A stretch of 64,000 nt of DNA from Asaccharospora irregularis DSM 2635 (GTDB lineage Bacteria > Bacillota > Clostridia > Peptostreptococcales > Peptostreptococcaceae), in NCBI RefSeq assembly GCF_900129815.1, contig NZ_FQWX01000007.1, positions 1-64,000 on the forward strand. Reading direction: 5' to 3'. A model generated the notes under the pieces. The model had not been told where the DNA came from, made no database searches, and worked only from the letters and a program-made list of their open reading frames with translations. Positions 1-64,000 of this stretch are shown piece by piece. The position numbers and the translations under genes were made by a program. Position 1 is the first letter of the stretch. Each line of letters starts with the position of its first letter.

Positions 1-195
1 AACCCTGTTTTGCTTAATTATTATAAAAATAATATGAATGGTAAAAGCAAAAAAGTTGGACTAGTTGCCATTATGCATAAGCTAATGAACTATATTTTTT
101 CTGTGCTACGCAACCAAAAACCATATGAAGTACGTAACCCTAAATTGCACTGTAAGATGTATCTAGAAAACAAAAGTCTACCTAATATAGCCTAA
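1..195 (+). mobile_element. IS110-family transposase, C-terminal fragment (runs off left edge)
   Basis: The reading frame is open from the first base (reads NPVLLNYY...) and stops with TAA at 193-195, so this is the 3' end of a longer gene that begins outside the window. The residues resemble the C-terminal end of IS110/IS116/IS902 transposases: an N-P-V...YY segment, then GK.KK.GLVAIMHKLMNYIFSVLR, then KPYEV. This family moves DNA with a DEDD catalytic domain plus a C-terminal serine-containing domain; only the far C-terminus is visible, so activity cannot be judged. An in-frame TTG at 10 is not a credible start. The element's right boundary cannot be placed; it probably lies within about 100 bases after the stop. 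Confidence 0.75.
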
Positions 196-225
196 CGGCT
201 AATATGAACTATTTTTCCATATAAG

Positions 226-260
226 CCATCAAAAATTCGTGTATATTTGATGGTTTATTT
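226..260 (+). terminator. possible terminator after the transposase
   Basis: CCATCAAA (226-233) pairs with TTTGATGG (246-253), followed by TTTATTT on the plus strand. It is AT-rich and could instead be part of the IS end structure. Confidence 0.4.
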
Positions 261-304
261 GCTATACGAAAAAACATAATTATAAAATATTTTTAAAAAC
301 TGTT

Positions 305-556
305 GACTTTAACTAGCTGGTCTATAATAAATAGGACGGATTTATTTCCGTGGTGCCACCTAAATTATATATATTTTAATAAAATACATATCACTTATTT
401 TCTGCTGTAACGTGCAGTCACGCTTTTCCTCCAAGATCCATTCATCAAACCTTTCTTGTTAAGTTCTCAGCCACCTTAACTCTCTGTATCGAACCTTTAT
501 TTGACTACTAATTCTTTTCATAGGACTAACTATATTAATATATGTTATATTTCTCA
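305..556 (-). ncRNA. T-box leader, tryptophan specifier, no gene visible downstream
   Basis: On the minus strand the region carries T-box hallmarks in order: a stem I AGAGAG/GGTGGCTGAGAAC segment (about 450-500), a specifier context GAA-TGG-A (TGG at 438-440, Trp), and the conserved T-box sequence AGGTGGCACCACGG (348-361), which binds the acceptor end of uncharged tRNA. ATTT and AAAT flank it as an antiterminator, and ACGGA/TCCGT (336-351) followed by U-rich sequence forms a short competing hairpin. T-boxes normally control aminoacyl-tRNA synthetase, biosynthesis or transport genes lying just downstream. Here the downstream side (below 300) holds only the opposite-strand end of an insertion sequence, so the regulated Trp gene is missing from the window. 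Confidence 0.8.
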
Positions 557-562
557 TGTTTT

Positions 563-591
563 ATAATATGTCTTAGTTTTAAAAATGTCAA
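563..591 (-). promoter_or_regulatory. promoter of the Trp T-box leader
   Basis: Minus-strand TTGACA (586-591), a 17-base spacer, and TATTAT (563-568) form a near-consensus SigA promoter that would start the T-box RNA near 556. Confidence 0.7.
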
Positions 592-599
592 CTCACTAT

Positions 600-785
600 C
601 CATCTATGTAAAAATAATATCCTTATATATTATACCATTATTTTTGTAATTTTATATAATTAGTACTTATATTTTTATTAATATATTTCTTAATTTTAAC
701 AACTTTAATATAATTTATACAATCATATTTAATTTATAAAATACCATCAATACATAATTATATAAAAATAATAAGCTAAAGCATA
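600..785. other. AT-rich intergenic stretch, nothing recognised
   Basis: Between the Trp T-box promoter and the degV terminator there is very AT-rich DNA with no supported gene, RNA or repeat on either strand. Confidence 0.6.
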
Positions 786-788
786 AAA

Positions 789-825
789 AAATGAGGATAA
801 GTAAGTTTTTACTTATCCTCTCTAA
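789..825 (-). terminator. terminator of degV
   Basis: On the minus strand GAGGATAAGT and ACTTATCCTC form a strong hairpin followed by ATTTTTTT, about 50 bases after the degV stop. Confidence 0.85.
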
Positions 826-874
826 TTAGAGGGAACCCTCAAATAATTCGTATACTACTTTATAATGAATTGGC

Positions 875-1717
875 TTATAATGAACTTATTAATATAGCAC
901 CTTTCGCTGTATATGTGCCCATAACAGAACCAATTTCACACAGAATTATATCCTTAAATCTATACTGACTTTCCATAATTTGTTTTACTTTTAATCCCTT
1001 TTCCTCACAGTTTGCATGCCCTATAAATAGGGTTTTCGTCTCTTCTTTAGTAATCTTATCACCCACAAGTTTGATTACCTTTTTAAGACTATTTCCCTCT
1101 CCTCTTGCTTTATCTATAGGTTTAACAACTCCATCAGTTATGTGTATTATAGCCTTTAAATTCAATGTATTTATTATCTTTCCTGCTAAAGGATTTATCC
1201 TTCCTCCCTTTATAGCATTTTCTAATGTTTCCAAAGTCCCAAAGAAGGCAGCATTTTCTTTAAATTTTTCTATTATTTCTACAACATCATCAATAGATTT
1301 TTGGTCTGCTACTAATTTTGCCGCCTCATATACTAAGTGTCCTTGCCCTACAGACCCACTCATAGTATCAATTATTTCTATTCTCTTGTCGTAACCTTCT
1401 TTTTCTAAGATATTTTTTGCCAAAACTGCACTATTATAAGTCCCTGATAATTTAGAACTTAGACATAGTACCAAAACACTATCCTCTTCACATTTAAAAC
1501 TTTCTATAAATTTGTCAGGAGAAGGACAAGATGTCTTAGGTAGATCATCGTACTTTTCCATCTTCTGATAAAATGTTTTATTGTCTATATCTTTTCCAGA
1601 AACAAATGTTTCTTCTCCAAAAGAAACATTAAGAGGTATTATGTTAATGTTAAGTTTTTCTATTATATCTTTAGGTAAATCACATGCACTATCTGTTATT
1701 AGTTTTATCCTACTCAT
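875..1717 (-). CDS. DegV family fatty-acid-binding protein
   Basis: This 280-residue protein has the DegV signatures: TDSACDLP near residue 9, a TSCPSP segment near residue 61, and a CLSSKLSGTY segment near residue 84. Proteins of this family (FakB type) bind a fatty acid in a buried cavity and present it to the fatty acid kinase FakA, feeding exogenous fatty acids into phospholipid synthesis; others have no proven role. The length is normal for the family and it should be cytosolic. No FakA/YloV-like kinase gene is nearby. It is transcribed alone, with a strong promoter at 1956-1984, an operator-like inverted repeat just downstream of it, and about 230 bases of untranslated leader. The divergent TetR gene suggests ligand-controlled expression. 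Confidence 0.85.
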   Translation of the reverse strand: MSRIKLITDSACDLPKDIIEKLNINIIPLNVSFGEETFVSGKDIDNKTFYQKMEKYDDLPKTSCPSPDKFIESFKCEEDSVLVLCLSSKLSGTYNSAVLAKNILEKEGYDKRIEIIDTMSGSVGQGHLVYEAAKLVADQKSIDDVVEIIEKFKENAAFFGTLETLENAIKGGRINPLAGKIINTLNLKAIIHITDGVVKPIDKARGEGNSLKKVIKLVGDKITKEETKTLFIGHANCEEKGLKVKQIMESQYRFKDIILCEIGSVMGTYTAKGAILISSL

Positions 1718-1924
1718 ATAAATAACCCCACTATTTTCATAATTTTTAAATTTATAATAAAAAAATTTTCTATCTAAAACTTAATTCTATCTAAAACTTC
1801 AAAGGATAATTTTTTGAAATACATATACGTAAATTACACTTACCAATATTTTTAAAATAAATATAATTTCCTATGCATTATAAAATATATTCTTGAAATT
1901 TTTATCATATAGATGTTTATTTTG

Positions 1925-1944
1925 TCGGTCGGTCAATCGACCGA
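1925..1944. promoter_or_regulatory. inverted-repeat operator, probably for the adjacent TetR protein
   Basis: TCGGTCG (1925-1931) and CGACCGA (1938-1944) are perfect inverted halves separated by six bases. The site is GC-rich in an AT-rich intergenic region and lies at about +5 to +24 of the degV promoter, a classic repressor position. Confidence 0.65.
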
Positions 1945-1955
1945 TTATTAATATT

Positions 1956-1984
1956 ATTGTATAGCCAAATAATTAAAAAGTCAA
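1956..1984 (-). promoter_or_regulatory. promoter of degV
   Basis: Minus-strand TTGACT (1979-1984), 17-base spacer, TACAAT (1956-1961). The start would fall near 1949, immediately before the inverted repeat. Confidence 0.7.
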
Positions 1985-2014
1985 TAATATATTTTCTCAA
2001 GAGTTTAGCCTTTG

Positions 2015-2043
2015 TTGACAATATTTTTTTGTAAGTTTATAAT
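2015..2043 (+). promoter_or_regulatory. promoter of the TetR gene
   Basis: TTGACA (2015-2020), 17-base spacer, TATAAT (2038-2043): a consensus SigA promoter. It is divergent from the degV promoter, with the two -35 boxes about 30 bases apart. Confidence 0.8.
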
Positions 2044-2089
2044 ATTATTAATTTATCTTAATTGTTTTACTTATAGAAAGGTCGTTCTT

Positions 2090-2656
2090 ATGAAATCTAA
2101 TAATACAACAAATATGAAACAGAATATTTTAGTCGCTGCTACAGAGCTAATACAAAAAAATGGTGTTAAGAATACAACACTTGCCGATATTGCAAAATCT
2201 GTTAATATAAGCAAAGGTACTCTTTATTATCATTATTCTTCTAAAAATGATTTGATTTTTGACATAGCTGACACCCATCTACAAGTAATAACTGATGCTA
2301 TATTAAACTGTGTACAGAATATTGAATCTGATCAGCCTCAGGATGAAATAGTTAAATTTATTATAGATAAAATATCTACTATCGAAGGTAGAGGTAGGGT
2401 TCATATGTACCTTATTTGTGAGGCTATAACATCTAATGAACCTTTAAAAGAGAGAATAAAAGCTAATTATATCCAGTGGAGAACTACACTGAGAGATGAA
2501 CTTTTAAATACTTTTCACGGAAATGAAAAATATGCAGAATCGTTCTCATTTCTAGTGATATCAATCGTCGACGGTCTAGTTATACAAGGCCTGCTAAAAA
2601 CAGAAAAAATCCCTTATGAGGGAATTGCTACTTTCCTTCTAGATAGGGTTTACTAA
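2090..2656 (+). CDS. TetR/AcrR family transcriptional regulator
   Basis: The 188-residue protein has an N-terminal TetR helix-turn-helix at about residues 29-49 (TLADIAKSVNISKGTLYYHY) and an all-helical ligand-binding C-terminal part. The start chosen is ATG 2090, which has GAAAGG at a proper distance; the longer frame from 2012 would begin ahead of the promoter's -10 box, so it cannot be the start. It faces away from degV, and the inverted repeat between them is well placed for this regulator to repress degV. A fatty acid or acyl-CoA ligand is a reasonable guess from the neighbour, but nothing in the sequence proves it. Confidence 0.85.
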   Translation: MKSNNTTNMKQNILVAATELIQKNGVKNTTLADIAKSVNISKGTLYYHYSSKNDLIFDIADTHLQVITDAILNCVQNIESDQPQDEIVKFIIDKISTIEGRGRVHMYLICEAITSNEPLKERIKANYIQWRTTLRDELLNTFHGNEKYAESFSFLVISIVDGLVIQGLLKTEKIPYEGIATFLLDRVY

Positions 2657-2674
2657 ATACAATAATTTTTTATA

Positions 2675-2719
2675 AAAAGGAAGAGCCCCAATAAACTTAT
2701 TGAGACTCTTCCTTTTTTA
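2675..2719. terminator. bidirectional terminator shared by the TetR gene and the EamA gene
   Basis: AAAAAGGAAGAG and CTCTTCCTTTTTT form the outer stem with CAATAA/TTATTG inside. It works in both directions; on the minus strand the hairpin includes the last codons of the EamA gene. Confidence 0.8.
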
Positions 2720-3173
2720 AGTTTAAGTTTAACTTTATATTATTAATAAACACTTTAATATCAATTTCAAGTATAACAGCTGCCAAAATAACTATTATAG
2801 CACCTAAAATCTGAATCAAATTTAAAGTTTCTCCAAAAACGGTTACCCATATAGGGTTTGTGAACATTAAAACTGTCGCAATAGATATAGGTATTCTTTC
2901 AACCGATATATTATAGCTTATAAAACTAGATGCAAATGCTACAATTCCATATAAAGAACAAATTATTATCCCTTTTATATCTAACTTTAAGAGATTTTTG
3001 TCTTTTCTTAATATCCAAAATGTAAATAACAATCCTGCAATTAAGCATCTTAAAAAAGATACATCAAAAGTACTAAGACCTGACAATGATAGTTTTCTAC
3101 TAGTAATACCCATCATTCCCCAAAATGTAGTTGCTATTACAACAAGACCAATACCTTTTTTCTTACTGTCCAT
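2697..3173 (-). CDS. half-size EamA/DMT-type membrane transporter
   Basis: The 158-residue protein has a single EamA (drug/metabolite transporter) repeat: IATTFWGMMGITSRKLS near residue 12, a helix with SYNISVERIPISIATVLMFTNP, and a final helix at about residues 110-137. Typical DMT permeases have two such repeats and about 300 residues, so this is half-size. ATG 3173 is chosen because AGGAGGACGAG precedes it; the frame open up to 3299 runs back toward the ileS terminator without a ribosome site. The C-terminus (KKEESQ) sits inside a strong terminator, so the short length looks like the natural end or an old, stabilised deletion. Substrate unknown; it may act as a dimer like EmrE-size transporters. 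Confidence 0.65.
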   Translation of the reverse strand: MDSKKKGIGLVVIATTFWGMMGITSRKLSLSGLSTFDVSFLRCLIAGLLFTFWILRKDKNLLKLDIKGIIICSLYGIVAFASSFISYNISVERIPISIATVLMFTNPIWVTVFGETLNLIQILGAIIVILAAVILEIDIKVFINNIKLNLNLKKEESQ

Positions 3174-3263
3174 CTCGTCCTCCTGTAAATTTTTATTGTC
3201 TGTCAATAAGTATTCTATCACTATAAAATGTTTAAGTATATGCTTTAAGACATCTAATTTCAA

Positions 3264-3313
3264 AAAAATTCCTGCATAAACAGAGGAGCTTATTTCCACC
3301 TATTTATGCAGGA
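3264..3313 (-). terminator. terminator of ileS
   Basis: On the minus strand CCTGCATAAA and TTTATGCAGG close a hairpin that is followed by AATTTTTTT, just after the ileS stop. Confidence 0.8.
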
Positions 3314-3332
3314 ATTAATTTTAGTAAATATA

Positions 3333-6300
3333 TTATTTTCTTATAACTTTTATTCCAGTCATATGATCATTTAAGTTATGTTTTTCTAAACTCTCATCAT
3401 CCACTCTATTTATTTCTAAAGCTAAAGTTTCTGATTTTATATAGTCAGCGAAATCATCTACAGCTTTTGCTATTTCATCATCTCCTGAGTAGTCTATTGT
3501 TATATTGTCTAATACATCAAAATTGCTAGATTTTCTTATTTGCTGTACCTTAGAGATAAACTCTCTAGCATACCCTTCATTTATTAATTCTTCTGTTAAT
3601 GTAGTATCTAGTATCACAAATAGATTGTTTTCCATTGATACATTGAACCCTTCTTTTGCAGATATGTTTATTAAAACATGTTCTTTATTGAACTCGAAAT
3701 TTTCACCATCTATATCAACAGTTAAATTTTCACCGTTTTCTAACTTAGGAACTGCAACACTTGGATCTAATTTATTTAGTGCTCCGGCAAAGAATTTCAT
3801 TTTTGCACCTAATATAGGTCCTAATACTTTAAAGTTTGGTTTTAAGCTATAATTCATATACTCACTTAAATCCTTAGCAAATACTACTTCTTTAACATTA
3901 AGCTCTTCTTTTATTAAATCAACTATATCTCCTAATATTTCCTCGTATTTTCCATCTACAAATACCTCTTGTATTGGTTGACGTACTTTTATTCTACTAG
4001 CTTCTCTTGATGCTCTACCTAAAGTAACTAAGTTTTTAGCTAAATCCATTTTTTCCTCTAACTTCTCATCTACTAAACTTAAATCAGCCTTTGGATAAGA
4101 TGCTAAATGAACTGAAACCTCATCAGTTAAATTTCTGTACATTTCTTCTGACATATATGGAGCAAACGGAGCTATCATTTTGCAAAGTTCTGTTAGTATT
4201 TCATAAGTTGTATTATAAACTGCTTTTTTATCTTCTGTTAATTCAGTTGCCCAGAATCTTCTTCTTGAACGTCTGATGTACCAGTTAGATAAGTCATCGT
4301 TTATAAATGCTTGTATTCTTCTTATAGTTTTGTTTACCTCAAATATTTCTAAGTTTTCTTCTACTTCTTTCTTTAAATTATTAAACTTAGATAGTATCCA
4401 TCTATCAAGTTCTGGTCTATCCTTGTACTCTACAAAGAAATCAGTTGGATTTATATCATCAGTATTTGCATATAATGTAAAGAAGTTGTATACATTTTTC
4501 ATAGTTCCTAGGAACTTACTTTGAACCTCTTTTAGACCTTCTTCATCAAATCTTATTGGAGTCCATGGTGGAGATACATATAATAAGTACCATCTCAATG
4601 CATCTGCTCCATACTTATCAAATAATTCAAAAGGATTTACAGTGTTTCCTCTTGATTTACTCATCTTCTTGCCATCTTTATCTAAAACAAGGTCGTTAAC
4701 TAAAACTTTCTTATATGGAGCTTTCCCCATAACAAATGTAGATATTGCAAGCAATGAATAGAACCATCCTCTAGTTTGATCTATACCTTCACAGATATAG
4801 TCTGCTGGGAATAATTCTTCGAAGTTTTCTTTGTTTTCAAATGGATAGTGATGTTGAGCAAATGGCATAGATCCACTATCAAACCAACAGTCTATAACGT
4901 CTGTTACTCTAGTCATTGGTTTTCCACACTTTTCACATTTTAAGTGTATATCATCAACGTATGGTCTATGAAGTTCCACTGTTTCTGGGTTTACATATTC
5001 TACAGCTTTTTGGGCCAATTCAGCTCTTGAACCTACAGAGTCTTTGTGACCACATTCACATCTCCATATATTTAAAGGAGTTCCCCAGTATCTACTTCTT
5101 GATATAGCCCAGTCATTTAAGTTTTCTAGCCAATTACCAAATCTTCCTTCTCCTACGAACTTTGGATACCATTCAACTGTATTGTTATTCTCTATTAATT
5201 GATCTTTTAATTTTGTCATTTCTATATACCAGCTCGGCTTTGCATAATATACAAGTGGAGTTTGGCATCTCCAACAGTGTGGATAATTATGAACCACTTT
5301 TTCCTTAGAATATAGTTTGTTTTCGTGAGCTAACCATTTTATTATTTCAACATCTAGGCCATCCTCCATAACAAACTTGCCTTCCCATGGAGTAGTTGTA
5401 AACTTACCTGTTTCATCTACTGGTTGAATAACTGGTAAATCATATTTTCTACCTAAATTGTAGTCATCCTCACCAAATGCTGGTGCAGTGTGTACTATAC
5501 CTGTACCGTCTTCAGTTGTTACATAATCTCCTAAAGTTATAAAGAATGCTTTTTTGTCAGCCTCAACAAACGGCATTAACTGATCATACTCTATACCTTC
5601 TAAATCCTTACCTTTCATTTCCTCTAATACTTCATAATCTTCACCTAAAACTTTATTAGCTAAAGGCTTAGATACATAGTAAACTTCTTCACCTTGCTTA
5701 ACTTTTAGGTAGTCTACCTCACCATTTACAGTTAAGGCAACGTTTGAAGGTAATGTCCAAGGAGTAGTTGTCCATGCTAGGAAATACTCATCTGCATCTT
5801 TTCTTTTAAACTTAGCTATTACTGTATTTGTTTTTACTTCTTTGTATCCTTGTGCTACCTCATGTGAAGCAAGACCTGTCCCACATCTTGGGCAATAAGG
5901 AAGTATCTTATGACCTTCGTATATATATCCCTCTTTGTTAAACTTATTTAATATCCACCAAACCGATTCTATATAGTTATTATCTAAAGTTATATATGGA
6001 TTATCTAAGTCTGTCTCATAAGCCATTCTTTCTGTCATTGCTCTCCATTGTTTTTCATATGAGAAAACAGATTCTCTACATTTTTGGTTGAACTCAGCTA
6101 TACCATATTCCTCTATTTGTTGCTTATCAGATAGACCTAACTCTTTTTCTACTTGTATTTCAACTGGTAGTCCATGAGTATCCCAACCAGCTTTTCTTTT
6201 TACTTGGTATCCATCCATTGTTTTATATCTACATACCCAGTCTTTTAATGTTCTGGCAACAACGTGGTGTATCCCTGGATTTCCATTTGCTGTTGGAGGA

Positions 6301-6440
6301 CCCTCGTAGAATACAAAACTAGGGTCATTTTCACCTTTTTCTAAAGTCTTTTCTAGTATATCTATATCATTCCAATAACTAGAAACTTCTGCCTCTGCCT
6401 GCTTAACAGAGCTATCCACTAGCGGTTTAAATTTCGCCAT
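3333..6440 (-). CDS. ileS: isoleucyl-tRNA synthetase
   Basis: This 1035-residue class I synthetase charges tRNA-Ile. Visible features are the HIGH-type motif (GIHH, about residue 54), the KMSKS loop (about residue 592), a CP1 editing domain between them, the CPRCG zinc-type pair near residue 180, and further CxCG/CEKCG pairs near residues 470-510. ATG 6440 is preferred over the GTG at 6449 because the GTG is part of the ribosome site (AGAAAGGGTG). The length and sequence style (GIHHVVARTLKDWVCRYK) fit the eukaryote-like IleS2 class that is usual in clostridia and is associated with low mupirocin sensitivity; that class call is inference. It is a single gene behind an Ile T-box. Confidence 0.95.
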   Translation of the reverse strand: MAKFKPLVDSSVKQAEAEVSSYWNDIDILEKTLEKGENDPSFVFYEGPPTANGNPGIHHVVARTLKDWVCRYKTMDGYQVKRKAGWDTHGLPVEIQVEKELGLSDKQQIEEYGIAEFNQKCRESVFSYEKQWRAMTERMAYETDLDNPYITLDNNYIESVWWILNKFNKEGYIYEGHKILPYCPRCGTGLASHEVAQGYKEVKTNTVIAKFKRKDADEYFLAWTTTPWTLPSNVALTVNGEVDYLKVKQGEEVYYVSKPLANKVLGEDYEVLEEMKGKDLEGIEYDQLMPFVEADKKAFFITLGDYVTTEDGTGIVHTAPAFGEDDYNLGRKYDLPVIQPVDETGKFTTTPWEGKFVMEDGLDVEIIKWLAHENKLYSKEKVVHNYPHCWRCQTPLVYYAKPSWYIEMTKLKDQLIENNNTVEWYPKFVGEGRFGNWLENLNDWAISRSRYWGTPLNIWRCECGHKDSVGSRAELAQKAVEYVNPETVELHRPYVDDIHLKCEKCGKPMTRVTDVIDCWFDSGSMPFAQHHYPFENKENFEELFPADYICEGIDQTRGWFYSLLAISTFVMGKAPYKKVLVNDLVLDKDGKKMSKSRGNTVNPFELFDKYGADALRWYLLYVSPPWTPIRFDEEGLKEVQSKFLGTMKNVYNFFTLYANTDDINPTDFFVEYKDRPELDRWILSKFNNLKKEVEENLEIFEVNKTIRRIQAFINDDLSNWYIRRSRRRFWATELTEDKKAVYNTTYEILTELCKMIAPFAPYMSEEMYRNLTDEVSVHLASYPKADLSLVDEKLEEKMDLAKNLVTLGRASREASRIKVRQPIQEVFVDGKYEEILGDIVDLIKEELNVKEVVFAKDLSEYMNYSLKPNFKVLGPILGAKMKFFAGALNKLDPSVAVPKLENGENLTVDIDGENFEFNKEHVLINISAKEGFNVSMENNLFVILDTTLTEELINEGYAREFISKVQQIRKSSNFDVLDNITIDYSGDDEIAKAVDDFADYIKSETLALEINRVDDESLEKHNLNDHMTGIKVIRK

Positions 6441-6584
6441 ATATATCACCCTTTCTAATTTTATAAAATAAATATTATTTTCAATTTAAAAATTAAAAGC
6501 TTTATTAACTTCAAGCCCTCTAGATTATAGGTACTAATCACAGCAATTTATACATTTTTTTATATATTACAATTTCTTTGTATA

Positions 6585-6857
6585 TAAAAAAGACCCGGCC
6601 CTTTCTAAATGAAAGGGACGAGTCTATAATCGCGTTACCACCCTAATTCTATATATAGATATACTTATCTATATATAACTCTCTTCTAGTATAACGGCAC
6701 CAACCGGCACAGCTTAATCGATTATAATCTTTCAGCCTGCAGCTTCGGAGTGATTTTCAATTTTATAAATTTATTGGTTCTCAGCTTATCCAACTCTCTG
6801 TGAAATTATCTAAAATCTACTCTCTCCATCATAGCTTTTATTATTTATGTTTATACT
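6585..6857 (-). ncRNA. T-box leader, isoleucine specifier (ileS)
   Basis: The minus strand shows stem I (GATGGAGAGAGTAG, then AGAGAG...GCTGAGAACC), a specifier context GAAA-ATC-A (ATC at 6752-6754, Ile), the T-box sequence AGGGTGGTAACGCG (6630-6643), and a strong intrinsic terminator in which GACTCGTCCCTTTC pairs with GAAAGGGCCGGGTC followed by T6 (6587-6623). Uncharged tRNA-Ile is expected to stabilise the antiterminator and allow ileS transcription. Confidence 0.93.
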
Positions 6858-6862
6858 ATGAG

Positions 6863-6891
6863 ATTTTATAATAAATTGTTTGAATAGTCAA
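6863..6891 (-). promoter_or_regulatory. promoter of the ileS T-box leader
   Basis: Minus-strand TTGACT (6886-6891), 17-base spacer, TAAAAT (6863-6868). It begins only about 20 bases after the divIVA stop; no terminator separates them, so some divIVA-operon transcription may also enter the leader. Confidence 0.75.
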
Positions 6892-6910
6892 TAATTATTT
6901 TTAAATTTTA

Positions 6911-7444
6911 CTATTCAAATGTTGCAGCAGCTTCATCATTTTCCCCTTTGTATTGATACATATCTATAGACTCAAAAGGAGCTTGACAGCTTTCATCTAC
7001 ATCATAGAATATTTCATCTACACTTCTAATCTCATCTTCTAACAATGACTTAAATTTATTTCTAAACACTTTAAATTCTTTTACCAAAGCATCGTATTCT
7101 TTTCTTATTTCTATAACTCTATTGTTAGCTTGTTCCATTATCTGTCTTGATTTTAAGTTAGCCTCTTCAACTATTACCTTAGCTTTTCTATTTGCAGCAT
7201 TGCAAGTATCCTCAGCTGCACTCTGTGCTGTTATTAAAGTTGCTTTTAGTGTTTCCTCTATATTTTCATACTTATTTACTTGATCTTGGAAAAGTTCTAC
7301 CTTTTCTTTAAGACTTTTATTTTCTCTTTTTAGAGTTTCAAAATCTTCTTTTATTATGTCCAAAAACTCATCTACTTCATCTTCTCTATATCCCCTTAGT
7401 GATTTTTTGAACTCTTTATTTTCTATTTGTTCTGGAGTTAGCAT
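6911..7444 (-). CDS. divIVA: DivIVA family cell-pole/division protein
   Basis: The 177-residue protein begins with the DivIVA lipid-binding motif (LTPEQIENKEFKKSLRGY.EDEVDEFLD) and continues as a long coiled coil to about residue 150, ending in an acidic tail. DivIVA binds negatively curved membrane at poles and septa and recruits division, segregation or sporulation proteins. It is the last gene of the ylmE-sepF-ylmG-ylmH-divIVA operon, 11 bases after ylmH, as in many Firmicutes. GAGGTAATGAG precedes the ATG. Confidence 0.93.
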   Translation of the reverse strand: MLTPEQIENKEFKKSLRGYREDEVDEFLDIIKEDFETLKRENKSLKEKVELFQDQVNKYENIEETLKATLITAQSAAEDTCNAANRKAKVIVEEANLKSRQIMEQANNRVIEIRKEYDALVKEFKVFRNKFKSLLEDEIRSVDEIFYDVDESCQAPFESIDMYQYKGENDEAAATFE

Positions 7445-7455
7445 CTCATTACCTC

Positions 7456-8241
7456 CTATTTTATTAGTCTTGCATAAACTTTTATTTTACCCTTTTTAGT
7501 AATGTCTCCTATTTCTATGATCTCTGCTCTACCCTTGCCTCTAACAGATATTAAGTCATTTATTTTCAATAACTTAGAAGGTGAGATTATTTTTTCATAA
7601 TTTACGTAAACTTTTTCTCCGTTTATATATTTTAAACTCTCCTGCCTTGATATATTATAAAGGCCACTTATAACACAATCAAGCCTATCTGAAGATACTG
7701 TAAAATATACATCTTTATAACTTGGGAAACTATAAATAATATCGTCTTTTGAAATTTCTACTACATCTACATTGTTTCTAGATACCTTATCTAGGTTCAT
7801 AATTATATAGTCACAAATATCTTTTGCTACTACTACCTGACAAAAATTATCGTTTATAAGTATGTCACCTATCTTTTCTCTTTTTATTCCCAAACTCATA
7901 AGTGCACCTAGATAGTCTTTATGAGAAACCTCTTTGAACTTAAAGTTTCCATTTATTTGTATATACTTGATATCACTCTCTACATCTTCATAGTTCATAT
8001 AAAACGGGTATATAGTAATTATGCTTCTCTCTGCCTCTAGGTAACCCCCATCCACAGTATATTTTACATCATCATAAGAATTAAGTACTGATATTGCATT
8101 TTTTATTTCATGTGGATTTAAAAACTCAGTATACCTAACATCATAGTTTTTCATGGAAGCATTAGCCTTATCTATAACTCTAAACATCTTATTCTTTAAA
8201 TCTATATCTTTTATATGATTTGTAATTTTTAATTTGTCCAT
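7456..8241 (-). CDS. ylmH: YlmH, S4-domain RNA-binding protein
   Basis: The 261-residue protein has an N-terminal YlmH domain, a middle region with LMSLGIKREKIGDI, and an S4 RNA-binding domain at about residues 183-245 (LDCVISGLYNISRQESLKYI). B. subtilis YlmH associates with stalled ribosomal complexes and is encoded in the division cluster, although its role there is in translation quality control. Position between ylmG and divIVA is conserved. Length is normal. Confidence 0.9.
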   Translation of the reverse strand: MDKLKITNHIKDIDLKNKMFRVIDKANASMKNYDVRYTEFLNPHEIKNAISVLNSYDDVKYTVDGGYLEAERSIITIYPFYMNYEDVESDIKYIQINGNFKFKEVSHKDYLGALMSLGIKREKIGDILINDNFCQVVVAKDICDYIIMNLDKVSRNNVDVVEISKDDIIYSFPSYKDVYFTVSSDRLDCVISGLYNISRQESLKYINGEKVYVNYEKIISPSKLLKINDLISVRGKGRAEIIEIGDITKKGKIKVYARLIK

Positions 8242-8265
8242 ATATCCTTGCTAATATATAAGTAC

Positions 8266-8529
8266 TTAGTATATAAACGCTGATAATATTGTTTTCTTTA
8301 AAAACATCAATATGAATATTACAATCATAGGAGAAAAATCTATAGGTCCACTCGTATAGCTATACATAAGAGATCTCACTGGATCTACTATTGGATCTAC
8401 TAGATTGCTCAGTATTTCATAAATTTTATTTTTTGTTCCACCTGGAAACCAGCTCATTATACATTGAATCAATATCATAAATGATATCAAGTCCAGCAGT
8501 TTATATAGTGCAATTCCTATAGTTTGCAT
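8266..8529 (-). CDS. ylmG: YlmG/YggT family membrane protein
   Basis: This 87-residue protein has two hydrophobic segments (about residues 5-26 and 63-85) separated by the YggT signature region CIMSWFPGG and DPIVDPVRSL. YggT proteins are small inner-membrane proteins linked to osmotic tolerance and to division clusters, without a settled biochemical role. It lies 15 bases after sepF and 24 before ylmH. Confidence 0.9.
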   Translation of the reverse strand: MQTIGIALYKLLDLISFMILIQCIMSWFPGGTKNKIYEILSNLVDPIVDPVRSLMYSYTSGPIDFSPMIVIFILMFLKKTILSAFIY

Positions 8530-8544
8530 ACTCCACCCCTTTTT

Positions 8545-9003
8545 TTATTTATTTTGCCAAGGGAAAAATGCCTTGCTTTCTAATTCTTTCTTTATATTTG
8601 CATCTATATCTACATTGTTAGGCGCTAATATAAATATAGATTTAGATACCTTTTGTATATTCCCATCTAATACATAAACTGATCCACTCATAAAATTAAA
8701 TATAGCTTTACGAGTTTCAGAATCAGATAAACCTTCTAAGTTTACTATTACTGCTCTTCTTTGTTTAAGATGATCTGCTATTGTAGTAACTTCTTCGTAT
8801 TTTTTAGGCTCAACAATTACAACTTTCATCTGATTAGCTGTATGAAGATTTACAATTTTACTCCCCTTTAGAGCTCCTATATTTCCGAATTGCTCATCTA
8901 ATTCATCTTCAATAATCTCTTCCCCTATTTCATCTAAAGCATCTTCTTCATACTCATCCTCTGCTATCCAGTTTTTGAATTTAGATATTATTCCATCTGC
9001 CAT
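8545..9003 (-). CDS. sepF: cell division protein SepF
   Basis: The 152-residue protein has an N-terminal amphipathic start (MADGIISKFKNWI), a very acidic linker (residues 16-39), and the SepF domain from about residue 60 (MKVVIVEPKKYEEV..IADHLKQRRAVIVNLEGL). SepF binds FtsZ polymers through this domain, forms rings, and tethers them to the membrane through the N-terminal helix. This matters here because no ftsA is present in the dcw region of this window. It belongs to the ylm operon. Confidence 0.93.
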   Translation of the reverse strand: MADGIISKFKNWIAEDEYEEDALDEIGEEIIEDELDEQFGNIGALKGSKIVNLHTANQMKVVIVEPKKYEEVTTIADHLKQRRAVIVNLEGLSDSETRKAIFNFMSGSVYVLDGNIQKVSKSIFILAPNNVDIDANIKKELESKAFFPWQNK

Positions 9004-9047
9004 TATTAACTACCTCCATTTTCTTTATTCTTGTTTGTGTTGTCATT

Positions 9048-9752
9048 TTAAATTTTTGTATAGTCTCTCTTGCCAAATATAGACGTACCCACTCTAACCA
9101 TAGTAGAACCTTCTTCTATAGCTATTTCATAGTCATTGCTCATACCCATAGACAATGTTTCCATACTTACATTTTGTATTTTCAATTTTTCTATTTCTAA
9201 GGATAAATCTTTTAATCCTTTAAATACTTTTCTTACATCCTCTTTGTTATCTGAAAAAGGTGCCATAGTCATAAGACCTTTGATTTTTATATTGCTGTAA
9301 TCTTTAGATACAATTTTTATAAAATCTATTACATCCTCTTTTAAAAGTCCGTGCTTAGATTCTTCTTCAGATATATTTACTTGAACTAAGCAGTTAATCG
9401 TTTTGTCTATTTTCTCTGCCCTTTTTTGTATTTCCTCACATAGTGCTATTCTATCTAATGAATGTATCATGTATGCTTTGTCTATTATGTATTTAACTTT
9501 ATTTGTCTGAAGTGTACCAATCTGATGCCATCTTACCTTGTCTCCTATAGCTTGATACTTTCTAGCTAGCTCTTGTGGCTTATTCTCTCCTACATCTTCT
9601 ATACCGTATTCTATAGCCTCATTAATAATATCCACATCAACAGTTTTGGTCACCGCTAACAAGGTAATCTCATGTTCTGACCTGCTAACACTCTTGGCTG
9701 CATTATCAATTTTATCTTTTACTATAGATAGATTCTGTTTTATAGATACCAT
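9048..9752 (-). CDS. ylmE: YggS/YlmE, PLP-binding homeostasis protein
   Basis: The 234-residue single-domain alanine-racemase-fold protein has the PLP-lysine context LLAVTKTVD (Lys near residue 36), the GENKPQEL segment, WHQIGTLQTNK, and LSMGMSNDYEIAIEEGSTMVRVGTSIFG near the C-terminus. This family binds pyridoxal phosphate and keeps vitamin B6 and amino-acid pools balanced without known catalysis. AGGTGG precedes the ATG. It opens the canonical ylm division gene run. Confidence 0.93.
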   Translation of the reverse strand: MVSIKQNLSIVKDKIDNAAKSVSRSEHEITLLAVTKTVDVDIINEAIEYGIEDVGENKPQELARKYQAIGDKVRWHQIGTLQTNKVKYIIDKAYMIHSLDRIALCEEIQKRAEKIDKTINCLVQVNISEEESKHGLLKEDVIDFIKIVSKDYSNIKIKGLMTMAPFSDNKEDVRKVFKGLKDLSLEIEKLKIQNVSMETLSMGMSNDYEIAIEEGSTMVRVGTSIFGKRDYTKI

Positions 9753-9882
9753 TTTACCACCTACTTTATATTCATTTTTGTAACATATAACGGATTATAT
9801 CCCAACCAAACTTTATATAAAACTTATATAAGTTTAATTTTAGTCTATGTATAATTTAAGTCTATCTGTAAAGAGTGAAATT

Positions 9883-10974
9883 TTAGGAGTTTTTGAGGAA
9901 TATTTTTCTGTTTATTACGTTAGGCTTTAAAAGAATTTTGTCATATAAATTAACAGTCTTTACTCCGTTAATATTATTTTTATAATAGTCTACAAATACA
10001 AAATCATCACCTTCATAAACTATTCCCTTCAACTTTACAAATCTCAATCTTTCTGAACTCTCGTCTAATACATATACCCCTTTGTTCCCATCTACTAATT
10101 TAATAGATTCCTTGGGTATCCTTAAACCTTCTATCTCACTATATATTATATCAAATTCTGTAACTCTTGCATCATAAATTCCAACATTTTGATTAGTTAT
10201 TTTTAATATAACTACAACTTTAGATTTATTTGTATGTTTTTCCTCTATTTTCGCATCTATATAACCTAAATCTGAGTCTTTCATTTTTAGTTTTACAAAC
10301 TCTCCAACTTTAAATTTCTCGCCTTCTTGTTTACTTATGCAAATAGCCACATAAACATCGTTTGGATTTATTACCCTCATAACAATTTCATTATCTTTTA
10401 TTTTTCTTTCTTCTTTGTCTATTTGTTCATAATTGTTTATTGCATTTTCTATACTTTCCTCAGTTATTTCATCAAAATAATCATACTTGTATTTTTCTTC
10501 ATTATTATCTAATTTATATGAAACTATACCGGACATATCGCTAGTCAAAGTAGAAACCCTATCTTGTCTTTTACTCTGAAGTATATCCCTCTCATCTTGC
10601 TTTACTTTAAGCTTGCTTTTCTCTATATCACTATCTAGCTTTGATTTCTTTATATTTTTTATTTCCGTATCCAATCGACTTATTTCCTTATCTATATCAA
10701 AATCCCTATCGTCTTTATATATTTTTGCAACTTCTTGAGATTTTTTAACCTTTTCCCCTTCCTTAACTAAAAGTTTCAACTTGCCCCTATCATTGGATTT
10801 AATTATATACTCATCTCTTATTATCAAACCTTTTGTATGAATTTTTAAATCTAATTTACTGCTCTCTAGCACCTGAGATTCTACATTTTTACATATAAGC
10901 GTACTTACCACCTGAAATACTATATAAAGAAAAACCCCTAGTATAAATACTTTTGAGTAATTTATTTTTTTCAA
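9883..10974 (-). CDS. HlyD-like membrane-anchored adaptor protein
   Basis: This 363-residue protein has one N-terminal membrane helix (about residues 8-25), a biotinyl-lipoyl-like strand region with GLIIRDEYIIKSNDRGKLKLLVKEGEKVKKSQ (read in two halves around residue 55-85), a coiled coil (about 95-150), and C-terminal beta-barrel sequence. TTG 10974 is chosen as start because GGGAGGG lies eight bases upstream; the longer frame from 11022 has no ribosome site. HlyD-type proteins usually pair with an ABC or RND exporter, but none is adjacent. It sits directly ahead of ylmE, 130 bases apart, so it may share the division operon. Function here is unknown. Confidence 0.7.
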   Translation of the reverse strand: MKKINYSKVFILGVFLYIVFQVVSTLICKNVESQVLESSKLDLKIHTKGLIIRDEYIIKSNDRGKLKLLVKEGEKVKKSQEVAKIYKDDRDFDIDKEISRLDTEIKNIKKSKLDSDIEKSKLKVKQDERDILQSKRQDRVSTLTSDMSGIVSYKLDNNEEKYKYDYFDEITEESIENAINNYEQIDKEERKIKDNEIVMRVINPNDVYVAICISKQEGEKFKVGEFVKLKMKDSDLGYIDAKIEEKHTNKSKVVVILKITNQNVGIYDARVTEFDIIYSEIEGLRIPKESIKLVDGNKGVYVLDESSERLRFVKLKGIVYEGDDFVFVDYYKNNINGVKTVNLYDKILLKPNVINRKIFLKNS

Positions 10975-11044
10975 TACTTTCCCTCCCGTCAAACTTTTAG
11001 ATAAACTTCTTCTATAAAACACAGTACTTATATAATTTCTTCAA

Positions 11045-11071
11045 ATTATAAATTATCCCTTGTCCTGTCAA
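11045..11071 (-). promoter_or_regulatory. possible promoter of the HlyD-like gene
   Basis: Minus-strand TTGACA (11066-11071), a short 15-base spacer, and TATAAT (11045-11050). Both boxes are consensus but the spacing is tight. Confidence 0.5.
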
Positions 11072-11228
11072 AGGATTTTAGCCAACAATTTAGTTAATAA
11101 TAAATTGTGTTTCTCTTTTATTTTTTTTAATCTTGCATAGCAGTCATATTTTTTCACAACATTTTATATTATTTTGTATAATTTTATATATTTATAAAAA
11201 CCTAATAGACACCATTTATTTACAAATA

Positions 11229-11264
11229 AAAAAGCTGTAGGTCTATACAGAAACCTACAGCTTA
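11229..11264 (-). terminator. terminator of the alanine/glycine symporter gene
   Basis: AAGCTGTAGGT and ACCTACAGCTT form a perfect stem followed by TTTTAT on the minus strand. Confidence 0.88.
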
Positions 11265-11278
11265 ATATTTCATAAATT

Positions 11279-12760
11279 TTATTTTGTACTAGATTTATTT
11301 TTCTCTACCCAGAAATCCGCATTTTTTATTCCTAATTTTATAGGATCGAAACTTATCTTATCTCTAGGTACTCCAGCTTTCATCTGACTTTCATAATCTT
11401 TGAAGCATTTTATAACTACATTAGATAAAGCTATTATAGCTATTAAGTTAAGCCAAGCCATACTACCAACACCTATATCACCAACTTGCCATACAAGAGC
11501 GGCTGTCTTAACACATCCAAATACAGTTGCCCCTAAAAGTCCAAATCTTAGTATATTAGTTGCTATTTTACTACCCTTTCCATTGTTCATGCTCTTAACT
11601 ATATAAGTTAGATTTACCTCTGATATATAGTAATATGCCATAAGTGTTGTAAATGCAAAGAAGAACAATGAGATTGCAACAAATCCTGGACCAAATCCTG
11701 GAAGGAATGTATTAACTGCATTTTGAGTATAAACAGGGCCAACTTCTACTCCTGGTAAATTCTCAACTATCATAGCTCCAGTTGCCTCGTTCATTACATT
11801 GTAAGTTCCTGTTATAAGAATCATAAATCCAGTTGCAGAACATACGAAAAGTGTATCAACGTATACTGAAAACGCTTGAACTAATCCTTGCTTAGCTGGG
11901 TGACTTACCTCTGCTGCAGCTGCTGCCTGAGGCCCTGTACCTTGACCTGCCTCATTTGAGTAAACCCCACGTTTTACCCCCCATGCAATAGTTGAACCAA
12001 GAATTCCCGAAAACGCTTGCTCTGCTCCAAATGCAGACTTAAATACTAAAGCTAGAACACCTGGTAATTTATCTATATTAATTACAATTATTGCTACAGC
12101 CATAAGTATATATAACCCACCCATAAATGGAACTATAAGTTCTGCTGCTGATCCTATTCTTTTTATACCACCAAATATTATAAGTGCTAATAATACAACC
12201 AAGATACCGGCAACAATCCACTCATTTAATGCGAATGAATTCTTAACTACGATTGATATAGAATTTGATTGAACTCCTGGTAAAAATAATCCTGTAGCTA
12301 AAACTGTAACAACTGCAAATATTAGTCCATAAGCTTTTGAAAATTTAGTATTCCCAAGACCTTTTTCTATATAATATGCTGGTCCTCCACGATACTGCCC
12401 TTCATGTTCTTCTTTATATATCTGAGCTAATGCAGACTCTGCAAATGCTGAACCTGCACCCAAGAATGCTATAGCCCACATCCAGAATAACGCCCCTGGA
12501 CCTCCCATAGCAATAGCAGTTGCAACCCCTGCTATATTACCTGTTCCTATACGGCCTGCCAGTGCCGTACATAGTGCCTGGAATGAGGATATTCCCTCTG
12601 ACGATTTTTCTCCTTTAAATAGTAATGCTACCATCTCTTTAAGATGTCTAATCTGGGAAAAACGAGTTCTAAAAGAAAAATAAATCCCAGTACCCAAACA
12701 CAAATAAACTAATACATTACTCCATACTATGTTGTACAAACTGTTAATAATTCCTTCCAT
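11279..12760 (-). CDS. alanine/glycine:cation symporter (AGCS family)
   Basis: The 493-residue multi-spanning protein matches the sodium:alanine symporter family: FRTRFSQIRH after the first helix, ALAGRIGTGNIAGVATAIAMGGPGA near residue 66, and GVKRGVYSNEAGQGTGPQAAAAA near residue 262, which together form the substrate and Na+ binding core. It should import alanine or glycine with Na+ (or H+). It is a monocistronic gene between two terminators, with AAGGAGG before the ATG. A CodY-box-like sequence lies about 200 bases upstream, which would fit amino-acid-responsive control. Confidence 0.92.
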   Translation of the reverse strand: MEGIINSLYNIVWSNVLVYLCLGTGIYFSFRTRFSQIRHLKEMVALLFKGEKSSEGISSFQALCTALAGRIGTGNIAGVATAIAMGGPGALFWMWAIAFLGAGSAFAESALAQIYKEEHEGQYRGGPAYYIEKGLGNTKFSKAYGLIFAVVTVLATGLFLPGVQSNSISIVVKNSFALNEWIVAGILVVLLALIIFGGIKRIGSAAELIVPFMGGLYILMAVAIIVINIDKLPGVLALVFKSAFGAEQAFSGILGSTIAWGVKRGVYSNEAGQGTGPQAAAAAEVSHPAKQGLVQAFSVYVDTLFVCSATGFMILITGTYNVMNEATGAMIVENLPGVEVGPVYTQNAVNTFLPGFGPGFVAISLFFFAFTTLMAYYYISEVNLTYIVKSMNNGKGSKIATNILRFGLLGATVFGCVKTAALVWQVGDIGVGSMAWLNLIAIIALSNVVIKCFKDYESQMKAGVPRDKISFDPIKLGIKNADFWVEKNKSSTK

Positions 12761-12959
12761 ATAACGGCCTCCTTTTAATTTAATATACCTTTACTTATTT
12801 AATATTGATAAAGAGCTTAAATTGTTACAGATAACTATCACTTAATGAATTTTATGTTTCCTTTTTTTATATATTCTGTAAATTTATAATAATTATGAAC
12901 AAAGTGCTCTTCATAGTATAATTCTATGCCGTTTTAAAATTTCCTTTTTTACTTTGCAA

Positions 12960-12974
12960 AATTTTCTGAATTTT
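12960..12974. promoter_or_regulatory. CodY-box-like sequence
   Basis: AATTTTCTGAATTTT matches 13 of 15 positions of the CodY box AATTTTCWGAAAATT. It lies in the 360-base gap upstream of the symporter gene. The gap is very AT-rich, so a chance match is possible; no clear SigA promoter was found in it. Confidence 0.35.
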
Positions 12975-13074
12975 TTTTGTTTTCTGTAAAGTGCGAGTTT
13001 CTTCTACATATTTACTTATATATAACCAAAAGAATATTATTATTTTGTATGTTAATCCCTTTATAAAACAAAAA

Positions 13075-13114
13075 AATAGAAAGATTAAATATTTATTGTA
13101 TTTAATCTTTCTAC
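13075..13114 (-). terminator. terminator of spoIVA
   Basis: AGAAAGATTAAATA and TATTTAATCTTTCT flank a short loop, followed by ATTTTTTTG on the minus strand. Confidence 0.85.
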
Positions 13115-13123
13115 CCTATGTTA

Positions 13124-14599
13124 TTATAACAAAATAGTTATAATATTCATGCTTCCTTCATTAATTATTTTTTGTAAAGTTCTTTGTATCTTTACTCTTA
13201 TTTCATCTGGCATAGTGTATAATTTACTTTGCAATTGTTCTTTAACTAAATCATGCAATGACTTACCAAACATATTTGACTCCCATAAATCATTTGGATT
13301 TTGTTCAAATTCATCTAAAAGGTATTTTACCATCTCTTCACCTTGATTTTGATTCCCTACTATAGGCGATACTTCTGTTGATATATCAGCCTTTATTATG
13401 TGTAGTGATGGAGCATTCGCTTTTAATTTTATGCCGTACTGCTTTCCTTGTTTTATTATTTCAGGTTCTTCTAAACTAAGTTCATCTAATGAAGGTGCTA
13501 CTACACCATAACCTATAGTCTTAGCATCTATTAATGCACTTTCTATCTTGTCATATTCAGACTTAACTCTTGATAACCTAGTTACTAAACTCAGTAGCTG
13601 GTGATCTCCATCAATTTTGAATCCACTTTTTTCTTCTAAAACATTATAAAATAATTCCTGCTTTGTTCCCAAATCTATTGTTATTACACCTTCACCAAGC
13701 TCTACATTATCTACTTGTGTATCGTCTAAGAACTCTAATTGAGAGAATTCCTCTACTATACCTTCTACATCTCTTATCTTGCTTATTTCTACTATACTTT
13801 GTTTTAAAGTAGATATTATATTATTTTTTATCCAGTGATTTCTTTCAAGTGCTTCAACCCATTTTGGCATATTAATTCTTATCTCTGTTAATGGGAAATC
13901 ATAAAGTATAGTCTCCATTACCTCCTCTATATCATCTTCCTCCATTTCAATTACATTCATTGGAACTACAGGTACTTCATATTTTTCCTCTAGTTCTCTT
14001 TTTAAAACCTTTGTATCCTCACTTCTTGGCTCTAAAGTATTTAAAACTACGGCAAATGGCTTGTTTAAAGATTTTAGTTCTGCTATTACTCTTTCTTCTG
14101 CTTGAACATAATTTTTTCTTTCTATTCCTGTAACTGAACCATCTGTCAGCATTACCACGCCTATTGTTGAATGATCCCTTATTACTTTTTTAGTTCCTAT
14201 TTCTGCTGCTCTTTCAAAAGTCATAGCCTCTTGTGACCAAGGAGTAGACACCAATCTCTGTCTTCCTTCTTCTTCATGACCTAATGCCCCCTCAACTATG
14301 TACCCAACACAATCAACCATTCTAACCTTCAAAGATACTGTGTCTTTTATTTTTATTTCCACCCCATCAGCTGGAACAAATTTTGGTTCTACTGTCATTA
14401 TAGTCTTTCCTGATCCACTTTGAGGTATCTCATCTTGAGTTCTTTCCCTTTTAAAGTCATTTTCTATATTTGGAAGTACCAACTTTTCCATAAATTTTCT
14501 TATGAAAGTAGATTTACCTGTTCTTACTGGTCCAACTACACCTATATATATGTCCCCTTGTGTTCTTTTTGCGATGTCCTCGTATATGTTACTATTCAT
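13124..14599 (-). CDS. spoIVA: stage IV sporulation protein A (spore coat morphogenetic ATPase)
   Basis: The 491-residue protein carries the SpoIVA N-terminal ATPase with Walker A GPVRTGKS (about residues 23-30) and the family's conserved stretch around VDCVGYIVEGALGHEEEGRQR. SpoIVA is made in the mother cell, polymerises with ATP on the forespore outer membrane, and forms the basement layer of the coat. Length is typical. It is monocistronic, with GGAGGGG before the ATG and a SigE-type promoter at 14633-14661, consistent with mother-cell expression. Confidence 0.95.
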   Translation of the reverse strand: MNSNIYEDIAKRTQGDIYIGVVGPVRTGKSTFIRKFMEKLVLPNIENDFKRERTQDEIPQSGSGKTIMTVEPKFVPADGVEIKIKDTVSLKVRMVDCVGYIVEGALGHEEEGRQRLVSTPWSQEAMTFERAAEIGTKKVIRDHSTIGVVMLTDGSVTGIERKNYVQAEERVIAELKSLNKPFAVVLNTLEPRSEDTKVLKRELEEKYEVPVVPMNVIEMEEDDIEEVMETILYDFPLTEIRINMPKWVEALERNHWIKNNIISTLKQSIVEISKIRDVEGIVEEFSQLEFLDDTQVDNVELGEGVITIDLGTKQELFYNVLEEKSGFKIDGDHQLLSLVTRLSRVKSEYDKIESALIDAKTIGYGVVAPSLDELSLEEPEIIKQGKQYGIKLKANAPSLHIIKADISTEVSPIVGNQNQGEEMVKYLLDEFEQNPNDLWESNMFGKSLHDLVKEQLQSKLYTMPDEIRVKIQRTLQKIINEGSMNIITILL

Positions 14600-14632
14600 C
14601 TAATTCCCCTCCTGCATATGGTTTCTTAGTAA

Positions 14633-14661
14633 ATTATATTTATACATGAGTAGGAATATTA
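14633..14661 (-). promoter_or_regulatory. SigE-type promoter of spoIVA
   Basis: Minus-strand TAATATT (14655-14661) fits the SigE -35 KMATATT fully, and after 14 bases AATATAAT (14633-14640) fits the -10 CATAYAHT at 7 of 8 positions. The start would be near 14626, about 27 bases before the ATG. Confidence 0.65.
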
Positions 14662-14666
14662 CAAAT

Positions 14667-14715
14667 AATAAGCTTGATTTATATATTTATTTAATATAAA
14701 CCAAGCTCTAATCTA
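14667..14715 (-). terminator. possible terminator of the aldehyde dehydrogenase gene
   Basis: AGCTTGGTTTATAT and TATATAAATCAAGCT form a long imperfect hairpin on the minus strand, with only a weak T run after it. Confidence 0.5.
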
Positions 14716-14836
14716 TCTATTACATATATATATTAATTTTTGTTCATAAATATTATTGTGCATCAATAATTTGAGGTCCATTTATACTAGTTCATCTTAT
14801 AAAACTATCTAAGCATAATAAATTATTTTTTTAAAA

Positions 14837-16324
14837 TTAATTACCAGTGAAATCACCAAACCAATTAGTCTTTTTAGGTTCTGTTCTTATGTGTATTAAT
14901 TTACTTTTAGTAAATTCTATTAAACCATCTAAACCACCTATAGTGCCTATACCACTTTGTTTATATGGATTTACAGAACATCCCCCATTACTTTCTAGAT
15001 AAGTATTAACCCATATCATACCGGCCTCAATACTATCAGATACCCTAATAGCCCTTTGTATATTATCTGTATATATCTGGGCTGTTAGCCCATACTTAGT
15101 ATCATTCGCCATACATATAGCTTCACTTTCATTATTAAATGATTGCACTGTCAACACCGGACCAAAAATTTCCTCTTTTACAATTTTCATATTCTGTTTA
15201 CAATCTACAAAAATAGTAGGTTCTATATAAAATCCATCTTCTAATCCTTCAACAGTCATCCTTTTGCCTCCACAGGCTAACCTTGCACCATCATATAATC
15301 CGCTTTTTACATATGCCAGGATTTTTTCCATATGAGATTTGGTGCAAATAGGCCCCATTTGACTACTTTTGTTCATCGGATCTCCCAACCTAATTTTTTT
15401 AGTTTTTTTGACTAGTTTATCTATTAATTCTTTATATATTGTATCTTGTACTAACAATCTAGATCCAGCTACACATACTTGACCTTGACTTAAAAATGCA
15501 GTAAACATTATATTGTCTACAACAACATCCAAATCAATATCATCAAATACTATAATTGGAGATTTACCACCTAGTTCTAATTCCATTTTTTTTATACTTC
15601 TACTATTTCTTAATATATCAATCCCTGTTTCTGTGCTACCTGTAAAAATTAACATATCCAAATCTTCATGTGTGGCTAAGGTGTTTCCTACTTCTTCTCC
15701 TGATCCAAGAACAAGATTTACAACCCCTCTAGGCAAGCCAACTTCCTCTAATATTTCAAATAGTAGTATAGTTGTTAGAGGTGTATATGAAGACGGTTTT
15801 ACAATTATAGAATTTCCTGCTGCTAAAGTTGCAGCTATATAAGATGAAGCTGTCATTAGCGGATAATTCCACGGCACTATTATCCCACATACACCTATAG
15901 GTTCTCTTATACTAAATGAAAATAGTTCTGAAGATTGATTGTGAGTTTTTCCACTTATTTCAGATAGGATACCCGCATAATTTCTAAATTCATATGCTGC
16001 TCCCATGACATCATCACTTATAGTCTCCTTATACAATCTTCCAGTATTAATTGTTTCTGTTTTTGCTAACAGTTCTGATCTTTCCTCAATTAAATCTGCT
16101 ATCTTGTTTAACAAATAAACTTTTTCTTGTTGTGTAATATTTCTCCATTCACTACCCTTACTTATTGCTCTTTTTGCTGCTTTGACTGCATCATCTACAT
16201 AATTTCTATCCCCTTCTGTAACTAATGCTATTTCTTGTTGGTTTATTGGACTTATTATCTTTCTAGTTCTGTTGTTTATATTTAATATCCATTCTCCATC
16301 AATATACATTTTTAGTGTACTCAT
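14837..16324 (-). CDS. NAD(P)-dependent aldehyde dehydrogenase
   Basis: The 495-residue protein is a full-length ALDH-superfamily enzyme. It shows PWNYPLM (about residue 151), the NAD-binding FTGSTETG, the catalytic glutamate in MELELGGKSP (about residue 250), and the catalytic cysteine in SQGQVCVAGSR (about residue 284). It oxidises an aldehyde to the carboxylic acid; the style is close to betaine-aldehyde or phenylacetaldehyde type dehydrogenases, but the substrate cannot be fixed. It is a single gene between the gpsA terminator and spoIVA, with no metabolic partner next to it. It is not a CoA-acylating type. Confidence 0.88.
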   Translation of the reverse strand: MSTLKMYIDGEWILNINNRTRKIISPINQQEIALVTEGDRNYVDDAVKAAKRAISKGSEWRNITQQEKVYLLNKIADLIEERSELLAKTETINTGRLYKETISDDVMGAAYEFRNYAGILSEISGKTHNQSSELFSFSIREPIGVCGIIVPWNYPLMTASSYIAATLAAGNSIIVKPSSYTPLTTILLFEILEEVGLPRGVVNLVLGSGEEVGNTLATHEDLDMLIFTGSTETGIDILRNSRSIKKMELELGGKSPIIVFDDIDLDVVVDNIMFTAFLSQGQVCVAGSRLLVQDTIYKELIDKLVKKTKKIRLGDPMNKSSQMGPICTKSHMEKILAYVKSGLYDGARLACGGKRMTVEGLEDGFYIEPTIFVDCKQNMKIVKEEIFGPVLTVQSFNNESEAICMANDTKYGLTAQIYTDNIQRAIRVSDSIEAGMIWVNTYLESNGGCSVNPYKQSGIGTIGGLDGLIEFTKSKLIHIRTEPKKTNWFGDFTGN

Positions 16325-16398
16325 AATATTACCTCCAAATATAATAGATTCAATCCATACTTAACATATAACTATTAGTATTATATTTCTTTGAAATC

Positions 16399-16441
16399 TA
16401 AAAAGCACAGAGTTATCCTTAAAATAACATCTGTGCTTTAA
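16399..16441 (-). terminator. terminator of the gpsA operon
   Basis: AAAGCACAGA...TCTGTGCTTT with an inner GTTAT/ATAAC pairing, followed by TTTAGATTT on the minus strand. Confidence 0.8.
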
Positions 16442-16470
16442 TATTTAAAATTATATTATAAGTTTATTTT

Positions 16471-17481
16471 TTATTTTATAGCTACTTCTTCCATTTCATG
16501 AGTTTTGTCTCTCATCATAAGAGCTACTCCTACTTCCTTTGGATCTAGTCCTTCGTAAAGTACAGAATATATAGCGTTGGTTATAGGCATATCTATATTT
16601 AGTTCTTTTGCTACCTTGTGGGCTACGTCTGTCGCAGTAATCCCCTCTACAACCATCTTTACTTCTTCCAATGTTTCCTCTAAACTCTTTCCTTGACCTA
16701 TAAGTATACCAGCTCGTCTATTTCTGCTATGCATACTTGTACAAGTAACTATTAAATCACCTATTCCAGACAACCCTGCAAATGTAAGTTTATTTGCTCC
16801 CATAGCAACACCTAGTCTTCCTATCTCGCTTATTCCCCTAGTCATAAGTGCAGCCTTTGCATTGTCTCCATATCCAAGACCATCACAAATACCAGCTCCA
16901 AAAGCTATGATATTTTTTAGTGCTCCTCCAAGCTCAACCCCTACTATATCAGGATTTGTATAAACTCTAAATTCAGGGCTCATAAATATATCTTGTATCT
17001 TTTTAGCTACGTTTAAATCTTCTGATGCAACTACCACTGTAGTTGGTATGTCCCTAGCTACCTCTTCAGCATGAGATGGCCCTGATAAAGTTACATATGG
17101 ATTATTTGGTAATTCCTCTTTGCAAACTTCAGATAATCGAAGCCCTGTACCTTTTTCAAGTCCTTTTGCAACATCAACAAGTATTTGCTCATCTTTTACA
17201 AAAGGCTTTATCTTAGAACAAATACTTCTTATAGCTTGAGATGGAACTGCTAATACTATTACTGTACTTCCCTTTATAGCTTCCTCAATATCCGTCGTCA
17301 AACCTATATTTTCTGGAAATAAAATCCCCGGTAAATAGTTTTTATTTTCTCTCGTTAATTTTATACTCTCAGCTTGTTCTTGATTTTTAGTCCACATACT
17401 TATTTCATAGCCCTTTTTTGCAAGTTCTAATGCCAAAGCACTCCCCCAACTACCAGCACCTAATACACATATCTTTTCCAA
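16471..17481 (-). CDS. gpsA: glycerol-3-phosphate dehydrogenase [NAD(P)+]
   Basis: The 336-residue enzyme reduces dihydroxyacetone phosphate to sn-glycerol-3-phosphate for phospholipid synthesis. It has the N-terminal dinucleotide-binding GAGSWGSALA (about residue 8) and the GpsA signature with LGGALKNIIAFGAGICDGLGYGDN, including the catalytic lysine (near residue 190). TTG 17481 is chosen because AGGTGG lies eight bases upstream; the GTGs at 17493 and 17490 are inside that ribosome site. It follows plsY by 23 bases, pairing the producer and user of glycerol-3-phosphate. Confidence 0.93.
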   Translation of the reverse strand: MEKICVLGAGSWGSALALELAKKGYEISMWTKNQEQAESIKLTRENKNYLPGILFPENIGLTTDIEEAIKGSTVIVLAVPSQAIRSICSKIKPFVKDEQILVDVAKGLEKGTGLRLSEVCKEELPNNPYVTLSGPSHAEEVARDIPTTVVVASEDLNVAKKIQDIFMSPEFRVYTNPDIVGVELGGALKNIIAFGAGICDGLGYGDNAKAALMTRGISEIGRLGVAMGANKLTFAGLSGIGDLIVTCTSMHSRNRRAGILIGQGKSLEETLEEVKMVVEGITATDVAHKVAKELNIDMPITNAIYSVLYEGLDPKEVGVALMMRDKTHEMEEVAIK

Positions 17482-17504
17482 TCTAAACACCACCTAAATA
17501 TATA

Positions 17505-18113
17505 CTATTGTTTTTTCTGCCCTATTTTTCTTTCTTCTCCTTTAAACAACCTTTTTATATTTGCTCTATGAGTATAAGTAACAGATATCGCTAAGAACAG
17601 AGCTACAACAAAGCCTGCTCTATTTCCGGTTGCTATCATCATTAAAGGTGAAGCTGCTATTCCTAAAACAGATCCTAATGATACATATTTTGATAAAGCG
17701 ACAATCACTATAAATATAAGCAAACATGATAAAGCTATAATAGGATGTACACAAGTCATGGCTCCTAGTGAAGTTGCAACTCCTTTTCCACCTCTAAAAC
17801 CTAAAAATACAGGCCAATTATGCCCCATGACAACAAATATAACTGCCACATATGATGCTAAGACTGTATCCACACCTAGCATGTTTGATATAATTCTAGA
17901 TACTAATACTGCTATAACTCCCTTTAGTATATCTCCTAAAAAAGTCATCGCTCCAGCTTTTTTCCCTAGAGTTCTAAGAACATTGGTAGAACCTGCATTT
18001 CCAGAACCTTGGGTTCTTATATCTACCCCTGCAATTCTTTTTGCGACTATATAAGAAGTCGATATGTTTCCAAGGAGATATGAAATTACAGCAATTAATA
18101 TATAACTAAACAT
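17505..18113 (-). CDS. plsY: acyl-phosphate:glycerol-3-phosphate acyltransferase PlsY
   Basis: The 202-residue membrane enzyme makes lysophosphatidic acid from acyl-phosphate and glycerol-3-phosphate. Its three signature loops are visible: GNISTSYIVAK near residue 14, GSGNAGSTNVLRTLGKKAG near residue 35, and GHNWPVFLGFRGGKGVATS near residue 95. ATG 18113 is favoured because GGAGG precedes it; an upstream ATG (18131) contains that ribosome site. It lies in the DUF512-der-plsY-gpsA operon. Confidence 0.92.
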   Translation of the reverse strand: MFSYILIAVISYLLGNISTSYIVAKRIAGVDIRTQGSGNAGSTNVLRTLGKKAGAMTFLGDILKGVIAVLVSRIISNMLGVDTVLASYVAVIFVVMGHNWPVFLGFRGGKGVATSLGAMTCVHPIIALSCLLIFIVIVALSKYVSLGSVLGIAASPLMMIATGNRAGFVVALFLAISVTYTHRANIKRLFKGEERKIGQKKQ

Positions 18114-18160
18114 ATCCACGATTTCCTCCATAAAAATTCCAGTAAAGATTTTTCAAATGC

Positions 18161-19486
18161 CTATTTTCTATTTTTTTCTCTATATTCAAATTTGATAGAA
18201 GTTCCCTCAAATCCAAAGTTTTCTCTGATTTTATTTTCAATGTATCTTTGATATGAGAAATGAGTCAAGTCCTTATCATTTATGAATAAAGTAATCTTTG
18301 GCGGTTTGATATCTGTTTGAGAGCCGTAGTATATCTTTAATCTCTTTCCTTTGTCTGATGGTGGTTGGTTTAGCATTACAGCTTCACCTATTACATCATT
18401 TAATGCTGAAGTTGAAACTCTCTTAGAGTGTTCACTCGCTACATACTCAACCATCTCTAATATTTTATTTATTCTTTGATTAGTTTTAGCTGAAACAAAT
18501 AAAATAGGAGCATACATCATAAATGGGAATTTCTCTTTTATTTCTTTTGTATAATTACCCATAGTTTTATTGTCTTTTTCTATTAAGTCCCATTTATTTA
18601 TTATAAATACACAGGCCTTTCCTTCATCGTGTGCTATACCTGCGACCTTTGTATCCTGTTCTGTAACACCTTCAAGAGCATCAATTACTATTAATACAAC
18701 ATCTGCTCTATCAACCGCACTCATAGCTCTTATTACACTGTACTTTTCTACAGTTTCGTATATTTTACTTTTTCTTCTTAAACCTGCTGTATCTATAAGA
18801 AGGAATTTCTTGTCATTTTTTTCAAGATATGTATCTATAGCATCTCTAGTAGTTCCAGCTATTGGACTCACTATAACTCTATCTTCTCCTAATATATTGT
18901 TAAGAATTGAACTCTTACCTGCATTAGGCTTACCTGTTATTGCTACTCTTATTACATCTTCGTCATACTCTGTATCTAATCCTTCTGGGAAATTTTCAAC
19001 TATCTCATCAAGTAAATCTCCAAGTCCCATGCTATTAGCCCCTGATATTGCAAAAGGCGTTCCAAGTCCTAATTCATAGAAATCGTATATATTGTCATAT
19101 TGATTTTGGTTGTCTATTTTGTTGACAACTAATATTACCGGTTTTTTTGTCTTTCTCAGTAATTGTGATATCTCTTTATCCGCTGCTGTCATACCAGCTT
19201 TACCGTCAACAACAAAAAGTATTACATGTGCCATATCCATAGCAAGCATGGCCTGATTTCTCATCTGAGATAATATTATATCTTCACTTTCAGGTTCAAT
19301 ACCTCCTGTATCTATCAGTGTAAAGTATTTGTTTAGCCACTCCACTTCTGCAAATATCCTATCTCTAGTTACACCTGGAGTATCTTCTACAATAGATATC
19401 CTTTTTCCTGCAAATTTATTAAATATAGTGGACTTACCAACATTCGGTCTTCCTACTACAGCCACTACTGGTCTATTATCGTTCAT
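18161..19486 (-). CDS. der: ribosome biogenesis GTPase Der (EngA)
   Basis: This 441-residue protein has two tandem Ras-like GTPase domains, with P-loops GRPNVGKS (about residue 12) and GKPNAGKS (about residue 184), each with DTGG/DTAG and NKxD motifs, followed by a KH-like C-terminal domain. Der is essential for maturation of the 50S ribosomal subunit. Length and arrangement are normal. It lies 13 bases after the DUF512 gene, in an order seen in other clostridia. Confidence 0.95.
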   Translation of the reverse strand: MNDNRPVVAVVGRPNVGKSTIFNKFAGKRISIVEDTPGVTRDRIFAEVEWLNKYFTLIDTGGIEPESEDIILSQMRNQAMLAMDMAHVILFVVDGKAGMTAADKEISQLLRKTKKPVILVVNKIDNQNQYDNIYDFYELGLGTPFAISGANSMGLGDLLDEIVENFPEGLDTEYDEDVIRVAITGKPNAGKSSILNNILGEDRVIVSPIAGTTRDAIDTYLEKNDKKFLLIDTAGLRRKSKIYETVEKYSVIRAMSAVDRADVVLIVIDALEGVTEQDTKVAGIAHDEGKACVFIINKWDLIEKDNKTMGNYTKEIKEKFPFMMYAPILFVSAKTNQRINKILEMVEYVASEHSKRVSTSALNDVIGEAVMLNQPPSDKGKRLKIYYGSQTDIKPPKITLFINDKDLTHFSYQRYIENKIRENFGFEGTSIKFEYREKNRK

Positions 19487-19499
19487 AATATTCTCCTTT

Positions 19500-20828
19500 C
19501 TATTTTAAAATATTATCTACGAAACTCTTACCTTCGTTTAAACAAGGTACAATTTCTATTTTCATAATATCTTGTAACTCTTCTAAAGTTATATCGTCTA
19601 AAAAAATCTCTTCGTCTGCTTTTAGCATACTTCTTGTTATATAAAGTGTTTCTCCTAATTGCTCGTCCTTTAATTGCTCAATCAAATCAGTAGCCGTTAA
19701 AAGTCCTGAAACGGTTATTGTTTCTCCAAAAAAGTTGTTTTTTATTCTATAAACATTTATTTCTATATCATTAAATCTATCCATTATTAGTTGAGCCATT
19801 CTCTGTATAAATTCATATGCAGATTTACCTGTAGCTATTGATACCTTTTTCTTTCTTTTAAATTTAGTTTTGGGTATAGATTTTAGGTAATTTTCAACCT
19901 CCGTACCCATCTTGCGTATCATACCTACTCCATCTTCAAACTGTATAAATCCTTCATATTCATCATAATCTAAAAGCTCTCTTTTGGCCATTATATAAAA
20001 TTCATCTGATAAAAATACAAATCTTGTTCCTATTTCATCAAAATATATCTTTTGGAGCGAATGTACTTGGTCTATAGTTTCATTAGAACTTTTTTCATCG
20101 AATATGTCTAATGTCGGTAAATGATCTCTATGTTTAGTTATACCAACTGGAACTATAGCTATACTATTTACATAAGGGTATAGCTTAACTAAATCTTTTA
20201 TCGTTCTATCCAATTCTTTTCCATCATTTACTCCGCGGCATAACACTATCTGACAATTCATCTCTATATTGGCCTCAGCCAGCCTTTTCATAATTTCATA
20301 TACTTTTCCCGCAAACTTATTACTCAGCATTTTTACTCTTAACTCAGGATTTGTAGTATGTACAGATATATTTATAGGGCTTATTCTGTATTTTATTATG
20401 TTATTTATATCATCCTCACTCATATTAGTAAGTGTTACGAAGTTTCCTTGTAAAAAAGATAGTCTTGAATCATCATCTTTGAAATAAAGAGTTTCTCTCA
20501 TCCCTTTTGGCAGTTGGTCTATAAAACAAAACATACACTTGTTTCTGCAACTCTTAGCCTTATCTATTATAGGGTTTGTAAATTCAATACCCAAATCCTC
20601 ATCGTAGTCTTTTTCTATTTCATATATACAGACTTCTCCGTTCATTTTTTGAATTTCTACTTCTATATACTCATCACTTAATAAAAATCTATATTCTATT
20701 ATATCATGTATTTTTTGGTCGTTTATAGATACTAATAGATCTCCTACTTCTATTTCCAACTCTTCGGCGATACTATCTTTGTATACTTTACTTATAATAT
20801 TATTTATATTTTTCACATTTACTTCCAT
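19500..20828 (-). CDS. DUF512 family protein with PDZ-like and radical-SAM-like domains
   Basis: The 442-residue protein starts with a PDZ-like segment (about residues 8-60: ..DLLVSINDQKIHDIIEYRFLL), followed by a radical-SAM-type cysteine cluster CRNKCMFCF (about residues 93-101) and FIDQLPKGMRETLYFKDDD, then the C-terminal DUF512 domain. The family is widespread in Clostridia and always next to der; its reaction is unknown. The CxxxCxxC spacing here supports a 4Fe-4S cluster. It opens the operon, with its promoter at 20869-20898. Confidence 0.88.
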   Translation of the reverse strand: MEVNVKNINNIISKVYKDSIAEELEIEVGDLLVSINDQKIHDIIEYRFLLSDEYIEVEIQKMNGEVCIYEIEKDYDEDLGIEFTNPIIDKAKSCRNKCMFCFIDQLPKGMRETLYFKDDDSRLSFLQGNFVTLTNMSEDDINNIIKYRISPINISVHTTNPELRVKMLSNKFAGKVYEIMKRLAEANIEMNCQIVLCRGVNDGKELDRTIKDLVKLYPYVNSIAIVPVGITKHRDHLPTLDIFDEKSSNETIDQVHSLQKIYFDEIGTRFVFLSDEFYIMAKRELLDYDEYEGFIQFEDGVGMIRKMGTEVENYLKSIPKTKFKRKKKVSIATGKSAYEFIQRMAQLIMDRFNDIEINVYRIKNNFFGETITVSGLLTATDLIEQLKDEQLGETLYITRSMLKADEEIFLDDITLEELQDIMKIEIVPCLNEGKSFVDNILK

Positions 20829-20868
20829 TTTATTATACCACCACTCTTCTCCTTAAATGCATCATATA

Positions 20869-20898
20869 ATAATACCATGTTTTAATTAATATAGTCAA
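20869..20898 (-). promoter_or_regulatory. promoter of the DUF512-der-plsY-gpsA operon
   Basis: Minus-strand TTGACT (20893-20898), 18-base spacer, TATTAT (20869-20874). Confidence 0.6.
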
Positions 20899-20902
20899 TA
20901 CA

Positions 20903-20929
20903 ACTAAAGGTACCTTAAAGGTACCTTAG
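20903..20929 (-). terminator. hairpin after the YIEGIA cassette
   Basis: Tandem GGTACC palindromes form CTAAGGTACC...GGTACCTTTAG. It begins at the stop of the cassette's last gene and probably terminates it, although the T run is weak. Confidence 0.6.
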
Positions 20930-21126
20930 TGTTTAACAATTATTAATGTCCCATTTGTCATATCATGAACTACTCCACCTACGCATTTAGCCATTAACAT
21001 AGCCCTATTTTGTAATTCCTTCTCATCATCTGCATAAAATATAGGACATCCACCAGATCCCTTAAAATTTTTATCTTTTGTTACTATAGCTAGTGTGTAA
21101 TCCTTTATCCCTACATCCATTGACAT
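20926..21126 (-). CDS. small YIEGIA-associated (capping complex) subunit
   Basis: The 66-residue soluble protein (DVGIKDYTLAIVTKDKNF, then GGCPIFYADDEKELQNRAMLMAK) matches the small protein that accompanies YIEGIA membrane proteins in clostridia and is named in databases as a capping complex subunit for YIEGIA; I recall that name from family knowledge and cannot check it here. It starts two bases after the larger partner gene, indicating translational coupling. No enzymatic motif is visible. Biochemical function is unknown. Confidence 0.7.
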   Translation of the reverse strand: MSMDVGIKDYTLAIVTKDKNFKGSGGCPIFYADDEKELQNRAMLMAKCVGGVVHDMTNGTLIIVKH

Positions 21127-21128
21127 AT

Positions 21129-22061
21129 TTATGCACTTCCCTTCTGACCTATTTTATAATTTTTAAGGGATATATATTTTCCCCTTGAAGTAGATAGAAT
21201 TGGACACGATTTAACAGCTTCTATGACTTTATCTACGTCTTTTTCTATTGGTATATATGCAATAACTATACTTTCTTTTTTTGGATTTCTTCTTGGCAAT
21301 GGTACAAATGCTGGTTCGTTTGAATCCCTAAGAAGTCCTACTCTAGAGTAGATATTATATACTATTGCTTGTCTTTGACCTGCGTCAAATAATATCCCTG
21401 CATTTATATAATTTTTGTCCTTAGGTATAATTTCTATTCCCACACCTCTCTTAAGATATCTATCTCTATCACTTTGCAGACCCAGGTTAGTAATTCCCTT
21501 TAGATCTCCAACTTGCATTATAGAATTATCCACAAAACTTATATCAACAGGAACCACATCTGCTATGTCTCCTATACTCTGTCTTGTCAATAACTTCTTT
21601 ATGATTAATGACAATATTACTCCAAGAGCTGCACTTATAATCAAACTCATATTTCTGTCTATCTTAAATTCAAGAAGAGCAATATAATAAATGCCTATAG
21701 TAAAATATGACATTACTATACATATATAATTTCTAGTTTCATATGTCCTAGCTATTTCTTCTATAAATGCAGATCCTCTTTTTATTAACTGGGTATCTTC
21801 TAAGTTTTGTAATACGTTTCGTCTGTTTTCTCTTACCTTTCTAAATTGTTCTGCTGCTAATGATAAAAAGGTTATGGATGTATATGATCTTTTTATAAGT
21901 GCAGGTACTAAAAGAGCTCCTAGTGATGATGATACAAACGCTAATACCATTTGAGATAATAATATATTGGGTTGAGTAGGATGTTGTTTTTGATCTAGAT
22001 TTATCATTATAATCCTTGAAAACATTCCTACTATTAGAGCTGTAAAAAATGCTCTATCCAT
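21129..22061 (-). CDS. YIEGIA family membrane protein (copy 1)
   Basis: The 310-residue protein has hydrophobic segments near residues 4-20, 35-55, 115-131 and 138-157, then a soluble C-terminal half with GDIADVVPVDISFVDNSI and a basic, repeat-rich region ending near SRGKYISLKNYKIGQ. The family name motif appears as FIEEIARTYE (about residue 97). It shares the layout of the next gene upstream and is clearly a paralogue. Members occur in spore-forming clostridia and have no assigned mechanism. It lies between its paralogue and the small partner, all in one operon. Confidence 0.75.
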   Translation of the reverse strand: MDRAFFTALIVGMFSRIIMINLDQKQHPTQPNILLSQMVLAFVSSSLGALLVPALIKRSYTSITFLSLAAEQFRKVRENRRNVLQNLEDTQLIKRGSAFIEEIARTYETRNYICIVMSYFTIGIYYIALLEFKIDRNMSLIISAALGVILSLIIKKLLTRQSIGDIADVVPVDISFVDNSIMQVGDLKGITNLGLQSDRDRYLKRGVGIEIIPKDKNYINAGILFDAGQRQAIVYNIYSRVGLLRDSNEPAFVPLPRRNPKKESIVIAYIPIEKDVDKVIEAVKSCPILSTSRGKYISLKNYKIGQKGSA

Positions 22062-22125
22062 ATCTCCACCTCCCTAAATTTTGATTAAGTTTTTATCCTT
22101 AATTTTATTCTTAATTCTTCTTTTA

Positions 22126-23061
22126 TTATTGTGAATATTTTTTCTTGTATGCACTCTGGTATCCCTTGGCTGTTTCTATGATAGGTGTACTTTTGCATAC
22201 TTCTATCATAGTCTCAATATCTTTGAGAATGGGTATATAAGGTATAACGATAGTATTTTTTTCTAAATTTGTTCTAGATATTGCCAGTATGTCTTTTTCG
22301 TCTACATCCTTATCTATTCCCATATGGATAAATATATTGTGTATAATAGCCTGTCTTTGTCCAATATCATTTACAACTCCGAATGCTCCTAGTGTTTTTG
22401 GAATGATCTCTATTGCTAGCCCTTTTTGTAAGTATCTGTTTCTGCTATCTTGTAGTCCGATATCTGTTATTACTGTGTTATTTACCTTTAATATAGACCC
22501 TTCAAAGTTTATTTTTGCAGGTACCACATCAGCTATATCTCCTATACTATCTCTTCTTAGTAGTCTTCTAAATATCACTCCTACTATAGCACCTGCGACT
22601 ATTGAACATAATGTTGCTGAAAAAAATGTAAAATCGAATCTTTTAACAGAAAAAATAAATGCTATAGATGCTACTAACGAAGAAAATAAACTTATGTAAC
22701 TTCTAGATTCATATGTCGATGCAATTTCTTCTAAATAGGCAGTCCCCTTTTTTACTACTTCTTCATTATCAATATTCTCAATTGTGGTTCTCTCCTGTTC
22801 TGATACTCCTTGAAACTGCTGTATTGCAACTGCAAAAAAAGTTAATGCAGCAAACTCTTTGTCTATAAGAGCGGGTAGGGCAACTGCTCCAAGGGAAGCT
22901 GAAAGACCAGAGATTATTATTTGTTCTAAATAATCCTGAGGTCTAGTAGGGTACTGTCTATCAGTAATCCTCAATACAAATCCCCTGCATATTATCCCTA
23001 CAAACATCGCCACTACAAATGCTTGTCTAAATAAACTATCATCTAATAAACTTTCCTTCAT
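22126..23061 (-). CDS. YIEGIA family membrane protein (copy 2)
   Basis: This 311-residue paralogue has the same architecture: N-terminal hydrophobic helices, the motif YLEEIASTYE (about residue 109), two further helices, then GDIADVVPAKINFEGSILKVN and a C-terminal domain ending in PYIPILKDIETMIEVCKSTPIIETAKG. AGGAGAGAG precedes the ATG. It is the first gene of a three-gene cassette with copy 1 and the small subunit. The two large proteins probably form a heteromeric membrane complex; that is inference from pairing. Confidence 0.75.
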   Translation of the reverse strand: MKESLLDDSLFRQAFVVAMFVGIICRGFVLRITDRQYPTRPQDYLEQIIISGLSASLGAVALPALIDKEFAALTFFAVAIQQFQGVSEQERTTIENIDNEEVVKKGTAYLEEIASTYESRSYISLFSSLVASIAFIFSVKRFDFTFFSATLCSIVAGAIVGVIFRRLLRRDSIGDIADVVPAKINFEGSILKVNNTVITDIGLQDSRNRYLQKGLAIEIIPKTLGAFGVVNDIGQRQAIIHNIFIHMGIDKDVDEKDILAISRTNLEKNTIVIPYIPILKDIETMIEVCKSTPIIETAKGYQSAYKKKYSQ

Positions 23062-23132
23062 TCATTATCTCTCTCCTTATATCATTTTTAAATTTAATAA
23101 GTTATTAAATTTTCCATTATTATTAGTTTGTG

Positions 23133-23171
23133 CAAAAACAAAAAAAAATTTCCTTTTAATTAAGGAAATTT
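23133..23171 (-). terminator. terminator of the phoP-phoR operon
   Basis: AAATTTCCTT and AAGGAAATTT form a stem followed by TTTTTTG on the minus strand; the stem includes the phoR stop codon. Confidence 0.7.
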
Positions 23172-24442
23172 TTTGGTATCGATACAATAAACTCCGTACC
23201 CTTGCCTATTTGGCTTTTTACTTCTATTGTACCTTCTAAAATTTTTACTATATGTTTTGTTATAGCTAGTCCTAAGCCCGTTCCTCCTACTTCTCTACTT
23301 CTAGCTTTGTCAACTCTATAAAATCTTTCAAAAATACGATCTATATCTTTTTCTGCTATTCCCACTCCGTCGTCCATTACTCTTATAATCAAAAAATCCT
23401 CTTTTGTATCAATTATCACTTTTACATGACCGTCTTTAGGTGTATACTTAATTGCATTGTCCACTAAATTTAGAAGAATCTGGCTAATATAATCTCTGTT
23501 TGATATAGCTGATATATTTTTATCATCACACTCGCAAACAATCTCTATATTTTTAGACTTAGCTATATTTTCAATTATATTGTAAACTTCTTTAAACACC
23601 TCATATACTTTTACTTTCTCAGAAACCATATTTTCATCATTTTCTATAAATGATAATAAAAGTATATCGTCTATTAATCTTTTTAGCCTATCAGACTCAC
23701 TTTCAATTATTCCTAAAAATTTATTTCTATTTTCAACATCTATATTCTCATTCAGTATTAATGTTTCTACAAAACCAGTTATTGAGGTCAAAGGCGTCTT
23801 AAGCTCATGACTTACATTGGCGACAAAATCACTACGCATATTCTCAAGCTTAACCTTCTCTGTTATATTCTCAATATTAACTATAGATCCTATTATTACA
23901 TTATCTGTATTTTGAAGATATACTGGATCTAACTTTATTTTGTAAAATATATCATCCTCAGTCTTTATTTCAACCATACTACTTTTTTTGGATCCTATAA
24001 ATCTTGATACCTCTTTTCGTATACAGTCGTCCTTTATTACAATATTTATATTTTGTCCTTCTATCGGACTGTCTGGATCACTTTTTATAGTTTTCTTACA
24101 TTCTTCATTTATCAGTAATATATTTCCATTTACATCAGTTGCTAATATTCCATGTGAAATGCTCTTTAATATCGACTTTAATTGAAGGTGATTGTACTCT
24201 GCTTCTTTTAAAGTATCATCCATTGTTTCAATCATATAATTAAAATTACTTGCCAACTCTCCAAGTTCACCCTTTGTTCTTATATTGAGTCTTGCATGAA
24301 ATTCTTTATTGCTTACTTTCTTAGAAACATAAATAAACTCTTTTAGATAGTTTCTAATTGTAAGAGTATATCTAATAGATATTATTGCAACTATTAAAGA
24401 TATTATTGTTATAAAAAAATATACGTTTTTTAAATCTTCCAT
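23156..24442 (-). CDS. phoR: PhoR-like sensor histidine kinase lacking an extracellular domain
   Basis: The 428-residue kinase has one clear N-terminal membrane helix (about residues 8-27), a HAMP-like region (30-85), a PAS domain (86-198), the HisKA box with phospho-accepting His212 in NVSHELKTPLTS, and a HATPase domain ending in GGTGLGLAITKHIV. B. subtilis PhoR-type kinases usually have two helices and a large external domain; here the external part is absent, so sensing is probably through the PAS domain or the membrane. It lies 25 bases after its regulator. A phosphate role is likely from family but not shown. Confidence 0.8.
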   Translation of the reverse strand: MEDLKNVYFFITIISLIVAIISIRYTLTIRNYLKEFIYVSKKVSNKEFHARLNIRTKGELGELASNFNYMIETMDDTLKEAEYNHLQLKSILKSISHGILATDVNGNILLINEECKKTIKSDPDSPIEGQNINIVIKDDCIRKEVSRFIGSKKSSMVEIKTEDDIFYKIKLDPVYLQNTDNVIIGSIVNIENITEKVKLENMRSDFVANVSHELKTPLTSITGFVETLILNENIDVENRNKFLGIIESESDRLKRLIDDILLLSFIENDENMVSEKVKVYEVFKEVYNIIENIAKSKNIEIVCECDDKNISAISNRDYISQILLNLVDNAIKYTPKDGHVKVIIDTKEDFLIIRVMDDGVGIAEKDIDRIFERFYRVDKARSREVGGTGLGLAITKHIVKILEGTIEVKSQIGKGTEFIVSIPKNFLN

Positions 24443-24467
24443 AGATACCTCTCCTAAATATTTTTTT

Positions 24468-25157
24468 CTACTCTATTTTATACCCGACACCCCTGATTGT
24501 TTCTATATACTTTTCAGAAGCATCTTCTGATTCTATTTTTTTTCTTAGGTATCTTATATGCACATCTACAGTTCTAGTTTCTCCATAGTATTCATATCCC
24601 CAGATTTTATCTAAAAGATAGTTTCTAGAAAGAACCTTACCTTTGTTTTGAAGTAGTAATTTTAAAAGTTCGAACTCCTTAAGTGTGAGTTCTACTTTTT
24701 CATCTCCTTTTGTTACCTCATGTTTAGATAAATCTAACTTAATTTTGCCTATAGAAAGAATAGATTCTTCATCTACATTATTTATATTGTATCTTCTCAA
24801 GACAGAAGTAATTCTTGCTAGTAATTCTTTTATACTAAATGGCTTAGTTATATAATCGTCAGCTCCTATCTCTAAACCTTCAACTTTATCATTTTCCATA
24901 TTTTTTGCCGTAAGTAATATAACTGGTGTATTTTTTAGTGTTTTATCACTTCTTATTTTCTTTAATACATCTATTCCACTTATATTAGGTAGCATCCAAT
25001 CCAGAAGTATTAAATCTGGTTTTATATCCTTGGCTTTTGCAAAACCATCAAATCCATCATAAGAATAATCAACCTTATAATTAAATGTTTCCAAGTTGAA
25101 TTTTAGAAGTTCAACTATATGTATTTCATCGTCTATAACAAGCACTTTAGTATCCAT
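24468..25157 (-). CDS. phoP: PhoB/PhoP-like response regulator (OmpR family)
   Basis: This 229-residue protein has a receiver domain with the phosphorylated Asp53 in LLDWMLP, acidic residues near position 9, Lys in DDYITKPFS, and a C-terminal winged-helix DNA-binding domain (SRNYLLDKIWGYEYYGETRTVDVH). It closely resembles PhoP/PhoB regulators that control phosphate uptake genes. It follows pgeF by 18 bases and precedes the kinase. Confidence 0.85.
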   Translation of the reverse strand: MDTKVLVIDDEIHIVELLKFNLETFNYKVDYSYDGFDGFAKAKDIKPDLILLDWMLPNISGIDVLKKIRSDKTLKNTPVILLTAKNMENDKVEGLEIGADDYITKPFSIKELLARITSVLRRYNINNVDEESILSIGKIKLDLSKHEVTKGDEKVELTLKEFELLKLLLQNKGKVLSRNYLLDKIWGYEYYGETRTVDVHIRYLRKKIESEDASEKYIETIRGVGYKIE

Positions 25158-25175
25158 ATTAAAAAATTCTCCTCT

Positions 25176-25886
25176 CTATTTCAGCTCCAGTATCATTCCT
25201 ATCCTTTTTGAAGTTTTATCATGCTTTCTATATGAGTGAAATTCATCTGATTTACAACTAGTACATAAATTTAAGTTTATAATATTTTCTTTTTTCACTC
25301 CACTTTGTGTTAACAAATATTCATTAATCCCCCAAAGGTCTAAATAATACCTTCCTTCTTCTATTGTATAGAATTTTTCATCTTTGTTTGTAATAATTGT
25401 GTTAAATTTTTCTATTAAATCTTTAGATACTTCATAACAACAAGGTCCTATTGAAGGTCCAATAACACAAACTAAGTTTTCTGGGGATGTGTTATAGCTC
25501 TTTGACATAAGTTCAATAGTCTTTTGACCTATATTACTAAAAGTCCCCTTCCATCCTGCGTGGGCCAACCCTATAGCTTTATTATGCTTATCTATTATGG
25601 CTATAGGTACACAATCTGCCGTAAAAATTAACAAAGGTACATTTTTTAAATTTGTTGTTAAAGCATCACCCTCTATTTTTTTACCTATATCTTTAGTCTC
25701 TACTTTATTTACTATGTCTGAGTGTATTTGAATGTTACTTGTTAAATTCTCAATATTAAAATCGGCTTCTTTAGATACTTTTAACATATCCTCTCTTGAC
25801 TTGGCATCTATATTTTTAGAAGTAATAGCTAATTTTACAAAATCTATACTTTCCTCTATTTCCTTAACAGTTATATAATCTCTCAT
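25176..25886 (-). CDS. pgeF: laccase-domain (PgeF/YfiH) protein
   Basis: The 236-residue protein has the family's metal and substrate site: TADCVPI near residue 90, GLAHAGWKGT near residue 107 and GPCCYEVS near residue 148, followed by CTSC...FHSYRK at the end. E. coli PgeF removes wrongly incorporated amino acids (L-Ser for L-Ala) from UDP-MurNAc peptide precursors; other members are purine nucleosidases. It begins one base after nrdR, so the genes are translationally coupled. Confidence 0.88.
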   Translation of the reverse strand: MRDYITVKEIEESIDFVKLAITSKNIDAKSREDMLKVSKEADFNIENLTSNIQIHSDIVNKVETKDIGKKIEGDALTTNLKNVPLLIFTADCVPIAIIDKHNKAIGLAHAGWKGTFSNIGQKTIELMSKSYNTSPENLVCVIGPSIGPCCYEVSKDLIEKFNTIITNKDEKFYTIEEGRYYLDLWGINEYLLTQSGVKKENIINLNLCTSCKSDEFHSYRKHDKTSKRIGMILELK

Positions 25887-25887
25887 A

Positions 25888-26346
25888 TTACTCTCCCTTT
25901 TCTATAAGTATACTCTTAAGTTCATTTACAAATGTATTTATATCCTTAAACTGTCTATATACAGATGCAAACCTTACATATGCTACCTCATCTAAGCTTT
26001 TTAACTCCTCCATAACCATTTCTCCAATTTTTTTGGTTTCTATTTCTTCTACAAATCCTTTATTTATCTCATTTTCAATATGAACCAATATATTTTCTAT
26101 CTTTTCCATAGGAACAGGTCTTTTTTCACATGATTTTAATATTCCATATTTTATTTTTTCTCTATCAAAACACTCTCTTGATTTATCTTTTTTTATTACC
26201 ATAACCGGTGTTGTTTCTATTTTCTCATAAGTTGTAAATCTCTTTCTACAAGATTCACATTCTCTTCTTCTTCTTATAGATTTACTATCTATGTGTCTTG
26301 AATCTATTACTTTAGATTCCTTGTCGTTGCAGTAAGGACATTGCAA
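25888..26346 (-). CDS. nrdR: transcriptional repressor NrdR
   Basis: The 152-residue protein has an N-terminal zinc ribbon with Cys3, Cys6, Cys30 and Cys33 and an ATP-cone domain (about residues 47-140, [16 protein letters not shown]). NrdR represses ribonucleotide reductase genes by sensing ATP/dATP. Length is typical. It lies 21 bases after the YlmC-type gene. No nrd genes are in the window. Confidence 0.94.
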
Positions 26347-26367
26347 AGTTTCTACCTCCTTATATGT

Positions 26368-26631
26368 TTATATGTTAAATTCATTTAAATTTAATTCAGA
26401 ACCTATATTTACTATTATAGTATCACAGCCTATTTTTAGTATATCATTCCAAAATATAACTTGATCTTCTCCCCCTCTTGCGAAAAATCCTCTACCTCCA
26501 TCTCCCATTATTGTAAATGATATCACTTTTCCATCATTTACGTCCATATCTATGTCCATTATGAACCCCATTCTTTTTCCATTTTTAACATTTATAACTT
26601 CTTTTTCCATTATATCAGATACTCTAATCAT
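26368..26631 (-). CDS. YlmC/YmxH family sporulation-associated PRC-barrel protein
   Basis: This 87-residue protein has the YlmC/YmxH pattern: DIMEKEVINVKNGKRMGFI, then GGRGFFARGGEDQVIFWNDILKIG. In Bacillus and Clostridium the gene is found by sigG or other sporulation genes. The fold is a PRC barrel; function is not established. It leads the nrdR-pgeF-phoP-phoR gene run, with GGGAGGGAG before the ATG. Confidence 0.82.
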   Translation of the reverse strand: MIRVSDIMEKEVINVKNGKRMGFIMDIDMDVNDGKVISFTIMGDGGRGFFARGGEDQVIFWNDILKIGCDTIIVNIGSELNLNEFNI

Positions 26632-26675
26632 ATTATAATCTCCCTCCCTTTAAAAATAAATATGTACTTGGACAA

Positions 26676-26706
26676 AAAAAAATGACCTTCTCGGCCATTT
26701 TTTATA
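26676..26706 (-). terminator. terminator of the GGDEF/HD-GYP gene
   Basis: AAAATGGCC and GGTCATTTT flank a GAGAA loop with a following T9 run on the minus strand. Confidence 0.85.
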
Positions 26707-26717
26707 ATATAAATAAG

Positions 26718-28385
26718 TTATATTTTATCACTGTACTTTTCAAGCATACTTATAAATTTTTCAACTAAAGCCGGATCAAACTGTGTTCCTGCATTATTTC
26801 TTAATTCTTCTATAGCCTCATCACGACTTTTTCTAAAATTATAAGGTCTATGAGATGTCATAGCATCAAAACTATCTGCTATAGTGATTATCCTAGACAG
26901 ATATGGTATTTTTTCTCCTTCTAATTTGTCAGGATAACCTCTACCATCATATCTTTCATGGTGATACTTTACCACTGGAGTAAGCCTTTCAAATGGCTTC
27001 ATGCTTTCTATTAACTCTGCACTCACTACAGGATGCTCTTTTATTTTTGAAAACTCATCGTCCGTAAGCTTTGTCCTTTTATTTAAAAGCTCTTCCGGTA
27101 ACTCTACCTTGCCTATATCGTGTAAGTATGCAGCAAGCTTTATATCTATCTTTTCCTCTTCAGACAATCCCAAAAACTCTGCAAACCACTTTGAGTATAT
27201 AACTACCCTTTCAGTATGCCCGTACGTATATTTATCTTTTTTATTTATCATACTTATAAAAGCTTTTAGAGATTTCTTTATTTTCTCGTTTATATATAAG
27301 CTATCATCTACTTCATCTAATACACTGTAGTATGCCTCTACCCTGTTTTTATTGAAAAACTTAGCCCTATAAAGAGCATCATCCGCTGCATTTATAAGTT
27401 CATGTTTGCTTTTACCATTTTCCGGATAACAAGATACACCTACAGATATAGTCATATTTTCATCGGGTTGATTTTCCTGAGCATAGAAATAAGTATCCTC
27501 AATAGTTTTCCTTATTTTTTCACCTATCTCAATAGCCGTGTTTTTATCTGTATTAGGCAGTATCGCTACAAACTCTTCTCCTCCATACCTAGCTACTATA
27601 TCATTTTCCCTGACGGATTCTTTTAGAATTATCCCTATCTTTTTTAGTACCCAATCTCCATGCTGATGACCGTTTATATCATTATAGTTCTTGAAATAAT
27701 CTATATCCATAAATAATAACGATGCATTTTCTTTTTTTTCCTCTGAGTCCTTTATAACCTTGGTAAGCTGCTGCTGTAGATACCTGTGGTTAAACAAACC
27801 TGTTAATTCATCTACATTCGCTAACCTTTTTAAATCCTTGCTATATTCCACTTCTATATTGACATACATACTCAGGATAAATGCTGTAACCAGTAAAGAC
27901 GCTATAAGCACTAAATCTCTTTCAAAGTATATACTTAAAGTCTCCTTGTTAGGACTCATCATAAAGTCTATTAATATTAATTCTAACGATAAAATTAAAG
28001 CAGTTATTATACTATGTTTTTCTCCAAACTGTATAGTTGATATTAAAACAATGAATATACATATGAATTTATAAGGGCTTTCATTTCCCCCTGTAAACAT
28101 AACAATAGTAGTAAAAATAAATAACAGTATAATGATTTCTATCACTTTAGCTATACGATTACACCTGTCTACAAAATGTTTATGATAATAAACTACTAAC
28201 ATAAAATAAGTTATCATAAACAATAGTACTCCGATTGCAGATACTGCTACTGTTATAGGGTTATCTATTTTATTAATATCTACTGTACTTGTCAGTGCTA
28301 CTAAAGCCATCAATAAATATATCGACTTTAATATTAGTAGTACTTCAAATATTTTCTGATTTCTCTTCTTTTCATATTTTTTCAT
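26718..28385 (-). CDS. membrane c-di-GMP enzyme with GGDEF and HD-GYP domains
   Basis: This 555-residue protein has about six N-terminal membrane helices (residues 12-180), a GGDEF domain with intact GGEEF (about residue 267) and an HD-GYP domain (from about residue 350) with HTERV, LHDIGKVELP, HPVVSAELI and the HHERYDGRGYP signature. It could both make and degrade cyclic di-GMP; which activity wins cannot be read from sequence. ATG 28385 follows AGGTG by six bases. It begins about 40 bases after the agrD terminator, with no convincing promoter of its own, so it may depend on read-through from the agr-like operon. Confidence 0.88.
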   Translation of the reverse strand: MKKYEKKRNQKIFEVLLILKSIYLLMALVALTSTVDINKIDNPITVAVSAIGVLLFMITYFMLVVYYHKHFVDRCNRIAKVIEIIILLFIFTTIVMFTGGNESPYKFICIFIVLISTIQFGEKHSIITALILSLELILIDFMMSPNKETLSIYFERDLVLIASLLVTAFILSMYVNIEVEYSKDLKRLANVDELTGLFNHRYLQQQLTKVIKDSEEKKENASLLFMDIDYFKNYNDINGHQHGDWVLKKIGIILKESVRENDIVARYGGEEFVAILPNTDKNTAIEIGEKIRKTIEDTYFYAQENQPDENMTISVGVSCYPENGKSKHELINAADDALYRAKFFNKNRVEAYYSVLDEVDDSLYINEKIKKSLKAFISMINKKDKYTYGHTERVVIYSKWFAEFLGLSEEEKIDIKLAAYLHDIGKVELPEELLNKRTKLTDDEFSKIKEHPVVSAELIESMKPFERLTPVVKYHHERYDGRGYPDKLEGEKIPYLSRIITIADSFDAMTSHRPYNFRKSRDEAIEELRNNAGTQFDPALVEKFISMLEKYSDKI

Positions 28386-28423
28386 ATTTTTCACCTAATA
28401 GGAATTTAATTTGTTTAAAATAA

Positions 28424-28452
28424 CAAACCATAAGGAACTTCCTTATGGTTTG
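28424..28452 (-). terminator. hairpin after agrD
   Basis: CAAACCATAAGGAA and TTCCTTATGGTTTG form a near-perfect stem; the minus-strand tail TTATTTTAAA is only moderately T-rich, so termination may be partial. Confidence 0.7.
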
Positions 28453-28461
28453 CCAGTTTTG

Positions 28462-28581
28462 TTATTCTTCTCTTAAAGACTTTGGAACTTCTGGTTCGAA
28501 GAAAAAGAACATGCAAAATGTTGCTACTCCCCCTGCAACTCTAGTTGCTGTTCCTGATACAGCGTTCATTAAAAACTTCAT
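28462..28581 (-). CDS. agrD: AgrD-like autoinducing peptide precursor (39 residues)
   Basis: The frame encodes 39 residues from ATG 28581 with GGGGGG at 28588-28593 as ribosome site. It has the AgrD layout: an amphipathic N-terminal leader (MKFLMNAVSGTATRVAGGVA), a core with Cys23 followed by M-F-F-F-F, and an acidic tail EPEVPKSLREE that strongly resembles the EVPKEL tail of staphylococcal AgrD. Aligning the E-V-P-K tail predicts a five-residue thiolactone ring starting at Cys23, with C-M-F-F-F the likeliest ring and an extra Phe in doubt. It lies 77 bases downstream of agrB. The very hydrophobic ring is unusual but resembles clostridial peptides. Confidence 0.87.
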   Translation of the reverse strand: MKFLMNAVSGTATRVAGGVATFCMFFFFEPEVPKSLREE

Positions 28582-28599
28582 TGATATCCCCCCTTTTTA

Positions 28600-28616
28600 T
28601 TATGTAGACTACATAA
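28600..28616. promoter_or_regulatory. palindrome between agrB and agrD
   Basis: A 17-base near-perfect palindrome (TTATGTAG, then CTACATAA around a single central base) lies 19 bases before the agrD start. It may be a protein-binding site or a small mRNA hairpin. Confidence 0.4.
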
Positions 28617-28658
28617 GGATAAATTTTTTAAATGAAAAATTTATAATATATAATTCAA

Positions 28659-29315
28659 TTAATGTAATACCTTATACAACTTGTCCAGATACTTATCAAG
28701 TCCCATGACAATATTTTCTCCTGTTTTACTTATCGTAAATATCTGTAGTATTATTCCAAACAATATTGATATAAGAATACTCTTTATCAAATAATTGTTG
28801 TATATTGAATATATTAAGCATAAAGATAATACAATAAATGAATATACATTCATTAATTTGAAGGCTTTTTTCCTTAGTCTTGTTCTTATACTTTCTTTTT
28901 TAAGTGGCTTTTCCTTAGATCCAACTGGACATCTCAAATACAATACATAATATGATGTTATAATTACTACAAGTATAAAAATCATAACATGGTGTATACT
29001 TAACTTTTCTATGAAATATCTACATAAAAAAGCAAAAGCTGTTGCTATCAATATACCAATACTTAAACACCTATTTGGTGTACTCGCATGAGGTCCTCCA
29101 GCATACCTCTTCATCATTGCACTAAACGTCGATATAATAACAAGTTCTTTTAATAGACCAGTTACCAAACCTACTACTAATATCAATATTATTGAGTATA
29201 CCGCCTGTATTATGACAAATAAACCATAATTTAAAACAGCTATTTCCTCATCTGATTTTTCCAAATTCTTTCCCAATATATTTGCTAAGTGTATAGAAAC
29301 CTTTTCTGCACTCAT
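28659..29315 (-). CDS. agrB: AgrB-like peptide-processing membrane endopeptidase
   Basis: The 218-residue integral membrane protein has about five or six helices and the AgrB catalytic pair: His76 in RYAGGPHAS and Cys83 in TPNRCLS, the same spacing as His77/Cys84 in S. aureus. AgrB cuts the C-terminal tail of AgrD and forms the thiolactone. A basic loop (KEKPLKKESIRTRLRKK) lies near residue 135. It follows the 157-residue membrane protein gene by 39 bases and precedes agrD, in the usual B-D order. Confidence 0.93.
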   Translation of the reverse strand: MSAEKVSIHLANILGKNLEKSDEEIAVLNYGLFVIIQAVYSIILILVVGLVTGLLKELVIISTFSAMMKRYAGGPHASTPNRCLSIGILIATAFAFLCRYFIEKLSIHHVMIFILVVIITSYYVLYLRCPVGSKEKPLKKESIRTRLRKKAFKLMNVYSFIVLSLCLIYSIYNNYLIKSILISILFGIILQIFTISKTGENIVMGLDKYLDKLYKVLH

Positions 29316-29354
29316 TTAAATCCCCTTATTTATAAAATAAATTTAATTTTAAAA

Positions 29355-29828
29355 TCAACTATTAAATTTTCCCCAAAAACATTTTTTATTTATTTCTTTT
29401 ATAATTATAACTATTAAAAAGAATATTGCTAAAGATGGTAATGTTACTATTGCCCCTAATATACTAGTGTTGCTCATTAACAATTTTATAGGTAATTTTA
29501 ATATTCTGGTGGCTATACTTAGATATAACCCCTCACTTAGAACTAATGCTAAAAATATCTCCAGAGTACATATTATAGATTTACCAAGCTTACCATCTGA
29601 CAATTTTGATGATATAATCATTAAAGCTAATATAGAAAAAATAGTATGAATTCCAAAAGTTATAGGTAACATTCTTATTATAAAAACTAATATTCCTAAA
29701 ACTCCTCCTATCTTGACTAACTTCATCTTTTCTATATCTATTTCTATTAAAATCGCTATCGCTGATACTGTGCACAGACTCTCTGGTAAAGTCCTAATCA
29801 AAGTGTATATAATAGATGATTCTAGCAT
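29355..29828 (-). CDS. agr-linked membrane protein, sensor-like, without kinase domain
   Basis: This 157-residue protein has about five hydrophobic helices and little else. It contains IRTLPES (residue 11) and an R-x-L-P-I-T-F-G-I-H motif (about residue 52). The layout resembles the N-terminal membrane sensor half of AgrC-like GHKL kinases, but it ends with a short basic tail instead of a kinase. It is the first gene of the agr-like operon behind a strong promoter. It might sense the peptide or assist its export; both are inference. AAAGGAGAATTTCA precedes the ATG. Confidence 0.6.
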   Translation of the reverse strand: MLESSIIYTLIRTLPESLCTVSAIAILIEIDIEKMKLVKIGGVLGILVFIIRMLPITFGIHTIFSILALMIISSKLSDGKLGKSIICTLEIFLALVLSEGLYLSIATRILKLPIKLLMSNTSILGAIVTLPSLAIFFLIVIIIKEINKKCFWGKFNS

Positions 29829-29862
29829 TGAAATTCTCCTTTTTGATTTAATACATGTATAT

Positions 29863-29891
29863 ATTCTACCATTTTTCTTTTAATGTTTCAA
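29863..29891 (-). promoter_or_regulatory. promoter of the agr-like operon
   Basis: Minus-strand TTGAAA (29886-29891), 17-base spacer, TAGAAT (29863-29868); start near 29856. Confidence 0.72.
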
Positions 29892-29943
29892 TTTTTAAAA
29901 TCTTTTTTATATCCATGCTTATTCACTAATTATAGCACGAATA

Positions 29944-29979
29944 AAAGAAGCTGACCCATAAAACAGATCAGCTTCCTTT
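29944..29979 (-). terminator. terminator of sigG
   Basis: GGAAGCTGATC and GGTCAGCTTC form the stem on the minus strand, followed by TTTTATTC, a few bases after the sigG stop. Confidence 0.8.
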
Positions 29980-29980
29980 A

Positions 29981-30754
29981 TCATATATATTTTCTCATAT
30001 TTCTAAGAGCATTTTTCTCTATCCTAGATACTTGAGCCTGTGATATTCCTATCTCATCGGCTACTTCTATTTGAGTTCTTCCTTTGTAAAATCTTAAATC
30101 TAGGACTAATTTTTCCCTATTATTTAGTTTCTTAATTGCTTCTTTTAAGGCAATTTCTTGCAACCAGCTTTCGTCAGTATCTTTTTTATCTTGAACTTGA
30201 TCCATCACAAATATAGCATCCCCATTATCTTGGTAAACTGGGTCAAATAATGATATTGGATCTTGTATTGCATCTAGAGCCATAACTACAGATTCAACCT
30301 CTAATTCTAACTCCTTTGCTATTTCTGATACTGTTGGCTCTTTGGCATTTTGTCTAACCAATCTTTCCCTAACTTGCAATGCCTTATACGCTATATCCTT
30401 TAAAGATCTACTTACTCTTATAGGATTGTTGTCTCTTAGATACCTTCTTATTTCGCCTATAATCATAGGAACTGCATAAGTTGAAAATCTGACATTTTGG
30501 CTCAGGTCAAAATTATCTATAGCCTTTATGAGTCCGATACAACCTATCTGAAACAAATCGTCTATATTTTCGCCTCTGTTGTTAAATTTTTGAATTACGC
30601 TTAAAACTAATCTCAAATTACCTCTCACAAATTTTTGTCTCGCTTCTTCGTCTCCCTCTTTTATTTTTATAAGAAGTTCTGTCATTTGATTGTTTTTAAG
30701 AACTGGAAGCTCAGATGTATTTACACCACAGATTTCAACTTTATTAATTTGCAT
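29981..30754 (-). CDS. sigG: RNA polymerase sporulation sigma factor SigG
   Basis: The 257-residue sigma-70 family factor directs late forespore transcription. It begins with the SigG-specific MQINKVEICGVNTSELPVL, then region 2 (GNLRLVLSVIQKFNNRGENIDDLFQIG, DLSQNVRFSTYAVPMIIGEI), and region 4 near the end (YKGRTQIEVADEIGISQAQVSRIEK). Length is normal. It lies 88 bases downstream of sigE with a SigF/SigG-type promoter in the gap, the arrangement known from other spore formers. Confidence 0.95.
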   Translation of the reverse strand: MQINKVEICGVNTSELPVLKNNQMTELLIKIKEGDEEARQKFVRGNLRLVLSVIQKFNNRGENIDDLFQIGCIGLIKAIDNFDLSQNVRFSTYAVPMIIGEIRRYLRDNNPIRVSRSLKDIAYKALQVRERLVRQNAKEPTVSEIAKELELEVESVVMALDAIQDPISLFDPVYQDNGDAIFVMDQVQDKKDTDESWLQEIALKEAIKKLNNREKLVLDLRFYKGRTQIEVADEIGISQAQVSRIEKNALRNMRKYI

Positions 30755-30792
30755 ACATTTCAGTCCTCTCTCAAAAGTATTATCTATATGAA

Positions 30793-30820
30793 ATTATTTA
30801 CACATCATATATTTTTATAC
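30793..30820 (-). promoter_or_regulatory. SigF/SigG-type promoter of sigG
   Basis: Minus-strand GTATA (30816-30820), 14 bases, then GTAAATAAT (30793-30801), one mismatch from the SigF -10 GGNNANNHT. Confidence 0.5.
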
Positions 30821-30842
30821 TGTTAAGAAAGGATTATTTATA

Positions 30843-31577
30843 TTATACAAATTTTTTCATTTCTTTTTTCAGTCTAGAAATTATCTTCTTCTCCAATCTT
30901 GAAATGTAAGATTGAGATATTCCAAGCATCCCAGCAACTTCCTTCTGAGTTTTTTCATTCCCTTTATTGAGAAGTCCAAATCTTAATTCCATAATTTGCT
31001 TTTCTCTATCTGACAATCTATCCAAAGCCATAACCAGTAAATCCTTATCTATCTCTTCTTCAATTATTTTATATATTTCATCATTTTCTGTACCCAGTAC
31101 ATCTGATAACAACAACTCATTTCCATCTAGGTCTATATTCAAAGGTTCATCAAAAGATACTTCAGCCTTTTTCTTGTTATTTTTTCTGAGATACATAAGT
31201 ATTTCATTTTCTATACATCTAGATGCATATGTAGCCAATTTTATATTTTTATTTAATTTAAAAGTATTTACTGCCTTTATCAGTCCAATCGTACCTATAG
31301 ATATAAGATCCTCTATATCAATACCTGTATTCTCAAACTTTCTAGATATATATACCACTAACCTCAAGTTTCTTTCTATAAGTATGGTCTTCACACTTTC
31401 ATCTGTTTCTAGCTTTTGTAGAAGTTCAGCCTCCTCTTTAGCATCTAGAGGTGGAGGTAATACATTCACTCCTCCCATATAATAAACACCTTTTGGCTTT
31501 ATTATTTTTAACTTGATGCCTATAGATACAATCTTGTTGACTATCTTTGTCTTTAGCTCTAAAAATAATTTTTTCAC
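30843..31577 (-). CDS. sigE: RNA polymerase sporulation sigma factor SigE (pro-form)
   Basis: The 244-residue factor drives early mother-cell transcription. GTG 31577 is chosen because GGGAGGG is eight bases upstream; the TTG at 31595 is inside that site. The hydrophobic/basic pro-sequence runs to about residue 32 and ends at KGVYYMGG before VLPPPL, where SpoIIGA is expected to cut. Regions 2 ([26 protein letters not shown]) and 4 ([21 protein letters not shown]) are intact. It starts just after spoIIGA, so protease and substrate are co-expressed. Confidence 0.95.
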
Positions 31578-31595
31578 TTTCTTATCCCTCCCCAA

Positions 31596-32444
31596 TTAAA
31601 TTTCTAATAATACATTCGGATTTATTATTGCCCCATAATCTGAGTTTTCAAAATTAGATACCCCTAATACTATGTTTCCTATTTTTTTATCTTCAACCTC
31701 TATATAATCTGCCTTGAACCCCAGTATTACACCTGTATCAATACTTCCTGCGTGTTTATATGGAATCAACCTTACTCTTTTTGAAAACCTATCTTCTAAA
31801 GAATCTATTATTTCCTGTGCCTTAACTATATCTAGTTCCTCATGATATGTACTTAGTATATCCTCTGGAATTATTCCCTTGAAAAAAGAAGCCTTAACTA
31901 TAACTACTTCCTGATTGCTTATAGGATCTTTTAATAAATTCCCACTATCTATTAGAGCTTCACATTCAAATCTCTTCTCTAACAAATTTATAGTTATAGT
32001 CCTTTTTAACTGTTTTATGTAATTAATCATTTTTATATCTTTGTATATATATTTAAGTAATTGACAGCTTGTATAGACGCATATAATTAAAAATGAGATC
32101 TTTAAGTGACTTATACCTGTAAAATAAATAATAAAAAAAGTACTCCCTGATATAAATACATTTACCAAATAAAAAATCAGTGCTATATGAAAATATTCTT
32201 TCTTGTTTGAATAACTAAAAGATATAAGTGTTATAACTGTCATAATTATTACTTTTAATGGGATTGTAAATAATATACCTAATTTCGGATATAAATAAGC
32301 CAGAGAATATATTGCACCTAAGGTTGATCCCAAGATTTTTTTATTTTTAGGATTATATCTTTTTATAAGCATAGAAGTACAACTTATAATAATATAATTT
32401 ATTAAAAGGTTTTCTATAAAGTAATGTTCTATGTACAATATCAC
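31596..32444 (-). CDS. spoIIGA: sporulation sigma-E factor-processing peptidase SpoIIGA
   Basis: This 282-residue protein has about five N-terminal membrane helices (residues 5-135) and a C-terminal aspartic-protease domain with Asp166 in the motif ALIDSGNLLKDP, then PFxxG-like sequence. It cleaves pro-SigE in the mother cell after a signal from the forespore protein SpoIIR. Length is normal. Its promoter at 32472-32505 has the Spo0A-dependent type of wide spacing. Confidence 0.93.
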   Translation of the reverse strand: MILYIEHYFIENLLINYIIISCTSMLIKRYNPKNKKILGSTLGAIYSLAYLYPKLGILFTIPLKVIIMTVITLISFSYSNKKEYFHIALIFYLVNVFISGSTFFIIYFTGISHLKISFLIICVYTSCQLLKYIYKDIKMINYIKQLKRTITINLLEKRFECEALIDSGNLLKDPISNQEVVIVKASFFKGIIPEDILSTYHEELDIVKAQEIIDSLEDRFSKRVRLIPYKHAGSIDTGVILGFKADYIEVEDKKIGNIVLGVSNFENSDYGAIINPNVLLEI

Positions 32445-32471
32445 TCTCCCCCTTCTTTGAACCTTGACTAT

Positions 32472-32519
32472 ATTATAAGTTAATAGTCCAAAAATTTTAT
32501 GTCACTTTTAATGGTCGAA
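32472..32519 (-). promoter_or_regulatory. Spo0A-type promoter of spoIIGA-sigE
   Basis: Minus-strand TATAAT (32472-32477) has GTGACA (32500-32505) at 22 bases, the wide spacing known for the Spo0A-activated spoIIG promoter of B. subtilis, and TTCGACC (32513-32519), 6 of 7 match to an inverted 0A box, about 50 bases before the expected start. Confidence 0.6.
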
Positions 32520-32545
32520 TAGCAATAAATTTATTATTAAAAACA

Positions 32546-32576
32546 ACAAAAAAAGAAAGCTTTCTGCTTTCTTTTT
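32546..32576 (-). terminator. terminator of ftsZ
   Basis: AAAGAAAGC and GCTTTCTTT around an AGAAA loop, followed by TTTTTG on the minus strand. It lies about 170 bases after the ftsZ stop; the stretch between holds nothing recognisable. Confidence 0.75.
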
Positions 32577-32741
32577 AAAATACAAATTATGAATTTATAA
32601 GTATATAAAACTCAATGTAGCCTATATTCTTATTTTATTACTAATATTGCTAAATTAAAAATAATATACAATTTGTAGAATTATTTTGTTAATAGCAAAA
32701 ATTAGAGAGAAATTTTTTAACCTATCAGTGCTGATATTAAA

Positions 32742-33890
32742 TTATCTTCTTCTTCTTAAGAATGTAGGTATCTCCATATCATCTTCTTCGATTATAGAAG
32801 TTTTCTTAACTTCTTCTCTCTCAACTTCAATTGCTTCTTCTTCTTTTTCTTCTTGTTTTTTAACAGTAGTATTTAAAGATGCTCTTGTATCTGGTCTTGA
32901 TTTTTTATTGTCATCCAAATCAAGAGTCATATCTTGTCCTGATTCAAACCCAGTAGCAATTACAGTTATCATTATTTCGTCACCTAAGTCTTCTCTTATA
33001 GATGCACCAAATATAATATTAGCTTCTGAGTCACAAGATTCTTGAACTAAGCTAGAGGCTTCATTAATTTCAAATAGTCCTAAGTTAGAACCACCTGTTA
33101 TGTTAAGTAATACTCCTTTGGCTCCCTTTATTGAAGTTTCAAGAAGTGGCGATTGGATAGCTTGTCTAGCTGCATCTATAGCTCTATTTTCTCCACTAGC
33201 ACTACCTATACCCATATGTGCCAATCCTTTTTCTTTCATTATAGACTTAACATCTGCAAAGTCTAGGTTTATAAGACCTGGAACAGCTATAAGATCTGAT
33301 ATAGATTGTATACCTTGTTTTAAAACATCATCTGCTATTGAGAATGCATCTAACATAGATGTATTTTTTTGAACTATTTGTAATAGTCTATCATTTGGTA
33401 TAGTTATCAAAGTATCTACTCTTGATTTAAGTTCTGCTATACCACTTTCTGCATTTTTCATTCTTATCTTACCCTCAAATGCGAATGGCTTTGTAACCAC
33501 ACCAACAGTAAGAATTCCCATTTCTTTAGCCAATTGTGCTACTACTGGAGCTGCTCCTGTACCAGTTCCACCGCCCATACCAGCTGTTACGAATACCATA
33601 TCTGCACCTTGAAGTAATTTAACTATTTCATCTTTACTTTCTTCAGCCGCTCTTTTACCAACTTCTGGATTAGCACCTGCACCTAGACCCCTAGTTAATT
33701 TTTCACCTATTTGAATTTTATATTCAGCTTTAGATGTATATAAAGCCTGTTTATCTGTATTAACAGCTATAAACTCAACACCCTTAAGTTGTGCGTCAAC
33801 CATTCTGTTAACGGCATTATTTCCACCGCCACCTACGCCTATTACCTTAATTTGAGCATAACCTTCTAACTCTACGTCAAAGTTTAGCAT
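32742..33890 (-). CDS. ftsZ: cell division protein FtsZ
   Basis: The 382-residue tubulin homologue forms the Z-ring. It has the GTP-binding tubulin signature [15 protein letters not shown] (about residues 104-118), [11 protein letters not shown] near residue 20, the T7 loop region NLDFADVK, an acidic variable linker from residue 320, and the C-terminal peptide [13 protein letters not shown] that binds SepF and other partners. It has its own terminator and 280 bases of AT-rich upstream DNA, with TATAAT at about 33931-33936 but no good -35 box. Confidence 0.96.
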
Positions 33891-34171
33891 TTACAAACCT
33901 CCCTTTTTGTGATTCAAGTAACTTGTATGTTTTTATTATATCATTTTATTTCCTAATTTTGCTATTTTATTTCACAATATTATTCAATAATATATACAAC
34001 TTCAAATATATGGATTTTAAATAATTTCGCAACATACTCCTGCATTTATTAATATTCAACAAAAGTCTATTTTTTCCTCTTTATTTCGTACTTTGTTCTA
34101 AATTTTTATATAATTTATATTCAAACAATTTATATGAAATTATTTTATATGTTTTTTGTTTTGTTTTTTAA
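33891..34171. other. AT-rich gap upstream of ftsZ
   Basis: A 281-base intergenic region with no gene. On the minus strand GATATAATAAAA close to ftsZ is a likely -10 box. No terminator for the preceding sbp gene is evident, so ftsZ may also receive transcription from it. Confidence 0.5.
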
Positions 34172-34531
34172 TTATTTGCTCTTTTTAGTCCTGATATTTG
34201 AAACTAGATATCTTCTAATAGTTGATAAATTATTAAAGATTCTTGTCCCAAATACTAAAATAGCAACATAATATAAACTAATTCCTAATTTCTCTCCTAT
34301 GTATGTTAAAAGAATTGCCAATAATGCATTGCCTATAAATCCAGTAACAAAAATAAGATTGTCATATTCATTCTTAAATCCGGATTTTATGGCTCCAAAA
34401 ATAGAATCCATGATAGCAAGTATCGCCACGGACATGTATAATGAATAATCCATAGAATATGTAAAAGGAATATAGTAACCTACTACAACCCCAAATGCTA
34501 ATGCCGCTAACATCCATATCATAATCTTCAC
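34172..34531 (-). CDS. sbp: small basic protein Sbp (DUF1290)
   Basis: The 119-residue membrane protein has about four helices, a conserved ALAFGVVVGYYIP start, LAIMDSIFGAIKSGF, and a basic C-terminus (RRYLVSNIRTKKSK). DUF1290 proteins sit between divIB/DUF881 and ftsZ in many Firmicutes; the function is not established. It follows the DUF881 gene by 105 bases. Confidence 0.88.
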   Translation of the reverse strand: MKIMIWMLAALAFGVVVGYYIPFTYSMDYSLYMSVAILAIMDSIFGAIKSGFKNEYDNLIFVTGFIGNALLAILLTYIGEKLGISLYYVAILVFGTRIFNNLSTIRRYLVSNIRTKKSK

Positions 34532-34636
34532 CTACTTTATTTTACTTTGAAACAGCTATATTTTACAAGCTTTTTCTTATTTTTTTATTTTTTTATTGAT
34601 TTTTATTGTTTTTATGTTATTTTTTACCATTTTCCA

Positions 34637-35320
34637 CTATTCTATTACTATATTATTATCTTCTTTAAGTTCTACCTCAACTCCATATACATCCTTTAGA
34701 AGACTTGCATATGAATCAGGAGAATCGATTATTTCCCTCAGTCTATCTTTATTTCCAATTGCTCTGATTATAAATGGTTGTCCATATGTTGTTTCATTAA
34801 CTGTAATAGTTGCTCCTGAACACTTTATTTGTGTGTTAGATAATACTCTATCCCCATTTATTGATATAGCGCTTGCCCCTGCTTTTTTCAAATCATTTAA
34901 TATCCTTAGAATGTCTATGTCATGTACTATTAAATCATTTGGGGTTTCTCCATCCTCAAGGTCTTTGTTGCTATCTTTTACCTTTATGATTATACCTTTT
35001 CCAGATACTTGAGCATAACCACTGGATTTTTTTAGCTCTCTTAACTCCTCTTGCATTACACTTTCTACTGATTTGTCATCATCTTCTAATGCATCCTTAT
35101 ACTTTTCTAGAGATTTCTCATATTTTTGTTTGACACTTTTTAATTCATTTACTCTAGAACCTACAATACCTATATTCGTCTCAATTTCTTTTTTATCTTT
35201 TAAACTTATATATAAACTTTTAGACGACAACGACTTGATATATGATGAAATCAAAACTCCTAGTATAAATGCACCTAGTATTACCATTCTCTGTTTTATA
35301 TTATCTTTTTTTCTATACAT
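34637..35320 (-). CDS. DUF881 family protein (copy 1)
   Basis: This 227-residue protein has one N-terminal membrane helix (about residues 11-28), a coiled coil (40-80), and the DUF881 domain (from about residue 100: SGYAQVSGKGIIIKVKDS, then DLKKAGASAISINGDRVLSNTQIKCSG, ending in EVELKEDNN). The domain would lie outside the membrane. DUF881 proteins are linked to division clusters and have no proven function. It is paired with the next upstream DUF881 gene, 30 bases apart. Confidence 0.88.
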   Translation of the reverse strand: MYRKKDNIKQRMVILGAFILGVLISSYIKSLSSKSLYISLKDKKEIETNIGIVGSRVNELKSVKQKYEKSLEKYKDALEDDDKSVESVMQEELRELKKSSGYAQVSGKGIIIKVKDSNKDLEDGETPNDLIVHDIDILRILNDLKKAGASAISINGDRVLSNTQIKCSGATITVNETTYGQPFIIRAIGNKDRLREIIDSPDSYASLLKDVYGVEVELKEDNNIVIE

Positions 35321-35350
35321 TTTTACTCCTTTTATATAATTCTAGGAACA

Positions 35351-36037
35351 CTATAAATTCGTCTTATCACTACCCTTATTTATCTTTAGGTTTTGTACTT
35401 CTTTTATATACACTTTTGAGTTATAGTAATGTTCTATTTCCCAAATAATACCATATTTTATTTTTAATGCAGACGATAATGTATCTGGGTCTCCTATAGC
35501 TTTTATAGTTATCGGTTCTTTTACTTCAGTATCATTCATATAAAGCTTATCTTCTTTTATATCCATATATGTATCTGACAACACTCTTTGACCATTTATC
35601 GATATAGCCCTAGCCTGTGCTGAATTCAATTTATTTATCATAGAGAGCAACAAGTCATAGTTATATGTAATCTGTTTACTGATGTCATTTTCTACTGATG
35701 CATCTAGTGGCTTTATTGTGATTTCTATTCCCTCTCCTGAAACATCTGTATAGCCAGACAATATCTCATACTTTTCTATTTCCTTCTTGATGTCCCCTTT
35801 ATCTTCTCCCTCCAAATTCTTGTACTTATGCACCTCATTTTTTATATCATCAATCTCTTTGTTTAGAGTTTCTTCTTCATTTTTTAGAGATTTAAGCTGT
35901 CTAAGCAACTGCTCTCCTCTCTCGGATGTAGTCAATCCATTGTTCTCTAAGTTTATTATCCTTAGTTGTAGGCTTATTAAAGCTCCCAGTGCTAGACTTG
36001 CTAACACTATGCCTTTATTCTTAATTTTTTTCGGCAA
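35351..36037 (-). CDS. DUF881 family protein (copy 2)
   Basis: This 228-residue paralogue has a helix at about residues 9-26, a coiled coil (38-75), then SGYTDVSGEGIEITIKPLD and NSAQARAISINGQRVLSDTYMDI. The two copies differ strongly outside the core motif, so they are old duplicates probably with distinct roles, possibly in one complex with DivIB. It follows divIB by 26 bases. Confidence 0.88.
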   Translation of the reverse strand: MPKKIKNKGIVLASLALGALISLQLRIINLENNGLTTSERGEQLLRQLKSLKNEEETLNKEIDDIKNEVHKYKNLEGEDKGDIKKEIEKYEILSGYTDVSGEGIEITIKPLDASVENDISKQITYNYDLLLSMINKLNSAQARAISINGQRVLSDTYMDIKEDKLYMNDTEVKEPITIKAIGDPDTLSSALKIKYGIIWEIEHYYNSKVYIKEVQNLKINKGSDKTNL

Positions 36038-36063
36038 ATTTAAACCACTCCTTGCTTAAAAAC

Positions 36064-36807
36064 TTACTCTGGTGTATATATTGCACATTTATCATAACTT
36101 AGATTAATTGTTCCATTACTTATATTTTTATTCTGTAAATCAACTAAAATACTATTGAGTCTAGATACATTGTAGTCAAGTCTATCATTGTCAGATAGTA
36201 AGATTTTAACTTTATTCCTACTAACTATAAGTATATCTTCTTTTTCCATTAAATCAACCTTATCAATTTGTTTGTATACATTACTCTTTTTTAAGCACTC
36301 CAATAAATAAAATAACCTTTTTCCATGATGTTCATTCTTAAATCCTATCTTTTTTTCTTTATTTATATAATAATCAACATCCACTACTACCTTATCCTTG
36401 TTTTCATCTAGATCAACTACCTTTTTTAGAAAATTTCCCTTATCATCTATAAGGCAGTTTTTTCCATTATTTCTTAGCAATGCAATCGGCTTGCGTTCTT
36501 TTATATTTACAATAAGTTTATCTGGAAGCTTTCTTGTTATCTCAACCTTATCAATATATGAGTTTTCCATAAGTTTATCTTTAATATCTCCTGTTTTGTT
36601 TCTAAATATATTCTTGTCCAAACAGAACCCTAAATCATTTATGATTTCTTGTTTTGTACACTCCTTGTTTCCTTTTACATCTATTTGCTTTACTTTAAAT
36701 ATACTACTACTAAGTAGTATACAGCTTCCAACTGTCAACATAAACAAAAAACTCAAAATTACTGTTACCTTATTTTGGTTTATTCTTTTTCTTTTAGTTT
36801 TTCTCAA
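36064..36807 (-). CDS. divIB: cell division protein DivIB/FtsQ
   Basis: The 247-residue protein has a basic cytoplasmic start (KTKRKRINQNK), one membrane helix (about residues 14-33), a POTRA domain (FKVKQIDVKGNKECTKQEIINDLG... to about residue 105, with KLPDKLIVNIKERKPIALL) and the FtsQ beta domain. It stabilises the division complex with FtsL and DivIC. It opens the divIB-DUF881-DUF881-sbp gene run after the murA terminator. Confidence 0.9.
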   Translation of the reverse strand: MRKTKRKRINQNKVTVILSFLFMLTVGSCILLSSSIFKVKQIDVKGNKECTKQEIINDLGFCLDKNIFRNKTGDIKDKLMENSYIDKVEITRKLPDKLIVNIKERKPIALLRNNGKNCLIDDKGNFLKKVVDLDENKDKVVVDVDYYINKEKKIGFKNEHHGKRLFYLLECLKKSNVYKQIDKVDLMEKEDILIVSRNKVKILLSDNDRLDYNVSRLNSILVDLQNKNISNGTINLSYDKCAIYTPE

Positions 36808-36945
36808 TAGATACCACCCCTTTTATATTTATAAATACAACCTAAGGAGTTGGTTCTCCTACTAAAAAAAATAAGATATAAAATTTTTTTATACGTTATT
36901 TTTACATAAGTTTTAGCAATATAACTTAGTCCGATTTTTTCTATC

Positions 36946-36970
36946 AAAAAAGGCTCTTATACGAGCCTTA
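36946..36970 (-). terminator. terminator of murA
   Basis: AAGGCTC and GAGCCTT around a GTATAA loop, followed by TTTTTGAT on the minus strand; the stem starts at the murA stop codon. Confidence 0.88.
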
Positions 36971-38224
36971 ATCTACCTTCCTTATATCTCCACCTAAGCT
37001 TTTTATAACTGTTTCTATACTTTCATATCCTCTCTCTACATGATATATATCAGTTATTTCACTCTGCCCTTTTGCGGCTAATGCAGCTAATATTAAACTT
37101 GCTCCTCCTCTTAAATCTGGTGATTTTACCTTGGTCCCCATAAACTCTTTTACACCTTTTACCATGCAAATTTTCTCAGTTATATATTTTATATTTGCCC
37201 CCATTTTATTTAATCCTTCACAATGCATAAATCTATTTTCAAAAATTGTTTCATAAAACAGGCTAGTACCGTTTGATATACTCATAAGAGCTGTCATCTG
37301 AGCCTGCATATCAGTGGGAAACCCTGGATGAGGAGATGTTCTTACTAAATCTATTGCTTGTATAGTTTTAGGTGACTTTAACACTAACCCATCACCTATA
37401 TATTCGATTTCACAACCTGCCATTCTCAACTTATCATTTATAGCCTCCATATGGGGTATTACAACTTTATCTACCTCTAGGGTACCACTAGTCATAGCAC
37501 TTGCCATCATATATGTTCCTATCGCTATCCTATCTGGTATTACTGTATGTTCTGCCCTACCTAACTTTTCTACTCCTTCAATTTCTATATAGTTAGTTCC
37601 TGCTCCAGTCACCTTAGCTCCCATTGAGTTTAAAAAATCCTGCAAATCTTCTATTTCTGGTTCCCTAGCAGGATTGTATATCTTAGTTGTTCCCTTCGCT
37701 TTTACAGCAGCAAGCATAGCATTCTCTGTAGCACCTACACTTGGATACTCAAAGTTTATACTAGATCCCTTGTAATCTTCTTTGGTACAATATAAAACTC
37801 CACTCTCTTCTTTTATTTCTATCCCTAGTTGTTTGATAGCCTTTAAGTGTAAGTCTATAGGTCTAGCCCCTATAGCACATCCTCCTGGGTGATTTATTTT
37901 TACATAATCTAGCCTCCCAATCATGGCCCCCATAATAATTATTGACGATCTCATTTTTGTGACATACTTTTCATCTATTTCACCCGAACTTATAACTGTA
38001 CTGTCTATTGTAAGTGTTCCATCTTCATACTTAACTCTACAACCCACACTCTCTAATATTTTTATCATAAATTTGACATCAGATATATAGGGTACATTGT
38101 GGATTATGCTTATATTTTCATTTAATATGGATGCTGCCATTATTGGAAGTACAGAATTTTTTGCCCCTCTTATACTTAGTCTTCCTTCTATTTTGTTTCC
38201 ACCATTAACTATATATTTAGACAA
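36968..38224 (-). CDS. murA: UDP-N-acetylglucosamine 1-carboxyvinyltransferase
   Basis: The 418-residue enzyme adds enolpyruvate to UDP-GlcNAc, the first committed step of peptidoglycan synthesis. It has the paired domains with RGAKNSVLPIMAAS (about residue 19), NHPGGCAIGARPIDLHLKAI with the active-site Cys (residue near 116, the fosfomycin target), and DLRGGASLILAALAAKG near the end. The start is TTG 38224, seven bases after AGGGGGG. That ribosome site lies in one arm of a perfect 14-base inverted repeat. Confidence 0.95.
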   Translation of the reverse strand: MSKYIVNGGNKIEGRLSIRGAKNSVLPIMAASILNENISIIHNVPYISDVKFMIKILESVGCRVKYEDGTLTIDSTVISSGEIDEKYVTKMRSSIIIMGAMIGRLDYVKINHPGGCAIGARPIDLHLKAIKQLGIEIKEESGVLYCTKEDYKGSSINFEYPSVGATENAMLAAVKAKGTTKIYNPAREPEIEDLQDFLNSMGAKVTGAGTNYIEIEGVEKLGRAEHTVIPDRIAIGTYMMASAMTSGTLEVDKVVIPHMEAINDKLRMAGCEIEYIGDGLVLKSPKTIQAIDLVRTSPHPGFPTDMQAQMTALMSISNGTSLFYETIFENRFMHCEGLNKMGANIKYITEKICMVKGVKEFMGTKVKSPDLRGGASLILAALAAKGQSEITDIYHVERGYESIETVIKSLGGDIRKVD

Positions 38225-38227
38225 AAC

Positions 38228-38293
38228 TAACCCCCCTAGTAGTAATTAAATTCAAAATACCTATAATTTAAATACTATGTACTAGGGGGGTTA
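38228..38293 (-). promoter_or_regulatory. 14-bp inverted repeat covering the murA ribosome site
   Basis: TAACCCCCCTAGTA (38228-38241 on plus) is the exact reverse complement of TACTAGGGGGGTTA (38280-38293), 38 bases apart. In the minus-strand mRNA the 3' arm contains the murA Shine-Dalgarno AGGGGGG, so the hairpin would hide it. It could also act as a weak terminator after murG. Confidence 0.65.
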
Positions 38294-38328
38294 TATGTTA
38301 CCTCTTTTTTATTTTATCTTTTTTAATT

Positions 38329-39537
38329 TTATCTTTTCTTTATACCTATAACCTTAGGTTGCATTTTATTTGCTTCTAAATTCTCGTTTTTAGCCTTATT
38401 TTCTGCATGTTTAGGCGATGGTTTTGACTTTTTATTAGCTTTATATACATCCATAATTTCATTATATATAAGGTCTATGGCCTCTGGTTTTCCTATTTTT
38501 CTACTAGCTTCAGCCATATCAATTAACTGTTCTCTATCTCCTAAAAGTTTAAATACTGCATTATTAAGGCTTTCAGGAGTAAGATTTTTTTCTAATATAG
38601 CTAATCCTCCACCCTTTTTTTCAATACTTTTTGCATTGTACTCTTGGTGATTTTCTGCAGTATAAGCTTTAGGTATTATTATTGATGGCTTACCTAAAGC
38701 AGTTATTTCGGCCAAAGATATAGCACCAGCACTTCCTATAACTAAATCACTAGCTGCAAGTGCATTTGCCATGTCCTCTAAGTAAGGAACTACTCTTTGA
38801 TAGTTCTTTAATTTTACATCTTCTATACTTGTCATAAATTCTTCATAAAATCCTTTACCAGTTGCAAAAATAAATGCAACATCGTCTTTTACCATATTCT
38901 TTATGACCAACTTCATAGCTTCATTTATTTTTCTAGAGCCACCACTACCTCCGTAGCACAGTACCATCTTCTTATCTTCAGTTATTCCTAAATTTCTTCT
39001 TGCTACATTTTTTCTAGCTAGTAGTATTTCTTTTCTAACTGGATTACCTGTAAAAACTAATTTTTCTCTACTTCCCTCTGGGAATCTTCCATGTGAATCT
39101 TCAAAACTAGTCAATACTCTTGTAACTGTTTTTGAAAGCATTTTATTAGTTACCCCTGGAAAAGAGTTCTGTTCATGAACCACTGTTGGGATTTTGCTAA
39201 TAGATGCATTAAATAATACAGGCCCACTAACATATCCTCCTGTACCTATAACTACATCTGGTTTAAATTTTTTGACTATTTTTCTAGACTGCTCTAATCC
39301 CTTAAAAAGTTTAAAAACTCTTTTTACGTTGTCAAAATCTATCTTTCTTTTAAATCCCTGTACTGTAACAGTTTTTAATTCATATCCATATTTCGGAACT
39401 ATTTCTGATTCTATCCCTTTTTCCGTACCCACAAATAATATTTCTGCATCGGGATTTTCCTCTTTTATTCTATTTGCAATAGCGATGGCTGGGTATACAT
39501 GTCCCCCAGTCCCACCACCAGATAATAAAACTTTCAT
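38329..39537 (-). CDS. murG: UDP-GlcNAc transferase MurG (lipid II synthesis)
   Basis: The 402-residue GT-B glycosyltransferase makes lipid II. It has GGGTGGHVYPAIAIA at the N-terminus, GTGGYVSGP near residue 94, HEQNSFPG near residue 121, and the nucleotide site CYGGSGGSRKIN and GSAGAISLAEITALGKPSI. It is about 40 residues longer than usual because of a basic, low-complexity tail (KANKKSKPSPKHAENKAKNEN). GGAGATG precedes the ATG. It lies in the murF-mraY-murD-spoVE-murG order. Confidence 0.95.
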   Translation of the reverse strand: MKVLLSGGGTGGHVYPAIAIANRIKEENPDAEILFVGTEKGIESEIVPKYGYELKTVTVQGFKRKIDFDNVKRVFKLFKGLEQSRKIVKKFKPDVVIGTGGYVSGPVLFNASISKIPTVVHEQNSFPGVTNKMLSKTVTRVLTSFEDSHGRFPEGSREKLVFTGNPVRKEILLARKNVARRNLGITEDKKMVLCYGGSGGSRKINEAMKLVIKNMVKDDVAFIFATGKGFYEEFMTSIEDVKLKNYQRVVPYLEDMANALAASDLVIGSAGAISLAEITALGKPSIIIPKAYTAENHQEYNAKSIEKKGGGLAILEKNLTPESLNNAVFKLLGDREQLIDMAEASRKIGKPEAIDLIYNEIMDVYKANKKSKPSPKHAENKAKNENLEANKMQPKVIGIKKR

Positions 39538-39554
39538 TTAAAAATCATCTCCTG

Positions 39555-40685
39555 TTAATTAATTTTGACATGCTTTGAGATGTTTAGTACTATACCAATT
39601 GCGGCCATAAAAATAGTCAGCGAGGTCCCACCATAACTTATAAAAGGTAGTGCCACACCTGTAGCTGGCATTGATGATGTCGCAACTGCTATATTTAAAG
39701 CTGCCTGAATACCTATTTGAGCTCCTATACCTATAACAACCATACATGCAAATACATTAGAGGTCTTTAAAGCTATTCTAATACATCTGTACACTAATAT
39801 AACAAATAACATTATTATTACTATACATCCTATAAGACCTAATTCCTCTCCTATTATAGCAAATATAAAGTCGTTTTGTGGTTCTGGTATATAAAAATAT
39901 TTCTGCCTACTTTTTCCAAGTCCTAACCCAAATAGACCTCCAGATCCTAAGGCATACAAACTTTGTATAACCTGATAGCCCTTACCTAATGGATCTTGAA
40001 ATGGATCTAAAAACGAGGTAACACGAGCCAATCTATATGGAGCTGCAATTACCAAAGCGACAAATAACGCAAATCCTGTTCCTATCATAGCAACTACAAA
40101 TTTCATATTCATACCTGCTACAAATAGCATAACAAACGTAACTAATATTATAGTACCAGCTGTTGATAAGTTAGGTTGCTTGATTATCAACGCAAAAAAT
40201 AACGATGGTACTAAAAGGAGCGGTAATATACCTTTTCTAAAGGATTTTATATTGTCATAGTTTTTTTCGATTAACTTCGCTGTTATTATAATTGTTGCAA
40301 ATTTAGCTACCTCTGCTGGTTGTATAGAAGCCCCTCCAACACCGAGCCATCTTTTAGCTCCGTTAGCTTCTATCCCCAAAGGAGTCAATACTAAAACTAG
40401 CAATATTACAGCTATAATCCCTATAGTTTTAGAATTCTTTTTCCAAAAAACATAGTCTATGTTTGATGTAACAATCATAGCCACAAAGCCAAATATAGCA
40501 TATATTACGTTTTTCTTTAAGAAATGATATGAATCATGGTGTTTAAATGAAGATTGTATGAAACTTGCACTAAACACCATTATTATCCCTATAAATACTA
40601 AAAGCATGGTAGTGTAAAATACCACTCCGTCAAATTCTGTCCTCATACCTCTGTCAATATGTTTTTTTAAACCTTCCTTGGGCAT
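39555..40685 (-). CDS. spoVE: SEDS-family glycosyltransferase SpoVE/FtsW type
   Basis: The 376-residue protein has ten predicted membrane helices and SEDS signatures: GIIMVFSASF near residue 32, the catalytic-region GGASIQPAEVAKFATI near residue 115, and NDFIFAIIGEELGLIG and GVALPFISYGGTSL toward the end. SEDS proteins polymerise glycan strands with a class B PBP. Being in a cluster with a one-PASTA SpoVD, it is more likely the sporulation (SpoVE) than the vegetative division form; in C. difficile the equivalent pair acts in sporulation. Confidence 0.88.
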   Translation of the reverse strand: MPKEGLKKHIDRGMRTEFDGVVFYTTMLLVFIGIIMVFSASFIQSSFKHHDSYHFLKKNVIYAIFGFVAMIVTSNIDYVFWKKNSKTIGIIAVILLVLVLTPLGIEANGAKRWLGVGGASIQPAEVAKFATIIITAKLIEKNYDNIKSFRKGILPLLLVPSLFFALIIKQPNLSTAGTIILVTFVMLFVAGMNMKFVVAMIGTGFALFVALVIAAPYRLARVTSFLDPFQDPLGKGYQVIQSLYALGSGGLFGLGLGKSRQKYFYIPEPQNDFIFAIIGEELGLIGCIVIIMLFVILVYRCIRIALKTSNVFACMVVIGIGAQIGIQAALNIAVATSSMPATGVALPFISYGGTSLTIFMAAIGIVLNISKHVKIN

Positions 40686-40736
40686 TAGACAAATCTACCT
40701 CCATTCATACACTTAAGTAAGTAAATTTATAAGAGG

Positions 40737-42098
40737 TTATTTTAAATTGTTTACATTATCCTTGAAGTCTTTTCCTCTTTCTTCAAAACTTTTATACATA
40801 TCCCAACTTGCACAAGCTGGTGAAAGAAGTACTATATCATTACACTTAGCAATCTTACTTGAAGTCTCAACAGCTTCTTTCATATTATTTACCATGTATA
40901 TTTCTTTAAATCCTTTATTTTTAGCACACTCCTGTATTTTAGGAGCAGTTTCTCCTAACAAAACTAATGACTTTACATTGTTTTGTTTTGCTATTTCAAG
41001 CAATTCATCAAAATTACTTCCTTTGTCCATACCACCAGCTATTAGTATTATCGGTCTTTTATAAGACTGAACAGCCTTTATAGTGGAGTCTGGATTTGTA
41101 CCTTTTGAATCATTTACATACATCACACTATTTAATTCTCTTACAAACTCTTGTCTATGTTCTACCGCATTAAAAGTTGTTACAACTTTTTTTATAGAAT
41201 CTAAACTTACATTAGATACATATGAAATTCCTATAGCCGCCATACAGTTTTCTAAGTTATGGTTTCCAGGAAGACTTAATTCATCTTTGTTGATAAATAC
41301 TATTTTTTCATCTATATCTATTACTATATTGTCATCTTCATCTAAGTATATACCTTTTTCCAATTTCTCAGTTATAGAGAAATATACTACATTTGCATTG
41401 CAACTTTTATCTAAGTCTCTCACAATTTCATCATCGTAATTTAATATGCAAAAATCTTCTTCTTGTTGATTTTTAAATATTCTAGATTTAGCTTGAATGT
41501 AATTTTCCATAGTATGATGTCTATTTAAATGATCTTCAGTTATATTTAATATAGCACTCACCTTTGGTCTAAATGTATCTATACTCTCAAGTTGAAAACT
41601 ACTTAGTTCTGTAACCAAAACTGACTTTTCATCTGCCATTTGCACTGCATCTATCACAGGATTACCTATATTACCAACAACATAAGTATCCTTATTATCC
41701 ATTTTAAATATTTCTCCTACCAAACTTGTAGTTGTAGTTTTCCCATTTGTTCCTGTAATACCTACAAACGTAGGATTTTTAGATATCCTAAAAGCTAACT
41801 CAACTTCACCTATTATCTCTATTTTGCTGTCTTTTAACTTATGTATAAATGGTAAGTCTAGTGGAACTCCTGGAGATACTACTACTAGTTCTATATCATC
41901 AATACTTTCTGGATGGCTACCTAATATATATTTGACATTATTTATCGATTTTAATTCATCAAGTATTTCTTTTAGCTTACTTTCTTCTTTGATATCGTTA
42001 ACTGTTATGCTTGCGCCTAACTTATCTAAACACTTTATTGTAGATACACCAGTCTTTGCAAGTCCTACTAGTAAAACATTTTTTCCTCTTAAGTTCAT
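40737..42098 (-). CDS. murD: UDP-N-acetylmuramoyl-L-alanine--D-glutamate ligase
   Basis: This 453-residue Mur ligase adds D-Glu. It has the N-terminal dinucleotide-like domain (GKNVLLVGLAKTG), the ATP loop GITGTNGKTTTT (about residue 115), the central EDHLNRH segment, and the C-terminal NDSKGTNPDSTIKA. Length and motifs are complete. Spaced 15 bases after mraY and 51 before spoVE, in one operon. Confidence 0.96.
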   Translation of the reverse strand: MNLRGKNVLLVGLAKTGVSTIKCLDKLGASITVNDIKEESKLKEILDELKSINNVKYILGSHPESIDDIELVVVSPGVPLDLPFIHKLKDSKIEIIGEVELAFRISKNPTFVGITGTNGKTTTTSLVGEIFKMDNKDTYVVGNIGNPVIDAVQMADEKSVLVTELSSFQLESIDTFRPKVSAILNITEDHLNRHHTMENYIQAKSRIFKNQQEEDFCILNYDDEIVRDLDKSCNANVVYFSITEKLEKGIYLDEDDNIVIDIDEKIVFINKDELSLPGNHNLENCMAAIGISYVSNVSLDSIKKVVTTFNAVEHRQEFVRELNSVMYVNDSKGTNPDSTIKAVQSYKRPIILIAGGMDKGSNFDELLEIAKQNNVKSLVLLGETAPKIQECAKNKGFKEIYMVNNMKEAVETSSKIAKCNDIVLLSPACASWDMYKSFEERGKDFKDNVNNLK

Positions 42099-42113
42099 CT
42101 TTATCCCCCTAAC

Positions 42114-43079
42114 TTAAAATACTGATATTATACTTATCCATGCTAATACAACTGTTATAATCCAGAAAGTGAATACAACTCTAGTCTCAGGCCATCCACA
42201 CTGCTCAAAGTGATGGTGTATTGGAGCCATCTTGAAAATTCTTTTTCTAGTTAATTTATAAGACATTACTTGAAGTATAACAGATATTGCCTCTGCAAAA
42301 TATATACCTCCAACCAAAGGTATTATTAAAACTGAGTTTGTTAAAACTGCAAAAGCTACAACAGCTCCTCCAAGTGCCATAGAACCTGTGTCTCCCATAA
42401 ATACTTTTGCTGGATAAGAGTTAAATCCTAAAAATCCTAGACAAGCACCAACTGTAGCAGCAGCCAATATTGCTATTTCTGGATTTACAACTACTAATCC
42501 TGCATATATCATAAAAAATGTTGATACTATTAATGTCACTCCTGACGCCAATCCATCTAATCCATCAGTTAAATTTACGGCGTTAACTGTTCCTATTATT
42601 ATAAACATCATAATTGGTATATACAGTACTCCTATATTTATAACAGAATCCGTAAATGGCACCGTAATCTGTGTAGCACTTGGCGATGTTACATATTGAT
42701 AGTATGATACATAAAGAGCTAATGCAAACTGAAGAATTATTTTTTGGTAAGCTTTTAACCCCAAAGATCTCTTCATTTTTATTTTTATGAAGTCATCTAA
42801 AAAACCTATAAATCCAAATCCTCCTATACATACAAGTCCTACAAACATATCTTTACTAACTCTACTTCTAGTAAGGCCTGTTATTAATATTGCAACTATC
42901 ATTATTATTCCACCCATAGTTGGCGTTCCATTTTTAGCTAAATGTGATTGTGGTCCATCATCTCTTACTGTTTGACCGAATTTAAATTTTGCAAGCATTG
43001 GTATAAATATCGGTCCTAATATAACTACTATTAGAAATGATATCATTGATGTATACGTAAGTTCTTTTATTCCTAACAT
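42114..43079 (-). CDS. mraY: phospho-N-acetylmuramoyl-pentapeptide-transferase
   Basis: The 321-residue integral membrane enzyme transfers phospho-MurNAc-pentapeptide to undecaprenyl phosphate, forming lipid I. Signatures include DDGPQSHLAKNGTPTMGG near residue 40, the magnesium site FLDDFIKI near residue 93, NAVNLTDGLDGLA near residue 165, and APIHHHFE near residue 287. Complete length. Confidence 0.96.
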   Translation of the reverse strand: MLGIKELTYTSMISFLIVVILGPIFIPMLAKFKFGQTVRDDGPQSHLAKNGTPTMGGIIMIVAILITGLTRSRVSKDMFVGLVCIGGFGFIGFLDDFIKIKMKRSLGLKAYQKIILQFALALYVSYYQYVTSPSATQITVPFTDSVINIGVLYIPIMMFIIIGTVNAVNLTDGLDGLASGVTLIVSTFFMIYAGLVVVNPEIAILAAATVGACLGFLGFNSYPAKVFMGDTGSMALGGAVVAFAVLTNSVLIIPLVGGIYFAEAISVILQVMSYKLTRKRIFKMAPIHHHFEQCGWPETRVVFTFWIITVVLAWISIISVF

Positions 43080-43120
43080 AATATGACTCCTCTCCCTTGT
43101 TGGCTATCTCATTGGTTTAA

Positions 43121-44497
43121 TTACTTATTTAGATATTCTACTACTTCTTCTAATTTCATACCTCTAGATGCTTTAACTAAAATAACATCTTTTTCTTCTA
43201 TTAATCTGTTTAGTTCTTTAATAGCATCTTCCTTTATTTTGAAATGATGTATGTTTTGTTTTTTAAATCCTAACCTCTCAGCCTCATCCGATATAAATTT
43301 AGAGGCATGACCTATAGTTATTAATACATCAGTATTATTTATGCAAGTTTCTCCTACTAATCTATGTCCATACTCCTCGTGTTCACCCATTTCAAACATA
43401 TCTCCAAGTACTGCAACCCTTCTATTGTTTTCGTACCTTCCTAATATCTTTAGGGCTGCATTCATAGAATCTGGACTGGCATTATATGTATCATTTATTA
43501 TTGTCATTTCTCCATTTTTTACTATGTCTAATCTCATTTTTGTGGCCTTAAAATTCTTTAGTCCATCCTTTATATTATCTAGAGAAATGCCTAAACTTAT
43601 TCCAACCAATATTGCTGCCATAGCATTGTATATGTTGTGTTCACCTACTGTAGGTATTGTTATTTGCTCTTTTTTTCCATCTATGACACAAGTAAATATT
43701 ATTTCTTCTTCTTGCATTTTGTACTCTTCACAATATATATCATTATTTGAGTCAAATCCAAATGTTTTTAATTTATACTCGTGCTTTTCATTTTTTAATG
43801 TAGATAAGAATTTATCATCTCCATTTACAATCAAAGTATTTGACGAGTCAAATCTAGATGTTATCTCCATTTTTGCCTTTAAAATTCCCTCTTGAGAACC
43901 CAGGTTGTCTATGTGAGATAGGCCTATGTTAGAGATTACCGCTATATTTGGATTTACAATATTGGCTAAATACTCTATCTCGCCAAAATTTGACATACCC
44001 ATCTCCACTACTGCACATTCATGAAAATCATTTAAGTTAAGTAGAGTCAAAGGAACGCCTATATGATTGTTGAAATTGGCCTCATTTTTTAATGAATTAA
44101 ATGTCGATGATAAAACGGCATATACCATATCTCTAGTCGTGGTCTTTCCAACACTACCTGTTATGCCTATAAATGGAATGTCAAATTTTTCTTTGTAGTA
44201 TTTAGAAATGTCTCCTAGAGCTTTCGTAGTATCTTCTACCTCTATTAAATTTATATCCGAACCTTCTAATTTTATGCCACTACTTTCATTTTTTATAAAA
44301 GTTTTACATTCTTTTTCATATGCAGATTTCATAAAGTTGTGTCCATCTAGGTTTTCTCCTATTATAGAGATAAATGCACTTTTATCATCTGCTTTTCTAC
44401 TATCTATAATAATATTGTCTACACAGTCATCTCCGCTTCCTACCTTTAATTTTCCTTTAGTTGCAAGTACTAACTCCTTTACTGTTAAGCACTTCAT
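43121..44497 (-). CDS. murF: UDP-N-acetylmuramoyl-tripeptide--D-alanyl-D-alanine ligase
   Basis: The 458-residue enzyme completes the UDP-MurNAc-pentapeptide. It shows GITGSVGKTTTRDM (about residue 108), NFNNHIGVPLTLL, and the substrate loop NDTYNASPDSM. ATG 44497 is chosen because GGAGGATAAAAAA precedes it; the longer frame to 44551 extends into the spoVD-side terminator. It is the first gene of the murF-mraY-murD-spoVE-murG(-murA) run. Confidence 0.95.
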   Translation of the reverse strand: MKCLTVKELVLATKGKLKVGSGDDCVDNIIIDSRKADDKSAFISIIGENLDGHNFMKSAYEKECKTFIKNESSGIKLEGSDINLIEVEDTTKALGDISKYYKEKFDIPFIGITGSVGKTTTRDMVYAVLSSTFNSLKNEANFNNHIGVPLTLLNLNDFHECAVVEMGMSNFGEIEYLANIVNPNIAVISNIGLSHIDNLGSQEGILKAKMEITSRFDSSNTLIVNGDDKFLSTLKNEKHEYKLKTFGFDSNNDIYCEEYKMQEEEIIFTCVIDGKKEQITIPTVGEHNIYNAMAAILVGISLGISLDNIKDGLKNFKATKMRLDIVKNGEMTIINDTYNASPDSMNAALKILGRYENNRRVAVLGDMFEMGEHEEYGHRLVGETCINNTDVLITIGHASKFISDEAERLGFKKQNIHHFKIKEDAIKELNRLIEEKDVILVKASRGMKLEEVVEYLNK

Positions 44498-44539
44498 TTT
44501 TTTATCCTCCTTTAAAACCTTTTGCCTTATTATTTTAGC

Positions 44540-44580
44540 AATAAAAGGCAATGTATACCGTAGATATACATTGCCCCCGA
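44540..44580 (-). terminator. terminator of the ftsL-spoVD operon
   Basis: GGCAATGTATA and TATACATTGCC around a TCTACGG loop, followed by TTTTATT on the minus strand, upstream of murF. Confidence 0.82.
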
Positions 44581-44682
44581 TAACTCCTAACTTAATAATT
44601 ATATACCATATTTTTAAATTTTTGAAGATGTTTATAATTATTTAAACACGTTTATGAAATGTGTAAACTATCTGTAACTATT

Positions 44683-46662
44683 TTAATTGTCTGTATATAG
44701 CATTATAGTAGAACCTTCAGAAAGTTTAATACCTGGTTTTGGGAACATATCTTTTACCTTTATTCCCTTAGGCATTTCTATATCTGTGTCTAAGTTAGGG
44801 TTTAATTTTGCCTCTTCAAGTGCTTTAACGGCATCTTCTATGGATAAGTTTCTTACATCAGGGACTTTTACTTTTTCTTTTTCATATTCTTTTTTCTCAT
44901 CTTCGCTATAAATCGGTTTTACTCCCAGATAATTTAAAGAATTGTTCATTACTTCCTTTATTATAGGACCAGCTGTTGTACTACCAAATGCACTAACTCC
45001 ATTTGGCTCATCTACTATAGCAAGAACTACTATCTGTGGGTCATCAGATGGAGCTATCCCTACAAATGAACATATATACTTACCTGGTGCATACTTACCA
45101 TCTATAACCTTTTGAGCCGTACCTGTTTTGCCTCCTAATCTATATCCCGGTAAGTATGCTATCTTGCCTCCGCCTTCTCTTACAACCGATTCTGCCACGT
45201 CTAGCATCTCTTTAGAAGATTCAGTTGATAGAACCTGTCTTATCATCTTTGGTTTTACTTCTTCAGTTATATTTCCTTTATTATCTGTGTATGCCTTTAC
45301 AAGTCTAGGTTGCATTAATTTACCATCATTTGCAATAGATGATATAGCAGTTATAAGCTGTATAGGTGTCACTGATATAGACTGACCAAAAGATATAGTT
45401 GCAAGTTCCACTGGTCCTACATTTTTTTCATCATATAAAATACCCTTTGCTTCCCCAGGAAGATCTATTCCTGTTTTATCCATAAGTCCAAATGCTTCTA
45501 CATAATCATATAATTTCTTTACTCCTAATCTACTTCCAAGTTCTACAAACACAGGGTTACAAGAATTCTGAACTGCCTGCTTAAATGTTTGTTCACCATG
45601 CGGTCTATAATGTCTCCAACATTTTAATCTTCTTCCACCAACTTTTACTCCACCAGTACAAGTAAATTTTTCTCCGTCTTTGATAACACCTTCTTCAACA
45701 GATGCCGAAGATGTTATTAACTTAAATGTAGACCCTGGTTCATATGTATCACTTACTGCTGGATTTCTCCACATTTTATAATATCCTTTTATCTTTTCAT
45801 TATCGCTATATTTATCCAATTCTTCTTGGTAGTATGGATAAATCGGAGTTTTTGAATCATTAGGGTCATAATCTGGTTTAGATGCCATAGCTAATACATC
45901 ACCTGTTTTAGGATCCATAGCAATTACACTTACCTTTTTTGCATTGTTTATTTCATACGCTTTTTGCACTGCTTTTTCAGCATAGTGTTGTATTACCTCA
46001 TCTATAGTAAGAACTAACCCATTTCCCTGAACAGGGTCATAATACTTCTCCATCCCTTGCGGTATTTCTACCCCAGATGCGTCTGTACTTATAATTAACT
46101 TTCCAGCCTTACCCTTTAGTTTTTTATCATACTGCATCTCAATACCTGATATTCCTGTAGCATCAGCTGAAGTATGGCCAAGTACATATGACGCAAAGTT
46201 TCCATAAGGATAATATCTTTGATTATCCTCTGCTACCCATATTCCAGATAGTTTTGCATCTCTAATTTTTGTGGCTTTATCGTCTTCTATCCATCTTTTC
46301 ACCTTTACCAGTGCCATATTTTTCTTGTTTATAGATTTATATACTTTTTCATAGTCTTCCTCTAGTATTTCTGCAACCTCTTTTGCTGCTTTTTCTTTGT
46401 CTTTAACCTCTACAGGCTTGCACCACACAGTATACTTAGTTACACTTACTGCTAATTCCTTCATATTTTTATCGTATATAGTACCTCTTTTGGGCTCTAT
46501 TGGTATATCCCTCGTTTGTTGTTCTAGCGCCCTTGTATTTAACCAATTTCCCTTTATAAGCTGAATATATCCGATTCTTATTATAAGTGCTAAAAACAGT
46601 GAACAGGCTAGTATAAGAAGGAGTACCAACCTTTTCCTGCTTCTCCCCTTTATTTTCTTCAA
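44683..46662 (-). CDS. spoVD: class B penicillin-binding protein SpoVD type
   Basis: The 659-residue transpeptidase has a basic start and one membrane helix (about residues 11-33), a PBP dimer domain, the active serine in GSTFK (about residue 310), SCN in QNSCNPVF, GGKTGTA near residue 495, and a single C-terminal PASTA domain (about residues 597-659). One PASTA domain is the SpoVD pattern; the division enzyme Pbp2B has two. SpoVD builds spore cortex with SpoVE. It lies 12 bases after the FtsL-like gene. Confidence 0.92.
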   Translation of the reverse strand: MKKIKGRSRKRLVLLLILACSLFLALIIRIGYIQLIKGNWLNTRALEQQTRDIPIEPKRGTIYDKNMKELAVSVTKYTVWCKPVEVKDKEKAAKEVAEILEEDYEKVYKSINKKNMALVKVKRWIEDDKATKIRDAKLSGIWVAEDNQRYYPYGNFASYVLGHTSADATGISGIEMQYDKKLKGKAGKLIISTDASGVEIPQGMEKYYDPVQGNGLVLTIDEVIQHYAEKAVQKAYEINNAKKVSVIAMDPKTGDVLAMASKPDYDPNDSKTPIYPYYQEELDKYSDNEKIKGYYKMWRNPAVSDTYEPGSTFKLITSSASVEEGVIKDGEKFTCTGGVKVGGRRLKCWRHYRPHGEQTFKQAVQNSCNPVFVELGSRLGVKKLYDYVEAFGLMDKTGIDLPGEAKGILYDEKNVGPVELATISFGQSISVTPIQLITAISSIANDGKLMQPRLVKAYTDNKGNITEEVKPKMIRQVLSTESSKEMLDVAESVVREGGGKIAYLPGYRLGGKTGTAQKVIDGKYAPGKYICSFVGIAPSDDPQIVVLAIVDEPNGVSAFGSTTAGPIIKEVMNNSLNYLGVKPIYSEDEKKEYEKEKVKVPDVRNLSIEDAVKALEEAKLNPNLDTDIEMPKGIKVKDMFPKPGIKLSEGSTIMLYTDN

Positions 46663-46674
46663 AACTATTCCCCC

Positions 46675-47076
46675 CTAGTAATCTACATCTATGTACTCTA
46701 TATTATTATTTTTTGGATAATCCATATGAAGTTTCTCTTTAGCATCTCTCTCCATTTTATTTACAGATCTATTTTCATAGCTTCTCGCCTTTAGTCCCTC
46801 TAGAATTATCTCATTTTTTCTTAAGTCCTTTTTTAAATAGTGAATATCATATTTCATCTTTGCAATAACTGAGTAACCACATATATATCCTACTGATGAT
46901 CCCAAAACTAAGATAGCTAACAATAAAACTCTCCTTTTTTTTAGTCGTCTTTTATATTTATTATTTTTGCGTCCACTATTTTTATGACCAGGCTTTTTAT
47001 GTTCCCTATTTTTATAATTATTCTTGTTCTGTTTTCTATATTCATTTATATCCTTAATTTTATTATTTTTTATCAA
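46675..47076 (-). CDS. FtsL-like small bitopic protein
   Basis: The 133-residue protein has a long, very basic cytoplasmic N-terminus (Lys/Asn/His rich to about residue 48), one membrane helix (about 49-70), and a short external coiled coil (75-110). Position between rsmH and the PBP gene, size and topology are those of FtsL, which binds DivIB and DivIC. Sequence similarity is low, as usual in this family. Start is TTG 47076 with GGGGGG upstream. Confidence 0.72.
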   Translation of the reverse strand: MIKNNKIKDINEYRKQNKNNYKNREHKKPGHKNSGRKNNKYKRRLKKRRVLLLAILVLGSSVGYICGYSVIAKMKYDIHYLKKDLRKNEIILEGLKARSYENRSVNKMERDAKEKLHMDYPKNNNIEYIDVDY

Positions 47077-47295
47077 ATTATCCCCCCACTACAAAGTCCT
47101 ATAAATAAAAACAACACTTATTATATTTGTCTATTTGTTTATACCTTCCTTTAACTTCTTATCGTAAAATTCATACAACTAAAAACAAAATCTTTAATTA
47201 TTCATTTATATATTATTAAATATATTAAAAAATCCTATTAGCAACTCTTATAATACGATTTATTTCAATAAATTTTTTAGATAAATAAGCGAAAA
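47077..47295. other. gap between ftsL-like gene and rsmH terminator
   Basis: About 220 AT-rich bases. It must contain the promoter of the ftsL-spoVD operon, since the rsmH terminator lies upstream; candidates such as AATATAAT are present but no convincing full SigA or SigE promoter was found. Confidence 0.4.
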
Positions 47296-47325
47296 AAAAG
47301 CACCTCATTCTAAAATAATGGGTGC
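47294..47325 (-). terminator. terminator of the lgt-rsmH operon
   Basis: AGAGCACCCATTAT and ATGAGGTGCTTT form a stem with T8 following on the minus strand. Confidence 0.85.
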
Positions 47326-47348
47326 TCTCTTTCTATTATTTTTGTTGA

Positions 47349-48284
47349 TTATTTTTTCTCAGCTACTCTTAGCTTTGCACTTCTTGATCTTGGGTTTACT
47401 TCAATTTCCTCATCTGTAGGTATTATAGGTTTTCTAGTTATTATCTTAACCTCTGATTTTTTGTCACATTGGCACATCGGCAAATGTGGAGGACATATAC
47501 AATCTAGTGATAGTTCTTTAAATGCATTTTTTACTATTCTATCTTCTAGCGAATGGAAAGTTATAATACATATCCTTCCTCCCTTATTCATAATAGAAGA
47601 AGCATCTTCAATCATTTTTGTAATTACACCTAGTTCATTGTTGACTTCTATCCTTATAGCTTGAAAAGTCCTCTTAGCTGGATGTGGTCCATCAATTCTA
47701 GCCTTCTTAGGTATAGCTTTTTTTATTATGTCCACTAACTCTTTAGTAGTTTCTATTTTCTTTTCTTTTCTTTCTTCTACTATAAATTTAGCTATACGCT
47801 TTGCCCAATTTTCTTCACCGTAGTCTTTTATTATTTTGGCAAGTTCTTCTTCTGTGTATCCATTTACAACATCATAGGCAGAAAATTCACATCTTACATC
47901 CATTCTCATATCAAGAGGTGCATCCTGCATATAGGAAAATCCTCTATCAGCCTCATCAAGTTGGTGTGATGATACCCCTAAATCAGCTAATACCCCATCT
48001 ATTTTATAGACCCCTATTTTTTCAAGTTCGTCTTTTATATTTTCAAAATTACTATGAACAAATTTAACCCTATCGCTATATTCACTCAATCTTTCCTTTG
48101 CAGTTTTTATAGCATTTTTATCTTGGTCAAAACCTATAAACAAACCCTTATTAGAAAGTTTTTTTACTATTTCCTTTGAGTGGCCAGCCCCACCCATAGT
48201 ACAATCTACATAAACTCCGTCTGGCTTTATATTTAAATTTTCTATGCACTCATCTAAAAGCACAGATACGTGATGAAATTCCAT
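47349..48284 (-). CDS. rsmH: 16S rRNA m4C1402 methyltransferase RsmH
   Basis: The 311-residue SAM-dependent enzyme (formerly MraW) methylates N4 of C1402 in 16S rRNA. It has the start [16 protein letters not shown], the SAM loop [13 protein letters not shown] (about residue 28), [18 protein letters not shown], and the C-terminal [28 protein letters not shown]. It is three bases after lgt. No mraZ precedes it, unlike the classical dcw start. Confidence 0.96.
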
Positions 48285-48287
48285 TTT

Positions 48288-49037
48288 TTATCTCTCCTTA
48301 GTATTACTTATTTTATTATGCTTAGATAAGTATATATGAGCCACTAATCCAAGTATAATCCCTAACAAACTCACCAATTGAGCCATTCTAATAGGTCCTA
48401 ACATTAGACTATCTGTTCTTAAACCTTCTATAAATAATCTTCCTAATGAATAAAGAATTATGTAATATGTTATAATCTGTCCCTCATATTTCTTTTTCTT
48501 TCTAAAGATTACAAGAAATATAAAAATACCTAAGTCCCATATAGACTCATATAAAAAAGTAGGGTGAACCCTTGTCCCATCTACAATTATTCCCCAAGGT
48601 AGATTAGTTGGTCCTCCATGAGCCTCTCCATTTATAAAGTTACCCCATCTACCAATAGATTGGGCTAAAGGCATCCCAAGCATAACGGCATCAGCCATTT
48701 TAAAGAAATTAATTTTTTTGATCTTAGTATAAAAATACCCCGTCAAAATTCCTCCTATTAATGCTCCATGTATTGCCATACCTCCACCTCTGAAGTTTAA
48801 AATTTCAGAAGGGTACTGAGAATAATATCCCCACTCAAATATTACATAATACAACCTAGCAGACAATAGTCCCACAGGTATCGCTACTATTGCCAAATTT
48901 AATACATGGTCTTCTTCAATACCTACTCTTTTTGCCTCTTTTAAAGCTATCAAAGTTCCTAAAATCATACCTGTAGCCATTAGTATTCCATACCACATTA
49001 TATCTATCCCAAATAAAGTAAATGCTACTCTATCCAT
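48288..49037 (-). CDS. lgt: prolipoprotein diacylglyceryl transferase
   Basis: This 249-residue membrane enzyme attaches diacylglycerol to the lipobox cysteine of prolipoproteins. It shows MAIHGALIGGILTGY near residue 88 with the key His, and the Lgt signature RWGNFINGEAHGG (about residue 130), plus seven hydrophobic helices. AGGAGGATG precedes the ATG, and a SigA-type promoter lies at 49086-49115. Its coupling with rsmH is unusual but neutral. Confidence 0.94.
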   Translation of the reverse strand: MDRVAFTLFGIDIMWYGILMATGMILGTLIALKEAKRVGIEEDHVLNLAIVAIPVGLLSARLYYVIFEWGYYSQYPSEILNFRGGGMAIHGALIGGILTGYFYTKIKKINFFKMADAVMLGMPLAQSIGRWGNFINGEAHGGPTNLPWGIIVDGTRVHPTFLYESIWDLGIFIFLVIFRKKKKYEGQIITYYIILYSLGRLFIEGLRTDSLMLGPIRMAQLVSLLGIILGLVAHIYLSKHNKISNTKER

Positions 49038-49085
49038 CTTTTCATCCTCCTTAAATAATTTAAGACTAAATTTTACCTATTCTAA

Positions 49086-49115
49086 ATAATAACATAATAG
49101 ACACCATACTTTCAA
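49086..49115 (-). promoter_or_regulatory. promoter of lgt-rsmH
   Basis: Minus-strand TTGAAA (49110-49115), 18-base spacer, TATTAT (49086-49091). Confidence 0.5.
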
Positions 49116-49168
49116 ATTAAAAAACACCCAAAAAGATAATGTAAATATACTCTATCATTTTGGGTGAA
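49116..49168 (-). terminator. terminator of the M16 peptidase operon
   Basis: CACCCAAAATGATA and TATCTTTTTGGGTG form a stem followed by TTTTTTAAT on the minus strand. Confidence 0.85.
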
Positions 49169-49200
49169 CAATTCTTAATTTTTTAGTTGTTCTCTAATAA

Positions 49201-50496
49201 TTAATTGCTCTGTACTGGTTCAACTATAGATATAGTACAGAATTCCTCTTTAAAGTGAGAGTTTAGTCTTTCCTCAACTTCCTCAAATGTAATTTCTTTG
49301 ACAACATCTAAATAATCTAACATATTAATTCCCTTAAAATTATATGCTATAAAGTTGTTCCCTATAAAATTTACAGAGTCAAAACACTTCAAGAAATTAC
49401 CAATCTTTTTCTTTTTGCTTCTCTCGAAATCATCTTCCAAAAGACCTTCTTTTTTGTATTTGTCTATAAATTCAAGTATAACTCTTTTTACTTCTCGTGG
49501 ATCTTTGGAATCCCCACCAATTATAGTAAACGCATAATCTACTTGAGATGAAAATCCAGCGCCAAAGTTCTCGTTTATTAAACCTTTCATATATAAATCT
49601 TCGTACAAACTGCTTCCCTTTTTAAATATCATATCTATTAAAATATCGGTAATAACCTCTTTTTTAAGAAGTTCATTTCCTCTTATACCTACTTTATTAT
49701 CCTTAAATGCTATATTAAACATAGGCATTGATACAGGGAACTTTTGAACTATTTCTTTTTCCTTTACTGTTTCTGGCTCATCAGGATAGAATACTTCTAT
49801 TTTTTGAGATAGTTTTTGTACATCGTAGTTATTAGCCTCTTTAACCACTTCCATTACTTTATCTACCTCTAAATCTCCAACTACAAATAACGCCATATTT
49901 CCCGGGTTATAAAAAGTGTTGTAACACTTATACAGCTCCTCTTTAGTTATCTTGTAAATACTATCCACTGTACCTGCTATATCTATCCTAGCTGGGTAAT
50001 TTACATACATTGCCTTTAGGCAATTAAAATATACATTCCAATCAGGATCATCATCATACATCTTGATTTCTTGCTCAATTATTCCTTTTTCTTTTTCTAC
50101 ATTTTCATCAGTAAAATAAGGAGTTTGTACATAGTCTATCAAATGCTCCAAACTTTCATAGAAATTCTCAGTAGTAGAAAATAAATAAGCTGTCATTGTA
50201 AAATTGGTAAAAGCATTTGCATTTGCTCCCCATTTAGAAAATTTATCAAATGCATTACCGCCATCAGGCTGTTCAAACATTTTATGTTCTAAGAAATGTG
50301 CAATTCCTTCGTTTACTCTGATTTTTTCCGTTTCACCAATAGGGATAAACTCTAACTCATTAGACCCGTAGTTTGTAGCTAACACTGCATACTTTTGGTT
50401 AAATCCTGGTTTTGGCATAAAATAGACATCTAAACCATTCTCCAACTTTTCATAATAAAGTTCTTCTTTTAATATATCATTAACTATTTTATTCAT
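49201..50496 (-). CDS. ymfH: M16 family zinc peptidase (YmfH type, active subunit)
   Basis: The 431-residue protein has the inverted zinc-site motif HFLEH (about residues 67-71) in EGIAHFLEHKMFEQP and the distal glutamate region (EKEKGIIEQEIKMYDDDP) near residue 145, so it should be catalytic. YmfH proteins pair with an inactive partner; in related systems M16 peptidases cut short peptides or RiPP leaders, but the substrate of YmfF/YmfH is not established. It is 13 bases after its partner. Confidence 0.88.
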   Translation of the reverse strand: MNKIVNDILKEELYYEKLENGLDVYFMPKPGFNQKYAVLATNYGSNELEFIPIGETEKIRVNEGIAHFLEHKMFEQPDGGNAFDKFSKWGANANAFTNFTMTAYLFSTTENFYESLEHLIDYVQTPYFTDENVEKEKGIIEQEIKMYDDDPDWNVYFNCLKAMYVNYPARIDIAGTVDSIYKITKEELYKCYNTFYNPGNMALFVVGDLEVDKVMEVVKEANNYDVQKLSQKIEVFYPDEPETVKEKEIVQKFPVSMPMFNIAFKDNKVGIRGNELLKKEVITDILIDMIFKKGSSLYEDLYMKGLINENFGAGFSSQVDYAFTIIGGDSKDPREVKRVILEFIDKYKKEGLLEDDFERSKKKKIGNFLKCFDSVNFIGNNFIAYNFKGINMLDYLDVVKEITFEEVEERLNSHFKEEFCTISIVEPVQSN

Positions 50497-50509
50497 ATTG
50501 TCCTCCTCA

Positions 50510-51772
50510 CTAGTTTCTCAGGAAATAAACAGTGTCAAGCACTATTCCCTTAGATACTTCTACTATATCTTCTTTTTTAACATTAGCTATATTGTCTATT
50601 ATTTCTTCTACTGTAGAATTAGTTTTACCCATAGCTTGTGCAAAATAAAAGTCAGATAATCCACCTATACTGTCTTTTATTGTCTTCATAGAATTTATCA
50701 AGCCTACCTTACTATTTTCTAATTCTTCACTAGATATATCTCCTGCCTGTATACTTTCTAATTGTTTTTTGACTAGGTCAACTGTCTTCTCATAATTTTG
50801 AGTTTCTATACCAGATGATACAAATAAAATCGCTTTATACTTCTCTATAGATGAGAATATATAATAGCATAAACTTTCTTTTTCTCTTATATTTACAAAC
50901 ATCTTAGAATGAGGTCCACCACCTAAGACATTGCTTGCAACTACTAAAGCATAATATTTTTTTGTATCCATATAATCTATATTTGTTCTATAGCCCATAA
51001 CTAGTTTTCCTTGGGCTATATCCATCTTTTCTTCTATTACTTTTACATTTTCAATGTTTTTTGTATATTTTTCTCTAGGAATATCTATTACAGCTGCTCT
51101 ATCAAATTCAAAGTTTTTTGATATTATATTTTTTACTTCATCTTCTTCAAAGTTGCCTTCAACAACAATATCTATAGGTGAAGTCTTTAGTATATTCATG
51201 TAGTGTTCGTAAAGTTCTTTAGATGTTATAGCATCTATTTCATCTTCATAGCCGTATTCACTTATACTATATCTCTCACCCTCACACATAGCTTTAAAGC
51301 ATTTATCATGTGCATAGCTTCTTTTGTCATTTATCTTTGCCTGTATTCTACTTTTTAAATTTTCTTTTTCTATTTTTAAGTATTCTTCTTTGAACCCTCC
51401 ATCTATTACTAAAGGATTATTTACCATTTCATTGAAAAATTCAATTACATCTTTAAATATATTTTCATCTAAATATTTTTCATTAGTACTTATAATCTTA
51501 AAACTTATTACTTGACGTTCACCTCTTTTAGTTATATCTGCCCCAAAAGAAGATCCATATAAGTAATCCAATTCCCTTGATATTTCTTTTCGGCTCGGGT
51601 ATTTTTCACACCCATTAGATATTACCGCAGGAATCAAAGCATTTTTTGTAGCCTCACCTTTATCTAATAATCTCTGTATGTAAATACTTACAAGATTAGA
51701 TTTGAATTTACTAGTTGGTATTAAAGTTAAATTGATATTGTTACCTAAATTTATTTTCTTTATGTTTTCCAT
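50510..51772 (-). CDS. ymfF: M16 family protein (YmfF type, inactive partner)
   Basis: The 420-residue M16-fold protein lacks the HxxEH zinc motif; the matching region reads VISNGCEKYPSRKEISRELDYLYG. It has the family C-terminal region (YRTNIDYMDTKKYYALVVASNVLGGGPHSKMFVNIREKESLCYY). Such partners shape the substrate chamber of heterodimeric M16 peptidases. It starts one base after the membrane chelatase-like gene, so all three genes form one transcript. Confidence 0.87.
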   Translation of the reverse strand: MENIKKINLGNNINLTLIPTSKFKSNLVSIYIQRLLDKGEATKNALIPAVISNGCEKYPSRKEISRELDYLYGSSFGADITKRGERQVISFKIISTNEKYLDENIFKDVIEFFNEMVNNPLVIDGGFKEEYLKIEKENLKSRIQAKINDKRSYAHDKCFKAMCEGERYSISEYGYEDEIDAITSKELYEHYMNILKTSPIDIVVEGNFEEDEVKNIISKNFEFDRAAVIDIPREKYTKNIENVKVIEEKMDIAQGKLVMGYRTNIDYMDTKKYYALVVASNVLGGGPHSKMFVNIREKESLCYYIFSSIEKYKAILFVSSGIETQNYEKTVDLVKKQLESIQAGDISSEELENSKVGLINSMKTIKDSIGGLSDFYFAQAMGKTNSTVEEIIDNIANVKKEDIVEVSKGIVLDTVYFLRN

Positions 51773-51773
51773 A

Positions 51774-52892
51774 TTAACCTCCTATTTTGCTTAGTATAAC
51801 CTTCGTAATAATTTCTTCAACTAATATGTCTGTTTTTATATTTTGATTTACATAATAAAATTTTGTATTTCCATTATCAAGTTCTCTAAGTATGCTCTCA
51901 ACCAAATGTTTAGTATACATAGTATCTATTGTACACGTAGGTAAAACAACATACAAATTATCTATTCCATATTCTAACAATTCTTCCCCTGATTTAATTA
52001 TATCCTTTTTATTATTTTCTAAAAGAGGTAATTTTATTTTGATATTGTTATTATTTTTTTGGGATCTCAATATATCATCCCTCAATCTCTCCCTAAATAG
52101 TATATCTTGTTCTAAATTATTTTTATTTTTTAGACCTACTAGTATAATTCCTGCTTCTTTACCGCTATGTGTCATATTTTTTAAAATTTCGTTTTTATAT
52201 AAGACCGATAGATTCTCTGATTTGTAAAAAGTGTTCAATACATCTAATTGGGTTAGATTATATGTACTTAAGTCCAAGGATTCATACCTTTCCTTAAACA
52301 CTCTAAAACCCTCTCCTTCTGTCATAAAAACAGGACAAATTATTATTTTTTTATATCCTTTTTCTATAATGTCCTCTAGACTATTTTCAAAATAAGGTTC
52401 ACTATGTATATAGGAATTTACTACCTTATAATTTGCACCCAACTTTGGTCTTAATTTGCTTGCTATATCCTCTGATTTTTCCTTGAAATCGCTAGATCCT
52501 AGCTCTGCATAATAACTTTTATACTTGTATAGGTTTGGTACTAAAGTTAAATAGGATTTGCTCCCTTTTGTGTAGTATAACTCTGTCATACGCTCCTTCA
52601 TATTATAGTTTCTGCTCTCCCCTTCTGATACCAATAAAACTACTGTTTCCTGTTTTTCTTTTTCTGGTTGTATATCATTAAATTTTATGTAGTTTCTAAA
52701 TAATGTCATCATTAACACACTTACCAAAATATACGAAATAACTGCCGAGTAACCAATATATTTATATTCTTTATCGACAAATATAAGTTTATAAAATAAA
52801 CCTACTGACAAAACTATAAATATATTCTCCATATATCCATTGAATATAAGACTCAAACATATACATATGCATAAAAGCATTGAAATTAACAT
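51774..52892 (-). CDS. membrane-anchored protein with ferrochelatase-like domain
   Basis: The 372-residue protein has three N-terminal hydrophobic helices (about residues 2-20, 22-38, 46-66) and a soluble domain from about residue 80. That domain resembles class II chelatases (HemH/CbiX): VVLLVSEGES, a MKERMTELYYTKGSKSYLTLVP stretch, and the repeat-like SEPYFENSLEDIIEKGYKKIIICPVFMTEG. The usual catalytic histidine after the first strand is replaced (SEGES), although a His is present in SYIHSEPYF. A chelatase role is therefore doubtful. It is the first gene of the M16 peptidase operon; GGAG precedes the ATG. Confidence 0.55.
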   Translation of the reverse strand: MLISMLLCICICLSLIFNGYMENIFIVLSVGLFYKLIFVDKEYKYIGYSAVISYILVSVLMMTLFRNYIKFNDIQPEKEKQETVVLLVSEGESRNYNMKERMTELYYTKGSKSYLTLVPNLYKYKSYYAELGSSDFKEKSEDIASKLRPKLGANYKVVNSYIHSEPYFENSLEDIIEKGYKKIIICPVFMTEGEGFRVFKERYESLDLSTYNLTQLDVLNTFYKSENLSVLYKNEILKNMTHSGKEAGIILVGLKNKNNLEQDILFRERLRDDILRSQKNNNNIKIKLPLLENNKKDIIKSGEELLEYGIDNLYVVLPTCTIDTMYTKHLVESILRELDNGNTKFYYVNQNIKTDILVEEIITKVILSKIGG

Positions 52893-53128
52893 AAAACCAG
52901 CTCCATCATAAAGTATAGTTTACATCTAATATATATATGATGTATAATCAATATGTATGTCTATAATTCTGATTTTAAATTGCCTGCATTTGACTATTTC
53001 AAGCAATTTAAACAACTTATAGTTTGTTTTTAATATAACTTTATTTACTGAAATATATCTTAATTATATAATTGATAATATATTTTTAAGTAGTACATTT
53101 TAATACCAAAAAAGAGAGGAAGAAGAAT

Positions 53129-54226
53129 ATGAAATTAGGTATAGTCGGTTTACCAAACGTAGGTAAAAGTACACTATTCAACGCAATAACTCAAGCAGGT
53201 GCTGAGTCTGCTAACTATCCATTCTGTACAATAGAGCCAAATGTTGGTGTAGTATCTGTTCCAGATGAAAGACTTCACAAATTAAGAGAATTATATGATT
53301 CTAAAAAAGTAGTTCCTACTGCCATTGAGTTCTGTGATATAGCAGGATTAGTTAGAGGAGCATCTAAGGGCGAGGGACTTGGAAATAAATTCTTATCACA
53401 TATAAGAGAAGTTGATGCTATAGTTCACGTAGTAAGATGTTTTGAGGACCCTAACGTTGTTCACGTTGATGGTTCTGTAGATCCTCTAAGAGATATAGAG
53501 ACTATAAACTTAGAATTGATATTCTCTGACATAGAAATATTAGAGAGAAGAATACAAAAAACTCAAAAAGCTGCTAAGGCTGATAAATCTTTGGCCTCAG
53601 AACTTGATTTCCTAAAACAAATAATGGTTACTCTAGAAGACAGTAAATGTGTTAGAACTATGTCATTTACAGAGGAAGAACAAGCATTTGTAAATTCATT
53701 AAACTTACTTACTTCTAAACCAGTTATATATGCAACAAATGTATCTGAAGATGATTTAGCTGATGAGGCAGAAAATAATGAACTAGTTAACAGAGTAAGA
53801 GAACATGCATCTACTGAAGGTGCCGAAGTAGTAGTTATATGTGCACAAATAGAAGCAGAAATTTCTGAACTTGAATCTGATGAAGAAAAGAAAGAGTTCT
53901 TAGAAACACTAGGTCTTGAGCAATCAGGATTAGATAAACTTATAAAATCTTCTTATGCTTTACTTGGTCTTATATCCTACTTAACAGCTGGACCTCAAGA
54001 AGTTAGAGCTTGGACTATAAAAGTTGGAACTAAAGCCCCACAAGCTGGTGGAAAAATCCACTCTGATATAGAAAGAGGATTTATAAGAGCAGAAACAATA
54101 GCTTTTGATGACTTAGTTGAACATGGAACTATGTCTGCAGCCAAAGAAAAAGGACTAGTTAGACTTGAGGGTAAAGATTATATCGTAAAAGATGGAGATG
54201 TTATATTATTCAGATTTAACGTATAA
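53129..54226 (+). CDS. ychF: OBG-type ATPase YchF
   Basis: The 365-residue protein has the P-loop GLPNVGKSTLFNAIT (about residue 7), a coiled-coil insert (about 130-165), and the C-terminal TGS domain (TIKVGTKAPQAGGKIHSDIERGF). YchF binds ATP rather than GTP and is linked to translation and stress responses. It is one of few plus-strand genes here, with AGAGAGGAAG before the ATG. Confidence 0.96.
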   Translation: MKLGIVGLPNVGKSTLFNAITQAGAESANYPFCTIEPNVGVVSVPDERLHKLRELYDSKKVVPTAIEFCDIAGLVRGASKGEGLGNKFLSHIREVDAIVHVVRCFEDPNVVHVDGSVDPLRDIETINLELIFSDIEILERRIQKTQKAAKADKSLASELDFLKQIMVTLEDSKCVRTMSFTEEEQAFVNSLNLLTSKPVIYATNVSEDDLADEAENNELVNRVREHASTEGAEVVVICAQIEAEISELESDEEKKEFLETLGLEQSGLDKLIKSSYALLGLISYLTAGPQEVRAWTIKVGTKAPQAGGKIHSDIERGFIRAETIAFDDLVEHGTMSAAKEKGLVRLEGKDYIVKDGDVILFRFNV

Positions 54227-54245
54227 AATAAATATTAAATAGTAA

Positions 54246-54279
54246 AAAGGGTCAGAATTTTTCATCTGACCCTTCTTTA
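54246..54279 (+). terminator. terminator of ychF
   Basis: AAGGGTCAGA and TCTGACCCTT form the stem, with CTTTAATTT following. It could also act on the opposite strand for murE. Confidence 0.8.
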
Positions 54280-54308
54280 ATTTAAAATCTACTTAATTTA
54301 AAGTCTAT

Positions 54309-55757
54309 TTAATTTAAGCATTCTTTAGCTATTTCTTTATCATCAAAATGGTATTTAGTTTTACCTATTATTTGATAGTTTTCATGCCCTTTACCAGCTA
54401 TTATCACTATGTCATCTTTTTTAGCAAACTTTATAGCTTCCTCTATAGCTTCTTTTCTATCTACAACCACTCTATAATTTTTATTTTTTTGATCTAAACC
54501 TTTTAAAATATCTTCAATTATTAGTTTAGGATCTTCAGTTCTAGGATTGTCAGATGTTACAAAACATATATCAGAGAACTCTTGACCTATCTTGCCCATT
54601 AGAGGTCTCTTGCTTTTATCTCTGTCTCCACCACATCCAAATACAGTAATTATATTGCCTTTGGCGAATTCCTTAGCCGTCTTTAGTACATTTTCAAGTG
54701 CATCTGGAGTATGAGCATAGTCTACTATTACATTTATTCCTTTATTATTTGGAACTACTTCAAACCTTCCAGCAACCCCTCCAGTTGTTCTAAGAGCTTC
54801 CTGGAATACACCTCTTGGAATATCTAACATATAACAAGCAGCTATAACCGCTAGCGTATTATAAACCGTAAATCTTCCTGGTACTGGTACAAATATTACC
54901 TCTTCATAAGTTGGAGTTATCAGTCTATATGATACCCCTGCAGCGTCAATTTTTATATCTTTAGCCATAAAATCAGACTTAGTATCTATTCCATAAGTAT
55001 AACAAGGCGTGCCAAGATTTTTTATATTTTCATATATCTTCTTTCCACCCTCATCGTCTATATTTATTATATTTGCTAATGTGGTTTTATAAAATAATCT
55101 TTCTTTAGCATCTCTATAGTCATCTAAATCCCTGTGAAAATCCAAATGGTCTGGTGTTAAGTTTGTAAATAAACCAAGTTTAAATTTAGTTTCATCTACC
55201 CTATTTAGTGCAAGTGAGTGAGATGAAACCTCCATAGCACAATAGTCACAACCGTTATCTAACATATTATTAAAAGTTTTTTGCAAATCTACACTCTCCG
55301 GAGTAGTAGAGTTTGAAGACACCTCTTTTTCACCATCAAATATCTTTATAGTACCTATAAGACCAACCTTATTTGAATTTAGCTTTAGTATTTCACTTAA
55401 AAAAGTAGTGATACTTGTTTTCCCATTTGTTCCAGTGACTCCTATAACCCCAAGCTTCTCTGATGGGTGATTGCAAAAATTATCTGCTACCTTTGCCATA
55501 GATTTTCTTGTATTTTCTACTCTTATAAAAGTATAACCTTGTATATCTATATCTTCCTCTACTAAAAAGGCTTTTGCCCCTTTTTCTATAGCACTATCTA
55601 TAAATTTATGTCCATCTACTGTAAACCCCTTGACGCACACAAATAGAGTTCCCTCTATAACCTTTCTTGAATCGTATTCAATATTCGCAATATCTAAATT
55701 TATATCACCTTTAATACTGATTACATCTAATCCTTCTATAACCTTTTCTAGTTTCAT
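54309..55757 (-). CDS. murE: UDP-MurNAc-tripeptide synthetase MurE
   Basis: The 482-residue ligase adds the third stem-peptide residue. It has GVTGTNGKTSIT (about residue 109), the HxxLDFH segment, and the specificity motif DNPR (about residue 405), which marks meso-diaminopimelate as substrate. Wall peptides should therefore be mDAP-type. It is single and lies 6-10 kb away from the other mur genes, outside the dcw run. Promoter at 55804-55831. Confidence 0.94.
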   Translation of the reverse strand: MKLEKVIEGLDVISIKGDINLDIANIEYDSRKVIEGTLFVCVKGFTVDGHKFIDSAIEKGAKAFLVEEDIDIQGYTFIRVENTRKSMAKVADNFCNHPSEKLGVIGVTGTNGKTSITTFLSEILKLNSNKVGLIGTIKIFDGEKEVSSNSTTPESVDLQKTFNNMLDNGCDYCAMEVSSHSLALNRVDETKFKLGLFTNLTPDHLDFHRDLDDYRDAKERLFYKTTLANIINIDDEGGKKIYENIKNLGTPCYTYGIDTKSDFMAKDIKIDAAGVSYRLITPTYEEVIFVPVPGRFTVYNTLAVIAACYMLDIPRGVFQEALRTTGGVAGRFEVVPNNKGINVIVDYAHTPDALENVLKTAKEFAKGNIITVFGCGGDRDKSKRPLMGKIGQEFSDICFVTSDNPRTEDPKLIIEDILKGLDQKNKNYRVVVDRKEAIEEAIKFAKKDDIVIIAGKGHENYQIIGKTKYHFDDKEIAKECLN

Positions 55758-55803
55758 AAAAACTTACCTCCCATGTCCAAGTTGACATACAATTCCTCTT
55801 ACT

Positions 55804-55831
55804 ATTATATCTATTTTTTTTACTATGTAAA
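55804..55831 (-). promoter_or_regulatory. promoter of murE
   Basis: Minus-strand TTTACA (55826-55831), 16-base spacer, TATAAT (55804-55809). Confidence 0.6.
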
Positions 55832-55844
55832 TTGTTAAAAGTGC

Positions 55845-55873
55845 TTGAAACATTGCAAAAAATGCCCTATAAT
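55845..55873 (+). promoter_or_regulatory. promoter of the AraC-type gene
   Basis: TTGAAA (55845-55850), 17-base spacer, TATAAT (55868-55873). It overlaps the longest reading frame's start, which decides for the internal ATG. Confidence 0.72.
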
Positions 55874-55904
55874 TCATTGTAATATGTATATGGAGATGTT
55901 TACA

Positions 55905-56783
55905 ATGAAAAAAATTAACAATAAAGTAGGGTATTTAGATGATGATTTTAAAATATTTAATATTAAAGATAAAAAAAATATACAATTTGAGTATCACCAC
56001 CATAACTTTAACAAGATAATCATATTCATAGATGGGGATGTTACATATTTTATAGAAGGAAGACCTTATAAGCTAAAGCCATGGGATATTTTATTTATTA
56101 ATAACAACGAAATTCATAAACCTATTATAAATCCTGATAAATTTTATGAGAGAATAGTTATTTGGATAAATCCTAACTTTATGCAAAAACACAAAAATTA
56201 TAAAACAGATCTTCTAGAATGCTTCGATTTAGCTATCAAAAATAAATACAATCTATTAACTACAAATAAATCATCTATAGATTTAATAAAAAAATACATA
56301 CATGAAATTGAGCTTTGCGACTCTAATGACGAGTTTGGCAGTGATGTTTTAAAAAGAACTTTTTTTCTACAGTTTTTGGTACTTATTAATAGATGGTTTC
56401 TACAAAATGAAAAAAGTACTAATATAAATTTTAATACATCAAATAAAGACATAGAATCAATATTGAATTATATAGATAATAACCTAGAGAAAGACCTATC
56501 TATAGATAATATAGCATCTGAGTTTTTCACAAGTAAATACTATCTGATGAGAAAATTTAAAGCCCAAACTGGAACCTCTATGCATAGTTATATAACTCAA
56601 AAAAGACTTGTACTTGCTAAGTCTCTCATTAATGAGGGCTTATCTATGGGAGATGTATGCACAAGATGTGGATTTAACGATTATTCTAGCTTTGTAAGAG
56701 CATTTAAAAAGGCCTATAACGTTTCTCCAAGAAACTATCTAAACAATAATAATGAGTTTGAGAATGGTTTCTCTACTGAGTAA
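55905..56783 (+). CDS. AraC family transcriptional regulator
   Basis: This 292-residue regulator has an N-terminal cupin-like sensing domain (FEYHHHNFNKIIIFIDGDVTYFIEGRPYKL, read in parts from about residue 26) and a C-terminal double helix-turn-helix (LSIDNIASEFFTSKYYLMRKFK and GLSMGDVCTRCGFNDYSSFVRAFKKA). The ATG at 55905 with GGAG nine bases upstream is used. The inducer is unknown. It is divergent from murE and convergent with asnB, so it may control either or its own unlinked targets. Confidence 0.88.
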   Translation: MKKINNKVGYLDDDFKIFNIKDKKNIQFEYHHHNFNKIIIFIDGDVTYFIEGRPYKLKPWDILFINNNEIHKPIINPDKFYERIVIWINPNFMQKHKNYKTDLLECFDLAIKNKYNLLTTNKSSIDLIKKYIHEIELCDSNDEFGSDVLKRTFFLQFLVLINRWFLQNEKSTNINFNTSNKDIESILNYIDNNLEKDLSIDNIASEFFTSKYYLMRKFKAQTGTSMHSYITQKRLVLAKSLINEGLSMGDVCTRCGFNDYSSFVRAFKKAYNVSPRNYLNNNNEFENGFSTE

Positions 56784-56797
56784 AACCATTCTTTCTA
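56756..56797 (+). terminator. hairpin at the end of the AraC gene
   Basis: AGAATGGTTT and AAACCATTCT form a stem spanning the stop codon of the AraC gene, with only TTTCT after it. Weak terminator. Confidence 0.5.
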
Positions 56798-56824
56798 AAC
56801 AGATCTTTATTAACTTATACTTTT

Positions 56825-58675
56825 TTAGTGTGCGAATTCTACTGATAAATTTTCTACAAATATCTGATGCCACAGACAAAACATAAATATAGTCCATACT
56901 TTTCTAGAATTATCCGCTACACCTCTTATGTGGTCGTCTAATAGTTCTATTGCATACTCCTTGTTTATGATTTGTTCTACATCTGCATCTTTTATAGTTT
57001 TTCTAACTACATCTCCTAATTCTTCTTTTAACCAGACCCTTATAGGAGTAGGAAATCCTAATTTTCTTTTTTGAACTACATGATCTGGAACTATTCCCTC
57101 GAATGCCTCTCTTAAAAGTACCTTTGATTGTTTTTTTGTTACTTTTTGCTTTAGTGATAACCCTTTGGACAACTCAAAGACATTTTTGTCTAAAAACGGA
57201 ACCCTAAGTTCTATAGATGCACCCATAGACATTTTGTCTCCTTTTAAGAGGATATCTCCGGGTAGCCATGTATTCATATCTATATACTGCATAGTTGTAA
57301 CATAATCATATCCCATATTTTCGGCTTCATTATATATATCTTTCGTTATATTTTCATATTTATATTCGCTGTTGTACAGTCTTAAAATATTTTCTACATC
57401 CTTATTTTCAAAAATTTTTGCATTGCCTATGTATCTTTGTCTAAGAGGAGTAGTTGCCCTTAGTAGATAGTTTTTTCCCTTTATATTTGGCATTGAATTA
57501 GCCATTTTATTTATTACACTACTTATTCTATCAGGTATGTTTAAAAAAGGTTTTAAACTGTAGTACTCTTTGTATATATTATACCCTCCAAACAGTTCAT
57601 CTGCTCCTTCACCAGATAGAACTACCTTAACATATTTGCTCGCCTCTCTAGATAAGAAATACAAACCTATAGCAGATGGATCCGCAAGTGGATCATCTAA
57701 CAACCTAACTATATTCGGTAATTCTCTTATGTACTGATCCTGTGTTACATTTATTTGTATATTTTCTATTCCAAGTCTGTCTGCAGTTTCTTTAGCTATA
57801 TCAAGCTCATCATAGCCATCTATCCCAAATCCTATTGAAAATGATTTTATATCTGGATTTATTTTAGATGCTATTGCTGCTATTATAGAAGAATCTACAC
57901 CTCCTGATAGAAACGTCCCTACCTCTACATCCGATACCATATGGCTTTTTATTGAATTATATATTACATTATATACATCCTCTTTTGTCACGCTTTCATT
58001 AGATTTATAATTAATATCATAATACTTTTCTATAATCATCTTGTTGTCTTTTATTTTGAAATAATGCCCAGGCATTATTTTCTTTATATCCTTAAACATA
58101 GTGTTCTCACCTACTGGGTACTGAAATGATAGGTATTGTTGCAAACTAAGTTTATTTAAGTTTCTATTGTCCAGCAAATTCACCAAAGACTTATACTCAG
58201 ATGCAAAAGCTATAAAATCTTCTGTCTCTATATAATATAAAGGCTTTATACCAAATATATCTCTTGCACCGAATAAACTTTTATCTTCTTCATCCCATAT
58301 TAAAAAAGAATACATACCCACAAGCTTATCTAACATTTCTTCTTTCATATCAATATAAGCTGATAATAAAACTTCCGTGTCTGAATCTGTATAAAATAAA
58401 TACCCTTTGTTTTTTAATTCCTGTCTCAACTTTAGATAATTGTATATTTCACCATTAAATACCATTGTTGTGTTACCTTTATTAAAAGGTTGTTTTCCAT
58501 TATCCACATCTATTATACTAAGTCTCCTAAAGCCCAAACTAACCTTTTCACTAATAAAATACCCAACATCATCCGGTCCTCTATGAAATATCTTGTTATT
58601 TATATCTTCTATAACATCCTCTTTTAATGAAGCGTATTTATTATTTTTATAATATATAGAAACATATCCACACAT
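56825..58675 (-). CDS. asnB: glutamine-hydrolysing asparagine synthetase
   Basis: The 616-residue enzyme has the N-terminal glutaminase domain starting with Cys after Met (MCGYVSIYY), which fixes ATG 58675 as start, and the synthetase domain with the pyrophosphate loop SGGVDSS (about residue 257). In C. difficile an AsnB amidates mDAP in wall precursors; whether this one acts on aspartate or on the wall cannot be told, but the proximity of murE makes the second option worth noting. It is monocistronic. Confidence 0.92.
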   Translation of the reverse strand: MCGYVSIYYKNNKYASLKEDVIEDINNKIFHRGPDDVGYFISEKVSLGFRRLSIIDVDNGKQPFNKGNTTMVFNGEIYNYLKLRQELKNKGYLFYTDSDTEVLLSAYIDMKEEMLDKLVGMYSFLIWDEEDKSLFGARDIFGIKPLYYIETEDFIAFASEYKSLVNLLDNRNLNKLSLQQYLSFQYPVGENTMFKDIKKIMPGHYFKIKDNKMIIEKYYDINYKSNESVTKEDVYNVIYNSIKSHMVSDVEVGTFLSGGVDSSIIAAIASKINPDIKSFSIGFGIDGYDELDIAKETADRLGIENIQINVTQDQYIRELPNIVRLLDDPLADPSAIGLYFLSREASKYVKVVLSGEGADELFGGYNIYKEYYSLKPFLNIPDRISSVINKMANSMPNIKGKNYLLRATTPLRQRYIGNAKIFENKDVENILRLYNSEYKYENITKDIYNEAENMGYDYVTTMQYIDMNTWLPGDILLKGDKMSMGASIELRVPFLDKNVFELSKGLSLKQKVTKKQSKVLLREAFEGIVPDHVVQKRKLGFPTPIRVWLKEELGDVVRKTIKDADVEQIINKEYAIELLDDHIRGVADNSRKVWTIFMFCLWHQIFVENLSVEFAH

Positions 58676-58764
58676 AATCACTTATTCCTCCTAAATAGAT
58701 CTAATCACTTATTCTTATATGATTTTGTCCATATTTGGAATATAAATACATTTTAAGAAGAATA

Positions 58765-58818
58765 AAAATACCCAAACTAGATAACTTTATAGTAAGTTTC
58801 CTAATTTGGGCATTTTAT
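58765..58818 (-). terminator. terminator of yjiM
   Basis: ATGCCCAAATTAG and CTAGTTTGGGTAT form a long stem, followed by TTTTATT on the minus strand. Confidence 0.82.
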
Positions 58819-58850
58819 TATTTATTCTATAAGGTGTTTTTTAATTTATT

Positions 58851-60005
58851 TTATAACATCTCTATAAATGCAGCCATTCTAGTATTTAATTGACCTATAT
58901 CTGAAGTTGAGTAGTCAGTTTCTACACTCATATATGGTATTTTCTTTTCTTCATTTACAAATCTCTTAATTTTTAATGTTTCCACACTGTAAGTATGGCA
59001 AGCTGTAAGTATTACATCTATAACTGCATCTGCTTGATATTCGTCTACCATTTTGCTTAACATGTCTATTCTGTTAGGGTTTGGTGTCATTACAGAACAT
59101 CCTATATTAAGATATTTATCTGCTAGTGCATCATAAACATCTTCTACATCTTCATCAACTAATCTTTCAATCGCTTTAGAACCCATACAGTTTTCAAACG
59201 CAACAACATATGCACCGTTATCCTCTATGGCTTTTACAACTTTCTCAGTTGCACCTCCTATTGGACATCCAGTAATTATTATTCTTGGTCTATCATCAAG
59301 TCTCTTTCCTTCATCGTATTCTTTTTTAATTCTTTCTGCAAGTTCAGTTACTTCTTTTATTGTATCTTCTTTATTAAATTTGAACGTACTTCCATATAAT
59401 ACCTTTAGTATATCTTGACCACTAATAGCTGCTGGCTTCAACTTTCCTAAATGATATAAAGATTTTAAAGCTTCTCTTTCTCTATTTTTTAATTTTATAG
59501 CTTCTTTTATTTGATCTTCTGTTATTGTTACTCCAAATTGTTTTTCAAGAACTTCTTTAAGTTTTATTATTTCACTTCTCCATAAATCTTTTGACTCTTG
59601 TTTTACCTGACTATTTGGTAATTCCATTACATGAACAGGTTTAAACTCTGCCATATATTCATACATCTTTTTCTTTCCATCGCAAGTAGTTTCCCCTACT
59701 ACTATATCTGAGAAATAGAAAAATGGACATTTGTCAGTTTTACCAAATCCATAACTTGATTTTATAAGTGGGCAAAGGTTTCTTGGTAAATCTACCTCTG
59801 CATCTGGAATAGTTTCATCTGAAGTAGCACAAAGAGATACTACTGATGCCCCCATAGCTAAAGGAATTTCAGATGGCATATAAGTACAGAATGTACCTAC
59901 CAATGGCACGTTTTTCTCTTTTAGATTTTTCGCTGATATAAATCCATTTCTTCTAGCTTCACCAAATTCTTCAAATATTTCTGGAAGTTCTTTTCTAAGT
60001 TCCAT
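58851..60005 (-). CDS. yjiM: double-cubane-cluster anaerobic reductase YjiM (2-hydroxyacyl-CoA dehydratase family)
   Basis: The 384-residue protein is close along its whole length to E. coli YjiM: FCTYMPSEIPLAMGA near residue 39, LPRNLCPLIKSSYGFGKTDKCPFFYFSD near residue 77, VVGETTCDGKKKMYEYMAEFKPVHVMELP, and GCPIGGATEKV near residue 250. The conserved cysteines ligand an iron-sulfur double-cubane cluster in this family. It needs an ATP-dependent activase (YjiL type) for reductive chemistry, and none is next to it. The natural substrate is unknown. Promoter at 60116-60145. Confidence 0.88.
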   Translation of the reverse strand: MELRKELPEIFEEFGEARRNGFISAKNLKEKNVPLVGTFCTYMPSEIPLAMGASVVSLCATSDETIPDAEVDLPRNLCPLIKSSYGFGKTDKCPFFYFSDIVVGETTCDGKKKMYEYMAEFKPVHVMELPNSQVKQESKDLWRSEIIKLKEVLEKQFGVTITEDQIKEAIKLKNREREALKSLYHLGKLKPAAISGQDILKVLYGSTFKFNKEDTIKEVTELAERIKKEYDEGKRLDDRPRIIITGCPIGGATEKVVKAIEDNGAYVVAFENCMGSKAIERLVDEDVEDVYDALADKYLNIGCSVMTPNPNRIDMLSKMVDEYQADAVIDVILTACHTYSVETLKIKRFVNEEKKIPYMSVETDYSTSDIGQLNTRMAAFIEML

Positions 60006-60103
60006 ATCTACTTTCTCCCCTTTTGTGTATTTTGAGTTTACTATGCAATTTCTTGCACGTCGTTGTTAATTTTTTCGGGCAAATATTGTCTAAATGCCTA
60101 CTA

Positions 60104-60110
60104 TTCGACA
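60104..60110 (-). promoter_or_regulatory. Spo0A-box-like site at the yjiM start region
   Basis: Minus-strand TGTCGAA is a perfect 0A box and lies at about the +1 position of the yjiM promoter, where binding would repress. Confidence 0.5.
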
Positions 60111-60115
60111 ATTTA

Positions 60116-60145
60116 ATTCTATTCGGTTTTAGGTCTATAGTCCAA
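60116..60145 (-). promoter_or_regulatory. promoter of yjiM
   Basis: Minus-strand TTGGAC (60140-60145), 18-base spacer, TAGAAT (60116-60121). Confidence 0.5.
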
Positions 60146-60255
60146 TAGTTTGTATCTATATCTGTATAAATGAAATAGTTTTTTTCTATATACATAGATA
60201 ATAGTCTTTTTTTATTTTATATAAAAATAAATTTTCCATTTAAATATCTAAATAC

Positions 60256-60292
60256 AAAATAAGACTGGTCAATTTGACCAGTCTTACTTATA
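60256..60292 (-). terminator. terminator of nifJ
   Basis: TAAGACTGGTCAA and TTGACCAGTCTTA form a perfect stem followed by TTTTG on the minus strand. Confidence 0.88.
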
Positions 60293-60315
60293 AAAGTTAA
60301 TTATATTTTTTAATA

Positions 60316-63300
60316 TTATTGTTGTTCAGATAATCTCTTGTAGTTGTTGTATCTTTCTTTAGCATTTTCTTCAGCCATATTAAATAATTCATCAGCTATA
60401 TCTGGGAATTGTTTAGCTATTGCTGAGTATCTTACTTGATTTAATAAGAAATCTCTGAAGCTTTCACTTGGTTCTTTAGAGTCTAAGCTAAATGGATTCT
60501 TACCTTCATCTTTTAATTGTGGGTTGTGTCTGTATAAATGCCAGTATCCAGCTTTAACAGCTTGATCTTCATTTGCTATAGTTCTACCCATACCTTCTTT
60601 TAATCCGTGACTTATACATGGAGCATAAGCTATTATGATAGATGGTCCATCATATTTTTCAGCTTCTATTATAGCTTTTAAGAATTGGTTCTTATCAGCA
60701 CCCATACTAACTTGAGCTACATATACGTTTCCGTAAGACATAGCCATCATACCTAAGTCTTTTTTCTTAGATCTCTTACCTGCAGCAGCAAACTTAGCCA
60801 TAGCAGCAACTGGAGTAGCTTTAGATGCTTGACCACCAGTATTTGAGTAAACCTCTGTATCAAATACAAGTACGTTTACATTTTCTCCTGAAGCAAGAAC
60901 ATGGTCAAGTCCACCGTATCCGATGTCATATGCCCAACCGTCTCCTCCAACGATCCATTGAGATCTCTTAACTAGGTAATCTTTTCTTTCATCTATAGCT
61001 TTTACTAATTCTTGTACTTTAGCATCATCTGATTTAAAGTTAGCAAGAGCTTCAACTACTTTAGCACTTGGCTCTTTAGAAGCTTCTCCTTCGTTCTTAA
61101 CTTCTAACCATTTAGTGAATGCATCTTTAAGCTCATCAGATATATTCATAGTTAATAATTCTTCCATAGCTTCAACTATTCTATTTCTCATTTGCTTAAC
61201 AGCTAAATACATTCCGTATCCGTACTCAGCATTGTCTTCGAATAATGAGTTTGCCCAAGATGGACCTTTACCTTCATGGTTTATTGTGTATGGAGTTGAT
61301 GGTGCAGAAGCTCCCCATATAGAAGAACATCCTGTAGCATTAGATATCATCATTCTATCTCCAAATAATTGAGTTACAACCTTGATGTATGGAGTTTCTC
61401 CACATCCTGCACATGCACCTGAGAACTCTATTAATGGTTGTCTAAATTGACTTCCCTTAACAGTTGTAGCAGGCATTACATCTACTTTTGGAGCAACTTT
61501 TTCTGTATCTACTGCAAATGCCCAGTTATCTACTTCGTTATCAAGTTGAGTGTCAAGAGGTTTCATAACTAAAGCTTTTCCTTTTGCTGGACAAACGTCA
61601 GCACAGTTTCCACATCCTGTACAGTCTAGAGGACTTACTTGTATTCTATATTGTAATCCTTCTAATCCTTTACCTAATGCTTTCTTAGTATTGAATCCTT
61701 CTGGTGCATTAGCTGCTTCTTCTTCAGTAACTAATACTGGTCTTATACATGCATGAGGACAGATATAAGCACATTGGTTACATTGGATACAGTTTTCTAA
61801 TATCCACTCTGGAACATTAACAGCTATACCACGTTTTTCATAAGCTGCTGTACCATGAGGGAATGTACCATCTTCTATTCCATTAAATGCACTTACTGGT
61901 AAATCATTACCTTCTTGTGCTGTCATTGGTCTTAATATATTTTTGATGAAGTCTGGTTCTTTAACTTCTGCTTTCTTTTCATCAGTAGCATTTGCCCAAG
62001 AAGCTGGAACTTCAACTTCAACTATAGCATCTATACCTGCTTCAACAGCTTTATAGTTCATGTTAACTATTTTTTCACCTTTTTTACCGTAAGCTTTGTT
62101 TATAGAATCTTTTAAGTATTCTACAGCTTGCTCTACTGGTATTATTTCAGCTAATTTGAAGAATACAGATTGCATTATCATGTTTATTCTGTTTCCAAGT
62201 CCGATTTCTTGTCCTAATTTAGTAGCATTAACAGTGTAGAACTTGATTTCATTATCAGCTATGAATTTTTTAAGGTTAGCTGGTAAGTTCTCTTCTAATC
62301 CTTGTTGATCCCATATAGTATTTAATACAAATGTTCCACCTTTTTTAAGTCCTTTTAATAGGTTATTGTATTGGTAAACATAAGATTGGTTGTGACATGC
62401 TATATAGTCAGCTTCATCTATTAAATATGTTGATCTTATTGGCTCATCTCCAAATCTTAAGTGAGACATTGTTACCCCACCTGATTTTTTAGAGTCATAG
62501 TCAAAGTAAGCTTGAACATATTTTTCAGTATGGTCACCTATTATTTTTATAGCTTGTTTATTAGCTCCAACAGTTCCGTCTGATCCTAATCCCCAGAACT
62601 TACATCTTATAGTTCCTTTTTGAGCTATTCTTAACTCTTCTGATGGAGTTAATGATGTGTTAGTTACATCATCTTCTATACTTAAAGTAAATCTATTTCT
62701 AGGCTTTTCAGAAACTAAATTATCGAAAGCAGTTTTTATATCTGTAGGAGTAGTATCTTTTGATCCTAATCCGTATCTTCCACCTATTACCATTGGTGCA
62801 TTTTCTTTTTCATAGAATGCTCCACGTACGTCTAAGTATAAAGGCTCACCAACTGAACCATTTTCCTTAGTTCTATCAAGTACACATATTCTTTCAACAG
62901 TTGATGGAACTGCATCTAAGAAATGTTTGATAGAGAATGGTCTAAATAAATGTACTTTAACTAAACCGAATTTTTCTCCATTAGCATTTAATGCATCTAT
63001 TGTTTCTTCTATTGTTTCTGTTACAGAACCCATAGCTACTATTATGTGTTTAGCATCTTGAGCACCATAGTAGTCAAATAAACTGTGTTTTCTTCCTGTT
63101 AATTGACTCATTTTATCCATGTATTTTTCAACTATTCCAACTATATCATCATAGTATTTGTTAGATGCTTCTCTAGTTTGGAAGTATATATCAGGGTTTT
63201 GAGCAGTACCACGAGTAACTGGGTGGTTTGGAGATAAAGCTCTATCTCTAAATTCTTTAACTGCTTCAAAGTTTAATAAACTTGCATAGTCTTCATTTTC

Positions 63301-63858
63301 AAGTAATTCTACTTTTTGTATTTCATGAGAAGTTCTGAAACCATCAAAGAAATGTATAAATGGTAATCTTCCTTCTATAGCAGCATAGTGAGCTACTGGA
63401 GCTATATCAGCAACCTCTTGAACTGAACCAGAAGCTAACATTACACATCCAGTTTGTCTAGCAGCCATAACGTCTTGGTGGTCACCAAATATTGATAAGG
63501 CTTGTGATGCTAAAGCACGAGCTGTTACATGGAATACTCCTGGCAACAATTCTCCTGCAACTTTATACATATTAGGTATCATTAATAATAGACCTTGTGA
63601 TGCTGTAAATGTTGATGTTAAAGCACCACCTTGTAAAGAACCGTGGAATGCACCTGAAGCACCTGCTTCTGATTGCATTTCTACAACACTAACTTTTTGT
63701 CCAAATATGTTTTTTCTTCCTTGAGCCGCCCATTCATCTACTACTTCAGCCATAGTTGAAGATGGAGTGATTGGATATATAGCAGCTACATCTGTAAATG
63801 CATAAGCTACATGAGCAGCAGCTGTGTTACCATCAACTGTTTTCATAAATTTAGCCAT
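60316..63858 (-). CDS. nifJ: pyruvate:ferredoxin (flavodoxin) oxidoreductase
   Basis: The 1180-residue single-chain enzyme converts pyruvate and CoA to acetyl-CoA, CO2 and reduced ferredoxin, central in anaerobic energy metabolism. It has the N-terminal domain (YPITPSSTMAE), a CoA-binding region, two 4Fe-4S ferredoxin motifs (CIQCNQCAYICPHAC and CTGCGNCADVCP, residues about 690 and 745), and the thiamine-diphosphate domain (ACAGCGETPY and GGDGWAYDIGYGG). All cluster cysteines are present. AAGGAGG precedes the ATG. The gene is monocistronic, and no further genes follow up to the window edge at 64000. Confidence 0.96.
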   Translation of the reverse strand: MAKFMKTVDGNTAAAHVAYAFTDVAAIYPITPSSTMAEVVDEWAAQGRKNIFGQKVSVVEMQSEAGASGAFHGSLQGGALTSTFTASQGLLLMIPNMYKVAGELLPGVFHVTARALASQALSIFGDHQDVMAARQTGCVMLASGSVQEVADIAPVAHYAAIEGRLPFIHFFDGFRTSHEIQKVELLENEDYASLLNFEAVKEFRDRALSPNHPVTRGTAQNPDIYFQTREASNKYYDDIVGIVEKYMDKMSQLTGRKHSLFDYYGAQDAKHIIVAMGSVTETIEETIDALNANGEKFGLVKVHLFRPFSIKHFLDAVPSTVERICVLDRTKENGSVGEPLYLDVRGAFYEKENAPMVIGGRYGLGSKDTTPTDIKTAFDNLVSEKPRNRFTLSIEDDVTNTSLTPSEELRIAQKGTIRCKFWGLGSDGTVGANKQAIKIIGDHTEKYVQAYFDYDSKKSGGVTMSHLRFGDEPIRSTYLIDEADYIACHNQSYVYQYNNLLKGLKKGGTFVLNTIWDQQGLEENLPANLKKFIADNEIKFYTVNATKLGQEIGLGNRINMIMQSVFFKLAEIIPVEQAVEYLKDSINKAYGKKGEKIVNMNYKAVEAGIDAIVEVEVPASWANATDEKKAEVKEPDFIKNILRPMTAQEGNDLPVSAFNGIEDGTFPHGTAAYEKRGIAVNVPEWILENCIQCNQCAYICPHACIRPVLVTEEEAANAPEGFNTKKALGKGLEGLQYRIQVSPLDCTGCGNCADVCPAKGKALVMKPLDTQLDNEVDNWAFAVDTEKVAPKVDVMPATTVKGSQFRQPLIEFSGACAGCGETPYIKVVTQLFGDRMMISNATGCSSIWGASAPSTPYTINHEGKGPSWANSLFEDNAEYGYGMYLAVKQMRNRIVEAMEELLTMNISDELKDAFTKWLEVKNEGEASKEPSAKVVEALANFKSDDAKVQELVKAIDERKDYLVKRSQWIVGGDGWAYDIGYGGLDHVLASGENVNVLVFDTEVYSNTGGQASKATPVAAMAKFAAAGKRSKKKDLGMMAMSYGNVYVAQVSMGADKNQFLKAIIEAEKYDGPSIIIAYAPCISHGLKEGMGRTIANEDQAVKAGYWHLYRHNPQLKDEGKNPFSLDSKEPSESFRDFLLNQVRYSAIAKQFPDIADELFNMAEENAKERYNNYKRLSEQQ

Positions 63859-64000
63859 AATTATGTATCCTCCTTATATAACAACAATTGTACTTATTTA
63901 ATTATAAGTCAATAGTTTTAATTATTTAGTCTATTTATGTATAGAGTACACAATGAACATCAAAATACATAAATATATACCTTTTATATATAATTCTACA

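What the first reader, a model, noticed from the sequence alone, without database searches (positions are those of the whole stretch)
28424..29891. Compact agr-like peptide-signalling locus lacking AgrC and AgrA
A strong promoter drives a 157-residue sensor-like membrane protein, AgrB with His76/Cys83, and a 39-residue AgrD with Cys23 and an EPEVPKSL tail. The predicted thiolactone ring (C-M-F-F-F, perhaps plus one Phe) is extremely hydrophobic. There is no kinase or response regulator; the first gene looks like the membrane half of an AgrC sensor cut off from its kinase. It lies between sigG and a c-di-GMP enzyme, hinting at a link to sporulation or motile/sessile decisions. The agrD gene is easily missed because of its size.
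Basis: partly seen in the sequence, partly recalled or inferred. Interest (0 to 1): 0.68.

Follow-up and report, generated by a model that had tools for sequence, protein, structure and literature searches.

The report
Agr peptide wired to c-di-GMP enzyme
A Romboutsia-like gut anaerobe carries a four-gene quorum-sensing cassette in which an Agr-type signal peptide sits with a detached AgrC sensor subunit and, instead of a kinase, a membrane enzyme that makes and breaks the second messenger c-di-GMP; the same cassette recurs across Clostridia and may show how agrBD loci that lack agrC and agrA can signal.

Summary
In detail: a 157-aa membrane protein, AgrB (His76, Cys83) and a 39-aa AgrD (Cys23) lie on the minus strand at 28462-29828. 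The locus is not a stripped agr system, though: the next gene, a membrane GGDEF + HD-GYP enzyme (26718-28394), belongs to it. In 64 loci found only through the 157-aa protein, AgrB follows in 61, AgrD in 60, the same six-helix membrane input domain in 59, and GGDEF+HD-GYP in 50. In other species the same input domain carries a histidine kinase instead. Most likely mechanism (inferred): AgrB makes a CMFFF thiolactone; the detached sensor, with the enzyme's membrane domain, detects it and changes c-di-GMP. The genome has c-di-GMP riboswitches before flagellar and chemotaxis genes. The sigG neighbourhood is limited to the family. The library searched holds no paper describing this pairing. A complete canonical agr and an orphan agrCA pair also exist in the genome, so crosstalk is not excluded.

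The parts
29863..29891 (-). promoter-like site (TTGAAA-17-TAGAAT, extended -10) upstream of the 157-aa gene
   Evidence: position plausible, match count not above shuffles
29355..29828 (-). OrfX, 157-aa five-helix membrane protein: detached AgrC-type sensor subunit
28659..29315 (-). AgrB, peptide-processing membrane protease (218 aa, H76/C83)
28462..28581 (-). AgrD, 39-aa precursor of a cyclic peptide
28501..28515 (-). codons C23-F27 of AgrD: predicted five-residue thiolactone ring CMFFF
   Evidence: inferred from alignment with other AgrD peptides; no mass spectrum
28424..28452 (-). hairpin between agrD and the enzyme gene, terminator- or attenuator-like, conserved with compensatory changes
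26718..28394 (-). membrane GGDEF + HD-GYP enzyme (558 aa from GTG; the likely start is the ATG at 28385, codon 4, nearly invariant in homologues)
27837..28385 (-). six-helix membrane input domain ('GGN'), weakly related to the PilS-like 6TM domain; proposed to couple to OrfX and the peptide
27345..27821 (-). GGDEF domain with GGEEF active site and RxxD I-site
26766..27263 (-). HD-GYP (HD_5) domain with HDIGK and HHE..DG.GYP motifs

Best explanation
The locus is a complete peptide quorum-sensing cassette, orfX-agrB-agrD-GGDEF/HD-GYP. AgrB cuts and cyclises AgrD to a hydrophobic thiolactone (ring most likely C-M-F-F-F), which is exported. OrfX, the membrane sensor half of an AgrC kinase encoded as a separate subunit, detects the peptide together with the six-helix membrane domain of the downstream enzyme. 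Binding changes the balance of the enzyme's two catalytic domains (GGDEF makes c-di-GMP, HD-GYP breaks it), so the quorum signal is read directly as a c-di-GMP level without kinase, response regulator or DNA binding. Likely readouts are the c-di-GMP-I riboswitches upstream of flgBC-fliE and of a chemoreceptor, and two PilZ proteins. Shown by computation: gene content, homology of OrfX to AgrC sensors, linkage, intact catalytic motifs, output swapping, riboswitches. Inferred: peptide maturation, binding, OrfX-enzyme contact, and the direction of the c-di-GMP change.
For: Linkage: a scan of 84,980 species genomes with OrfX alone gave 75 loci; of 64 with at least 2.5 kb downstream, AgrB 61, AgrD 60, the same membrane input domain 59, GGDEF+HD-GYP 50, in Peptostreptococcaceae, Clostridiaceae, Peptococcaceae, Moorella, Desulfotomaculum and others. 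In 61 relatives, 17 of 18 places with the input domain lie within 1.6 kb of OrfX (the 18th is beside masked sequence), each beside AgrB. In 291 class-wide genomes all 15 with the input domain carry AgrB, against 107 of 291 overall, P = 1.6e-7. OrfX = AgrC sensor: profile hits on full-length AgrC-type kinases (E 1e-24 to 1e-6, several beside AgrB); hhalign with AgrC N-termini 89.7%, E 1.8e-6, unrelated membrane pairs under 1%; operons orfX-GHKL kinase-agrB-agrD-agrA. Output swap: the same input domain fused to PAS-HisKA-HATPase in Clostridium species, at least four separate changes on the OrfX tree. OrfX stays beside an input-domain protein where AgrBD is absent (L145), which favours a receptor role over a maturation role. 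Catalytic motifs intact. c-di-GMP effectors in the genome.
Against: No binding, peptide or c-di-GMP measurement exists. One locus (L148) has agrBD plus the enzyme but no OrfX, so OrfX is not always needed. In the family f48 genomes a weaker relative of the input domain sits away from AgrB (in G096 next to uvrC), so the domain is not strictly peptide-linked. hhalign finds no similarity between the input domain and AgrC. The genome also holds a complete agrACBD and an orphan agrCA pair.
Confidence: 0.62

Rival explanations
1. The peptide acts through an ordinary AgrC/AgrA pair elsewhere in the genome (orphan pair on contig C43, or the canonical pair on C49), as VirS does for the C. perfringens agrBD, and the c-di-GMP enzyme is only co-transcribed.
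For: G000 has an AgrC-like kinase plus LytTR regulator on C43 with no AgrB nearby and a complete agrACBD on C49. Precedent: VirS as receptor in C. perfringens (PMC7492741).
Against: Seven relatives that keep the cassette have no homologue of the C43 sensor at E 1e-6 (G001, G002, G012, G017, G033, G040, G046). Co-transcription alone does not explain linkage to the same input domain over many families, or the replacement of its output by kinases.
Confidence: 0.15
2. OrfX is an accessory factor for AgrB (peptide maturation or export) or an immunity-like protein, and the input domain of the enzyme alone is the receptor.
For: OrfX is usually directly upstream of agrB; L148 has agrBD plus the enzyme without OrfX.
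Against: OrfX is homologous to, and fused in, AgrC kinases, stands beside the kinase in split-AgrC operons, and stays beside an input-domain protein where AgrBD is absent (L145).
Confidence: 0.13
3. The link is only transcriptional: agrBD and the enzyme share an operon and growth-phase control, without direct sensing; the enzyme senses something else.
For: A conserved hairpin separates agrD from the enzyme gene, so the two may be expressed at different levels; the PilS-like 6TM domain could sense another cue.
Against: Near-complete co-occurrence of OrfX (AgrC sensor), AgrBD and this input domain while outputs vary; no other receptor gene is conserved in the cassette.
Confidence: 0.1

Closest known systems
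Staphylococcal agr (agrBDCA)
   Same: AgrB protease and AgrD precursor with a thiolactone ring and charged tail; OrfX is homologous to the membrane sensor region of AgrC-type kinases
   Different: sensor is a separate protein, no kinase and no AgrA; the output is a c-di-GMP enzyme
C. difficile Agr1 (agrB1D1 only; PMC8534292, PMC10602386)
   Same: agrBD in Peptostreptococcaceae without agrCA; receptor unknown
   Different: The genomes I take to be Clostridioides (G016, G035; unnamed in the tool) have agrBD but neither OrfX nor the input domain, so Agr1 is probably not this cassette
C. perfringens agrBD-VirSR (PMC7492741)
   Same: agrBD with no local agrCA
   Different: receptor there is an unlinked histidine kinase, VirS
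C. autoethanogenum Agr systems (PMC8748961)
   Same: incomplete agr loci with a kinase but no agrA; the C. drakei and C. carboxidivorans loci found here have orfX-orfX-agrBD followed by an input-domain protein of kinase size
   Different: kinase output, no c-di-GMP enzyme; OrfX is not mentioned in the passages read
RpfR (BDSF receptor of Burkholderia, PMC9684580)
   Same: a quorum signal read by a c-di-GMP enzyme
   Different: fatty-acid signal in a Gram-negative; no peptide, no AgrB (RpfR details partly from own knowledge)

Membership tests
AgrB | Pfam AgrB domain with catalytic His and Cys | tested here: met
   (115.9 bits, cut-off 23); H76 and C83 invariant in an alignment of 15
AgrD cyclic autoinducer precursor | short ORF next to agrB, amphipathic leader, ring Cys, acidic proline-containing tail | tested here: met
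AgrD cyclic autoinducer precursor | mature thiolactone in supernatant | not testable with these tools
   needs mass spectrometry
AgrC | polytopic membrane sensor domain | tested here: met
   OrfX; AF2 model with five membrane helices, pLDDT 92.6
AgrC | DHp (SPOB_a) and GHKL kinase domains in the same protein or in the cassette | tested here: not met
   no kinase at this locus; the output is GGDEF + HD_5
Complete agr system (agrBDCA) | AgrA (response regulator with LytTR) in the locus | tested here: not met
   none adjacent; LytTR regulators lie on other contigs
Bifunctional GGDEF/HD-GYP enzyme | GG(D/E)EF, RxxD I-site, HD..HDxGK, HHE..DGxGYP | tested here: met
   window: GGEEF, REND, HDIGK, HHE..DGRGYP; among 50 homologues GG(D/E)EF is found by the motif search in 44, HDxGK in all 50 and HHE..(D/N)G.GYP in 49
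Bifunctional GGDEF/HD-GYP enzyme | cyclase and phosphodiesterase activity, and its control by peptide | not testable with these tools
   needs enzyme assay

The most novel reading that the evidence does not exclude
A widespread but undescribed class of Gram-positive quorum sensing in which a cyclic Agr peptide, through a detached AgrC sensor subunit, directly controls a membrane c-di-GMP synthase/hydrolase; the detached sensor is a general adaptor that plugs one peptide system into interchangeable outputs (GGDEF/HD-GYP, PAS-HisKA kinase, GHKL kinase).
Probability: 0.55. Interest if true: 0.85.

Novelty: new variant of a known kind. Interest (0 to 1): 0.72.

Why it matters
Many clostridia have agrBD without agrCA, and papers on C. 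difficile Agr1 state that the receptor is unknown. This cassette offers a concrete, testable answer for a large set of other Clostridia: the receptor is split, and the output can be the second messenger that controls motility, biofilm and (in C. difficile, PMC8653836) sporulation, instead of a two-component cascade. It also points to a protein family without a Pfam match (OrfX) and suggests why searches for whole AgrC miss it.

Tried and rejected
Masked, not lost: G023 seemed to keep the enzyme without orfX-agrBD, but that stretch reads N, so it was discarded as evidence. Pfam and NCBIfam give no hit for OrfX (relatives). PDB sequence search and Foldseek give no significant structural relative for the OrfX model; the best VIA-align rows (sensory rhodopsins, Z about 6) are within the level expected of helical bundles. 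No Rfam element lies near the locus; the only matches in the window are two T-boxes elsewhere. Literature searches for AgrB with GGDEF or HD-GYP gave only reviews and C. difficile papers in which agr and c-di-GMP are linked through transcription. sigG linkage as a clue to function was dropped because it is lineage-specific. The C. botulinum agrBD paper (PMC2897414) is not held, so whether it mentions an OrfX-like gene was not checked.

Full report
What is there. On the minus strand the order is sigG (29981-30754), OrfX (29355-29828), agrB (28659-29315), agrD (28462-28581), a hairpin (28424-28452) and a membrane GGDEF + HD_5 protein (26718-28394). The listed GTG start of the enzyme overlaps its own likely ribosome-binding site (AGGTG, read from the sequence); the ATG three codons in (28385) is nearly invariant in homologues.

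Conservation near home. A search with OrfX in 60 relatives found it in 18 other genomes. In L026-L034 and L036-L038 the whole order sigG-OrfX-agrB-agrD-enzyme is kept (in L032 agrB is broken); in L035, L039 and L041 the four-gene cassette is kept without sigG. AgrD keeps Cys23 and, within the family, a tail close to (F/Y)EPE(V/M)PKSLREE, while the three residues after the Cys vary and the fifth ring position is Phe, so the ring is probably C-x-x-x-F. The enzyme's membrane domain, searched alone, is found in 17 of the same places, within 1.6 kb of OrfX, plus one place next to masked sequence.

Conservation far away. A scan of one genome per species with the OrfX alignment gave 75 loci. The pattern used came from OrfX only, so what follows OrfX was not selected for: AgrB 61, AgrD 60, the input domain 59 and GGDEF+HD-GYP 50 of 64 loci with enough sequence. 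They span Peptostreptococcaceae, Clostridiaceae, Peptococcaceae, Thermotaleaceae, Neomoorellaceae, Desulfotomaculaceae and others. In an even sample of 291 Clostridia genomes the input domain occurs in 15, all with AgrB (P = 1.6e-7); of the 13 strong hits (E below 1e-37), 11 lie beside AgrB, one is on a contig apart from it, and one lies beside OrfX without AgrB (L145).

What OrfX is. Its profile hits full-length kinases over the sensor region: L127 (440 aa, next to AgrB, E 2.8e-18), L139-L141 (about 1e-24) and L142-L144 (1e-6 to 1e-7, next to AgrB); the representatives tested have SPOB_a and GHKL domains (L127, L139, L143). Profile-profile comparison with AgrC N-termini from the family, L127 left out, gives 89.7% and E 1.8e-6; five comparisons of unrelated membrane families give under 1%. 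In L149, L150, L153 and L154 OrfX stands next to a 282-300 aa GHKL kinase, then agrB, agrD and a regulator-sized gene, confirmed as a LytTR response regulator in L149 and L150: AgrC cut in two inside an otherwise complete agr operon. The AF2 model is confident (pLDDT 92.6) with five membrane helices; it has no clear structural relative in the PDB.

What the enzyme is. Six membrane helices, a long signalling helix (150-193), GGDEF, HD-GYP (model pLDDT 88.8). The membrane domain is weakly PilS-like (10 of 30 members, best E 2.1e-6). The window's GGEEF, I-site, HDIGK and HHE..DGxGYP motifs are intact; HDxGK is found in all 50 homologues, HHE..(D/N)G.GYP in 49 and GG(D/E)EF in 44. In Clostridium species the same membrane domain carries PAS-HisKA-HATPase, and the OrfX tree needs at least four separate changes for that state. 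A fixed peptide and sensor module with swapped outputs is what a receptor domain would show.

Hairpin. Between agrD and the enzyme a stem is kept in all 12 loci aligned in the family, with 4 of 11 pairs changed on both sides in at least one sequence. It resembles a terminator with a weak U tract; I read it as partial termination or mRNA protection that lets agrD be expressed more than the enzyme. This is inference.

Possible readouts. The genome has two c-di-GMP-I riboswitches, one just upstream of genes I read as flgB, flgC and fliE, and one near a gene I read as a methyl-accepting chemotaxis protein on its strand (named from sequence), and two PilZ proteins, one on a glycosyltransferase that looks cellulose-synthase-like.

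Competing receivers. Contig C49 holds a regulator, agrC, agrB and agrD with predicted ring CTWYV; C43 holds an AgrC-like kinase and LytTR regulator without AgrB. Seven relatives with the cassette lack a homologue of the C43 sensor at E 1e-6, so C43 cannot be the general receptor, though it could be a local one.

Relation to literature. C. difficile Agr1 has no known receptor (PMC8534292, PMC10602386), and C. perfringens uses VirS (PMC7492741). The genomes I take to be Clostridioides have neither OrfX nor the input domain, so this cassette is probably not Agr1's answer. No paper found in the library searched describes agrBD with a c-di-GMP enzyme in one locus; subscription papers are mostly not held, so novelty is provisional.

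Limits. Everything beyond gene content, homology, linkage and motifs is inferred. No peptide, binding, interaction or enzyme activity was shown, and the sign of the c-di-GMP response is unknown.

Noticed in passing
G000 contig C49:4117-6374 (L001, L121): The same genome has a complete canonical agr operon: LytTR regulator, agrC, agrB, agrD with predicted ring CTWYV.
   Followed up: partly
G000 contig C43:11406-13444 (L120): Orphan AgrC-like kinase plus LytTR regulator, no AgrB nearby, next to a large ABC-permease-like gene; possible cross-talk receiver.
   Followed up: partly
L149, L150, L153, L154: agr operons in which AgrC is encoded as two genes, OrfX-type sensor and 282-300 aa GHKL kinase.
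   Followed up: yes
L145 2585-4928: OrfX beside a 608-aa protein that starts with the input domain and lacks GGDEF; no agrBD nearby, perhaps an eavesdropping receptor.
   Followed up: no
L148 2861-5419: agrB-agrD-GGDEF/HD-GYP with no OrfX detected in that genome.
   Followed up: no
L052 (Faecalimicrobium dakarense) and G028:C6:51472-51930: agrB reading frame broken while orfX, agrD and the enzyme look intact; pseudogene or assembly error.
   Followed up: no
L084: AgrB and AgrD read as one 269-aa open frame.
   Followed up: no
L067, L070, L072, L073, L075, L087, L093, L099, L102, L109: Two or three OrfX copies in tandem in one cassette.
   Followed up: no
G023:C1, L119 4863-6461: The stretch between sigG and the enzyme reads as N, so the apparent loss of the cassette there is not evidence.
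   Followed up: yes
G000 C41:1684-1767 and C37:185016-185093: c-di-GMP-I riboswitches before flgBC-fliE-like genes and near a chemoreceptor gene.
   Followed up: partly
window 329-530 and 6611-6841, minus strand: Two T-box leaders.
   Followed up: no
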